This document shows positions 1-43,287 of a DNA stretch of 43,287 nucleotides, piece by piece. Made by a program: the position numbers and the translations under genes. Every line of letters begins with the position of its first letter. Positions within the stretch are counted from its first letter, which is position 1. The DNA comes from Candidatus Tepidiaquacellales bacterium OLB4/UTCHB1 (GTDB lineage: Bacteria; Bacteroidota; Ignavibacteria; Tepidaquicellales; Tepidaquicellaceae): contig MWSW01000015.1 of NCBI GenBank assembly GCA_002050165.1, positions 1 to 43,287 on the forward strand. Reading direction: 5' to 3'. The notes below the pieces were generated by a model, which saw only the letters and a program-made list of their open reading frames with translations, was not told the origin of the DNA and searched no databases.

Positions 1-17
1 CAGGACGACAAATGTCG

Positions 18-450
18 TTATTTTACCAACACCATCTTCCCTGAAATTTTATATTCTCCTGATTGCAAAATATAATAATAAATTCCGCTCGAAAGGTCTG
101 AAGCATCAAACTCATATTCATAACTTCCCGGGTTTATAACCTGATTTGCCAAATCGGAAATTTCCCGCCCGAGAATGTTAAACACACTTAGCCTTACATT
201 TGAACCGGACACCGGAATATCGAATTTTATTCTTGTTTATGGATTGTATGGATTAGAATAGTTCTGGTGCAGAGAGAGTTCGTTCGGAATTACATTACTG
301 ATATGTTGCAGACCTGTATTTAGTTAAAGAGAATATTCATCTTTCTGAAAAGCTCACTTTGAATTAATTTGAATCCATAGCATCCGCTTGTACACCGGAT
401 TTGTGAAAACGGAAATATTCAACTCAATGATGTGGCGAGTACAGTGTCTC
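18..450 (-). pseudogene. Decayed T9SS cargo gene, C-terminal remnant
   Basis: The last 64 codons encode a typical T9SS sorting domain (VFNILGREISDL, SSGIYYYIL, ending KMVLVK). Reading upstream in the same frame, the conserved QNYPNPFNP box appears as QNYSNPYNP and is followed at once by a TAA. Further upstream the frame stays protein-like (SVFTNPVYKRMLWIQI, then AFQKDEYSL) but is broken by a TGA and another TAA. A different frame takes over near position 430 (KTGDTVLATS), indicating a frameshift. No start or export signal is visible. I infer a secreted-protein gene that has lost function through several nonsense changes and at least one frameshift. The upstream limit is approximate. Confidence 0.7.
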
Positions 451-628
451 CTGTTTTTAAAATGAAGTTGATGGGATTATTGACAGTTTAAAAAATACTG
501 TAACAAAGAGAAGGTCAGAGCACAATAATACTTCCATCGCAAATGAGAGAAACGAATCAATACCTCCATTGATAAGTGAATTTAATCTCTGCGACATATT
601 GAGTAACTTGTAGATTAAATTAATTTGT

Positions 629-2083
629 ATGGCAACGAAAACTCCAATCACGGTAGCTTATGGCGACGGTATAGGTCCTGAAATAATGGAGGCAACTTTA
701 AACGTGCTCGAAGCTGCAAATGCGCAACTTGACATTGAGGTAATAGAAATCGGCGAAAAGGTTTACCTTAGCGGGAACTCCGCAGGTATTGCTCACGAAT
801 CCTGGGAATCACTCCTGAAAACCAAAGTATTTTTAAAAGCCCCGATTACAACTCCGCAAGGTGGCGGATACAAAAGTCTGAACGTTACTACGAGAAAGAC
901 GCTCGGCTTGTACGCTAACATCAGACCTTGCCTTTCTTATCACCCGTTTATAAAAACCAAACATCCGGTGATGGACCTTGTAATTGTAAGGGAGAACGAG
1001 GAGGATTTGTACGCCGGTATTGAACACAGGCAAACTAAAGACGTTTATCAGTGTTTAAAACTGATTTCACGACCAGGCTCAGAGAAAATTATAAGGTATG
1101 CCTTTGAATATGCCGTAACGAACAACCGTAGAAAGGTAACCTGTCTGATTAAAGACAACATTATGAAACTGACCGACGGAATTTTTCATAAAGTGTTTCA
1201 TGAAATAGGGGAAGATTATCCCGATATTGAAAAAGTTTCAATGATAGTTGATATAGGCGCTGCCCGACTTGCGACAACGCCGGAGGATTTCGATGTAATT
1301 GTAATGGAGAACTTATATGGCGACATTCTCTCAGACGTTGCCGCACAAATGACCGGTTCCGTCGGACTTGCGGGATCCGCCAATATCGGGGAACAATGCG
1401 CTATGTTTGAAGCTATCCACGGCTCCGCCCCTCAAATAGCGGGTAAGTACATAGCTAATCCATCAGGTTTAATAAAAGCTTCCGTGCTCATGCTGAACCA
1501 CATCGGACAATTTGAGGTGGCAACAAAAATAGAGAACGCTCTTTTAAAACTAATTGAGGACGGGATTCATACTCCGGACATTTTCAATGAAGAAGTGAGC
1601 CGGTTGAAAGTTGGAACCAGACAGTTCACCGAAGAATTAATTGACCGGCTTGGTGAAAAACCCGGTTCTCTCAGGGCTGTGAATTACACACACGTTCCGA
1701 AGAAACTGGCGAAAGTGAATTATATTCAGCGGGAAACAATTGACGAGAAAAAGGAGCTTGCCGGAGTTGATATCTTCCTCGATTGGAATAGCGGAACAGC
1801 GAACGACCTTGGCAATGAACTAAAAAAACTAAACACGGCTAAACTTTCCCTTTTGATGATTAGCAACCGCGGTGTCAAAGTTTATCCCGACGGTTTACCG
1901 CAAACTTTTTGCACCGACCACTGGCGATGCCGCTTTAAAAAAGTAAATGACGTTTCGATTTCAAATTCGGATATTATTGAATTACTTTCAAATGTAAACA
2001 ATGCCGGACTGGAGTTCATAAAGACGGAACATTTATACGATTTCAACGGCGAACCAGGATATTCACTGGCGCAAGGCGAGTAA
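629..2083 (+). CDS. icd: Isocitrate dehydrogenase, Rickettsia/Thermus type with C-terminal extension
   Basis: Oxidatively decarboxylates isocitrate to 2-oxoglutarate in the TCA cycle (cytosol). The 484-residue length and the roughly 140-residue C-terminal extension ending in YSLAQGE match the homodimeric IDHs of Rickettsia and Thermus rather than the 416-residue E. coli enzyme. Visible family motifs are YGDGIGPEI near the N-terminus, the substrate loop KSLNVTTRK, RENEEDLYAGIEH, IKDNIMKLTDG with the catalytic Lys, the metal-binding YGDILSD, and HGSAPQIAG. At the coenzyme site residues 269, 270 and 276 are Gln, Ile and Ala. Ile and Ala are the NAD-type residues where NADP enzymes have Tyr and Val, and Gln replaces the usual Asp or Lys, so cofactor preference is uncertain and may be NAD. 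The start ATG has no clear Shine-Dalgarno. A second, unrelated-type IDH follows after 134 bp. Confidence 0.93.
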   Translation: MATKTPITVAYGDGIGPEIMEATLNVLEAANAQLDIEVIEIGEKVYLSGNSAGIAHESWESLLKTKVFLKAPITTPQGGGYKSLNVTTRKTLGLYANIRPCLSYHPFIKTKHPVMDLVIVRENEEDLYAGIEHRQTKDVYQCLKLISRPGSEKIIRYAFEYAVTNNRRKVTCLIKDNIMKLTDGIFHKVFHEIGEDYPDIEKVSMIVDIGAARLATTPEDFDVIVMENLYGDILSDVAAQMTGSVGLAGSANIGEQCAMFEAIHGSAPQIAGKYIANPSGLIKASVLMLNHIGQFEVATKIENALLKLIEDGIHTPDIFNEEVSRLKVGTRQFTEELIDRLGEKPGSLRAVNYTHVPKKLAKVNYIQRETIDEKKELAGVDIFLDWNSGTANDLGNELKKLNTAKLSLLMISNRGVKVYPDGLPQTFCTDHWRCRFKKVNDVSISNSDIIELLSNVNNAGLEFIKTEHLYDFNGEPGYSLAQGE

Positions 2084-2217
2084 TCTCGCGAAAAAAGTTT
2101 ATTCCGGATGGTCACGGATAATTTAATCTTCAAAACGACTGCGCGGGATAGAGTTCACACAATAAAATTATTCAGGATTTACTCAATTAATAATTAACTT
2201 AATTTAATATTCATATT

Positions 2218-3546
2218 ATGTCAGAACAAAAGATTACTATAAGCAACGGAAAACTTACCGTACCGGATAACCCGGTAATCCCGTTTATCGAAGGCGACGG
2301 TACGGGCAGGGATATCTGGGCTGCCTCAGTCAGAGTATTTGATGCAGCCGTTGAAAAAGCTTACAAGGGATCAAAGAAAATTTCATGGCGGGAAGTGCTC
2401 GCAGGTGAAAAATCCTTTAAACAATCCGGTAGCTGGTTGCCGGACGAAACCCTCGATGCATTCAGGGAATATCTTGTCGGGATTAAAGGTCCGCTTACAA
2501 CGCCGATTGGCGGCGGGATAAGATCGCTGAACGTGGCGCTCAGACAAATGCTCGACCTGTACGTTTGCCTCCGGCCGGTAAGGTGGTTCACGGGTGTTCC
2601 CTCACCAGTGAAGAACCCGGATAAAGTTGATATGGTGATCTTCAGGGAGAATACCGAAGATATTTATGCGGGAATCGAGTTCGAGGCGAAATCTGAACGA
2701 AATGCAAAAATGCTGGAGTTCCTCAAATCTGAATTCCCCGATATGTTTGGGAAAATCAGGTTCGGTACGGAAGAGAAAATCTCCGGATGGAACAATTTAG
2801 CAGGCATTTCAGATGAATCAGGAATTTGTCTCGGCATCGGCATAAAACCTGTTTCAAAACAGGGAACTGAAAGATTGGTTGACGCTGCAATTAAATACGC
2901 ACTTGAAAGAAATAGAAAATCGGTAACTATTGTTCATAAAGGCAATATTATGAAGTTTACAGAAGGAATGTTTAAGATCTGGGGCTACGATTACGCAGAG
3001 CGTGTTTACGGAGATAAGGTTTATACCTGGGGTCAATACGACAAAACGAAAGAATCAAAAGGCGAAGACGCCGCAAATATAGAACAAAAAAATGCCCTCG
3101 ACTCAGGGAAAATTCTTATCAAAGACGCAATTGCCGATATTGCTCTTCAACAAGTACTGACAAGACCGGACGAGTTCGATGTTATCGCCACTCTCAACCT
3201 GAACGGCGATTACCTCTCCGATGCGTTGGCTGCGCAGGTAGGCGGTATCGGTATTGCACCCGGAGCCAATATTAATTATAAAACCGGACACGCTATTTTT
3301 GAAGCAACGCACGGCACTGCCCCTAAATATGCGGATAAAGATATGGTCAATCCCGGCTCAGTTATACTCTCCGGTGCCTTGATGTTCGATTACATGGGAT
3401 GGACGGAAGCAACCGGACTGATTTATAAGTCTCTCGGCGCGTCGGTTGCAAATAAGCGCGTAACCTACGATTTCCACCGGTTAATGGACGGCGCAGTCAA
3501 ATTGAAAACCTCCGAATTCGCCGACGAAATGATTAAAAATATGTAA
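2218..3546 (+). CDS. icd: NADP-dependent isocitrate dehydrogenase, E. coli type
   Basis: A second isocitrate dehydrogenase of 442 residues, co-linear with E. coli Icd. Key parts are [12 protein letters not shown], the phosphorylation and substrate loop [44 protein letters not shown] and [11 protein letters not shown]. The coenzyme-specificity positions are Lys370, Tyr371 and Val377, plus the Tyr and Arg in [11 protein letters not shown]. These are the residues that bind the 2'-phosphate in E. coli, so NADP specificity is well supported. The serine in the RSLNV loop is the residue phosphorylated by AceK in E. coli, but no AceK gene is visible here. It is followed by a strong intrinsic terminator, so transcription of the IDH pair ends here. 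The 134-bp gap to the upstream IDH holds no obvious terminator, so co-transcription is possible. Confidence 0.95.
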
Positions 3547-3567
3547 CCGTTTCCAACAGCTAAAATT

Positions 3568-3601
3568 AAAAAAGCGATCCGCTAAGGCTCGCTTTTTTTT
3601 T
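3568..3601 (+). terminator. Rho-independent terminator after the IDH pair
   Basis: Perfect 10-bp stem AAAAAAGCGA / TCGCTTTTTT with an 11-nt loop, running into a T tract. It lies 22 bp after the stop codon of the second IDH. Confidence 0.85.
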
Positions 3602-3605
3602 CGTC

Positions 3606-3634
3606 TTGACATTAACTTCCATATCGTTTAATTT
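3606..3634 (+). promoter_or_regulatory. Putative promoter for the 2TM/regulator operon
   Basis: TTGACA, a 17-nt spacer and TAATTT lie directly after the terminator and 33 bp before the first start codon of the next gene group. TAATTTCG also approximates the Bacteroidota -7 element TAnnTTTG. Position and spacing are good; there is no experimental support. Confidence 0.45.
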
Positions 3635-3667
3635 CGTAAAGCACTTTAAAAATCAAAGTACTTTACA

Positions 3668-3955
3668 ATGGAAGAAAAAAACATTTCATCAGAAGATGCT
3701 TTGCTGTGGAGAAAAGCAAAAGCCCGTGCAGGATTTAAAAGGCACCTTTACACTTATCTCGTGATTAATGCATTTCTCTGGTTGTTCTGGCTGATCACCA
3801 ATTTTAATTCAATCGGCAGTAATGGAATTCCATGGCCGGCATTTGTTACCCTTGGTTGGGGAATAGGGTTGGCGTTCAACTTTTTCGGGGCGTATATGTA
3901 CAATTTTGACAACCTGACAGAACGCGAATTCAAAAAATTAAAAGAAAAGCAGTGA
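3668..3955 (+). CDS. 2TM domain-containing membrane protein
   Basis: A 95-residue protein with the layout of the 2TM family: a charged N-terminal helix (EDALLWRKAKARAGFKRH), a first membrane segment (YLVINAFLWLFWLI), a short loop rich in Asn/Ser/Gly, a second segment (FVTLGWGIGLAFNFFGAYMY) and a lysine-rich tail (REFKKLKEKQ). The family's molecular function is not established. It often sits beside small membrane proteins and winged-helix regulators, as here. Its stop codon overlaps the GTG start of the next gene (GTGA), which implies translational coupling. Confidence 0.85.
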   Translation: MEEKNISSEDALLWRKAKARAGFKRHLYTYLVINAFLWLFWLITNFNSIGSNGIPWPAFVTLGWGIGLAFNFFGAYMYNFDNLTEREFKKLKEKQ

Positions 3956-4554
3956 AACCGGAAGAATTACATTCAGAAATTCTCTACATAAAAAATATAA
4001 TTGAGGATAGTCGCCGGTCGCTTGTTGAGAACGGTATTGGTTATATAATCTGGGGAGTGATAATTGTAATCGGTCTGATATTTCAGTATCTCAGTTTGAT
4101 CAAAGCAGTCTCAATCAATACGAATTATACCTGGGCTGCAGTTATCGGATTAGGTTGGATCGTCACAATTTTCCTTGTCAGAAAAGAGCGAAAATTAATC
4201 CGGTCGAAATATTACGGTTCACATGTGCTTCGGGCAACGTGGATATCGGCATCAGTTGTAATGACGACCATTGGTTTTATAGGACCGGTTACCGGAACCC
4301 TGCCGGGTTTCAGCATTATTCCGCTGATGTGCAGCGTGCTTGCAATTGCATTTTCTGTGAGTGGAATGATATACAAAGAGAAGCTTATGATTGCATCGGG
4401 AGTGATTTGGTGGATTACATCGGTTATTTTCTTTTTGTGGCACAGTGTTCACTCTCTGATGATATTCGCCTGCCTGATGATCCTTCTTCAGGTGATGCCC
4501 GGAGTCTATTTCTATAAAAAGTGGAGATTAGAGTTTTCCCGCGAAACGGCTTAA
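3952..4554 (+). CDS. Polytopic membrane protein, unknown function
   Basis: A 200-residue protein with about five to six predicted membrane helices. After a charged N-terminal cytoplasmic helix (EELHSEILYIKNIIEDSRRSL) come hydrophobic stretches around residues 28-50, 60-76, 95-115, 118-137, 143-160 and 163-185. I recognise no catalytic motif. It starts at a GTG that overlaps the stop of the 2TM gene by 4 nt, so the two are probably made together. The winged-helix regulator follows 100 bp later. Its role is unknown; a membrane partner or sensor for the 2TM protein is only a guess from order. Confidence 0.8.
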   Translation: MKPEELHSEILYIKNIIEDSRRSLVENGIGYIIWGVIIVIGLIFQYLSLIKAVSINTNYTWAAVIGLGWIVTIFLVRKERKLIRSKYYGSHVLRATWISASVVMTTIGFIGPVTGTLPGFSIIPLMCSVLAIAFSVSGMIYKEKLMIASGVIWWITSVIFFLWHSVHSLMIFACLMILLQVMPGVYFYKKWRLEFSRETA

Positions 4555-4657
4555 GGGCTAATCACCGGGCATTTTCGCGGAATTTAAAAGCTATGAATTC
4601 ATCCGGGGATTGCCGGATTGGTTTCCCGATGAAAAAGGCTAATTACGATTTTTGCAA

Positions 4658-4957
4658 ATGAGTGATTTCAATTACAGGAATATAAACGACATATTACATT
4701 CAAGAATAAGGACAGCCATCATGGCGGTACTTGTAAGCGTTGATGAGGCGGAATTTAATTTCCTCAAGGAGAAGGTGAGCACCACTGACGGCAATCTTTC
4801 TGTTCATCTGAGGAAACTTGAGGATGTAGGTTACGTAAAGGCAAAGAAGTTATTCATTGACCGAAAGCCGGTTTCACGATACTCAATTACATCAAAAGGT
4901 CATAAAGCGTTCGAGGATTACATCAACATTCTCGAATCATTAATTAAAAGCAAATAA
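4658..4957 (+). CDS. Winged-helix DNA-binding transcriptional regulator
   Basis: A compact winged-helix protein of the HTH_34 kind (ArsR/MarR-like). The helix pair FNFLKEKVSTTDGNLSVHLR contains the recognition helix, and LEDVGYVKAKKLFIDRKPVSRYSITSKG gives the wing and following strand. ITSKGHKAFEDYI is the usual C-terminal dimerisation helix start. I place the start at the ATG rather than at the TTG two codons earlier, which would only add Met-Gln. Together with the preceding 2TM and membrane genes it forms a regulator/membrane-protein cassette common in Bacteroidota-type genomes. It may autoregulate the operon; no clear operator palindrome was seen. Confidence 0.85.
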   Translation: MSDFNYRNINDILHSRIRTAIMAVLVSVDEAEFNFLKEKVSTTDGNLSVHLRKLEDVGYVKAKKLFIDRKPVSRYSITSKGHKAFEDYINILESLIKSK

Positions 4958-4964
4958 ACAAATC

Positions 4965-5249
4965 ATGTCACTATTAAATGATGAACAAATTATGGTTGAA
5001 CTTTCAAATCTTGCAGGATGGGAGCGGACGGGTGGATCGTTAGTCCGGAAGTTCAAGACCCATAATTTTCCGCAAACTCTGGGCTTGTGCGTCGCAATCG
5101 GGTCAATCTGTCAGGCTCACGACCACCATCCGGATTTTATGACGTTGAAATACGGTGAACTTGAGGTTTCATTTTCAACCCACTCCGAAGGTGGTATTAC
5201 ACTCAGGGATATTAACGTGATTAAAGATATTCAAAAATTAAATTTCTGA
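4965..5249 (+). CDS. 4a-hydroxytetrahydrobiopterin dehydratase (pterin carbinolamine dehydratase)
   Basis: Dehydrates 4a-hydroxytetrahydropterin to quinonoid dihydropterin, recycling pterin cofactor after aromatic amino-acid hydroxylation; some homologues also help in molybdopterin metabolism. The 94-residue length is normal for the family. Diagnostic motifs are the His-His-Pro core in QAHDHHPDF and the second active-site region FSTHSEGGITLRD. Odd point: the acidic residue usually found four positions before the HH pair (E-x3-HHP) is Gln here. It sits 7 bp after the regulator gene and 5 bp before the TonB-receptor gene, so it appears to be within an operon. No pterin-dependent hydroxylase is encoded in the window. 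Confidence 0.88.
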   Translation: MSLLNDEQIMVELSNLAGWERTGGSLVRKFKTHNFPQTLGLCVAIGSICQAHDHHPDFMTLKYGELEVSFSTHSEGGITLRDINVIKDIQKLNF

Positions 5250-5254
5250 CAACA

Positions 5255-7444
5255 ATGAAAAACTTTCTGCTGATTGTTGTAATGTTTACTTGTCTGGGTG
5301 GATTGAATGCTCAGCAGGTTACAAAAATTTCGGGAAAAGTTTCGAACAGCTCAGGCGAGCCGGTTTACGGAGCCAATGTGATGATTGAAGGGACGATTGA
5401 CGGCGCCACTACTGAAAAAGACGGTTCGTTTGAGTTTGAGACAAAGAAGACCGGTGATATTATTATCCTCATTCTTGCGCAGGATTTCGCCGAAAAGCGT
5501 ATTCCGGTTTCGCTTCAGCCGGGGGTTGACGTAGTCCAGACCATAACACTTTCGAAAAGCGAATACAAGACGGAAGAAATTGTTGTTACCGCCAGCTCAT
5601 TTACATCCGGAATTACTTCGAACACAACCCTGACACCGTTAGAGATTGTACGAATTCCCGGAGCGGATGCGGATATTTACAGGGCAATTACAACTTTTCC
5701 CGGCACAAATCAGGTTGACGAGGGTAGCAGAATCGCTGTCAGGGGCGGTGATCCGGAGGAGGTGTTAACATATCTTGACGGCGCTTCGATTTATAATCCG
5801 TTCCTGTTCGATGGCGTTACAAATACTTCAAGCTATTCCACGATTAATGTATGGGGGCTATCGGGAATAAACTTCACCAGCGGGGGATTCGGCGCGAAAT
5901 ACGGAAATGTCCTCTCCGCGGTGCTCGATTTACAGTCGTTCGATATGCCGAGGTCAACCGGAATATTTGCAATCATCGGACTTGCAAATGCCGGAATTTC
6001 CGGTGTTACCGTATCAAATGACGGAAAATTCGGCGCTACGTTTGAAGCCGGTTATTTTAATGTAGAGCCATTTGTTGCAATCAACGGTTCGGTCGGTGAA
6101 TACTCCCCGATGCCGACAGCGAAGAGTTTTGGCGGTACGATCTCACTCAAGCTTAACCAAACCGATATTTTAAAACTTTACACAAATTACAAGGACGATA
6201 AAATCGGGATTTTCAGTCAAAGCCCGGATTACTCCGGTTTCTTCAATTCGAAATCAAGGAGTTTATTCTCAAATTTAAAATATAAAATGGCAGTTTCCTC
6301 CGTAGGGCTTTTACAACTCAGCGCTTCGGTCAGCTCGAACGAACAGGATGTAAACTACGGTGTGATTGATAACACCAACAAGCTCATTTATTACAAACTT
6401 CGGGGTGATTATTCATCACCGGTTTCTGACGGCTTCGATGTTGCCGCAGGAATGGAATACGAGTTTAACGAAAGCAAAATTAACGGAGTCGTTCCGGTTT
6501 ACAGCTACAATATTAAACCCGGCGCGCCGTCGCTCAACCTTGACGCTTCAAACAATACCGGAAGGCTCGGATCGTATCTCGAAGCAAAATACAGGATAAC
6601 GGATAACCTTTTCTCGATTGGCGGACTTAGGAGCGATTATCACACTTATTCAAAAAAGATAAATTTCGACCCAAGGCTCTCACTGGTTTACGTTTTCGAT
6701 AAATTCAATTCACTGAAAGCAGCTACCGGCATTTACCACCAATACCCGCAAATTCAATATTATTCCCGTACCGGAAATGATAATCTTGATGCTGAAAGAT
6801 CAATTCACTATATACTCGGTTACGAACACAACAACGACAACTTTATTTTCCGGCTTGAAGGGTTTTACAAAGGTTACGCAAACCTTGTCAGGCTCAGCGA
6901 GCAGAGCGGATACATTACAAATTCGGGCGAGGGTTTTTCGCGCGGGATGGATTTGTTTCTGAAATACCGTAAACCCGGGCTATTCACCGGATGGATTTCG
7001 TATTCCTTCGTTGATTCAAAGCGTAAGGATTCAGGTAATTCCGGGTGGAGATCGGCAAATTACGATATCACTCACAACCTTTCAATAGTTGGTACTTTCA
7101 CAATTGACGATTACTGGACAGCGGGATTATCTTATAAAATTTCAACCGGTAAACCATTTACTCCGGTCGTAAGTTCGGCTTTCGATTCGACGCTGAACGT
7201 TTACGTTCCGGAATTTGCGCCGGTTAACAGCGACCGGTTTCCGGTTTATCACAGGGTTGATTTAAACCTGCAAAGATATTTTATTCTGTTTAAAAAGTTC
7301 GTGGTGGTTTTTGCATCGCTGAACAATGCACTCAATACCGATAACCTATACTCCTACACATACAACTTCGATTACAGCGAGCGGTTGCCGGTAAGGTCAA
7401 CCAACAACAGAAGTTTTTATTTTGGTTTTGGAATTCAACTTTAA
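5255..7444 (+). CDS. TonB-dependent outer-membrane receptor with carboxypeptidase-like N-terminal domain
   Basis: A 729-residue outer-membrane receptor. A cleavable signal peptide (MKNFLLIVVMFTCLGGLNAQ) is followed by a carboxypeptidase-regulatory-like beta-sandwich (about residues 24-105, KISGKVSNSSGEPVYGANV), then the plug domain (about 110-215, including IAVRGGDPEEVLTYLDGASI) and a C-terminal beta-barrel ending in an aromatic-rich strand (FYFGFGIQL). It imports a substrate in a TonB-ExbBD-dependent way, but nothing here identifies the ligand. It is shorter than SusC proteins and has no SusD partner. The next gene, 15 bp downstream, encodes an exported helical-repeat protein that may work with it. 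Plug and barrel are both intact. Confidence 0.92.
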   Translation: MKNFLLIVVMFTCLGGLNAQQVTKISGKVSNSSGEPVYGANVMIEGTIDGATTEKDGSFEFETKKTGDIIILILAQDFAEKRIPVSLQPGVDVVQTITLSKSEYKTEEIVVTASSFTSGITSNTTLTPLEIVRIPGADADIYRAITTFPGTNQVDEGSRIAVRGGDPEEVLTYLDGASIYNPFLFDGVTNTSSYSTINVWGLSGINFTSGGFGAKYGNVLSAVLDLQSFDMPRSTGIFAIIGLANAGISGVTVSNDGKFGATFEAGYFNVEPFVAINGSVGEYSPMPTAKSFGGTISLKLNQTDILKLYTNYKDDKIGIFSQSPDYSGFFNSKSRSLFSNLKYKMAVSSVGLLQLSASVSSNEQDVNYGVIDNTNKLIYYKLRGDYSSPVSDGFDVAAGMEYEFNESKINGVVPVYSYNIKPGAPSLNLDASNNTGRLGSYLEAKYRITDNLFSIGGLRSDYHTYSKKINFDPRLSLVYVFDKFNSLKAATGIYHQYPQIQYYSRTGNDNLDAERSIHYILGYEHNNDNFIFRLEGFYKGYANLVRLSEQSGYITNSGEGFSRGMDLFLKYRKPGLFTGWISYSFVDSKRKDSGNSGWRSANYDITHNLSIVGTFTIDDYWTAGLSYKISTGKPFTPVVSSAFDSTLNVYVPEFAPVNSDRFPVYHRVDLNLQRYFILFKKFVVVFASLNNALNTDNLYSYTYNFDYSERLPVRSTNNRSFYFGFGIQL

Positions 7445-7459
7445 ATTAAAAAAGTAAAA

Positions 7460-8245
7460 ATGAAAACATTCAAATTTGTATTAATCGTTTTATTTTCTTT
7501 AACGGCAGTTTACTTTGCCAAAGCGGATGATTTCTTCGATGCAATGCTTGAGGCTAAGAAGAACCTATACGAGGCAACAGAATCCGGCAACGAAGGCGAT
7601 ATCATTAAAGCCAGAGGGCAGTTCGAGAGAATCAGGCAACTGAATCAGGATGTCTGGCTGGTGGATTACTGGATTGCGATGGCAGATTACAATATCGCCA
7701 TGATCGGATCGGGTGAAAACGATATGGAAAAAGTGAAGAAATACACCAAACTCGGGCTTGAGAGAATTGACGGATCAATCCTCCAACGTTACGATTTCGC
7801 CGATTCTTACGTTTTACAACTAATGCTCATTTTCAACCGGTGGATGTACGAAAGCGATCAGATGGAGTCAATTATGTCCGCAACGCAGTCGGCTGAAACC
7901 GCAGCTTTGGAAAACGACCCGAACAACCCGCGGTACTGGTTAGTTAAAGGTATCTCTCAGTTTTACACCCCTGAACCATTCGGCGGTGGCGTTGATAATG
8001 CTCTGGTATCGTTCGCCAAATCGGAATCGCTTTTCAAAACCTTCGTTCCCGAATCCGAAATTTATCCCGACTGGGGCGAAGAGATTATTAACGGTTACAT
8101 CGCACTCGCACACCTGAAACGTAACGATGAGGGCGATATAGAAATTGCGAAAACTTATATTGACAAAGCGCTCGAAATTTCCCCCGACTCAGAATTCATT
8201 AAAAATATTGTGATGAAGGAATATAACAGCAAATCGGGGAAGTGA
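7460..8245 (+). CDS. Exported TPR-like helical-repeat protein
   Basis: A 261-residue protein with a clear signal peptide (hydrophobic stretch to about residue 20, cleavage near YFAKA/DD). The mature part is all-helical, with TPR-like pairs such as AETAALENDPNNPRYWLVKG and IAKTYIDKALEISPDSEFI. The segment FYTPEPFGGGVDNAL resembles the GGG loop seen in exported TPR proteins coded next to TonB receptors. It starts 15 bp after the TonB-receptor stop, so the two are probably co-expressed. A periplasmic adaptor or scaffold role with the receptor is inferred from context only. Confidence 0.75.
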   Translation: MKTFKFVLIVLFSLTAVYFAKADDFFDAMLEAKKNLYEATESGNEGDIIKARGQFERIRQLNQDVWLVDYWIAMADYNIAMIGSGENDMEKVKKYTKLGLERIDGSILQRYDFADSYVLQLMLIFNRWMYESDQMESIMSATQSAETAALENDPNNPRYWLVKGISQFYTPEPFGGGVDNALVSFAKSESLFKTFVPESEIYPDWGEEIINGYIALAHLKRNDEGDIEIAKTYIDKALEISPDSEFIKNIVMKEYNSKSGK

Positions 8246-8287
8246 AATTTTGTTGGCGGAAAGAAAAAACGGTTGCGGTTAAATAAT

Positions 8288-8324
8288 AAAAAACCCCCGG
8301 GTCATAGGGGGGAGTACCCGGGGG
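8288..8324 (-). terminator. GC-rich terminator on the minus strand
   Basis: Perfect 9-bp stem CCCCCGGGT / ACCCGGGGG with a 13-nt loop. Read on the minus strand the hairpin is followed by TTTTTTATT, so it fits termination of the minus-strand gene whose stop lies 178 bp away. On the plus strand there is no T run. Its GC content stands out from the AT-rich surroundings. Confidence 0.65.
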
Positions 8325-8390
8325 AAGTAAATAAATGAAGAAGCAAAACATTTATTTGCGGTTAAACACCGCTTATCTAAAAGAACAAGT

Positions 8391-8404
8391 GAGTCAACTG
8401 ACTC
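8391..8404. promoter_or_regulatory. Short perfect inverted repeat, possible operator
   Basis: GAGTCA-AC-TGACTC is a perfect 6-bp inverted repeat in the 255-bp gap between two convergent genes. It is not next to a start codon, so it may be chance or part of a 3' UTR structure. Confidence 0.2.
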
Positions 8405-8501
8405 AATACAAAAATATGTACGATCTATCGTCAAACCAAACCCAAAAAAGTTTAAAACTTATTAGTCAGGGAATAGCCATTTTTCCGGCAGGAATCGCGC
8501 C

Positions 8502-10061
8502 TCAGGCGGAAAATTTAAATTGCTTTGTTGAATTCGACTGGATTATTTCCTCGAAACTCTTTCCGCTCATCTTTGAATCAACCCAGGTAACAACGTCAAG
8601 GTACTCGTTTGCTTTCCTTTCGTATTCGTCTTTGTTCAGTTCAATTATGGCGGATCTCAGTTCGCGCAGTTCAAACAGGATGTCATCTCCCCTGCTGATC
8701 TTTATGAGCTTGCTGAAAGTATGTAGCACGGCTTTCTCGAACTGAAAAATCTTGTCGCGTTTCTCAAGGAACCGCTTCAGTGATTTCAATTCGTATTCGA
8801 GGAGGATGAAATTTTTCAGCTCGTAGTGAATAATGATGTTCATTATTCTCGCGAGCGCTTTGTAATCGAGCCGGTAGGATGATTTATCGTTCACGATTTG
8901 GTTTATCCAAATCAGCGCTCTTTCGTAATCGCCCGCGCCGAAATAAGTGTATGCAATAGTGTAAAACGTTTTCAGTTGTTCCGATCCCGCAATCTGATTG
9001 TGATGTCTCTCAAGCCACTCTTCGACTTCGGGAATTAGCTTTATTCCCCTTGAGAAATTTCCCGTAGCGCAATAAATGTTTATTTCGATATCGTAGCTAT
9101 TGAGGTACATTTCGAAATGTTTTGAAACCGATCGCATATTTTTAAATTCCCCCGCCGATTTCCTCAGTTTTTGCAGGTAACTGATGCAAAGGTTATAATC
9201 GCCCATATTGTACGAAAGCGCTATTACGTCGTTGAGCGCATAAATCATTTCACTCCGGTTTGCGGGGATTTTATTGAAATTTTTCTCGATGAGCCGTAGT
9301 CGCTTTACGCCGAAGTCGTACGCTTTTCTGAAATCTCCGGTTGAGTAGCAGTACATGTAATTAATAATGAAGAACAAATTTTTCGCCCTGACCGACAGCG
9401 CTTTCGATTCGGACGACATCAGCTTATTCTTTATCACCGCCGAATATTTCTGAACGTCTTTCTTATTCCTCGTTACGCCGAGTTTTTTATATAGCGAAGA
9501 GAACTTTACATAAAGCAGGTTATATTCGGAAATATTCTCAAGAATTCTAAGCGAGTTTTTCTCCTCTGCCGCCCGTTTTTTTGAGAGTTCATCAAACTCC
9601 GGATTGCCGAACTTCATGTAATCGAAATTCTTTTCGTCATTTATGATCTCAACAAGTTTCACGTGCCTCTCGGATTCCATCGCGAGGCTTTTCGCACGCT
9701 TCAGCAAATTTTCGGAATGTTTGAACAGTGTTTTCTTGTAAAGTATTTTATACTGGCTGATCAGGTTTGTAATCTTTGAATCAATTGAATCGTCTTTGTG
9801 GTAGTTCTCCAGCGCCCTCAGAATTTCGTTTATAAGGTAGTTCTTCGCGGCGGAGAATTGTTTTACAAATTTTTCGCCCTCAAACTTTTTTATCAATGCC
9901 CGTTCGTCGTATTTCTGCTGTTTGTTGATTTCGTTGAACAGCCTGATGTAGTTGTTCTCCGATCCGATTACGTGGCGGGTTGCAAACTTCGTGAAGTAAA
10001 CCTTCTCCGACGGCGTCATTGAGTTTATGAGTTCAAATAAAAATTCGGATGGGATTTTCAA
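8502..10061 (-). CDS. Large helical-repeat protein, unnamed paralogous family (member 1)
   Basis: A 519-residue cytosolic protein, almost entirely alpha-helical with TPR-like pairs (for example YRLDYKALARIMNIIIHYEL and FEMYLNSYDIEINIYCATGNF). There is no signal peptide or membrane segment. It belongs with the minus-strand proteins at 21012-22490 and 38467-39903. All begin with a short helix, then Ser/Thr-x-x-E-x-x-x-F-x-K-(F/Y), then helical repeats, but this member is the most divergent and lacks the SPFF/SPYF box. The start is TTG; it is supported because the family motif begins only about 15 residues downstream, and the first in-frame ATG (residue 15) would cut into it. Function unknown; a protein-interaction scaffold is likely from fold alone. 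Confidence 0.8.
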   Translation of the reverse strand: MKIPSEFLFELINSMTPSEKVYFTKFATRHVIGSENNYIRLFNEINKQQKYDERALIKKFEGEKFVKQFSAAKNYLINEILRALENYHKDDSIDSKITNLISQYKILYKKTLFKHSENLLKRAKSLAMESERHVKLVEIINDEKNFDYMKFGNPEFDELSKKRAAEEKNSLRILENISEYNLLYVKFSSLYKKLGVTRNKKDVQKYSAVIKNKLMSSESKALSVRAKNLFFIINYMYCYSTGDFRKAYDFGVKRLRLIEKNFNKIPANRSEMIYALNDVIALSYNMGDYNLCISYLQKLRKSAGEFKNMRSVSKHFEMYLNSYDIEINIYCATGNFSRGIKLIPEVEEWLERHHNQIAGSEQLKTFYTIAYTYFGAGDYERALIWINQIVNDKSSYRLDYKALARIMNIIIHYELKNFILLEYELKSLKRFLEKRDKIFQFEKAVLHTFSKLIKISRGDDILFELRELRSAIIELNKDEYERKANEYLDVVTWVDSKMSGKSFEEIIQSNSTKQFKFSA

Positions 10062-10209
10062 TGTTTGGTGCGTAAGTTAAAGTTCAAATTTATCCCAAAG
10101 CGCTTTAAATTTCAACATCATTCCCGAATTCACGGGCTGCAGACTTATAAGTTTTGGTGTTTGATATTAATGTCAGCTTTGTTAACTTACCGGCATTAAA
10201 TTATTCCAG

Positions 10210-12081
10210 ATGAAAGAAATTAAAAATCTCATTTTTAATTTACTGCTTGCCGGGATAATACTGTTCACTTCTGCTGAATCCGAAGCTCAACTTTTTAGCG
10301 AGAATAACATAAACGTCAATTTAAACGCAACCGGTAAAGTGAACTGGGTTGACTTTGACAATGACGGTTATCTTGACATTTTTTATTTTTTCACAAACGC
10401 GAACGGTACTCAGTTGAAACTTTTCAAGAACGACCAGAACGGCCATTTTGCACTGAAAAGTTCACCGTTTGCGTCGTTTAAGAATGCTTCCTTTTATCTG
10501 ACTGATTTCAACAACGACAAAACAACCGACATCATTTTAAACGGTGAATACAGCGGACAGAACAAGGTAATTTACTACGCAAATCAGGGCAACTGGAATT
10601 TCATCTCGAAGGTTTTAAACGTAACCGGAACACAGCGCGGTGCAATTGTAGCCGAAGACCTGAACAACGACGGCAGAAAAGATATCATAGTTGCCGGGCT
10701 GAACAACGACGGTAACCCGATGTCGAGAATTTATTTGCGCACAATTAACGACCAGCTCTCATATATACCATCGCCGATAATGCCGCTGTTCGATCCGATT
10801 ATTGCGGTTTACGATCTGGACAACAACGGTACGCCGGAGATTTTCATTTCAGGGCAAAGTGAAAACACCGATAATGCGAATAATTCGATTAACAACAGCG
10901 CGCTGTACAGAATCAAAAACAACGTTGTCTCAAAAATTAATACCTCGCTTCCGGCGTTCAGCAAGGGTTCGGTTGATTTCGGTGATTTCAATAATGACGG
11001 TTTCGCCGATATAATTATTACCGGTATTCTTGACCTCGGCGATGCGGATTCTTCGCTCTCCACGATTGTCCTCTCAAATGACGGTTTGTTTAATTTTAAC
11101 GAAGTTCAGACTAACATTCCCGGATTTGCGGACGGTATCGTGCAATGGGGTGATTACAATAATGACGGCTTTCCGGATTTCTTCATTTCGGGTATTTCTC
11201 CGGCGCTTCCATCCGGCAATATGTCAAATATTTACACTAACGAAATTTTAAACAACGGGAATCTGCCGTTTGAACCCTTGGTCAACATTGCCTATCAGAT
11301 GCTCAATGAGAGCTACGGCGTGTGGGGCGATTACGATAATGACGGCGACCTCGATGTAATTTACATCGGCAATACCGCAACGCATCAAACCGTCATTAAG
11401 GTAATTACAAATCATACCACAGTCGTTGTCAATTTGCCGATAGAGCCAACCGGGCTTACAACCACAATTGAGTCAAACCATGATCCCGACGGATTCTTAC
11501 TGGGATGGTCTTTGCCGGTTAATGCCGATATTTTTTCAGACGGCTATACCTACAATGTCAGAATGGGCACGACACCCGGTGGATCTGAAATTATTTCACC
11601 GAACGTTAATTATGAAGGTAAGATTGTAATACCTAAATACGGAAACGCCGGAAACTCCAAAAAATATTTAATACGCGGACTTTCTCTCGGAAAGTATTAC
11701 TGGAGCGTCCAGACGGTTTCGCAATCGTTCGTGGGCTCGGAGTTTGCCCCTGAGAAAATTCTCATTGTAAATAAATCAACATCAGTTCAGCAAACCTCAA
11801 CTCAAATCCCTGAGGCGACTGACCTGTCGCAGAATTACCCCAACCCGTTCAACCCTGAAACTAAAATTGATTTCACTCTGCACGAGAGGTCCGGCGTTTC
11901 GCTTGCGATCTATAACTCTGCCGGACAACTGGTAGAATCGCTCGTGAACGAAGTATTGTCGCCCGGGACATACACAATTAACTGGAATACATTCGGATCT
12001 GCGCTCTCAAGCGGGGTTTACTTCTATCGGTTGGTAACTGACAATAAAATTGTATCGAAACGAATGATCCTGTTGAAGTAA
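10210..12081 (+). CDS. Secreted FG-GAP/VCBS beta-propeller protein with T9SS sorting domain
   Basis: A 623-residue surface or secreted protein. A signal peptide ends near SEAQ (residue 27). Seven FG-GAP/VCBS repeats follow over about residues 35-395, each with a D-x-(D/N)-x-D-G calcium-type loop (VDFDNDGYLDIF, TDFNNDKTTDII, EDLNNDGRKDII, YDLDNNGTPEIF, GDFNNDGFADII, GDYNNDGFPDFF, GDYDNDGDLDVI), consistent with a seven-bladed propeller. A fibronectin-III-like domain spans about 415-520. The C-terminus (LSQNYPNPFNPETKI to KRMILLK) is a T9SS sorting domain, removed during export. Cargo role (binding, adhesion) is inferred. Transcription ends at a strong hairpin 30 bp downstream. The gene is divergent from the helical-repeat gene upstream. 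Confidence 0.9.
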   Translation: MKEIKNLIFNLLLAGIILFTSAESEAQLFSENNINVNLNATGKVNWVDFDNDGYLDIFYFFTNANGTQLKLFKNDQNGHFALKSSPFASFKNASFYLTDFNNDKTTDIILNGEYSGQNKVIYYANQGNWNFISKVLNVTGTQRGAIVAEDLNNDGRKDIIVAGLNNDGNPMSRIYLRTINDQLSYIPSPIMPLFDPIIAVYDLDNNGTPEIFISGQSENTDNANNSINNSALYRIKNNVVSKINTSLPAFSKGSVDFGDFNNDGFADIIITGILDLGDADSSLSTIVLSNDGLFNFNEVQTNIPGFADGIVQWGDYNNDGFPDFFISGISPALPSGNMSNIYTNEILNNGNLPFEPLVNIAYQMLNESYGVWGDYDNDGDLDVIYIGNTATHQTVIKVITNHTTVVVNLPIEPTGLTTTIESNHDPDGFLLGWSLPVNADIFSDGYTYNVRMGTTPGGSEIISPNVNYEGKIVIPKYGNAGNSKKYLIRGLSLGKYYWSVQTVSQSFVGSEFAPEKILIVNKSTSVQQTSTQIPEATDLSQNYPNPFNPETKIDFTLHERSGVSLAIYNSAGQLVESLVNEVLSPGTYTINWNTFGSALSSGVYFYRLVTDNKIVSKRMILLK

Positions 12082-12110
12082 ACTGAACATATCATACCCA
12101 AACCTATCGG

Positions 12111-12144
12111 CGGGCATCGGTGGAAACACCGGCGCCCGTTTTTT
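12111..12144 (+). terminator. Terminator of the CGGGCATCGG family (copy 1)
   Basis: CGGGC/GCCCG outer stem and CGGTG/CACCG inner stem with a GAAA loop, then TTTTTT. It is nearly identical to the terminator after the gene ending at 15697; the match continues through TTATTGCGCTTTTTTTT. Confidence 0.88.
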
Positions 12145-12198
12145 ATTGCGCTTTTTTTTCCGCGCAGGTGATACAAAGTTTAATATGTTGTGATAACT

Positions 12199-12240
12199 TT
12201 GAAATCATTTTTATTTTAAATATAAATTAATATATTTAGC
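12199..12240 (+). promoter_or_regulatory. Shared upstream element of the mosaic cargo genes (copy 1)
   Basis: TTGAAATCATTT, a T-rich stretch and TATATTTAG lie 35-75 bp before the start codon. The same arrangement occurs before the next paralogue (from 15898) and, less closely, before the third (from 18519). The TATATTT part approximates the Bacteroidota -7 box. Conservation across copies suggests it is the promoter. Confidence 0.4.
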
Positions 12241-12274
12241 ACAATCCAATTAATAAACCTCTAAAGGAGATAAA

Positions 12275-15200
12275 ATGAAACGAATCTTATTATTTGTATT
12301 CTCTGCTCTCTTTCTGCTTTCACTAAATGTGAAAGATTCTTACTCGCAGCCCGTAACAATTACCATCGGCACTCAGGATGTTCAAAGCGGTACAGGCAGT
12401 TACGGACCAACTAATTATTATTATATGAGCTATAGGATTCAATGGGTCATCACTGCGGCTGAAATAATTGCTGCAGGCGGCGGCGCCGGCAATATTGAAT
12501 CAATGGCATACGATGTCTCTCAAATTGCAGGCGGTGATCTTTTAAACTATGAAGTTCGAATGGCGCACACTACCGCAACCGATGCATCAAGCCATGACAC
12601 CGCTACCCTTACAACGGTTGTTAACTCTCACACTTTCACGCCCGGTTCAACCGGATGGCGTACTCTTACGTTCGATACACCTTTTAACTGGAACGGTACT
12701 GACAACATACTCGTTGATGTTTGCTGGGGAGTGAACTCAGGTTGGAGTAGTTCCGGTCAGGTATGGCTTTACAATAATGTTGCAAACCAGATGAGGGGTA
12801 TTCGCGCCGACGGTTCTAACCAGTGCGGTACTATTACAAGTGATACCCGTTCCGGAAAGCCCCGCGTTCAGCTGACTTTACCACCAGCTTCAAATCCGGT
12901 GTTAAGCGTTACCCCATCGTCGAAAAATTTCGGTGACGTAACGGTTAACCAAACTTCTGCGCAGGTATTTGATATAACTAATGCCGGCGCTGATACATTG
13001 ACTGTAAATGGTATTTCGGTCGCCGATACGACATACTTCAAGTTTACGGATACAAACTCATACCCAGTATCATTGGTGTCAGGGCAGCATATTTATGTAA
13101 CGGTTACATTCACGCCGACAAATACCGGTTCACAATCAACCGATATGACCGTAAACTCCGATATAGATACCTCAACGGTAGCCCTCTCGGGTAAAGGGAT
13201 TAAATACTGCATCCCTCAGGCAAACTGCAGTTATGAATACATTTCCAATGTAACCTTCAGCGACCTGAACCTTACTTCCGGCTCTTCGTGTACAAACGGT
13301 TATATGGATTCATCCGCTACGCATTTCGCCAATATTCAAACGTACAATACTTACACACTGTCATTCACCGTAGTAGAGGGAGGCACTGAATATGTCCGCG
13401 CCTGGTTTGACTGGAACGGCGATTACACCCTTGACACTACGGAGCAATACAGCTACCCGACAGCTATAACTGTTAGCGGAACATACACAATGGATATCAC
13501 CGTACCCGACTCCGCAATTCTCGATACTACACGGATGAGGGTTTACATGAAATATTACTCATATCCCACGCCCTGCGTAACCGGTGGTTGGGGTGAAGCA
13601 GAAGATTACTCTGTTGTCATCACGGCAGGGACTCCGCCGGCTGATGACGTTGGAATTTCTTCAGTTGTAGCTCCGGGCAACGGGCAGATAGTTGACCGCT
13701 CCGGATCGGATGTTTCAGCTTACGTTAAGAATTTCGGTACAAACCCGGCTTCAAATATAGATGTTTATTACAAGCTGGATACCAATTCAGCCATTGGACC
13801 AATCAATATCGCCGGTCCGTTAGCTCCGGGCGATTCAACGCTTGTAACGTTCACCGGTGCGAACCAGCTTACATCAGCAACCGATGTCGCAGGAGCGCTC
13901 AGGATTTATACATCGTTTGCAGGAGACGTGAACGGAACAAATGATACCGCGCAGGTTATTGTAGTCCTTGTAAATCCGTTGTCAGTACCATATTTTGAGG
14001 AATTTACGACACCGGCTTTTTATACCATCTCGGGTACAGCAAACATCTGGAACTTTTTAACAGGCGTCAATCCGGCGGGAACGGCTGCCGATCAAATGGC
14101 TAGAGCTAATTTCTATAATTTTTCATCAGGTTACCAATACCTCAGGACTCCGATAATTGACCTTACGGGTACAAGTAACCCGGTACTTTCTTTTTACGTT
14201 ACATACAGGTCATATTCGGGTGAGGACGATGGTTTAGAGGTCAGGGTTTCAACGGATGGCGGTATGACTTACGATGCGCCGCTTCTTGATAAATCCTATC
14301 TGAGCGTGCCTTCGCTTGCAACTCTCCCCAATAGTTCATCATCCTACACACCGGGGGCAGCCACCGATTGGCGGCACGAGGTATTGGACCTCTCCGTTTA
14401 CGCGGGGCAGAAGATTGTAATCGGGTTTAATGCAATTACCGATTACGGAAATAATATGTGGATTGACAATATAGATGTAACAAACTCTGCCAACGTTTCA
14501 ATTATTCCGGTTGCGGTAACCGGTGCTTACGGAGATTTGTCAACCGATTCCGCACAGGTTATTTTCACTGCCCTCAGGCCCGGTCTCGGAGGCGGTACCA
14601 CACCGCAGCTTGACGGTAAAATCAGTGAAATCGTAAGACCGGAAGGTACGATTATCGGTGAGCTTAAATTTGCGGATGAAAACTCTCCAACGCTGAAAGT
14701 TGAGAGAAACAAAAAGGGTAAAGGCAACAATCCCGGTATAAGTCCGGACGCTTCAACGGGTACCCTTGTGATTTCCCATTTCACGGATTTCCCGCTGAAC
14801 AATACGTTTGCACCGAACGTATCGGCGACCACGTTTAACGGCGCTATTTATACTCCTGACGTAATTTCAAACAGATACTGGGAGATTTCCTTCTCCGGTG
14901 ATGACTACGTTTCGGAGGCAACTTACGATATAGTCCTTGATATCCGCGGGCAACTCGGTGTTGTAACGTACGATTCGTTGTATATTGTAAAACGTGTTGA
15001 CCAAAGCGGTCCGTGGGTATGTCTCTCAACAATAACCGAATACGAGTCAGGCGTACCGGTGAGGTTGAGGGCAAATGGTATATCCGGATTCAGCCAGTTT
15101 GGAATTGCTGCCGCTGACGGTACATTGCCTGTTGACCTGATTGAGTTCAACGCCACTGTTGACCGCAACAATGTAATGCTGAGCTGGTCAACGGCATGGG

Positions 15201-15697
15201 AAGAGAACAACATGAAATTTGACGTACAGCGCAGACCTGCCGAAACCGAGGCATCGTGGCAGACGGTCGGTTCGGTAAAAGGAAGCGGAACGGTTCACGA
15301 GCAGAGGAACTACTCGTATCACGACAAGAGGCTCGTAACGGGCAAGTATGAGTATCGCCTCGTTCAGGTTGATTTCGACGGAAATATAACCGCAGACCAT
15401 AACCTGGGAAGCGTAGTTGAAGTGGGAATCCCGACGGAATTTGCGCTGTCGCAGAACTACCCGAACCCGTTCAACCCGTCAACGAAGATAGACTTCCAGA
15501 TCCCTGTAGAAGGAATGACGAAGCTTGTAATCTTCGACCTGTCGGGCAGGGAGGTAGCAACGCTTGTAAACGAGACATTGATGCCCGGGTATTACACTTA
15601 TGATTTCAACGCGTCAACACTCGCAAGCGGGGTTTACTTCTACAGGTTGGTTTCAAAGGATAACATACAGACGAAGCGAATGGTATTGATTAAATAA
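12275..15697 (+). CDS. Large multidomain T9SS-secreted protein (mosaic paralogue A)
   Basis: A 1140-residue secreted protein with a strong Shine-Dalgarno (AAAGGAG). Order: signal peptide to about residue 25 (NVKDSYSQ); an unnamed beta-rich module 26-205; a HYDIN/choice-of-anchor-D-type module 206-310 (LSVTPSSKNFGDV); a GEVED module about 311-450 (YVRAWFDWNGDYTLDTTEQY, then GGWGEAEDYSVVI); a CARDB-like module 455-565; a choice-of-anchor-J/MAM-like module about 570-735 (MWIDNIDV); a further beta module; the LPVDLIEFNATVDRNNVML pre-sorting linker; and the T9SS sorting domain ending KRMVLIK. No catalytic motif is seen, so adhesion or surface structure is likely. The first 300 residues nearly match paralogue B. 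Its GEVED module has a counterpart at the start of paralogue C. Confidence 0.9.
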   Translation: MKRILLFVFSALFLLSLNVKDSYSQPVTITIGTQDVQSGTGSYGPTNYYYMSYRIQWVITAAEIIAAGGGAGNIESMAYDVSQIAGGDLLNYEVRMAHTTATDASSHDTATLTTVVNSHTFTPGSTGWRTLTFDTPFNWNGTDNILVDVCWGVNSGWSSSGQVWLYNNVANQMRGIRADGSNQCGTITSDTRSGKPRVQLTLPPASNPVLSVTPSSKNFGDVTVNQTSAQVFDITNAGADTLTVNGISVADTTYFKFTDTNSYPVSLVSGQHIYVTVTFTPTNTGSQSTDMTVNSDIDTSTVALSGKGIKYCIPQANCSYEYISNVTFSDLNLTSGSSCTNGYMDSSATHFANIQTYNTYTLSFTVVEGGTEYVRAWFDWNGDYTLDTTEQYSYPTAITVSGTYTMDITVPDSAILDTTRMRVYMKYYSYPTPCVTGGWGEAEDYSVVITAGTPPADDVGISSVVAPGNGQIVDRSGSDVSAYVKNFGTNPASNIDVYYKLDTNSAIGPINIAGPLAPGDSTLVTFTGANQLTSATDVAGALRIYTSFAGDVNGTNDTAQVIVVLVNPLSVPYFEEFTTPAFYTISGTANIWNFLTGVNPAGTAADQMARANFYNFSSGYQYLRTPIIDLTGTSNPVLSFYVTYRSYSGEDDGLEVRVSTDGGMTYDAPLLDKSYLSVPSLATLPNSSSSYTPGAATDWRHEVLDLSVYAGQKIVIGFNAITDYGNNMWIDNIDVTNSANVSIIPVAVTGAYGDLSTDSAQVIFTALRPGLGGGTTPQLDGKISEIVRPEGTIIGELKFADENSPTLKVERNKKGKGNNPGISPDASTGTLVISHFTDFPLNNTFAPNVSATTFNGAIYTPDVISNRYWEISFSGDDYVSEATYDIVLDIRGQLGVVTYDSLYIVKRVDQSGPWVCLSTITEYESGVPVRLRANGISGFSQFGIAAADGTLPVDLIEFNATVDRNNVMLSWSTAWEENNMKFDVQRRPAETEASWQTVGSVKGSGTVHEQRNYSYHDKRLVTGKYEYRLVQVDFDGNITADHNLGSVVEVGIPTEFALSQNYPNPFNPSTKIDFQIPVEGMTKLVIFDLSGREVATLVNETLMPGYYTYDFNASTLASGVYFYRLVSKDNIQTKRMVLIK
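12307..13192 (+). repeat. Duplicated block A/B, copy in paralogue A
   Basis: 886 bp aligning without gaps to 16005-16890, with scattered substitutions. It covers the end of the signal peptide, the N-terminal module and the HYDIN-like module. Similarity stops abruptly at the module end (ALSG-KGI versus ALSG-TGI). Confidence 0.9.
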
Positions 15698-15724
15698 CGA
15701 TAGGTAGTAACCCTCAGTTAACAG

Positions 15725-15758
15725 CGGGCATCGGTGGAAACATCGGCGCCCGTTTTTT
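15725..15758 (+). terminator. Terminator of the CGGGCATCGG family (copy 2)
   Basis: The hairpin differs from the one at 12111 at one loop-side base (CATCGG for CACCGG) and is followed by TTTTTT and the same TTATTGCGC tail. It ends paralogue A. Confidence 0.88.
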
Positions 15759-15897
15759 ATTGCGCTTTTTTTTCAGGCGGAGGTAGCAATGGATTTTTAA
15801 TGAAAACATGAATTCATTTAAGCTTTCAGTGCAGAGTTGCGGGAGATAGCGTTTTTTTTACGAAAGGGGATAATAATTATTCTCCGGTGTAGTGGCA

Positions 15898-15940
15898 TTG
15901 AAATCATTTCTATTTTATATGTAAATTCTTATATTAGGCA
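15898..15940 (+). promoter_or_regulatory. Shared upstream element of the mosaic cargo genes (copy 2)
   Basis: TTGAAATCATTTCTATTTTA followed by TTATATTAGGCA, closely matching the element before paralogue A. It lies 33-75 bp before the start codon, with a strong AGGAGG Shine-Dalgarno in between. Confidence 0.4.
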
Positions 15941-15972
15941 ACAAACCTTTAAACAATTTCACAGGAGGAAAA

Positions 15973-18252
15973 ATGAAACTCATTTCAACAGTAGTTTTTT
16001 CTGTTCTCTTTCTGCTTTCACTAAATGTGAAAGATTCTTACTCGCAGCCCGTAACAATTACCATCGGCACTCAGGATGTTCAAAGCGGTGCAACCGGTTA
16101 CGGACCAACTAATCGTTATTATATGAGCTATAGGATTCAATGGGTCATCACCGCGGCTGAAATAAGTGCTGCAGGCGGCGGCGCCGGCAATATTGAATCA
16201 ATGGCATACGATGTCTCTCAAATTGCAAACGGTGATCTTTTAAACTATGAAGTTCGAATGGCGCACACTACCGCAACCGATGCATCAAGCCATAACACCG
16301 CTACCCTTACGACGGTTGTCAACTCTCACACTTTCACACCCGGTTCAACCGGATGGCGTACTCTTACGTTCGATACACCTTTTAACTGGAACGGTACTGA
16401 CAACATACTCGTTGATGTTTGCTGGGGAGTGAACTCAGCTTGGAATGGTTCCGGTCAGGTATGGCTTTACAATAATGTTCCAAACCAGATGAGGGGTGTT
16501 CGCGCCGACGGTTCTAACCAGTGCGGTACTAATACAAGTACTACCCGTTCCGGAAAGCCCCGCGTTCAGCTGACTTTACCACCAGTTTCAAATCCGGTGT
16601 TAAGCGTTACCCCAACGTTGAAAAATTTCGGTTACGTAACGGTTAACCAAACTTCTGCGCAGGTATTTGATATAGCTAATGTCGGTGCTGGTACATTGAC
16701 TGTAAATGGTATATCGGTCGCCGATACGACATACTTCAAGTTTACGGATACAAATTCATACCCTGTATCATTGGCGACAGGGCAGCATATTTATGTAACG
16801 GTTACATTCACGCCGACAGATACCGGTTCACAATCAACCGATATGACCGTAAACACCGATATAGGTACCGCAACTGTAGCCCTCTCGGGTACCGGCATTC
16901 AGCCGAACTTCGGCTCGAACGGACAATCAGGGAACAATCTTTACTATTTCGCAAATTCACTTTCAGGTGGAAGCGGAGCGCCGTCTCATCCGACATTTGC
17001 CTGGAGAGATACGAGCGGTTCAACCATATTAGTTCAGAACGGTGTTGCGTTCGTTCCGCCAACGGCAGGATCATTAGATGACGGCAGGTGGGATATTCTT
17101 GCCCCGTTACCTGCGGGAAATTCCATAATGTTCTTCGGAACGAATTACACCGATATATACATTAACACAAACGGAGTGATTGGTTTTGCACCTACAACCG
17201 CACCGTTTACAGTAGCTCTATCTTTACCGGCAGCGGGTGGACCATCGGCGGCAATTTATCCGCTCTGGATGGATATGAATTTCAATTACAATAATATCAC
17301 GGGCGGAACCACATTGAGTTATAAAGTTACCGCAGATGAATTGATTATTACTTACAACCGTGTATCGCCTTACGTTGGCGGTGGGGTAACCTCAGCAACG
17401 CCAGATCTTTACGTTTCTTATCAGATTGTAATTTCCCATTCGAGCTCACCGGCGCAAAATTCGATGATTGTACTTCAATACAACTGGGATGAAACCGGAA
17501 TTGATTTCCAAAATGATTACACGTCAACCGGCTTAAGCACCAGAGCTCACATTATCGGGCTTCAGGGTGCGAACGATGCTGCTCAAACGTTCACCTACAG
17601 GAACAGGCACAACACCGGTTTTCAGGGACCAATCTTCGGATCAAACCTCGCCCTTTCAATAGGTCCTGACCAAAACGCTCTTCCGGTTGACTTGATTGCA
17701 TTCAACTCGAACGTTGACCGAAACAACGTAAAGCTCACCTGGACAACAAGCTGGGAGGAGAACAACGCGAGATTTGACATCCAAAGGAAAGTAGCAAACA
17801 CGAGCTCTCAATGGGTAACCGTTGGTACGGTAGCCGGCAGTGGCACTGTCTATGAACAGCGGAACTATACGTTTACCGATAAGAACCTTGTAAGCGGAAT
17901 TTATGAGTACAGGTTATTGCAGTTCGATTACGACGGTAACATGAACGCCGACTTCAACCTCAGCAACACGGTAGAGATTGGCGTACCATCGGAGTTTGCA
18001 CTATCACAGAACTACCCGAACCCGTTCAACCCGACAACGAAGATTGACTTCCAGGTACCTGTAGAAGGATTAGTGAAGCTCAATATAGTTGACATTACGG
18101 GTCGTGAAGTAGCAACGCTTGTGAACGAGTCACTTACCCCCGGATATTACAGTTATGATTTCAATGCATCGAACCTGTCATCCGGAGTATATTTCTACAG
18201 GTTGGTAAGTAAGAGCTCAGTAATCACAAAGAGGATGATGTTGGTGAAATAA
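15973..18252 (+). CDS. Multidomain T9SS-secreted protein (mosaic paralogue B)
   Basis: A 759-residue secreted protein preceded by ACAGGAGGAAAA, an unusually strong Shine-Dalgarno for this genome. Modules: signal peptide to residue 25; the same N-terminal module as paralogue A (26-205); a HYDIN-like module (about 206-308); a nidogen-like module (about 309-570, with YINTNGVIGFAP and AAIYPLWMDMNF); the LPVDLIAFNSNVDRNNVKL linker; and a T9SS sorting domain ending KRMMLVK. The front third is nearly identical to paralogue A and the rest is nearly identical to paralogue C, so the gene is a hybrid of its neighbours. The junction is at the module boundary near ALSGTGIQPNFG. No enzymatic motif is seen. 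Confidence 0.9.
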   Translation: MKLISTVVFSVLFLLSLNVKDSYSQPVTITIGTQDVQSGATGYGPTNRYYMSYRIQWVITAAEISAAGGGAGNIESMAYDVSQIANGDLLNYEVRMAHTTATDASSHNTATLTTVVNSHTFTPGSTGWRTLTFDTPFNWNGTDNILVDVCWGVNSAWNGSGQVWLYNNVPNQMRGVRADGSNQCGTNTSTTRSGKPRVQLTLPPVSNPVLSVTPTLKNFGYVTVNQTSAQVFDIANVGAGTLTVNGISVADTTYFKFTDTNSYPVSLATGQHIYVTVTFTPTDTGSQSTDMTVNTDIGTATVALSGTGIQPNFGSNGQSGNNLYYFANSLSGGSGAPSHPTFAWRDTSGSTILVQNGVAFVPPTAGSLDDGRWDILAPLPAGNSIMFFGTNYTDIYINTNGVIGFAPTTAPFTVALSLPAAGGPSAAIYPLWMDMNFNYNNITGGTTLSYKVTADELIITYNRVSPYVGGGVTSATPDLYVSYQIVISHSSSPAQNSMIVLQYNWDETGIDFQNDYTSTGLSTRAHIIGLQGANDAAQTFTYRNRHNTGFQGPIFGSNLALSIGPDQNALPVDLIAFNSNVDRNNVKLTWTTSWEENNARFDIQRKVANTSSQWVTVGTVAGSGTVYEQRNYTFTDKNLVSGIYEYRLLQFDYDGNMNADFNLSNTVEIGVPSEFALSQNYPNPFNPTTKIDFQVPVEGLVKLNIVDITGREVATLVNESLTPGYYSYDFNASNLSSGVYFYRLVSKSSVITKRMMLVK
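16005..16890 (+). repeat. Duplicated block A/B, copy in paralogue B
   Basis: Counterpart of 12307-13192, same length with no indels. Substitutions are spread along the block, so this exchange is older than the B/C one. Confidence 0.9.
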
Positions 18253-18380
18253 GGGTAGCAGATTCAGGTACATCCCGACGGGGATGAGAAATATAACGGG
18301 CATCGGCACAAACGCCGGTGTCCGTTTTTTTATGTTAAGTTATCTTTTCACGCAAAGGGCGCAGAGTTCGAAGAGATTTT
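16897..18380 (+). repeat. Duplicated block B/C, copy in paralogue B
   Basis: 1484 bp matching 19432-20909 with one net 6-bp length difference (GGGVTSATPDL versus GGTSTTPDL). In the last roughly 690 bp (linker, sorting domain, stop, terminator, 3' flank) I see a single base difference. The match ends 128 bp after the stop codon, at AGAGATTTT. Confidence 0.92.
18297..18331 (+). terminator. Terminator of the CGGGCATCGG family (copy 3)
   Basis: CGGGCATCGGC / GCCGGTGTCCG hairpin followed by TTTTTTT. It is identical to the terminator after paralogue C and related to those after paralogue A and the FG-GAP gene. Confidence 0.85.
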
Positions 18381-18588
18381 TTAAAGGAAAGCAGGTAGTA
18401 ATTATTAGGAAGTAAGTAGTAGTTAACTTTTCTTGCGTACTTAGCGAAATAGCGTTTATAGTGTGAAATGTTACGGAATAAATTCCGGTTAAAGATTTAA
18501 ACATTAAAATAATAACAACCCCTTTTTATTTTATTTGCAAATACTTATATTAATACCCAAACCAATAATCAATTTCACAGGAGGAAAA
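18332..18588. other. Intergenic region with CGCAAAG-type inverted sequence and promoter-like element
   Basis: No gene seen. The start (TTTTCACGCAAAGGGCGCAG) and a later stretch (CTTGCGTACTTAGCGAAATA, about 18438-18457, ending TGTGAAA) form a loose inverted pair of CGCAAAG/CTTTGCG type, reminiscent of small dispersed repeats in other genomes. The first arm recurs after paralogue C, the second does not. TTTTTATTTTA and TTATATTAA near 18522-18553 correspond to the promoter-like element of the other two paralogues. Confidence 0.4.
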
Positions 18589-20781
18589 ATGAAACTCATT
18601 TCTACAGTAGTTTTTTCTGTTCTTTTTCTGCTTTCACTAAATGTGAAAGATTCTTACTCGCAGTACTGTATCCCCGACCCTGCTCCGAACTGTAACTTCG
18701 AATTAATTTCCGAAGTATCATTCAGCAACATGACCAATACGAGCGGTCTGACTTGTGTAGGCGGATATCAGGATTACACCGGTACACACAATGCCAATGT
18801 TATAAAAGGCGCACCGTACAATTTATCGGTTACGATTGATCCGGATGCCAATGATTACATTGTTGCCTTTATTGACTGGAATGGTGACGGTGATTTCGAC
18901 GATGGGGATGAAACTTATCCGGTAGCCGGACCTGTCGGCGATCCCGGACCGCACACAATTAGTATTACCGTTCCTATGACCGCGAATACGGGCGTTACCA
19001 GAATGAGGGTTTACTTGAGGTGGGCGGCTGCTCCGACGCCTTGCATTACCGGTGGTTACGGTGAAATCGAAGATTATGCAGTAACAGTTTCCGGTGGTGG
19101 TGGCGGACCAATATTTGGTGTTACACCATCTACGGGAAGTTTCGGGTACACAGTTGTTGGAGATACATCATCAGCGATACCTTTCAAAATCGGCAATTAC
19201 GGAGGCGGAACGCTGAATATTACTAACACTTCAATCAACGCTATTTTTGACGACCCGAGCCAGTTTATCTTAACGGATACAAATACATATCCGGTTGCGT
19301 TAACCTCAGGTCAGTTCATGTACGTATCGGTTGCATTCGCGCCTTCGTCCGTCGGCTTAAAAGAAGCCAATCTAACCATAACAGATGATCTGTCGGACGT
19401 AGCCCATAACGTTCCATTGTCGGGTAACGGTATTCAGCCGAACTTCGGCTCGAACGGACAATCAGGGAACAATCTTTACTATTTTGCAAATTCACTTTCA
19501 GGTGCAAACGGAGCACCGTCTTATCCGACATTTGCCTGGAGAGATACGAGCGGTTCAACCATATTAGTTCAGAATGGTGTTGCGTTCGTTGCGCCATCGG
19601 CGGGAACATTAGATGACGGCAGGTGGGATATTCTTGCCCCGTTACCTGCGGGAAATTCCATTAAATTCTTCGGTACAAATTATACCGATATTTACATTAA
19701 CACAAACGGAGTGATTGGTTTTGCACCTACAACCGCACCGTTTACAGTAGCTGCATCTTTACCGGCAGCGGGTGGACCATCGGCGGCAATTTATCCGCTC
19801 TGGATGGATTTGAATTTCAATTACAATAATATCACGGGCGGAACCACATTGAGTTATAAAGTTACCGCAGATGAATTGATTATTACTTACAACCGTGTAT
19901 CGCCTTACGTTGGCGGAACCTCAACAACGCCTGATCTTTACGTTTCTTTTCAGGTGGTAATTTCCCATTCGAATTCACCGTCGCAAAATTCGATGATTGT
20001 ACTTCAATACAACTGGGATGAAACCGGAATTGATTTCCAAAATGATTACACGTCAACCGGTTTAAGCACCAGAGCTCACATTATCGGGCTTCAGGGTGCG
20101 AACGATGCTGCTCAAACGTTCACTTACAGGAACAGGCACAACACCGGTTTTCAGGGACCAATCTTCGGATCAAACCTCGCAATGGGAATGGGTCCCGATG
20201 CAAACTCGCTTCCGGTTGACTTGATTGCATTCAACTCGAACGTTGACCGAAACAACGTAAAGCTCACCTGGACAACAAGCTGGGAGGAGAACAACGCGAG
20301 ATTTGACATCCAAAGGAAAGTAGCAAACACGAGCTCTCAATGGGTAACCGTTGGTACGGTAGCCGGCAGTGGCACTGTCTATGAACAGCGGAACTATACG
20401 TTTACCGATAAGAACCTTGTAAGCGGAATTTATGAGTACAGGTTATTGCAGTTCGATTACGACGGTAACATGAACGCCGACTTCAACCTCAGCAACACGG
20501 TAGAGATTGGCGTACCATCGGAGTTTGCACTATCACAGAACTACCCGAACCCGTTCAACCCGACAACGAAGATTGACTTCCAGGTACCTGTAGAAGGATT
20601 AGTGAAGCTCAATATAGTTGACATTACGGGTCGTGAAGTAGCAACGCTAGTGAACGAGTCACTTACCCCCGGATATTACAGTTATGATTTCAATGCATCG
20701 AACCTGTCATCCGGAGTATATTTCTACAGGTTGGTAAGTAAGAGCTCAGTAATCACAAAGAGGATGATGTTGGTGAAATAA
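18589..20781 (+). CDS. Multidomain T9SS-secreted protein (mosaic paralogue C)
   Basis: A 730-residue secreted protein. I choose the ATG that follows ACAGGAGGAAAA and opens the signal peptide (MKLISTVVFSVLFLLSLN); an in-frame TTG 54 bp earlier would add an unlikely extension. Modules: signal peptide to 25; a GEVED module (about 26-175, FIDWNGDGDFDDGDETYPVA, GGYGEIEDYAVTV); a HYDIN-like module (about 180-285) clearly diverged from that of B; a nidogen-like module (about 286-540); linker; T9SS sorting domain ending KRMMLVK. From GIQPNFGSNG to the end it is nearly identical to paralogue B, while its GEVED module resembles the internal one of A. Its N-terminal half therefore has a different origin from that of B. 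Confidence 0.9.
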   Translation: MKLISTVVFSVLFLLSLNVKDSYSQYCIPDPAPNCNFELISEVSFSNMTNTSGLTCVGGYQDYTGTHNANVIKGAPYNLSVTIDPDANDYIVAFIDWNGDGDFDDGDETYPVAGPVGDPGPHTISITVPMTANTGVTRMRVYLRWAAAPTPCITGGYGEIEDYAVTVSGGGGGPIFGVTPSTGSFGYTVVGDTSSAIPFKIGNYGGGTLNITNTSINAIFDDPSQFILTDTNTYPVALTSGQFMYVSVAFAPSSVGLKEANLTITDDLSDVAHNVPLSGNGIQPNFGSNGQSGNNLYYFANSLSGANGAPSYPTFAWRDTSGSTILVQNGVAFVAPSAGTLDDGRWDILAPLPAGNSIKFFGTNYTDIYINTNGVIGFAPTTAPFTVAASLPAAGGPSAAIYPLWMDLNFNYNNITGGTTLSYKVTADELIITYNRVSPYVGGTSTTPDLYVSFQVVISHSNSPSQNSMIVLQYNWDETGIDFQNDYTSTGLSTRAHIIGLQGANDAAQTFTYRNRHNTGFQGPIFGSNLAMGMGPDANSLPVDLIAFNSNVDRNNVKLTWTTSWEENNARFDIQRKVANTSSQWVTVGTVAGSGTVYEQRNYTFTDKNLVSGIYEYRLLQFDYDGNMNADFNLSNTVEIGVPSEFALSQNYPNPFNPTTKIDFQVPVEGLVKLNIVDITGREVATLVNESLTPGYYSYDFNASNLSSGVYFYRLVSKSSVITKRMMLVK

Positions 20782-20909
20782 GGGTAGCAGATTCAGGTAC
20801 ATCCCGACGGGGATGAGAAATATAACGGGCATCGGCACAAACGCCGGTGTCCGTTTTTTTATGTTAAGTTATCTTTTCACGCAAAGGGCGCAGAGTTCGA
20901 AGAGATTTT
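19432..20909 (+). repeat. Duplicated block B/C, copy in paralogue C
   Basis: Counterpart of 16897-18380. Differences are concentrated in the first half; the sorting-domain half differs by one T-to-A change (GCAACGCTAGTG). Terminator and 52 bp beyond the hairpin and its T run are included. Confidence 0.92.
20826..20860 (+). terminator. Terminator of the CGGGCATCGG family (copy 4)
   Basis: Identical to the hairpin after paralogue B, followed by TTTTTTT. It ends paralogue C before the convergent helical-repeat gene. Confidence 0.85.
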
Positions 20910-21011
20910 ATGTATTAAGGATCAAAATTGTAAGTAATTCCGGATATCTTCCCGTTATGCTGGTCGTAAAAGAACAAAGAAGTTCAAAATAAATTTAGCG
21001 TGGATACACTT

Positions 21012-22490
21012 TTATTTTTCTGATGAATTTTTTAATTGTGTAAATTTCTCCAGTAACCAGTTTTTCTGCGAAATGACGGAATTGTTAATTTTCCTGTAAA
21101 ATGAATCAGGTGGATCTGATACATTGTTCATCCGATAGCGCAGCAATTGCCTGTACAAATCAAAAAACTCTTCAAGAGTAACCCGGAAGTATCCGGAGAT
21201 TGACGGATTAGAATTGAGGAAATGACGGTAAGAATCCAATGCGTATAACGCGGATTCAAATTCGTGCAGTTCGTAATAGAGTTGTAGTTGCAGGTTCCTC
21301 ATTTCATATTTAAAACTTGGTGTTACAAAGTGAACTTTCGATAACTCTTCAAGTGAACGGGTGAAATGTTTCTTCGAGAACAGAATTGAAGCCATTGCGA
21401 AATGTTTCATATTCACCTGCTGGTCAACTGAAAGTTTAGAGATGTTTTTTGAAACAAAATGGTCAACCCAATCAGTTTGATTAAGCGTTAATCCCAATTT
21501 TAATAAAGAGAAGAAGAAAATTATGCTCATATTCTGATTTACGGCGAAATTGTAAAGGTTCAGTTCCAGCCGGAGTTTATAAATCTCAAATAGTTTTGGC
21601 AGATATTTTTCCCTGCTTATAAAGGCAGCTTTGTTGCTCGTGCATGAACTAAGAGTAACCAGCAAATTATACTTTTCGAAGCGGTCAAAGTAATCCAGAT
21701 TATTTAAAAGCAAATCGCTAAACAATGAATAATAATGTTCGTCAGTGGGTTCATTTATTGTGATTATGATTGAGCAATATATCTTAGCGACAATTTTTAG
21801 TTGTGGTTCCAGTTCGAACGTATCCAATTGCCCTAAGAAATCCTTTAAGTCCATCGAGGAAAAAAAACCTTTGAGAAGGTTGCGGGAATAATCGTGGTTG
21901 AAACTATCGGCAACGCTTTGCAGATTCGGGACGGACACGGAAGCTCTTTTAAGAAAATCTATTACGTTTAGTTTTGCAGTTGTTGCAATATTCTCAGATA
22001 TAAGGTGCTGTTTATTCCTCTGTACTTTGAACAGTATTTTCAGATTTTCCAGCATGTACTTTTCAAAAAAGAAGTTTTCAATACTGTGTCTGTTCTCCGA
22101 TAAATAGGATTCGAATTTGTTAATATCGTTATCGTTCATACTTGCAATGTTCCGGTCAATTAATTCCGTAAGCAAATGCCGTTTAACGACAACCGGGTCT
22201 TTGTAAAAGTTTTTAATAGTAAGGTAATCTTCGATTAAGCGGAGTAGCGTTGAACTCAGATTTCTCATAATGTGGTCTTTGTACTCTACACCGGGATAGA
22301 GTTTAGCGAAAAGTGAGTATTTGTTAACGTGTTTTTGAGAAAAGTCCGGGTAATTCTTTTTTAAAACACCGTAAAATTTTGTTACGCTCCGGGCCCTTTG
22401 AAAGAACGGCGAGGCTATGAACTTCTCAAACTCTTTCAGTTCGACTTTGCTAAACGTTCTCAGAATTTCGACAATACGACTCTTTTCCAT
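21012..22490 (-). CDS. Large helical-repeat protein, unnamed paralogous family (member 2)
   Basis: A 492-residue, all-helical cytosolic protein with no signal peptide. The N-terminal signature is FSKVELKEFEKFIASPFF, followed by YGVLKKNYPDF, a Lys-Tyr-Pro box (FAKLYPGVEY) and NLSSTLLRLIEDYL. The C-terminal signature is NWLLEKFTQLK. Member 3 shares both ends (LTPKEVTLFGKYIRSPYF; IYPEENFNR; YWLLEKFKDLL), which makes them true paralogues; member 1 is more distant. I recall proteins with this SPFF...WLLEK architecture in Bacteroidota, without assigned function. The gene is monocistronic by position, with an ATG start and no clear Shine-Dalgarno. It flanks the secreted-protein cassette on the right just as member 1 flanks it on the left. 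Confidence 0.85.
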   Translation of the reverse strand: MEKSRIVEILRTFSKVELKEFEKFIASPFFQRARSVTKFYGVLKKNYPDFSQKHVNKYSLFAKLYPGVEYKDHIMRNLSSTLLRLIEDYLTIKNFYKDPVVVKRHLLTELIDRNIASMNDNDINKFESYLSENRHSIENFFFEKYMLENLKILFKVQRNKQHLISENIATTAKLNVIDFLKRASVSVPNLQSVADSFNHDYSRNLLKGFFSSMDLKDFLGQLDTFELEPQLKIVAKIYCSIIITINEPTDEHYYSLFSDLLLNNLDYFDRFEKYNLLVTLSSCTSNKAAFISREKYLPKLFEIYKLRLELNLYNFAVNQNMSIIFFFSLLKLGLTLNQTDWVDHFVSKNISKLSVDQQVNMKHFAMASILFSKKHFTRSLEELSKVHFVTPSFKYEMRNLQLQLYYELHEFESALYALDSYRHFLNSNPSISGYFRVTLEEFFDLYRQLLRYRMNNVSDPPDSFYRKINNSVISQKNWLLEKFTQLKNSSEK

Positions 22491-22640
22491 AAAATCTTTT
22501 TAATTATTCCGGTACAAATTTATAGTTAAATTAGCTAAAAAAACAGGTTTTATTAAAATTAATCGGGCATATTTGCGATACATCAAAGATAAATTTTCTT
22601 TGGGCTCAAAATGTAAAATTTTTAATTTTGAAAAAAAATT

Positions 22641-22835
22641 ATGAAGAACATTTCATTTATTTCAGTTCTAATTTCGGTAATATTTTTGTTGCTATTCATA
22701 TTGTTCATTTTCAGCGGTGGGGGAATAAGCATCATAGAATTTGCTCCCGTTGGAATAATTTTCGGATTGTGGAGCATGAGTTATTCCGCACTTGCAATGG
22801 TCTTCAGCAAGGATAAATTAAAAAGGTTCTTTTAA
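22641..22835 (+). CDS. Small two-helix membrane protein
   Basis: A 64-residue protein with two hydrophobic segments (SVLISVIFLLLFILFIFSG and GIIFGLWSMSYSALAMVF) joined by a short loop, and a basic tail KDKLKRFF. I do not recognise the family. It lies 16 bp before the next gene, suggesting a two-gene unit. A longer reading in another frame over the same bases has no membrane-protein character and is rejected. Confidence 0.6.
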   Translation: MKNISFISVLISVIFLLLFILFIFSGGGISIIEFAPVGIIFGLWSMSYSALAMVFSKDKLKRFF

Positions 22836-22851
22836 AAATAAACTCAGAACA

Positions 22852-23382
22852 ATGAAAACAAAAACCCAATTAAAGTTAATTACCCTGTTACAAATTATAC
22901 TGTTTGTTATAGCATGCACCGGAATTGTTAACGCTCAAACGGATGCGGAGTCAATCGTGAAAATTATTAAGGATGAACTTGTCCTTAACAAGGGCAGGAC
23001 ACTTGCAAAATCACCAGGTGATATTTTGCACATATATTCGATTGATGTTCCTGCTGATGTGGTAATCGAGGAATTTGAAAAAACGGTAACTGCTTATCCG
23101 GTTTACGTTACCATGGCATATCGTTCGAGCAATTATAAAGTGGAAAAGTATTCTGAGCCCTATCATGTTATAATGTATAAAGAGCCAAAAAACTCTTTGG
23201 CATTGCTGAACCCCGGTGACGAAAAACTAAAACCGTTCAAAAAAAGGGAAACATTTTGGGTAGTGGAGGAACAAAGTAAAGCATTTAAAAAGACCCTGGA
23301 TGAATTACCGAATTTAAAGGAAAATTCACTTGAATCTATCTGGGGTGAGACCGATAACTTCCCGTCCGATTGGAAAAAATAG
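22852..23382 (+). CDS. Exported protein of unknown function
   Basis: A 176-residue protein with an N-terminal export signal. Two cleavage modes are possible: lipoprotein (VIAC near residue 21 fits a lipobox) or signal peptidase I after GIVNAQ. The mature domain mixes alpha and beta with no motif I can name; it carries charged stretches (LKPFKKRETFWVVEEQSKAFKK) and ends in a hydrophilic tail. It follows the small membrane gene by 16 bp. Two very short reading frames with coding character follow and may be remains of a third gene. Confidence 0.65.
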   Translation: MKTKTQLKLITLLQIILFVIACTGIVNAQTDAESIVKIIKDELVLNKGRTLAKSPGDILHIYSIDVPADVVIEEFEKTVTAYPVYVTMAYRSSNYKVEKYSEPYHVIMYKEPKNSLALLNPGDEKLKPFKKRETFWVVEEQSKAFKKTLDELPNLKENSLESIWGETDNFPSDWKK

Positions 23383-23388
23383 AGTGAA

Positions 23389-23559
23389 ATGAGATTGAAA
23401 TTAATTGAAGTTGATTCACCACCTGAGAAACATTATATGATAGAGGAATGGGAGGTGTTTAGTATTGTCAATATTACCGGTGAGAAACTATTTCCAATTA
23501 ACGAAGGTCAACCGGACGGAGAATTAAATACGGATTCCGGAGAATACGAGCTGAGCTAA
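23389..23559 (+). pseudogene. Short open frame (56 codons), possible gene remnant
   Basis: Starts 6 bp after the preceding stop: MRLKLIEVDSPPEKHYMIEE..., with beta-strand-like segments (EWEVFSIVNITGEKLF). It ends at TAA. The same frame resumes coding-like further on (KPEMKIKSGEVDKLVVGIEI, ending near 23757) after several stops, which suggests decay of one larger gene rather than a real 56-residue product. Confidence 0.35.
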
Positions 23560-23566
23560 CAGGAGA

Positions 23567-23707
23567 ATGATAGTTGAGTCACAAAAATTAAAAAAAATAA
23601 ATCCGGAATCCGAAAATAAAATACAACAAAAATTAAAGAATCCGGATAAAAAGAAGTTGAACTTATTGGAAGCCGGAAGCAGGAAAACCACATTAAACCT
23701 GAAATGA
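23567..23707 (+). CDS. Very small lysine-rich open frame (46 codons)
   Basis: Preceded by AGGAG directly before the ATG. It encodes MIVESQKLKK...RKTTLNLK, hydrophilic and lysine/asparagine rich. This composition is also what AT-rich noncoding DNA gives. It could equally be part of the decayed gene overlapping it in another frame. Confidence 0.2.
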   Translation: MIVESQKLKKINPESENKIQQKLKNPDKKKLNLLEAGSRKTTLNLK

Positions 23708-23784
23708 AAATTAAATCAGGAGAGGTGGATAAACTCGTAGTCGGGATAGAGATTTAAACTAAAGGGCAAATTAACGAGGGGGCA

Positions 23785-23817
23785 AAAGCGGGATTACAAT
23801 TCCCGCTTTAATTTTTT
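23785..23817. terminator. Bidirectional terminator overlapping the sufD stop codon
   Basis: Perfect 9-bp stem AAAGCGGGA / TCCCGCTTT with a 7-nt loop. The sufD TAA lies in the loop, so translation ends inside the hairpin. The plus side has TAATTTTTT after the stem; the minus side has four Ts. Confidence 0.6.
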
Positions 23818-25095
23818 CAGCAATAAATTTCTCAGGTGAGCCTGCAATTCCTCAATTGTAATTTTATCCAATACATCGCTGGCGAAGGCATTGAGCAAAA
23901 GAACTTTTGCCTCATTTTCACCGATTGATCTCGCCCGCAAATAAAACATCGCATCTTTATCCAATTGTCCTGTGGTAGCGCCGTGTGAACATTTTACATC
24001 GTCAGCGAAAATTTCAAGTTGCGGTTTTGCGTAAATCGTGGCATTTTCAGATAAAAGAATATTGTTATTAGATTGGTATGCGTTTGTTTTTTGTGCGTCA
24101 GTTCTGACCATTATTTTCCCGTTGAAAACACCGGTTGCGTTGTCGTCAATAATTCCTTTGTAAAGTTCGTTACTTTCACAGTGTGGTTTTGCGTGGTCAA
24201 CGAACGTTTGATTATCAATGTGCTCCCTATTTCTTGCGTAGAATAACCCATACATGTGAGTTTCGATATTTTCATCATTGAGTAAAATATTCAGGTTGTT
24301 TCTGATAAGTGAACCACCCCAGGAAATAGTTGTTGCAGTGAACAGTGAATCGCGCTCCTGTTTTACATCGGTTGAACCGGTGTGAAAAGATTTGTCGCTG
24401 TCATCCTGGATTTTGTAATATTCAACGTTTGAATTCTTTCCGCAATAGATCTCAGTAATAGCGTTGGTATAATTGGTATTTGACCCGATAGTATGAAAAT
24501 CCTCAATAACTTTAAATGAGCTTCCTTCAGAGGCAATGAATAAGTTTCTTGGTTGTGCTATCGGAAGTGAATTTTGCGCATCAATTAAGTTCAGAATATA
24601 AACCGGCAATTCAATCCCGGTGTTTTTGCCGGTATAAATCATTACACCTTCTCTGGCAAATGCCGTATTCAGGGCTGAGAGCGGGTTCAGGGTGAAATTT
24701 GAAATTTTAGCAAAGTATTTTTCAACAAGATCGGGATATTTTTCAGCGCCGTCAGAAATTGAACCTATAAAATATTCTTCCCCGCCTTTGATATCGGATA
24801 ATTCTTTGTTATATATTCCGTTCACCATCACAATGAGATTTGATTTTAGTTCTGGTATAAGGAAAGGTTTTACGGAATTTTCATCAATGCTCGCGCTATC
24901 CGGAATGTTAAATTCATTCTGGACAAGTTTGGATAGTCTGGTATATTTCCAGTCTTCAAGTTTTTTATGAGGAAAGCCCTGTTGTTCGAATAATGCAAAT
25001 GCGTTATTACGAATTGCATGGATAGGGTTATCGGCTTCTCCGTTCAACCCTGCGTTAAACTTTTCAAATCCCTTTATCAGAATTTCTTTTAGCAT
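23794..25095 (-). CDS. sufD: Fe-S cluster assembly protein SufD
   Basis: Part of the SufBC2D scaffold that assembles iron-sulfur clusters in the cytosol. The 433-residue length is normal. Family features are the right-handed beta-helix core and the conserved C-terminal block SHGATTGQLDKDAMFYLRAR followed by AKVLLLNAFASDVLD. It is the last gene of sufB-sufC-sufD, starting 23 bp after the sufC stop. No sufS, sufE or sufU is present in the window, so sulfur donation must be coded elsewhere or by NifS/IscS. Confidence 0.95.
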   Translation of the reverse strand: MLKEILIKGFEKFNAGLNGEADNPIHAIRNNAFALFEQQGFPHKKLEDWKYTRLSKLVQNEFNIPDSASIDENSVKPFLIPELKSNLIVMVNGIYNKELSDIKGGEEYFIGSISDGAEKYPDLVEKYFAKISNFTLNPLSALNTAFAREGVMIYTGKNTGIELPVYILNLIDAQNSLPIAQPRNLFIASEGSSFKVIEDFHTIGSNTNYTNAITEIYCGKNSNVEYYKIQDDSDKSFHTGSTDVKQERDSLFTATTISWGGSLIRNNLNILLNDENIETHMYGLFYARNREHIDNQTFVDHAKPHCESNELYKGIIDDNATGVFNGKIMVRTDAQKTNAYQSNNNILLSENATIYAKPQLEIFADDVKCSHGATTGQLDKDAMFYLRARSIGENEAKVLLLNAFASDVLDKITIEELQAHLRNLLLKKLKREL

Positions 25096-25118
25096 GTTAT
25101 AACGTAATTCAATTTTAA

Positions 25119-25874
25119 TTAAACCCCGACCTCTTGATTTTTAATAAAGTCGTAGCCGAATTCTTCAAGATGCAATGCGAGTTCTTTATCACCCGATTTT
25201 ACAATTTTTCCGTCGTACATAATATGAACGAAATCCGGCACTATATAATTTAACAGGCGCTGATAGTGAGTAATAACAAGGAAGGCGTTATTATCAGATT
25301 TAAGAGAGTTAACGCCATTCGATACGGTTTTAAGTGCGTCAATATCGAGACCTGAGTCGGTTTCATCGAGAATAGCAAGTTTTGGTTGCATAACAGCGAG
25401 TTGGAATATTTCGTTACGTTTCTTTTCGCCGCCCGAGAATCCGACGTTTACATATCTGCTGAGCATTTCCTTATCGAGACCAAGCAATGCCGCTTTTTCT
25501 TTGACGAGCTTCATAAATTCCGGCGCACTGTACGGTTCCTCTCCCTTATGCTTTCTTATTTCGTTCATTGCGGTTTTCATGAAATTGATATTTGAAACTC
25601 CGGGAATTTCAACAGGGTACTGGAATGCGAGGAATAAACCCTCCCTCGCCCTCTCTTCCGGAGCAAGGTCAAATAAGTTTTTACCTTCAAACAGTACTTC
25701 TCCATCGGTTACTTCGTAGTCTTCACGTCCAGCTAATACTGACGCAAGTGTACTTTTTCCGGAACCATTAGGTCCCATAATTGCGTGCACTTCTCCCGCG
25801 TTTATCTGTAAGTTCAATCCTTTCAGGATTTCCTTTTCTTCAATCCGCGCGTTAAGGTTTTTTATTGTTAGCAT
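25119..25874 (-). CDS. sufC: Fe-S cluster assembly ATPase SufC
   Basis: The ABC-type ATPase subunit of SufBC2D. Walker A is GPNGSGKST; the signature is GFSGGEKKRNEI; Walker B with its D-loop is LAILDETDSGLD; the switch His is in VITHYQRLL. The 251-residue length fits the family. It lies between sufB and sufD. The 105-bp gap to sufB is wider than to sufD and holds a terminator-like hairpin, so SufC and SufD may be made at a lower level than SufB. Confidence 0.97.
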   Translation of the reverse strand: MLTIKNLNARIEEKEILKGLNLQINAGEVHAIMGPNGSGKSTLASVLAGREDYEVTDGEVLFEGKNLFDLAPEERAREGLFLAFQYPVEIPGVSNINFMKTAMNEIRKHKGEEPYSAPEFMKLVKEKAALLGLDKEMLSRYVNVGFSGGEKKRNEIFQLAVMQPKLAILDETDSGLDIDALKTVSNGVNSLKSDNNAFLVITHYQRLLNYIVPDFVHIMYDGKIVKSGDKELALHLEEFGYDFIKNQEVGV

Positions 25875-25898
25875 TATAGTTTTAATTAAATCTTTGTC

Positions 25899-25940
25899 AA
25901 AAAAATCCGGTAAGAACGGAATTAATTCGGTTGATCCGGA
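25899..25940 (-). terminator. Attenuator-like hairpin between sufB and sufC
   Basis: On the minus strand TCCGG / CCGGA encloses AACCGAATT / AATTCCGTT (one mismatch) and is followed by a run of seven Ts. It sits inside the sufBCD operon, 25 bp before the sufC start, so it could lower readthrough or protect the sufB mRNA 3' end. Confidence 0.45.
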
Positions 25941-25979
25941 GAATGTTTCATTGAATATAATATAAATTTTATCCGGAAA

Positions 25980-27425
25980 TTACCCGACGCTACCTTCGAG
26001 CGAAATTGCAAGCAGTTTCTGCGCTTCAACAGCAAATTCCATCGGTAACTGGTTCAATACTTCTTTTGCGAAGCCATTTACGAGCAATGTAACCGCATCC
26101 TCCTCGGAAATTCCCCTTTGCTGGCAATAGAACATGATGTCTTCACCAAGTTTTGATGTTGTTGCTTCATGTTCGACAATAGCCGATTTATTTTCGATTT
26201 CGAAATACGGAAATGTGTGAGCGCCACAACGATCGGTCATTAGCAGGGAGTCGCACTGCGAATAGTTCCTCGCGTTCTCGGCTCGTTTTGAAACCTTGAC
26301 GAGACCCCTGTAACTGTTATTGCTTTTACCCGCTGAAATACCTTTCGAGACGATCCTGCTTTTTGTGTTTTTTCCGATGTGATACATTTTTGTACCGGTA
26401 TCAGCCTGTTGGTGATTATTGGTTACTGCAACGGAATAAAATTCACCGATTGAATTATCACCTTTAAGTAAAACGCTCGGATATTTCCAGGTAATTGACG
26501 ATCCGGTTTCAACCTGTGTCCAACTAATTTTTGAATTATTACCGGCGCAAATACCACGCTTTGTAACGAAGTTATATATTCCGCCGTTGCCATCCTTGTC
26601 GCCCGGATACCAGTTCTGTACTGTTGAATATTTTATTTCCGCATTTTCGTGTGCAATAAGTTCGACAACCGCAGCATGAAGCTGGTTTTCATCGCGCATC
26701 GGAGCAGTACAGCCCTCAAGGTATGAAACGTAACTTCCCTCATCCGCTATTATAAGAGTTCGTTCAAACTGTCCGGTATTTTCAGCGTTAATCCGGAAAT
26801 ATGTTGATAGCTCCATCGGACATCGCACACCTTTCGGTATATAAACAAACGATCCGTCCGAGTAAACGGATGAATTCAGTGCGGCAAAATAATTATCCGT
26901 TACAGGTACAACCGAACCAAGATATTTTTTTACAAGGTCTGGATGTTCTCTTACCGCTTCGCTTATTGAACTGAAAATTATTCCAAGCTCCTTTAGCTTT
27001 TCTTTATATGTAGTAATAACTGAAACACTGTCTAACACGGCGTCAACTGCAACTCCGGCAAGTACCATTTGTTCTTCAAGCGGAATTCCGAGCTTGTCGT
27101 AAGTTTTCTTTATCTCCGGGTCAAGATCGTCAATGCTCTCAAGTTTTGGTTTTGATTTGGGAGCTGCATAATAAATTATATCCTGATAATCAATCGGCGG
27201 ATACTTTACGTTCGGCCACTTCGGTTCATCCATCGTTAACCAGTGCCTGTAAGCCTTTAACCGCCATTCGAGCAACCAATCGGGCTCATTCTTCTTTTTT
27301 GAAATGAACCGTATCGTATCTTCGTTCAATCCTTTCGGTAAAGTCTCCTGTTCAATATCGGAAACAAATCCGTATTTGTACTCCTTACCGGTAACTTCAT
27401 CTAAAATTTGATCCTGTTCGCTCAT
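25980..27425 (-). CDS. sufB: Fe-S cluster assembly protein SufB
   Basis: The scaffold subunit on which clusters form. 481 residues with the expected N-terminal region, the beta-helix core ([38 protein letters not shown]), the conserved NCxS-type region ([11 protein letters not shown], with the functional Cys) and ALLVNGF-type C-terminus ([14 protein letters not shown]). It is first in the operon. An IscR-type operator lies 25-37 bp before its start codon. The AT-rich region upstream is shared with the divergent LOG-family gene 270 bp away. Confidence 0.97.
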
Positions 27426-27443
27426 GTTAATTAAAATTTCATT

Positions 27444-27468
27444 AAACTGGACTAAAATAGTCGTATTT
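27444..27468 (-). promoter_or_regulatory. IscR/Rrf2-type operator upstream of sufBCD
   Basis: The core GACTAAAATAGTC is a perfect palindrome (5-bp arms, 3-nt centre) and matches the core of the IscR type-1 consensus GACTRWWWYAGTC; the flanks AAACTG and GTATT are also close. The position 25-37 bp before the sufB start would overlap the promoter or transcription start. I infer control by an Fe-S-sensing Rrf2-family repressor coded outside the window. Confidence 0.7.
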
Positions 27469-27695
27469 GTTAAAAATTAAAAGTCTAATAAATTTTGAAA
27501 TTCCGGAATTACCCTTTCGACTTCGAATGGAAATTTATTAACATTAAACCATAAGGAAATCTTTAATAACTTAATTTTCAATTTTGAACTTTACAGCTTA
27601 GTAGTTAATGTTCTGAGCGCTGTAGTAAAATGAAAAAGTTTACACAGTTTAATAAACCATAATTTACAAAGGATAAAATTTAAACTTTAAGAGAA

Positions 27696-28247
27696 GTGAA
27701 TAAAACCAAGAATAAAAATCTCTGCGTATTTTGCGGCTCCAAAAATGGTCGGGATATATCGTATTCAGTATTTTCACAGAAGGTAGGGAAGGAATTGGCT
27801 AAAAGGAACATTGGGCTTGTATATGGCGGTGGGAACATTGGATTGATGGGAGATATTTCAAATGAAGTTTTAAAATACAACGGCAAGGTTACCGGAGTTA
27901 TACCTGAATTTATGCGCGATAAAGAGCTCGCAAATAATGGCATTACCGAATTAATTGTAGTAAATACGATGCATGACCGCAAGTTTAAGATGACGGAATT
28001 GTCTGACGGGTTCATTGTTTTGCCCGGAGGGATAGGAACGATGGATGAGTTTTTTGAAATCTGGACGTGGACTCAACTTGGGTTAATCAGCAAACCTATC
28101 GGGATTATGAACTACAAGGGATTCTACGACCCGTTAAAAGAATTTATTGATAAATTGAACAGCGAAGGTTTTCTAAGCGAACGGACTTTGGAGCTTGTAT
28201 CCTGGGGCGATAAGATAGAGATTCTCCTCGATGAAATGGGATTTTAA
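27696..28247 (+). CDS. LOG-family protein (cytokinin riboside 5'-monophosphate phosphoribohydrolase)
   Basis: A 183-residue Rossmann-like hydrolase. Motifs: CVFCGSKNG at the first strand, YGGGNIGLMG, the diagnostic PGGIGTMDEFFE, and DRKFKM before it. The family cleaves nucleoside 5'-monophosphates to base and ribose 5-phosphate; in bacteria the physiological substrate is often simple AMP-like nucleotides. The start is GTG and gives the expected length. It is divergent from sufB with a 270-bp AT-rich gap. No neighbour suggests a specific pathway. Confidence 0.92.
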   Translation: MNKTKNKNLCVFCGSKNGRDISYSVFSQKVGKELAKRNIGLVYGGGNIGLMGDISNEVLKYNGKVTGVIPEFMRDKELANNGITELIVVNTMHDRKFKMTELSDGFIVLPGGIGTMDEFFEIWTWTQLGLISKPIGIMNYKGFYDPLKEFIDKLNSEGFLSERTLELVSWGDKIEILLDEMGF

Positions 28248-28449
28248 AACAGCATTTTTCGGTAACGGAAATACAACGGAATAAATATTATGCAAACTTG
28301 CAATAGGGGACAGTTCCGACTGACTTTGTACACTAAAATTACCTGATGCAATTAAACATAAGTTACTCCGATTTAATGCAGGTTGTTATAAATTGAAACT
28401 TGAATTCAAAAAATTGAAATTAAGCATTTAAATTAATTAATATTCGATT
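28248..28449. other. Intergenic region, possible REP-like fragment
   Basis: No gene seen. ATAGGGGACAGTTCCGACTG (28304-28323) resembles short sequences that often flank Y1/RAYT-type transposase genes in other genomes. No transposase is near, so it may be a remnant or chance. Confidence 0.25.
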
Positions 28450-28809
28450 ATGGAAATTACGGGCAGAATACATCTCATTTACGATACACAAACAATTAAA
28501 GACACGTTCAGAAAGAGGGAGTTTATTTTGAATTATATTTCTGATAACCCGGACTACCCTCAATATTTAAAGTTTGAATTTATTCAGGACAATTGTTCTA
28601 TGCTTGACAATTTCAGTGTAGGTGACGAGGTAAAAGTTTCGTTCGATCTTCGTGGCAGGAAATGGATAAATCCAAAACAGGAAGAGGTTTATTTCAATAC
28701 ACTTCAGGCATGGCGAATCGTGAAAATCTCAGACGCGGAAGAGCATCCGGCTGATAAAGATGTTGATAGCGATATTCCTCTAACTGAAGACGATGATTTG
28801 CCGTTCTGA
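28450..28809 (+). CDS. DUF3127 OB-fold protein with SSB-like acidic tail
   Basis: A 119-residue protein of the DUF3127 family, thought to be an OB-fold related to single-stranded DNA-binding proteins. The central motif is LRGRKWINPKQEEVYFNTLQ followed by AWRIVKI. The last residues, TEDDDLPF, are very like the DDDIPF tail by which SSB recruits replication and repair proteins. This supports a ssDNA-related role or at least binding to SSB-tail partners. No neighbours are co-transcribed. I cannot tell whether it binds DNA. Confidence 0.85.
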   Translation: MEITGRIHLIYDTQTIKDTFRKREFILNYISDNPDYPQYLKFEFIQDNCSMLDNFSVGDEVKVSFDLRGRKWINPKQEEVYFNTLQAWRIVKISDAEEHPADKDVDSDIPLTEDDDLPF

Positions 28810-29232
28810 GATAATCTTTTTTTTAGGTTAATAGCAACTCTTTAACTGAAAGTTTTTAAAATTTCCGTTAATATTGGACCAGAAATCCGCCAATAGAAAA
28901 CGATTTGTAACCTCTACTTCTTAATGATTTCAGATAGTTTCATTAATTCTAATTTACAACCCGAAAAGTAAATAGTAAACCTTCTGCAAAAACCGTCAAA
29001 GTTTCACATATCTCCGGAATTTGCCGTACGAATTAAGCTCGATTTTACCGAATGGTGAGAGATGACATTTAGCGGTAGCAGTTCACGATTCAGGAGTAAA
29101 AAGATATTTCGGTAAAAAGTTGTATCTAACCGGAATATAATCCGAACTGTTTCACGGTATTACAACAAAACAATTGAACACGTCTGAATCAAAGGCTTAT
29201 CGTCGGACAGAAGTTTGAACTTGTTATAAAAA
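28810..29232. other. 423-bp region without a supported gene
   Basis: AT-rich. Short stretches look weakly coding (for example HLAVAVHDSGVKRYFG near 29067) but are cut by stops in every frame. No terminator, repeat or RNA gene is visible. It probably contains the promoter of the DUF1028 gene and possibly decayed sequence. Confidence 0.3.
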
Positions 29233-30267
29233 ATGATAAATAATTTTAAAAATAAACTAACAGGGATCATGAAAATTCTCTTTGTATTTTTACTTCCGAT
29301 CTTAATTGTTAATCGGGTTTATTCTCAGGATACTTTTTCAATTGTAGCAGTTGACCCATTGACAGGTGAAGTCGGGAGTGCCGGTGCTTCATGTATCGGG
29401 GGGAGTATAATATTAAGCGATGTTATACCCGGAATCGGAGCAATTCATACCCAGTCGTACTGGAATGCGGCAAACCAAAATTATGCGCACCAATTAATGC
29501 TCTCCGGATACTCTCCACAACAAATAATAGATTCGCTAATAGCATGGGATACTCAGGGAAATCCGTCAGTCAGGCAATATGCGATAGTTGACCTTGTTAA
29601 CGGCGGCAGGTCGAAAGGTTTCACCGGGTCAGATTGTTTCGATTACAAGAATCACATTGAGGGACCGACTTATTGCATAGCCGGAAATATTTTACTCGGA
29701 CAAAAAGTGCTCGATTCAATGGAGGCGCGATTTTTAAATTCAACCGGCTCGCTTGCAGACAAGCTCATGGCAGCTTTACAGGGAGCAAAAATGTCAGGCG
29801 CAGATACAAGGTGCAGTCAATATGGAACCTCATCGCTTTCCGCATTTATCAGAGTCGGAAGAGTTAAGGACACGACCGGAATTTTATATCTCAACCTCAA
29901 TGTAAACAGCGTAACCCCTGGAGTTGAACCAATTGATTCATTGCAGGTATTGTTTGATCAGTGGAGTTTGACAGGCATTAATAATTCCAAAGGGGATTTA
30001 CCGGGTCTGTTTTATCTTGCGCAGAATTTTCCGAATCCTTTCAACCCTGAAACTACGATTCAATTCAGGGTTCATGTAAACTCGTTTGTGAAAATATCGG
30101 TGTTCGATGTAAACGGTAAATCGGTAGGGGTAATTATCAATGGAGAATATAAAGCCGGAAATTACAGTGTGCAGTGGGATGGTAGCAATTACCCAAGCGG
30201 AATATATTTTTATAGAATGGAAACGGAAAAATTTTCTGAAGTAAAGCGAATGTTACTTTTAAAGTGA
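29233..30267 (+). CDS. DUF1028 (Ntn-hydrolase-like) protein with T9SS sorting domain
   Basis: A 344-residue secreted protein. A signal peptide ends at VYSQ (residue 32 from this start; an ATG at 29269 would give a more compact signal). The DUF1028 domain follows directly: TFSIVAVDPLTGEVGSAGAS, then GAIHTQSYWN, GRSKGFTGSDC, YCIAGNILLG and GADTRCSQYG. The family has an Ntn-hydrolase-like fold and is suspected to be a hydrolase, often linked to amidase or peptidoglycan functions. The last 75 residues are a T9SS sorting domain (AQNFPNPFNPETTI to KRMLLLK). Fusing DUF1028 to a T9SS signal places this probable enzyme at the cell surface. Confidence 0.9.
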   Translation: MINNFKNKLTGIMKILFVFLLPILIVNRVYSQDTFSIVAVDPLTGEVGSAGASCIGGSIILSDVIPGIGAIHTQSYWNAANQNYAHQLMLSGYSPQQIIDSLIAWDTQGNPSVRQYAIVDLVNGGRSKGFTGSDCFDYKNHIEGPTYCIAGNILLGQKVLDSMEARFLNSTGSLADKLMAALQGAKMSGADTRCSQYGTSSLSAFIRVGRVKDTTGILYLNLNVNSVTPGVEPIDSLQVLFDQWSLTGINNSKGDLPGLFYLAQNFPNPFNPETTIQFRVHVNSFVKISVFDVNGKSVGVIINGEYKAGNYSVQWDGSNYPSGIYFYRMETEKFSEVKRMLLLK

Positions 30268-30337
30268 CAAAAGGTCTATGCAAAATTGCTTGTAAAAATT
30301 TCGGTTGAAAGGTTGCGATTAAAATTTATAATTTTGA

Positions 30338-31378
30338 ATGATGACAGATACTGACATAATGTATAAAGCTTTACTCAGGCGGGACACTGAATTTACGGGA
30401 ATTTTTTTTGTTGGCGTAAAAACGACAGGAATTTTTTGTAAACCTACCTGCACGGCTAAAAAACCCAAAAAAGAAAATGTAGAATTTTTCAATTCAGTGA
30501 AGGAAGCGCTGGATAACGGTTATCGTCCCTGTAAAATTTGTAAACCGTTAAGTGATAGCAGTATTGTTCCTCACAAAATAAGGAGATTACTAAAGAAACT
30601 TGAATCAAACGGGTATAAAAAAATTTCGGATCATGAAATTCGAAAAGAGGGGATTGATCCGGTAAGTGTTAGAAAGTGGTTTGTAAAAAAACATGGTTTG
30701 ACGTTTCAGGCGTTTCAGAGGATGATGAGAATTAACATTGCTTTTAAAAAAATAAGGGAAGGTTCAAAAGTAATTGATGCAGCGTACGACAGTGGTTATG
30801 AATCGCTTAGCGGTTTTAACGAAGCATACAGGAAGATCCTGAAAACATCGCCAACTAAGTCGTGTTCAAAATTAATAATCAACATTAAAAGGATTTCTAC
30901 CCCGCTTGGAACAATGTTCATAGCCGGAACTGAGAAAGAAATTTGTCTGGTTGAATTCACAGACAGGAGAATGCTGGAAAGTGAATTCATTGATTTATCG
31001 AAGAGGATGAATGCAGAAATTATTTACGGTGAAAATAAAATTATCAATAAAGCAGAAAAGCAACTAACAGAATATTTCAATGGCAGGCGAAAAAAATTCA
31101 CAGTTCCACTTTTAACACCTGGGACCGAATTTCGTAAACGAGTATGGAAAGAATTGATTAAAATTCCCTATGCTAAAACCATATCATACAAACAACAGGC
31201 AACAAACATCGGAAAGCCTGAAGCGGTGCGGGCTGTAGCATCGGCAAACGGACACAATAGAATCGCAATCATAATTCCGTGTCACAGAGTCGTTGGTGAA
31301 AATGGTCACCTCACCGGATACGGCGGTGGGGTTTGGAGAAAGAAATGGCTAATTGAGCTTGAACAAAAAAATAAATAA
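30338..31378 (+). CDS. ada: Bifunctional DNA repair methyltransferase / transcriptional activator Ada
   Basis: Repairs methylphosphotriesters and O6-methylguanine and, once methylated, activates adaptive-response genes. 346 residues with all three parts: the N-terminal zinc domain with Cys34, Cys38, Cys65 and Cys68 (FCKPTC and CKICKP); an AraC-type HTH region (about 85-180, LTFQAFQRMMRINIAFKKIR, SGYESLSGFNEAYR); and the C-terminal O6-alkylguanine transferase with the PCHRV box (acceptor Cys315) and ASANGHNRIAIIIPCHRVVG. No alkB or alkA follows. It ends just before a bidirectional terminator. Confidence 0.95.
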   Translation: MMTDTDIMYKALLRRDTEFTGIFFVGVKTTGIFCKPTCTAKKPKKENVEFFNSVKEALDNGYRPCKICKPLSDSSIVPHKIRRLLKKLESNGYKKISDHEIRKEGIDPVSVRKWFVKKHGLTFQAFQRMMRINIAFKKIREGSKVIDAAYDSGYESLSGFNEAYRKILKTSPTKSCSKLIINIKRISTPLGTMFIAGTEKEICLVEFTDRRMLESEFIDLSKRMNAEIIYGENKIINKAEKQLTEYFNGRRKKFTVPLLTPGTEFRKRVWKELIKIPYAKTISYKQQATNIGKPEAVRAVASANGHNRIAIIIPCHRVVGENGHLTGYGGGVWRKKWLIELEQKNK

Positions 31379-31405
31379 AAAAACCCTGCCGAAGCAGGGT
31401 TTTTT
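31378..31405. terminator. Bidirectional terminator between ada and the barrel gene
   Basis: Perfect 12-bp stem AAAAAACCCTGC / GCAGGGTTTTTT with a 4-nt CGAA loop and T runs on both strands. It serves ada on the plus strand and the convergent barrel gene on the minus strand. Confidence 0.88.
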
Positions 31406-31426
31406 GTTCTAATGTTCAGGAATTGT

Positions 31427-31975
31427 TTAGAATCTGTAGTTCACGCCGGCGTATCCGCCCATGTAACTTGTTGATGACCCTTCGGTAAATATGTTATGAA
31501 ATTTTACCTTTCCTACGAAATTCATTATCGGGCTGATTGGTACCTCTAAACCTGCACCACCGTTAATCCCGAAATCAGTGCTTGAAGCTGAAATGTCACC
31601 GATCATCGTAGAAACGCTCGAACTTGAACTGTAAATACCTGCGCCGACTTCACCGATGAATGAAGCACCACCAAAATTATATGTATATCTCGGACCCACG
31701 GTTGCCTCGATTATATGTGAGGAAACACCGTCTGTTTTCGGGGCGAGGAAGTTGTAAGCGCCGTTTCCATATACTGACCAATTTTTATCAATTGTATATT
31801 GAATATCAACACCGACATTTCCGCTTGCATTGTTTGCGTCACCGAAAGAACCAACGGGTAAAGTTCCACCACCGTAAACTGTTACCTTAACGGGGCTTGT
31901 TTGCGCGTTAGAAACATTCGAGATAATAAAGAAAGACATGAGCAATACAACTGAAAAATAAAACAGGTTTTTCAT
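31427..31975 (-). CDS. Outer-membrane beta-barrel protein
   Basis: A 182-residue protein with a signal peptide cleaved after SNAQ (residue 25). The mature part shows regular amphipathic strands rich in Gly, Tyr and Ser (VTVYGGGTLPVG, VGPRYTYNFGG, INGGAGLEVPI) and ends in YAGVNYRF, with a terminal aromatic residue as recognised by the BAM machinery. Small eight-stranded OmpA/OmpW-like barrels have this size. Function unknown. A good Shine-Dalgarno (AAAGGAGAAA) precedes the start. Confidence 0.85.
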   Translation of the reverse strand: MKNLFYFSVVLLMSFFIISNVSNAQTSPVKVTVYGGGTLPVGSFGDANNASGNVGVDIQYTIDKNWSVYGNGAYNFLAPKTDGVSSHIIEATVGPRYTYNFGGASFIGEVGAGIYSSSSSVSTMIGDISASSTDFGINGGAGLEVPISPIMNFVGKVKFHNIFTEGSSTSYMGGYAGVNYRF

Positions 31976-32333
31976 TTTTTGATTTTCTCCTTTAGTTTAA
32001 AGTTATTTTATGTAACAAACTTTCGATTGTTTAAATTGTTCCGATAGATTCAACAATTTTTTCAATTAAGTTTTCTCAATAAGAAAACTTTTTTAAAAAT
32101 GAAATTGTCTCAAAGTTAAGCAAATAAAAATTAATCTTCCATGACACAGAAAAAATTTTTGGTCTAGATAACGTGTGGAAAGGTAACGTTAGGTTTAAAA
32201 ATTTAAACAATAAAATTGATTGAAACTCTTTTATATAAAGATTGATAAAAGTACAGACCGGAAATAAAGTATTTATGAATAATGGGTAATAGAGTACTAA
32301 AAATTTTTAAGGTTTTCTAATCAAACTTTTTTT
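31976..32333. other. AT-rich region upstream of the barrel gene
   Basis: No gene seen. A hairpin AAGTTTTCT / AGAAAACTT followed by TTTT lies at 32068-32094. It could be a terminator for weak plus-strand transcription or part of the barrel gene's leader. The rest is featureless. Confidence 0.3.
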
Positions 32334-32560
32334 ATGTTTGATATATACATACCGGATAAATCAAAAGGGTTATTGACAATTATTTTTCACGTTACTTTGC
32401 TGACTATAAAGTAGAATTATATGATTTAGCCGATTTACTTGATTGTAGTGTTGCATTTGTCAACAGGCAACTTTCTGCCCATCGCTGGTACAAAATACCG
32501 ATTCATTCTAATACGAAAGGAACCATCAGGTTTTTCAGGACGACAAAGGTTGTTATTTGA
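32334..32560 (+). pseudogene. Small HTH (excisionase/MerR-like) gene interrupted by a frameshift
   Basis: ATG opens MFDIYIPDKSKG. A -1 shift at AAAAGGG (32363-32369) then gives a frame of about 66 codons with no start of its own: IDNYFSRYFADYKVELYDLA, continuing through DLLDCSVAFVNRQLSAHRWY to IRFFRTTKVVI. ELYDLADLLDCSVAFVNRQL reads like a helix-turn-helix of the HTH_17 type, followed by a basic Arg-Phe-Phe-Arg strand. The joined product would be about 76 residues. It overlaps the 3' end of the convergent BNR/T9SS gene by 8 bp. It is a recent pseudogene or, less likely, uses programmed frameshifting. Confidence 0.55.
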
Positions 32561-33797
32561 CAAGTACCATCCGCCTTGTTTGGATATAATTTCCCACTTC
32601 AAGTTTGTAGAAATATACACCGCTTGGGAGAGACGAGGTATGAAACGAATAGTTATATGTACCCGGACTTAGGATTTCATTAACGAGTTCAGCTATTATC
32701 TTACCGGACACGTCAAATACAATAAGTTTTGTGTTCCCGGTAACAGCTATATCAAAGCTTATGTTAGTCACAGGATTGAACGGATTAGGATAATTCTGGC
32801 GTAATGAATGTTCAGATGGGAGAATCTCGGATGTTTGTTTGACGTTGACAATTTCCGAAAGACCTCGTCTATAAACACCTTTGCCGATTGTCCCGGCAAA
32901 CAAATAATCATTTGATATCAACAAGGTTCTTACATTTAAAGTGTCCAACCCCTCGTTCTTTTGTACCCAACTTAAGCCGTTGTCTTTAGATAAAAAAATC
33001 CCACCTGTTTCAGTACCGGCAAATATGTTTTCACCACTAATTGTGATAGATCTTACTCGTTGATTGTTCAAGGATGTTTGTGTCCAGTTCGCGCCGTTGT
33101 TTGAAGACATGAAAATTCCTGTACCATAAGTCCCGGCATAGATTTTATCTCCACTAACAGCTATTGACATAATACTTCGATTGCTTAATCCTAAAAATGA
33201 CCAGGTTGCACCAAAATCTGATGAATGATATACTCCTCCTGCACTATTGCCATTAAACACCAAGCCAGCATATATTCTGTTTTCGTTGATACAAATTGAC
33301 TCGACATCAGGATTAGTAAGAGGTGTATTTGACCAGTTAATACCATTATCGGAAGACACATAAACGCCACCCGGATAAACACACCCCCAGGTACCGGCAA
33401 ATACATAGTTTTCAATTACTGCAAGTGCAGGAATTAATCGTTCGTTGAACGAGGTTTGTATCCAGCTTACTCCATTATCAGTTGAGCGATATACACCACT
33501 TGAATTATTACAAAAATCGTAAACTGAGGTATATACGTAATTGTCGTTTGCTGCGACAGAAATAGTATATAAATTTCCTAATGATGTCTGAAACCACTCA
33601 ATTCCATTATTTGTAGATTTATATACACCATTAAATACTGAAACATAATAATTATCCCCACTTACTGCCATAGACGAAATATATTTATCATTCCCCAGAC
33701 CATTCGACATTTGCTCCCATTGAGCTTTACTTTCATCCGAAAAGAAAATGAAATTTATCAATAACGAAATGCAAAATACAAAAATCATTTTTTTCAT
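32553..33797 (-). CDS. BNR-repeat (sialidase-like propeller) protein with T9SS sorting domain
   Basis: A 414-residue secreted protein. Signal peptide to about residue 25 (ESKAQ). Six BNR/Asp-box motifs of the S-x-(D/N)-x-G-x-x-W type are spaced regularly across residues 60-300 (STNNGIEW, STDNGVSW, SSDNGINW, SSDFGATW, SSNNGANW, SKDNGLSW), as in sialidase-type and Ycf48-type propellers. No catalytic sialidase residues are evident, so binding or structural use is likelier. A T9SS sorting domain ends the protein (RQNYPNPFNPVTNI to RRMVLVK). Confidence 0.9.
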   Translation of the reverse strand: MKKMIFVFCISLLINFIFFSDESKAQWEQMSNGLGNDKYISSMAVSGDNYYVSVFNGVYKSTNNGIEWFQTSLGNLYTISVAANDNYVYTSVYDFCNNSSGVYRSTDNGVSWIQTSFNERLIPALAVIENYVFAGTWGCVYPGGVYVSSDNGINWSNTPLTNPDVESICINENRIYAGLVFNGNSAGGVYHSSDFGATWSFLGLSNRSIMSIAVSGDKIYAGTYGTGIFMSSNNGANWTQTSLNNQRVRSITISGENIFAGTETGGIFLSKDNGLSWVQKNEGLDTLNVRTLLISNDYLFAGTIGKGVYRRGLSEIVNVKQTSEILPSEHSLRQNYPNPFNPVTNISFDIAVTGNTKLIVFDVSGKIIAELVNEILSPGTYNYSFHTSSLPSGVYFYKLEVGNYIQTRRMVLVK

Positions 33798-33845
33798 TTT
33801 TCAAAAACTACTTCTATTATGTTAGAATTTCGTATAATTTTATTT

Positions 33846-34376
33846 TTAATCCTCTTGAAATTCAACACCACCGAAATCACATTTTCCACCTATGGTTTCA
33901 TATACATATACTCTAACAACCTCGTTTGGAGGTAGTGGGTAACTAAAACTTGTTGAACCAGAATAAATTTTTCTATCGTAAGTTTCAATACAAACCGATC
34001 GTAAGTATGAGCAATTAGTACTACACCAAGGAAGTACAGCACCCATTGCAGTTGGATTTGAGCCACCTGTAATGTAAGAACAATAATATGAATTATTATT
34101 ACAATCTGTACCTGAATGAGTAACTTTAGCTTTGTAAATAGTGGAGTAGTCAAACTCTGTTTCTGAGTTCATGAAAAATATGTATAAACATAAATGTTCT
34201 CCCTTACCGTCATTACAATAAGTAGGGATAGGACATTTATCTGGTTGAGCGTTACATCCACTGAGATTACCCACTTCAAAATTTTTGTTAATGTCAGTTT
34301 CTGTAATATCACATGATATTAAATATTACATCGCAATAAAGAAAACAGTATTTGCGATTACAATTATTTTTTTCAT
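33846..34376 (-). pseudogene. Cysteine-rich lipoprotein gene with a stop codon inside its signal peptide
   Basis: Read from the ATG at the right edge, the frame gives MKKIIVIANTVFFIAM, then TAA, then YLISCDITETDINKNFEVGN and on through the whole protein. MKK plus a hydrophobic stretch plus LISC is a standard lipoprotein signal with lipobox, so the TAA is a point nonsense mutation in an otherwise open 177-codon gene (TTA to TAA is the simplest change). Internal restart at the GTG 34 codons in would give a 142-residue protein without export signal. The mature region has many Cys (CNAQPDKC, YCND, CNNNSYYCSY, WCSTNCSY, KCDFGG), as expected for an exported disulfide-rich protein. Family unknown. 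Confidence 0.75.
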
Positions 34377-34735
34377 GATTTGTTTTTTGGGTTTATATCT
34401 AAAATAATTTACAAATACTATGATTTATGTCACATTATTTAAATTAATTATATGAGGTGATAATGCTATTTATCCTGACAATAGAATCTTGCAGCTGACG
34501 ATACCTGATAACTGCTAAAACATTTTTTGACTAAAAATATTAAATCATTTTAACCTAATTGTACGGATGGTAAACGTAACGAACCTGGATGAATTTTATA
34601 TTACCAATTGGAAATGCTGGGATGAAACTGCTGAACTGCATTTGAATACAGATTTTTAAAAATTGAAAGAATTTCCGGAAGGTTACAAAAACAAACTCCC
34701 ATTACTATTTTTCATTAAAAGCTTATAAACAATAA
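34377..34735. other. 359-bp region without a supported gene
   Basis: AT-rich. A 30-codon frame from 34567 (MVNVTNLDEFYITNWKCWDE, then ending at TAA) continues in frame after the stop as KLKEFPEGYKNKLPLLFFIK; it may be a degraded small gene. It probably holds the proS promoter. No terminator or repeat seen. Confidence 0.3.
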
Positions 34736-36214
34736 ATGGCTAAAGAGATTACTACAAGAGAAACCGATTACGCAAAATGGTATAACGACCTTGTTCTCAA
34801 AAGTGAACTTGCGGATTACTCGGCTGTCCGCGGTTGTATGGTAATAAAACCATACGGATTTGCGCTTTGGGAAAATATGCGAGACGCTCTCGATAAAATG
34901 TTCAAAGACACCGGTCACGTTAATGCATACTTCCCGCTGTTCGTTCCGAAAAGTCTTTTCGAAGCGGAAGAAAAAAATGCAGAGGGCTTTGCCAAGGAGT
35001 GTGCAATCGTAACTCATTACAGATTAAAGAGCGACCCCGATAAACCGGGCAAGTTGATGGTTGACCCGGATGCAAAACTCGAAGAGGAGCTTATAGTCAG
35101 ACCTACGAGCGAAGCAATTATCTGGAACACTTATAAAAGTTGGATTCAATCTTATCGCGACCTTCCGATTTTAATTAATCAGTGGGCGAATGTTGTCAGA
35201 TGGGAAATGCGCACACGCCTTTTTTTACGAACGGCTGAATTCCTGTGGCAGGAGGGACATACGGCACATGCAACCGAACAGGAAGCAATTGAGGAAACTG
35301 TAAAAATGATGAACGTTTACGCCGATTTTGTTGAGAACTGGATGGCGTTGCCCGTGCTTAAAGGTGTAAAATCGGAAAACGAGCGATTTGCCGGTGCGGT
35401 GGAAACGTATTGTATTGAAGCGCTTATGCAGGATGGAAAAGCGCTTCAGGCAGGTACAAGCCATTTTCTCGGTCAGAATTTCGCTAAGGCGTTTGATGTA
35501 ACTTTCACCGACAGGGACAACAAACTTGATCACGTATGGGCGACTAGCTGGGGTGTAAGTACTAGGCTGATCGGAGCACTTGTTATGGCACATGGAGATG
35601 ATGATGGTCTGATACTTCCGCCAAAAATTGCGCCGATACAGGTTGTAATAGTTCCGATTTATAAAAACGATGAACAGAAATCGGTTATACATTCAAAAGT
35701 GCAACCGTTGTTGGTCGGATTGAAGAATGCGGGAATACGATATAAATATGACGATAGCGATAATGCAAGACCCGGATGGAAATTTGCCGAGTATGAAATG
35801 AAAGGTGTACCTGTCAGGATAACAATTGGTGCAAGGGACGTTGAAAACAATTCAGTGGAAGTTGCACGGCGAGATCTTAAACAAAAAACGGTTATGTCAA
35901 TGGATGGTCTAATCCCAAATATTTCCGCATTACTTGATGAAATCCAAAAGAGCATTTTTAATAAAGCGCTGGAGTTTCGAAAGGCAATGACCACGAATGT
36001 GGAAACATTCGATGAGTTTAAAACAGTGCTTCAGGAAAAAGGAGGATTTATTTCGGCACATTGGGATGGTTTTTCCGGGACTGAAGAGAAAATTAAGGAA
36101 TTGACGAAAGCTACTATCAGGTTAATCCCGCTTGAAGATGACGGAGAAAGCGGAAAATGTATATTAACCGGTAAACCCAGCAAGAGAAGGGTTATCTTTG
36201 CGGTTGCATATTAG
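34736..36214 (+). CDS. proS: Prolyl-tRNA synthetase, archaeal/eukaryal type
   Basis: Charges tRNA-Pro. At 492 residues and without the bacterial insertion domain it is the short archaeal/eukaryal-type (ProS type 3) enzyme. Class II motifs are visible: motif 1 region ([18 protein letters not shown]), motif 2 ([20 protein letters not shown]), motif 3 ([20 protein letters not shown]). The anticodon-binding domain begins near IQVVIVPIY, and a C-terminal zinc/tyrosine-type tail ends in VAY. The Pro-AMP binding RPTSEA and TSHFLGQNF elements are intact. It probably starts a short operon with the membrane protein 33 bp downstream. Confidence 0.97.
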
Positions 36215-36247
36215 CAGATTATCAACATACAAAAAATTTTCACGACA

Positions 36248-36730
36248 ATGAAAAGTATTGCTTCGATAATATTAACACTTATTGGAATAGGTTTCATCGT
36301 TGCCTTCTTTTTCACCGATCCGGAAGCCAAAACTGATGACGGATATTCACTCAGGTATTTCTTTCTGGTTATGGGTCTATGGTTTGTTGGTTTACAGGTT
36401 GCAATTTTTGCATTCTTCAGATTCCGCGCATCCAGGAGAAAAGCGCGGTTAGAGGAGCTGAAACTACACGGACGGCGCGCAACTGCAACGGTTTTAAGCT
36501 CAACAACTACCGGCCTGATGGTCAACCATGTTCCGCAAATCAAAGTAACCTTAAAATTGAAAAACATTTTCGGGAAAGAAATTATAGTGCACGATAAAAA
36601 ATTTTTCCCATTGACTGAAATTCACAAGATTACCCCTGGGCTGGAAGTGCAGGCGTTAATAGATCCCGAAAAAAAGAAAAGTTTTTTAATACTCTGGGAG
36701 GAAGCTGGTATCGCACAAAGTTACTTTTGA
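36248..36730 (+). CDS. Small membrane-anchored protein, DUF3592-like
   Basis: A 160-residue protein with two N-terminal membrane helices (IASIILTLIGIGFIVAFFF and YFFLVMGLWFVGLQVAIFAFF), a basic linker (RFRASRRKARLEEL) and a beta-rich soluble domain (GRRATATVLSSTTTGLMVN, IKVTLKLKNIFGKEIIVHDK, GLEVQALIDPEKK). The pattern of Ala-Thr-Val strand, variable loop, L-x-x-x-N strand and P-G-x-x-V-x-V-x-x-D-P is like DUF3592-type proteins. Function unknown. It follows proS by 33 bp. Confidence 0.7.
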   Translation: MKSIASIILTLIGIGFIVAFFFTDPEAKTDDGYSLRYFFLVMGLWFVGLQVAIFAFFRFRASRRKARLEELKLHGRRATATVLSSTTTGLMVNHVPQIKVTLKLKNIFGKEIIVHDKKFFPLTEIHKITPGLEVQALIDPEKKKSFLILWEEAGIAQSYF

Positions 36731-36838
36731 TTTCTTCAGAAAACCAATTTAATAAAGTTATTTATTTCCGAATGGTGTTCGTTGCTGTTTGACAATGGGA
36801 ACCGACCGGAAAGGATAACCGAAACGCAGATTAACTCT

Positions 36839-37354
36839 TTAACCGGGTTGCCTTATTGAGGTAAGTTCCGATTTAACCCGATCCATGATTTCATTTTGAA
36901 ATTCTTTTCCCGATTGAGTGATTACAAATATCCCGCTCTTTCTGTATCCGTTTTTCAATTCAACAAGACCTGTTCTCTGAATTAAAATCATATCCCTTGC
37001 GTGAGTTGGTTTAGAAATTTTGTGCATTTCACGAATTTGTTTGCCTTCTACTTCATCACGGGTCATGAATAAAAATACTATATCCGTTAGTCTGTTCACA
37101 ACAGGTTTTAACGTATTTTGGGGAAGAATTTCGATAAGGCGATTTTTAATAATTCTTTTATAGTAATCTGCGGTATTAATTTCGAGTCCTTCATGATACC
37201 TGAAACCTTTGTATCTCAGGTAATTCAACCTTGCTCTGAGTTCGTTATTCCATTTTTCGAGGTTATCGTTTAACTTTACCAGATAACGGATTTTTTTCTT
37301 TAAAAGGTCAACATCGTTTCCCGTATTTTCATCGTTTCTTTTGTTGTTGTCCAT
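36839..37354 (-). CDS. Coiled-coil / winged-helix protein, unknown
   Basis: A 171-residue hydrophilic protein. The N-terminal third is a probable coiled coil (DVDLLKKKIRYLVKLNDNLE, KWNNELRARLNYLR). The C-terminal half looks like a winged helix: IVFLFMTRDEVEGKQIREMH, a helix containing THARDMILIQRTGLVELKNG, and the wing SGIFVITQSGKEFQNEI. That suggests a MarR-like DNA-binding regulator, but I cannot name a family. It is divergent from the ammonia-lyase-like gene with an 88-bp gap, so it may regulate it. Confidence 0.6.
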   Translation of the reverse strand: MDNNKRNDENTGNDVDLLKKKIRYLVKLNDNLEKWNNELRARLNYLRYKGFRYHEGLEINTADYYKRIIKNRLIEILPQNTLKPVVNRLTDIVFLFMTRDEVEGKQIREMHKISKPTHARDMILIQRTGLVELKNGYRKSGIFVITQSGKEFQNEIMDRVKSELTSIRQPG

Positions 37355-37442
37355 TAACTTGATTACGTTTTTGGCAAAGTTAATTATTCAACTTTAAACA
37401 TAAAACCATATTGGTAATTGCTCCGGTAATATCAAAACGGAA

Positions 37443-38489
37443 ATGAAACATTTTACCAACTTTCGAAAGGGATTTAAGAACAGTTTTACTGATTTCGTAA
37501 GCGATGATTTCTTCGATGGTGAGGAGTTGGACTTTCACCGGTCAATAAATGGTTACAAACCAATCCCGTTGACACAATTAATAACCAAACCTCCGGTTTT
37601 ATCGAACCGAAATATCTGGATAAAGGATGAATCGAAGCGATTTCATCTGAAAGCATTCAAAGCGCTCGGAGCATCATTTGCCATAAAGAAATTTATAGAT
37701 AATAATCCTGGACAATACGTGTTTTGTACTGCAACCGATGGTAATCACGGGAGAGCAGTAGCGTGGGCATCTGCAATAAATTGTATGCAGGCGGTGATAT
37801 TTGTACCCATATCCGTTGCGAATGAAACTATACAATTAATCCGGCAAGAGCGAGCAGAAGTGCGAGTTGTAAATTCAGATTACGACCATGCTGTCAAAGT
37901 TGCAGCAGAATTTGCTCATGACACAGGATCTGTTTTAATTCAGGATACTTCGTTTGAAGGTTATTCTGAAATTCCGGGATTAATCATGAAGGGATATTTA
38001 ACTCAGATGAGGGAGTCGGAATTCACACTACCGGATACTGTAATTTTACAGGCAGGTGTAGGTACGTGGGCAGCTTCAGTAATTTTATTTTTCCTGAAAT
38101 ATTTCCCGGATAATATTCCTAAATTTATTATTGTTGAACCGGAGGAAGTGGCTGGTTGTCTTGAATCAGCTAAAGTCGGTTATATAGTCAAAGCATCCGG
38201 AAAATATCAGACAGTGATGGCAGGATTAAATTGTCCAACACCCGCAACAGAAGCGATAAAGGTTTTAACCAGATGCGTCGATCACTTCATCGGAATTCCG
38301 GATGAATTAGTATCTCAAGCACAGGAAATATATAAAAAGAATGAGATTGACAGCGGCTCTACTGGTGCATCGGGGTTAGCAGGGCTATTGGCAGTCGCTG
38401 AAATTGAAGGTTTGCTTGATGAATCAGATAAAAATATTCTCATCTTTAATACCGAAGGGAAAATATCTAACGATTCAGAAGATCTTTAA
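37443..38489 (+). CDS. PLP-dependent ammonia-lyase, diaminopropionate ammonia-lyase-like
   Basis: A 348-residue fold-type II PLP enzyme. Lys73 in FKALGAS is the expected Schiff-base lysine; the phosphate/substrate loop TATDGNHGRAVAW and QAGVGTWAASV match diaminopropionate ammonia-lyase (YgeX/DpaL) better than threonine or tryptophan enzymes; IQDTSFEGYSEIPGLIMKGY is another DpaL hallmark; and the end has DSGSTGASGLAGLL. It would convert 2,3-diaminopropionate to pyruvate and ammonia. It is about 50 residues shorter than E. coli YgeX and has no ygeW/ygeY-type neighbours. A related D-serine or threonine dehydratase activity is possible. Its last 23 bp overlap the convergent gene. Confidence 0.85.
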   Translation: MKHFTNFRKGFKNSFTDFVSDDFFDGEELDFHRSINGYKPIPLTQLITKPPVLSNRNIWIKDESKRFHLKAFKALGASFAIKKFIDNNPGQYVFCTATDGNHGRAVAWASAINCMQAVIFVPISVANETIQLIRQERAEVRVVNSDYDHAVKVAAEFAHDTGSVLIQDTSFEGYSEIPGLIMKGYLTQMRESEFTLPDTVILQAGVGTWAASVILFFLKYFPDNIPKFIIVEPEEVAGCLESAKVGYIVKASGKYQTVMAGLNCPTPATEAIKVLTRCVDHFIGIPDELVSQAQEIYKKNEIDSGSTGASGLAGLLAVAEIEGLLDESDKNILIFNTEGKISNDSEDL

Positions 38490-39903
38490 ATTTCTCAAGG
38501 AGCCAATATTTATATGAAATCTGGTCGTAGGAATTTATTTCGTTAATAATTTCATTCACTTCCTTAATGTATATTTCACGATCTATAAGTTTTAAGTATT
38601 TGCTCAGGTATTCAACAAATAATTGAAACCTGTTTGTTTTTGACAGGTTATTGTTCCTGAAGTAATGTTTAAGGTTGTCAATTTCAGAAGCCACACGATC
38701 TAATTCATCAAGTTCGACACTACACATAATTATTACAACTCTTAATCGGCAATATATAAAGGAGTCCGCTTTTTTAATTGACAATAAACCGATAAGTGAA
38801 TCGTTGTATTTGTGGTTTTCAAAATCACATAACCCCTGAATAAATATTTCCGTTGTTTTCCGCGACTCTTTGTATAAAGTATGCCTGTAGTTTTCAAGAA
38901 ATTTCAAGCACCATTCGACTTTCCGGTCGTTTATTGCAACGTAACAATAAGTAATAAACTTCTCCCTGTCAATTTTAGTGTGAACCTTGAACAGCCCTCT
39001 TTTTTCGATTTCAGAGAGGAAATAAAAAGCTTTTTGATTGTAAACAAAATTTCTTAAAGATCTTGAATGCAAATAAACAAATCCGTATTCAAAAAGATAG
39101 TTTACTTCCAAAAAAGATAAATCATCGTAGAGGTTAAAAACTTCCGAAATGAATTTGTCTAAATTATCATCATCCTTAAGAATTATCGCTTTAAGGAAAA
39201 GCGATTGCAGGTAAATAACTTTGCTGTGTTCTTTAAAAAATTTGTACCTTTTGGCAACATATTCTACAAGAAAATTAATCAGGCTGTAATCTTCTTTCTC
39301 TTCGACCGGTCTGAGATATCTCTCCAGTACAAATGCACAGGCAATGTAAAGCTTGTGTTCAAGGACGAAAAGGTCAGAATAGTGATTAAGTTTCTCAAAA
39401 CGTTTCGGGTCATTCTCGGGAGATCTGTACGAGAGGCTATTGTGCTTTATCAGTTCAATTTTAGTTAACAACTCATAATAGTCACTGAATGTGTTTAGCT
39501 CCTTTCTTTGTATGAGTTCGATTTTTTTCACGATGAGATTGAATAAATTGAACTTTTCTCTTTTATCAACTGATGACAATAGCTTTGAATAATAGCTCAA
39601 CTTATCGTTTTCAATTTCACTGAGAAATATGAAATTTTCTATATGCTTCGTCATCTCAGAACAAAGCTGATTGAACTTTGTCCGATTAAAATTTTCCTCC
39701 GGATATATCTTTTGATAAATTTTTTCTTTTGAAATATTCCTTCCACTTGCAGAGTCCTTCTCATAAATATCCTTTAATTGTTCATAAAGTTTTACAAGCA
39801 TAATTCCCTCATTAAAATAGGGCGACCTTATGTACTTTCCGAATAAAGTAACTTCTTTTGGAGTGAGTGTAGAGAAATATGAATAGGTTAATGTCTCTTT
39901 CAA
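38467..39903 (-). CDS. Large helical-repeat protein, unnamed paralogous family (member 3)
   Basis: A 478-residue all-helical cytosolic protein. N-terminal box LTPKEVTLFGKYIRSPYF, then LYEQLKDIYE, KIYQKIYPEENFNR and FNQLCSEMTKHIENFI. The C-terminal box KYWLLEKFKDLL matches NWLLEKFTQLK of member 2. The start is TTG (as in member 1), chosen because no in-frame ATG precedes the conserved box and an upstream extension is not supported. Its 3' end overlaps the convergent ammonia-lyase gene by 23 bp. Helix pairs throughout (for example YLFEYGFVYLHSRSLRNFVY) suggest a TPR-like superhelix. Function unknown. Confidence 0.85.
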   Translation of the reverse strand: MKETLTYSYFSTLTPKEVTLFGKYIRSPYFNEGIMLVKLYEQLKDIYEKDSASGRNISKEKIYQKIYPEENFNRTKFNQLCSEMTKHIENFIFLSEIENDKLSYYSKLLSSVDKREKFNLFNLIVKKIELIQRKELNTFSDYYELLTKIELIKHNSLSYRSPENDPKRFEKLNHYSDLFVLEHKLYIACAFVLERYLRPVEEKEDYSLINFLVEYVAKRYKFFKEHSKVIYLQSLFLKAIILKDDDNLDKFISEVFNLYDDLSFLEVNYLFEYGFVYLHSRSLRNFVYNQKAFYFLSEIEKRGLFKVHTKIDREKFITYCYVAINDRKVEWCLKFLENYRHTLYKESRKTTEIFIQGLCDFENHKYNDSLIGLLSIKKADSFIYCRLRVVIIMCSVELDELDRVASEIDNLKHYFRNNNLSKTNRFQLFVEYLSKYLKLIDREIYIKEVNEIINEINSYDQISYKYWLLEKFKDLLNR

Positions 39904-40081
39904 ATTACCGATGAAAAATCAAATTAATTCCTTATCGTTTGAAATATAAAATAGTAAAAATTAAGTTGTTTACAAAGTATATAATTAAAATTTTTCCTTA
40001 TTTTGAATTATTCGTTTCTTTTGTTGTAAACGTTCAAAATTTTAATTTGCATCAGTTAAAAATTAAAGTGGGAGGTAATTG

Positions 40082-40531
40082 TTGAAACCTTATCTTTTTA
40101 CATTTCTATCGCTGATTGTCATTACAGCCGTTGTATTTACTTTTCAGTCATGTTCAGGTTCCGGACAATACACTGCAGCTTCATTGCCGGGTACGTTTGA
40201 ATACCACCTTGTTGACCAGAGTGGTGAAAGACTGCTGGAAGGTAAAGTTTCATTTAAGGAAACTTCGGACGGAAAATATACAATGGAATTTGTAATTGAC
40301 AAGACCCTAAAAGATTTTCCGGGCGTTGATGGTTTTCGGTCACAGAATCCAACCGTAACCTACACACCCGAAACCCGAAAAGTCTTTATCGCAATGACCC
40401 CAATGACGGGGGATTACCAATTGTATCTTAACCTTGATCTTGTCGGAAATTCTTTAGCCGGTGACTGGAGTCACGATACAATGAAAGGTACTCAAAGTCA
40501 GGGGAGATTTTACGGGACGAGAATCAATTAA
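40082..40531 (+). CDS. Small exported lipoprotein, unknown
   Basis: About 149 residues. The start is TTG (TTGAAACCT) placed 6 nt after a strong GGGAGG Shine-Dalgarno; the TTG one codon earlier would be too close. Signal peptide with FQSCSGSG, a lipobox-like Cys near residue 24. The mature domain is mainly beta (GTFEYHLVDQSGERLLEGKV, KYTMEFVIDKTL, LYLNLDLVGNSLAGDW). It lies 38 bp before the metalloprotease gene, so the two may be co-expressed. A periplasmic helper or inhibitor of the protease is speculation. Confidence 0.7.
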   Translation: MKPYLFTFLSLIVITAVVFTFQSCSGSGQYTAASLPGTFEYHLVDQSGERLLEGKVSFKETSDGKYTMEFVIDKTLKDFPGVDGFRSQNPTVTYTPETRKVFIAMTPMTGDYQLYLNLDLVGNSLAGDWSHDTMKGTQSQGRFYGTRIN

Positions 40532-40569
40532 TGGTCAACAACAATTAACAACAAAACAAAAAAACATCA

Positions 40570-42366
40570 ATGAAAAAGATCAATTTATCCTTAACACCAT
40601 TATTTGTAATAGTGGTCATTATTCTGGCAGCAAGTGTAATTGGTTTTAAACCGAACGGTGAACAAACCATTACCAAAGAGCTTGTTAATCAACGTGCAAT
40701 TGATAACCTCAAACTTACTAATCCTACGGTAAGTGAGCAGGTAAGTATCAATAAATCCATTTACAATTTTAAGAATTATGAATTGTTCACTATTTCGGAG
40801 CAGATTGACGCAAGGGCATTGAATGAGTTCGTTTATGATGCAAAATTTTTAACGCTCAACAGGCAGAAGTTAGAGCAAATTTACAACGACCGAAAAGACA
40901 ACATTGACCTTGTTTTACCGATAGGTGAAAATTCAAACATCACTCTCAACCTCGTTAAAGGTGAGATTGTAAGTCCGGACTTCAGATTTACCGCAATGGA
41001 AACAGGTCAGGATATCCCATTTCAATCACTTGGTATTCACTACAGTGGCGTAATTGAAGGGACAGAATCTCTGGTTTCAATCAGTATTTTTCCCGATCAC
41101 ATACTGGGGATAATTTCAGATAAAGACGGAAACTGGAACCTGGGTTCAATTAAAGACGACAATAACAATTACACCGATAATTACATTTACTACAACGACC
41201 GTGATCTTAAAAAGCATCCACAATTTAAATGTTATATGGATGGACGGTACGGTACAGCCAATGGAAAACTGAATGACTTTGATATTCAAATTGAAACTAT
41301 GAAAGAAAATTACAATGGTGAGGTTATGTCTGATAATTCCGTAACTCCAATGAAAGTTTATTTTGTAGCAGACTATTCTTTCTGGCAGGCAACGGGTGGA
41401 AACGGTCAGGCAATTATAGATTATATTGTCGGATTTTTTAATTCAGTAAGAACTCTTTATCAAAACGAGAACATTCCGTTTCAGATTGCTTATATAGCAG
41501 GATATACTTCACCTGATCCGATGATGGTAACGAGCGATACATATTACGCATTGAAAATTTTCGCAGCTCAGATACAAAACCAGATGCAAGGCGGACATAT
41601 CGCTCACTTGCTCTCATTAAGACAGGAATATGGCGGTGGGATTGCAAGTATTATCGGTTCATTATGTAAGCCTTATAACGCAGCAGATTCTTCCGGAAGT
41701 TATTGTCTGAGCGGGATTGAAACTCAATATAATCAGTATCCCAATTTTTCATTTACTGTTGAAGTAGTAACCCATGAAATGGGTCATAACATTGGTTCCC
41801 GCCATACACATGCTTGTGTCTGGCCACAGCCGGGGGGTGGAATTGGTCCGCTTGATACATGTGTTCTTACTGGTGAAAATTCAACTTTCAGTGGATTCCC
41901 TGAAGCCTGCGTGCCGGTTCAACCTCAGAACGGATGTTTTCAAGCTGCTCCGGGAACTGTAATGAGCTATTGTCACTTCTGTCAAACGAATAACTTCCTG
42001 CTTGGATTTGGTCCGTATCCGGGCGATACAATCAGGTTGAGATATTCACAAGCTCAGGGTTGCCTTTCAATCGGCGTTCAGAATATCAGTGAAGAGATTC
42101 CACAATCGTTTAGCTTGAACCAGAACTATCCAAACCCGTTCAATCCAACGACCAATATTCAGTTCGATATTACAAACGCGGGCATGGTTAAACTTTACGT
42201 TTATGATATGACCGGAAAGGTTGTTGCTGTGCTCGTAAACGAAGAGCTATCTGCAGGAACTTATAAATATTCGTTCGATGCCGGGGGGCTACCGAGTGGA
42301 ATTTACTTTTATAAACTTGTATCGGGTGATTTGAGTCAGGTAAGGAAAATGGTACTACTGAAATAA
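40570..42366 (+). CDS. Secreted zinc metalloprotease (M12/reprolysin-like) with T9SS sorting domain
   Basis: A 598-residue secreted protease. Signal peptide in the first 25 residues, a propeptide-like region to about 255, and a catalytic domain from about 262 (TPMKVYFVADYSFWQA). The zinc motif is HEMGHNIGSRH (His402, Glu403, His406, His412), the long HExxHxxGxxH of metzincins, with the Met-turn at Met465 in VMSYCH. Several Cys suggest disulfides (HACVWPQ, LDTCVL, EACVPVQ, NGCFQA). The last 90 residues are a T9SS sorting domain (LNQNYPNPFNPTTNI to RKMVLLK). It matches the class of T9SS-exported gingipain-independent metalloproteases; the substrate is unknown. Confidence 0.93.
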   Translation: MKKINLSLTPLFVIVVIILAASVIGFKPNGEQTITKELVNQRAIDNLKLTNPTVSEQVSINKSIYNFKNYELFTISEQIDARALNEFVYDAKFLTLNRQKLEQIYNDRKDNIDLVLPIGENSNITLNLVKGEIVSPDFRFTAMETGQDIPFQSLGIHYSGVIEGTESLVSISIFPDHILGIISDKDGNWNLGSIKDDNNNYTDNYIYYNDRDLKKHPQFKCYMDGRYGTANGKLNDFDIQIETMKENYNGEVMSDNSVTPMKVYFVADYSFWQATGGNGQAIIDYIVGFFNSVRTLYQNENIPFQIAYIAGYTSPDPMMVTSDTYYALKIFAAQIQNQMQGGHIAHLLSLRQEYGGGIASIIGSLCKPYNAADSSGSYCLSGIETQYNQYPNFSFTVEVVTHEMGHNIGSRHTHACVWPQPGGGIGPLDTCVLTGENSTFSGFPEACVPVQPQNGCFQAAPGTVMSYCHFCQTNNFLLGFGPYPGDTIRLRYSQAQGCLSIGVQNISEEIPQSFSLNQNYPNPFNPTTNIQFDITNAGMVKLYVYDMTGKVVAVLVNEELSAGTYKYSFDAGGLPSGIYFYKLVSGDLSQVRKMVLLK

Positions 42367-42379
42367 GTTAATTCAAACA

Positions 42380-42410
42380 GGGCAGGTTAATTTAACCTGC
42401 CCTTAAATTT
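42380..42410 (+). terminator. Strong terminator after the metalloprotease gene
   Basis: Perfect 11-bp stem GGGCAGGTTAA / TTAACCTGCCC around a single T, followed by TTAAATTTT. Near-perfect palindrome, so it may form a cruciform as well as a terminator. Confidence 0.75.
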
Positions 42411-42429
42411 TAATCTGGGGAGTAAAAAA

Positions 42430-43064
42430 ATGAAGAAGGTTTTAGGAGCATTATTAATTCTACTGTCATTAAAAAGCAATTTAATTGCTCAGTGGTCACA
42501 ACAAACGAGCGGGACTTCAGAATATTTAACGACAGTTTACTTTGCGTCCGAGAATGTAGGGTATATTTCAGGTGGAATGCAGACCGTATTAAAAACAGTT
42601 AATGGTGAAAACTCCTGGCAGGCAATTAATATCAACCTTTTCCCAGGTGAAGAAATGAGTTGTATTTATTTTTTAAATGAAAATACGGGCTGGGTTTCAA
42701 CCGGATGGATATGTGGTTCGGGGGGAACCGTTGTAAAAATGACTAACGGAGGGGCTGTCTGATCAGTTCAAAACACCGGAACAACCAGCCGGAAATTCCG
42801 GAAAAGTTTTCACTGAAACAAAATTATCCAAATCCATTTAATCCGATAACCCTTATTCAGTTCGATATTCCAAAATCCGGTATGGTTAAACTATATATTT
42901 TCGATGTAACCGGAAGAATGATTGATGTGCTTGTAAACGAAGAACTATCTGTAGGAACTTATGAATACTCGTTCAATGCCGGTGAGTTACCGAGTGGAGT
43001 TTACTTTTATAAACTTGAATCTGACGGGCAGAAAATTACGAAGAAAATGGTATTGAACAAATAA
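42430..43064 (+). pseudogene. Collapsed Ycf48/BNR-type T9SS cargo gene
   Basis: The first part (110 codons) has a signal peptide and two Ycf48-like repeats (VYFASENVGYISGGMQTVLK, IYFLNENTGWVST), then stops at TGA just after NGGAV. A T9SS sorting domain follows in another frame (IPEKFSLKQNYPNPFNPITL to KKMVLNK), with no start codon before it except deep inside the domain. A normal family member would have several more repeats between. I infer an internal deletion that removed most of the propeller and put the sorting domain out of frame. The sorting domain is most like that of the neighbouring metalloprotease at base level. Confidence 0.75.
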
Positions 43065-43077
43065 CATTTGTCTCCTC

Positions 43078-43108
43078 AAAAAGTGGTAGTTGACTTCACC
43101 ACTTTTTT
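43078..43108 (+). terminator. Terminator after the collapsed gene
   Basis: Stem AAAAAGTGGT / ACCACTTTTT with a 10-nt loop and T run, 14 bp after the pseudogene stop. Confidence 0.75.
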
Positions 43109-43127
43109 ATTAAGTAAAATTCATCAC

Positions 43128-43246
43128 CTGGGGTGTTGTACTCCCACTAAGGTCCTTGTTTTGTATGAGCAGGGGCCTTGAGTTTAAAAATAAAATATGT
43201 TGTGAGGGTAAAAAAAAAACGGATGAGTTTCTACCATCCGTTTTTT
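43128..43246 (+). ncRNA. Possible small structured RNA
   Basis: A 10-bp stem (with G-U pairs) AAGGTCCTTG / CAGGGGCCTT with an 11-nt loop lies at 43149-43179, preceded by a short GGGG/CTCC hairpin and followed by a strong terminator at 43220-43246. There is no open frame. It sits between two terminators, so a separate transcript is plausible, but I recognise no known RNA family. Confidence 0.3.
43214..43246 (+). terminator. Terminator near the right edge
   Basis: CGGATG / CATCCG stem, extended by the flanking A run and T run, with a 9-nt loop and TTTTTT. It ends whatever is transcribed from the 43109-43213 region. Confidence 0.75.
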
Positions 43247-43287
43247 GTCTTTAAACCCTATTCATTACTTAGTATTACGACACCTGT

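Follow-up and report, generated by a model that had tools for sequence, protein, structure and literature searches.

The 3' ends of B and C, two neighboring genes for cargo of the type IX secretion system (T9SS), are nearly identical over 701 bp, and the explanation that we favor, with a probability of roughly three in four, is that this 3' module was recently copied between the two paralogues by ectopic homologous recombination, in the simplest case a non-reciprocal conversion. The window analyzed (43,287 nucleotides) is the whole of contig C17 of a 2.42-Mb genome that is assembled in 19 contigs and 99% complete. Three neighbors on its forward strand, on which the features of these genes given below also lie, encode T9SS cargo. 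Gene A (12275-15697) was examined by self-comparison and domain search; B (15973-18252), examined by self-BLAST, base-by-base alignment and domain search, is a mosaic with an A-like front and a C-like back; and C (18583-20781) carries, according to domain search, GEVED, choice-of-anchor D-like and middle domains followed by the tail. For C the ATG at 18583, with AGGAGG upstream, is a likelier start than the TTG at 18535 of the open reading frame list. The sorting-domain label of the first-pass annotation was correct: PF18962 and TIGR04183 (T9SS type A sorting domain) are above cut-off at the extreme C-terminus of all three proteins, and in the domain search PF18962 covers 18013-18237 in B and 20542-20766 in C. 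MKLISTVVFSVLFLLSLNVKDSYSQ, judged by eye only, looks like an N-terminal Sec signal peptide. The host also encodes the PorU sortase (NF033707, 926.7 bits) and PorV (NF033709, 301.6 bits), adjacent on contig C13. Minus-strand genes at 8502-10061 and 21012-22490 were considered as paralogues framing the array and rejected, as their match is weak (20% over 176 amino acids, E 0.006).

By self-BLAST, B 16885-18380 and C 19420-20909 are 96.6% identical, but their differences are distributed very unevenly. The middle block (B 16897-17679, C 19432-20208), which represents an older homology, contains 42 substitutions and one 6-bp indel. In the tract that follows it (B 17680-18380, C 20209-20909 in the base-by-base alignment) there is one difference, a synonymous third-position change at 18120/20649. 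This is in agreement with the earlier observation that the last part of the two copies, then put at roughly 690 bp, differs by a single base. The block had been placed from 16897 to a sharp end 128 bp past the stop codon; its right end is confirmed, while the start was a few bases late, homology being recognizable from about 16885. The tract includes the LPVDL domain, the sorting domain, the stop codon, a terminator and 128 bp of 3' flank. Its 5' edge coincides with the L codon of LPVDL, the residue with which the domain preceding the sorting domain begins, and the sequence to the left is homologous but less similar. On the right, identity extends to 18380/20909 and there switches abruptly to unrelated sequence. 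The terminator reported inside the identical stretch is represented, in the sequence, by a terminator-like hairpin at 18295-18326 with an identical copy at 20824-20855. The contrast between middle block and tract is significant (Fisher test p = 3e-11, or 3e-8 without a linker with 12 differences), and none of 20,000 random placements gave a run with at most one difference as long as the observed 701 bp. The linker itself, at 17652-17679/20181-20208 just 5' of the clean tract, carries its 12 differences in 28 bases, far above the level of the middle block, and may reflect either an edge effect or a patch derived from some third gene. The right edge of the tract was also searched for a repeated extragenic element, and the motif there occurs, with up to three mismatches allowed, only in B and C.

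Synonymous divergence between B and C falls from a dS of 0.115 in the middle block (0.090 when the divergent linker is left out) to 0.008 in the tail, which corresponds to one synonymous change in about 124 sites. The claim that synonymous sites are unusually alike at this end of the block is thereby borne out. Since two synonymous ages are present in one alignment, a single recent duplication is not sufficient to explain it. From the pair of explanations offered in the first-pass annotation, conversion or very recent duplication, it is the former that is favored; the latter, as a single event, is contradicted both by the two dS ages and by the A-like front of B.

This front is common to B 15898-16891 and A 12199-13193, includes about 75 bp of 5' flank and is 93% identical (dS 0.046, dN 0.051), and at 16885-16891 B changes from A-like to C-like sequence. 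Self-BLAST also detected 90% identity of the B 5' flank and signal-peptide region (15907-16047) to C 18523-18663. Despite the low dS of their fronts, the tails of A and B are synonymously saturated (dS 1.72). B is a mosaic of three ages, of which the middle shared with C is the oldest, followed by the front shared with A, and the tail shared with C is the youngest. The closest partners are in conflict, the B front pointing to A, the B tail to C and the A tail to a further gene, X. Gene A, too, is made up of stretches that match three different genes, namely B (12199-13193), Y (13205-13624, GEVED) and X (13646-15808), and both Y (C8_341737) and X (C8_344209) are located on contig C8, unlinked to A. 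The tail and 3' flank of A (15124-15799) differ from those of X at 3 positions in about 675 bp, with an exact run of 474 bp and zero synonymous changes over the last 573 coding bases, and are a second case of the B/C pattern. As a separate observation, dN and dS of the A 12359-13192/B 16057-16890 fronts (0.051 vs 0.046) give a ratio near 1, and the ratio for the B/C middle is 0.3-0.36; the value for the fronts could reflect relaxed or diversifying selection, or patchy import.

Part of this mosaic structure could also arise if C was recently duplicated in tandem, with its tail and 128 bp of flank, and the front and middle of B were then replaced by sequence of another strain or of a diverged allele, with the tail staying as it was. 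Such a history would yield the same two dS ages, the front of B does come from an A-like source, and the sharp end at +128 would simply be the duplication edge. We nevertheless regard it as unlikely, because it requires an extra donor for the middle of B, for which no other close copy was found in the genome, and leaves unexplained those pairs of genes that share only tails on unrelated bodies. For the tract itself no third near-identical copy is present in the genome, the next best matches being partial and 71-77% identical. Very improbable, in our opinion, is unequal crossing-over, in which a tandem duplication of C would be followed by a deletion joining the middle of B to the tail of the first copy. 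B and C are adjacent and in the same orientation, and a shared tail with a sharp +128 edge is a possible outcome, but two steps and a lost intermediate copy are needed, and the pattern of the unlinked A and X is not readily covered.

The similarity of the tails could in principle be attributed to strong purifying selection at the protein or nucleotide level, as the sorting domain is conserved among cargo proteins. The probability of this is close to nil. The same domain reaches a dS of 1.7-2.2 between paralogues (A vs B; B vs Y), codons at invariant tail residues are freely used (105 tails), and the non-coding flank of 128 bp is identical. Saturated paralogue tails together with free codon use mean that no nucleotide constancy is imposed on the sorting domain, and the earlier argument that selection on protein is insufficient is well founded. 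A nucleotide-conserved tail motif that would serve as an anchor for recombination was rejected for the same free codon use, and no such site was seen.

Two further results, the A/C mosaicism of B and a genome-wide pattern of similar tails, have no counterpart in the first-pass annotation. There are 115 sorting-domain matches in the genome, and we compared the DNA around nearly all of them, each against each, with 110 tails entering the clustering. Median pairwise tail identity was 52% at the nucleotide level, and 20 of the 110 tails fell into seven clusters at an identity of at least 85%. In several clusters the shared blocks begin 245 to 257 bp before the stop codon, where the LSQNYPNPFNP motif starts, and they often end at the stop or about 60-130 bp beyond it (once 327). 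Pairs on contigs C18 and C12 combine tails that are 97.8% and 97% identical with bodies of only 33% and 31% amino acid identity, respectively, and near-identical tails on unrelated bodies are present in C12_3145 and C9_4092 as well as in C16_128796 and C9_4092. A tail pair on contig C6 (99.4%) was dropped as strong evidence, due to N gaps in both genes.

Members of the order have from about 115 to more than 150 genes each with the same sorting tail. In a closed, single-contig genome of the same family (G025) only two tail pairs reach at least 85%, the top one 91% (104 of 119 tails). In the four-contig genome G013 tandem tails are up to 87% identical and none reaches 88% or more over 80 bp in a sample of about 77 tails. 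A two-contig genome from another family has several tail pairs in a sample of about 69 tails. In one of them (C1:655010-655371 and 656936-657297) the bodies have no detectable similarity, and the number of differences decreases from 9-12 per 50 bp where the tail begins to none between -50 and +100 around the stop. As its non-coding part is better kept than the coding one, protein selection cannot be the cause, and this pair is built in the same way as B/C although it comes from an assembly that is nearly complete. The process acting on tails is thus not confined to this genome, and recent events are unusually many here, although sampling was unequal and the rates are not strictly comparable; the near absence of near-identical tails in G025 indicates that its activity varies within the family. 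A missing MutS as the reason for high exchange was discarded, since MutS was found here and in three comparison genomes and is not an evident explanation. A scan of a collection of genome contigs gave only front-domain relatives, in Flavobacteriales.

An assembly artefact, in which B and C received one and the same tail sequence through collapse or gap filling of a repeat, deserves attention because contigs of this genome end in repetitive sequence, namely cargo tails, a beta-helix module or one of the two ends of an apparent insertion element, and have end sequences in common. On C6, repeated genes contain two N gaps (80 and 91 bases), and exact repeats of 440 and 260 bp occur within the B/C tract. 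The assembly is apparently repeat-limited and scaffolded, and the exact identity of the 440-bp within-contig repeat should be read with that limit. However, there is no N in the window, the two copies differ at 18120 and have unlike flanks, and the diverged middle was kept separate, so that collapse would itself need a near-identical tail. Consensus copying cannot have produced those other pairs that are 94-97% identical and have their differences scattered, and a similar anatomy is seen in the two-contig genome. We therefore hold an artefact to be improbable, and conversion between B and C the preferred reading.

Several features of the contig ends should be mentioned in their own right. CGACATTTGTCGTCCTG occurs five times in the genome, always at or near a contig end (window 1-23, the end of C1, the start of C2, C7:234-256 and C8:87-109), and every copy immediately follows the stop codon (AAATAA) of a gene with a sorting domain. 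It resembles one terminus of an insertion element that prefers a particular site. TTAGTATTACGACACCTG, at the right end of the window (43265-43287) and common to four other contig ends, including C3, C13 and C18, may be the opposite terminus of this element. Close to this end there is a broken cargo gene (42430-43063): the reading frame that opens at 42430 is closed at 42762, and the sorting tail that follows at 42825-43052, 81% identical to that of the upstream gene, is in another frame. At the left end, a sorting tail on the minus strand (30-260) has an in-frame TAA. A near-identical beta-helix-like module (EFRNGAYLDADGITFSGNNGAIWGG...) is found at the ends of six contigs, C9, C14, C12, C19, C16 and C7 (L056, L068, L090, L110, L116 and L088), and probably constitutes a second family of recently homogenized repeats. 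The N runs of 80 and 91 lie in repeated cargo genes (L084; C6:97949 and C6:101783) whose short tail-bearing frames are 99% alike.

We propose that the unit copied between B and C would consist of the LPVDL domain, sorting domain, stop, terminator and flank, and that repeats of the same recombination would give rise to the near-identical tails elsewhere in the genome. Tails, being common to all cargo genes, could be exchanged without harm, and the bodies would diverge. RecA is the likely agent, judging from its gene, which is encoded in the genome. Conversion, as opposed to paired crossovers, is what we infer from this one genome, and either gene may have been the donor. A conversion tract in the classical sense would have homologous sequence on both sides, and the unrelated sequence at the right edge speaks against that form. 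The typical tail identity of 52% is too low for ordinary RecA exchange, which means that already similar copies or another starting route would be needed; ordinary RecA exchange between unrelated tails is accordingly unlikely. A more far-reaching idea, which we consider doubtful, is that in this lineage the sorting tail and 3' flank form a portable cassette that passes preferentially from one cargo gene to another, by exchange or capture, and whose edges recur where the tail motif starts and at the terminator or shortly after it. Bodies that are new or foreign would thereby be given a working export tag, perhaps donated by broken genes of which only the tail is left. The genome does contain a few cargo genes that are broken or reduced to a tail, and nothing ties them to donation.

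If tails swap as units, this bears on how large cargo families grow and how new proteins acquire an export tag, and trees based on tails and on bodies may conflict. Tail repeats also break, and may distort, assemblies of these genomes. Recombination between paralogues is well known from antigenic variation, where in vls, pilE/pilS and tprK mosaic surface protein genes are made by unidirectional recombination, the exposed part being varied and silent donors used. In contrast, here it is the export tag that is homogenized while the bodies vary, and dedicated donor cassettes were not shown. Intragenomic conversion is established for bacterial rRNA operons, which undergo concerted evolution, and there, as in B and C, conversion keeps paralogous stretches alike while flanks differ (PMC8022953, PMC6002687). 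In those accounts, however, whole RNA genes under strong constraint are affected, and here only the C-terminal module of divergent protein genes. In the literature searched on gene conversion, concerted evolution and domain shuffling we found no report of homogenization of T9SS tails. The nearest known case is that of the surface proteins of Porphyromonas gingivalis (gingipains, HagA), for which domain rearrangement and allelic exchange are described and gene conversion has been invoked (PMC5266723). There too homologous recombination reshuffles T9SS cargo genes that have modular domains and sorting tails in common (PMC5266723). In P. gingivalis, however, adhesin and catalytic modules of a few virulence genes are concerned, across strains, whereas here it is the tail and 3' flank, among some 115 cargo genes that all belong to a single genome from a different lineage.

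Follow-up and report, generated by a model that had tools for sequence, protein, structure and literature searches.

A single in-frame stop codon in the signal peptide of a cysteine-rich lipoprotein gene: a probable young nonsense pseudogene of Candidatus Tepidiaquacellales bacterium OLB4/UTCHB1

The window, that is, the whole 43,287-nucleotide stretch of contig MWSW01000015.1 analysed here, contains the gene of a small lipoprotein that is interrupted by one TAA within its signal peptide, and the likeliest explanation is a young nonsense pseudogene, to which we give a probability of about three in four. Both this figure and the lower weight assigned below to an error or a strain mixture are matters of judgement. 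The stop falls in the hydrophobic core of the signal peptide, where translation would halt after 16 residues, short of the lipobox. From what is generally understood of lipoprotein maturation, a product that never reaches the lipobox would be neither exported nor lipidated, and no anchored protein would be formed. If the gene is a true pseudogene, the TAA should be present in living cells, and it could plausibly have arisen by a single substitution. The first-pass annotation had stated that one base explains the loss; this origin is plausible rather than firm because there is only one clear relative, from which the ancestral codon is not recoverable.

The frame on the minus strand, from 34376 to 33846, translates as MKKIIVIANTVFFIAM*YLISCDITE...FQED*, and its 177 codons include the internal and the terminal TAA, leaving 175 sense codons. 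This translation bears out the initial description of a frame that is intact save for a TAA at codon 17. The same description placed the stop directly before LISC, which is right as to the signal peptide and wrong as to adjacency, since one Tyr codon, and no other, intervenes. Lipoproteins of the signal peptidase II type have a charged start, a hydrophobic core and a lipobox with a cysteine. All three are visible by eye in this gene, as in its intact relative, and the stop interrupts them. The remainder of the protein is indeed Cys-rich, as had been noticed from the letters, with 11 cysteines in the 159 residues downstream of the stop. The same 531 bases were shuffled 2000 times with their dinucleotides preserved. 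In-frame stops then numbered 12.9 on average and 5 at the least; none of the shuffles reached an open run of 159 codons, the longest being 124, indicating that the frame is not a product of chance.

Table 1. Coordinates of the interrupted lipoprotein gene, its parts, other window genes discussed in the text and the intact relative
Feature	Position	Strand	Basis or remark
Interrupted lipoprotein gene (probable near-complete pseudogene), 177 codons, one internal TAA	33846..34376	-	Frame and intact relative
Internal TAA, codon 17, within signal peptide	34326..34328	-	Pairs with a sense codon in the relative
Lipobox LISC, Cys at codon 22 (same codon number in the relative)	34311..34322	-	Translation and alignment
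Would-be mature Cys-rich part; 8 Cys common to the relative besides the lipobox Cys	33849..34313	-	Alignment
Intact gene, 414 aa, Asp-box (BNR) repeats and type IX secretion tail	32553..33797	-	48-nt gap to the lipoprotein gene
Type IX secretion tail with internal TAA, no open gene in front	30-260	-	Remnant at contig start
Asp-box-like gene with type IX tail	42430-43061	+	TGA and (by eye) frameshift before the tail
Intact relative, 181 aa	L031:5950-6495, JAPLFJ010000009.1		Lipobox Cys at codon 22

The protein encoded after the stop was searched in 59 genomes, including the window's own, of which 23 gave some match at E up to 1. The only strong foreign match (E 2.2e-43, 49% identity) was found in G007, which belongs to the family of the window's genome, and the DNA of that gene is identical to a segment of JAPLFJ010000009.1 from Ignavibacteriae bacterium isolate LacPavin_0920_WC57_MAG_36_34 (MAG, Ignavibacteriota). 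The relative has an open frame with a sense codon aligned to the window's TAA. The comparison of this codon in relatives, which the first-pass annotation had proposed as a check, thus returns a sense codon in the single clear relative. Each of the two proteins has 11 cysteines, 9 of which are common to both, the lipobox cysteine among them. The 8 shared and 2 private cysteines besides that of the lipobox suggest disulfides, and the ancestral gene probably encoded an anchored surface protein with disulfide bonds. Downstream of the stop, the window gene and the relative differ at codon positions 1, 2 and 3 in 55, 52 and 77 of 156 codon pairs, and the NG86 estimates are dN 0.44 and dS 1.25. The low dN relative to dS, together with the position pattern, indicates that the lipoprotein family was under purifying selection; the ratio mostly covers the time before the stop and, with one close relative only, the window branch is not separable from it.

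The age of the stop could be considered in terms of further damage. For a neutral copy, the chance of a second lesion would reach 95% after about 11-81 substitutions, over the range of transition biases and indel rates assumed, and no second lesion was seen in the lipoprotein frame. A single lesion implies that the stop is either recent or not real. In the latter case, the TAA would stem from a fault of assembly or base calling, or from a base of a minority strain that entered the consensus, and the gene would be intact and encode an ordinary lipoprotein. A wrong base in this draft assembly (19 contigs, 99.27% complete) would look identical to a true nonsense mutation, and only a single codon is broken while the frame, the lipobox and the shared cysteines are conserved. 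However, the stop at codon 17 lies outside any homopolymer, and the assembly appears mostly clean when judged by the frames of its type IX secretion tails. The genome has 112 such tails, whose open frames total 68,920 codons, and 6 of them lie in open frames shorter than 140 codons, which means that short or broken frames do exist. Counting all six as errors gives about 0.015 per 175 codons, a rate that is not decisive alone because the lipoprotein gene was chosen for being broken. We therefore regard an error or strain mixture as unlikely, at about one chance in five. Ten or more of the 112 tails are found no more than 500 bases away from the end of a contig, where tail repeats may have broken the assembly.

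Two other surface genes of the window, a tail remnant at the contig start and an Asp-box-like gene near the other end (Table 1), also look broken, and both are among the six frames shorter than 140 codons. They would be in keeping with gene loss, but both sit close to the ends of the contig, which are more prone to error. In 309,526 bases, made up of the window and 16 stretches of the genome, 10 intact lipoprotein signals were found, together with one carrying a single stop (this gene) and none carrying two, under strict rules that were drawn up with knowledge of this case.

The tail DNA of the Asp-box-like gene at 42430-43061 is 81% identical to the tail of the gene that precedes it. On the plus strand, the tandem secreted genes at 12199-20909 form a mosaic, in which 16885-18380 and 19420-20909 share 96.6% identity, while 12199-13201 and 15898-16899 share 92.7%. 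The middle gene therefore combines the front part of one neighbour with the back part of the other. Furthermore, 66 open codons without ATG at 32360-32560 on the plus strand resemble, by eye, the end of a small DNA-binding protein and are perhaps a remnant.

Mosaic surface genes of this kind bring up the idea of a gene toggled on and off by phase variation or antigenic switching, to which the surface-type nature of the lipoprotein and a run of seven A in its codons 2-4 could be added. We consider it extremely unlikely. No repeat tract lies at the stop, and slippage in the A run would change the frame and leave this stop in its own frame. Only weak inverted repeats occur in 31300-35000: the longest spans 27 nt at 78% around the neighbour gene, and the best-matching one, at 93%, has only 15 nt. 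Direct repeats in the same interval are likewise short or imperfect. Moreover, a donor copy is absent, as the genome contains the lipoprotein gene only once, even with E up to 10 allowed.

Another alternative is that the stop is sometimes read through or suppressed, or that translation restarts beyond it, so that some protein is made. The frame downstream of the stop is intact, as readthrough would need, and an in-frame GTG at 34274 offers a possible restart. Suppression is opposed by the tRNA genes, because all 41 tRNA matches carry sense anticodons (150 of the 216 first-look candidates were scored and 66 were not). TAA is a common terminator that ends 22 of 34 listed window ORFs, a count that includes the lipoprotein gene and some doubtful ORFs and omits 16 of 50, and the stop is not shared by the relative, both of which argue against readthrough. 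The GTG lies beyond the lipobox, so a product that began there would lose it, and the relative has a different codon at that position; no alternative start would be expected to rescue the lipoprotein. Taken together, production of some protein by any of these routes seems very improbable, and the more specific proposal of a conditional switch, in which occasional readthrough of the TAA in the signal peptide sets the dose of the lipoprotein at the surface, is scarcely credible. Among the readings first offered for this locus, that of a very recent pseudogene is thus the best, whereas a phase-variable or suppressed state is disfavoured by the tRNAs, the single copy, the repeats and the relative.

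A search for further members of the lipoprotein family with a two-row alignment as query found one clear foreign relative, again that of G007, among 29 family, 44 order, 395 phylum-sample and 391 class-sample genomes, sets that overlap and each include the window's own genome. In G019, a 265-aa protein whose start resembles that of a lipoprotein is a weak match (E 1.9e-4). Seven further genomes gave matches at E up to 0.01, none of which covers more than 101 of 184 positions; in five of the seven, stops lie inside the match. Plasmids and phages contained nothing matching the lipoprotein at E 0.01, and two scans of genome contigs confirmed none of 27 stretches and one of 50, respectively. At E 0.1, no family of Pfam or NCBIfam matched the window protein, and none of Pfam did so even at E 5. 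The relative's protein alone gave a match to the malarial ETRAMP (E 0.0014) and one to a rubredoxin-like domain (E 0.27), both of which were taken as chance. The AlphaFold2 model, built from the two-row alignment, was poor (mean pLDDT 54, eight strands), and a PDB fold search with it gave no match at E 0.001; fibronectin III and transthyretin led the weaker ones. A sequence search of solved structures reached E 0.12 at best, with an endolysin, and Rfam gave no match in 31300-35000. Among the titles listed in the literature search, none concerned this lipoprotein gene. The family is small, rarely found, uncharacterised and Cys-rich.

The gene context was compared between the two loci. As in the window, an Asp-box gene lies downstream of the lipoprotein gene in JAPLFJ010000009.1, with 38% identity between the two Asp-box genes, and unlike in the window, the signal peptide there is free of a stop. 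Within 19.9 kb around the relative, comprising 11 ORFs, only the lipoprotein and Asp-box genes match the window at this place. The shared neighbour could suggest an operon or functional pair, but it is weak evidence because the Asp-box family is so large: each of 29 genomes, among them that of the window, has at least 53-76 matches with E of 1e-20 or lower. Moreover, the closest relative of the window's Asp-box neighbour, which lies in G003 (60%), is preceded by a different secreted gene and has no match to this lipoprotein within 1.5 kb on either side, which weakens such a pairing further. In the same genome, two adjoining secreted genes (L121:1498-4206, minus strand) share one tail sequence, as if homogenised or swapped.

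A young nonsense pseudogene at this locus would be one more loss of a surface-type gene, an ordinary event of little wider importance. In practical terms, annotation would miss the lipoprotein gene or call a short product beginning beyond the lipobox.

The proposed pseudogene fits a class treated in PMC13345370. In that study, near-complete pseudogenes are those that keep more than 65% of the gene and have a broken frame; they are treated as the youngest class, and small changes, including single-base nonsense mutations, are assumed to be likelier as the first lesion. The cases there are from endosymbionts with very many pseudogenes, a load that is not seen for the genome considered here. The likeness lies in the form of the damage: the lipoprotein gene retains 175 sense codons against the 181 aa of its relative, well above 65% when measured on this one homologue, and its frame is interrupted relative to that intact homologue, so that, as in the near-complete pseudogenes of that study, most of the length is kept and the frame is broken.
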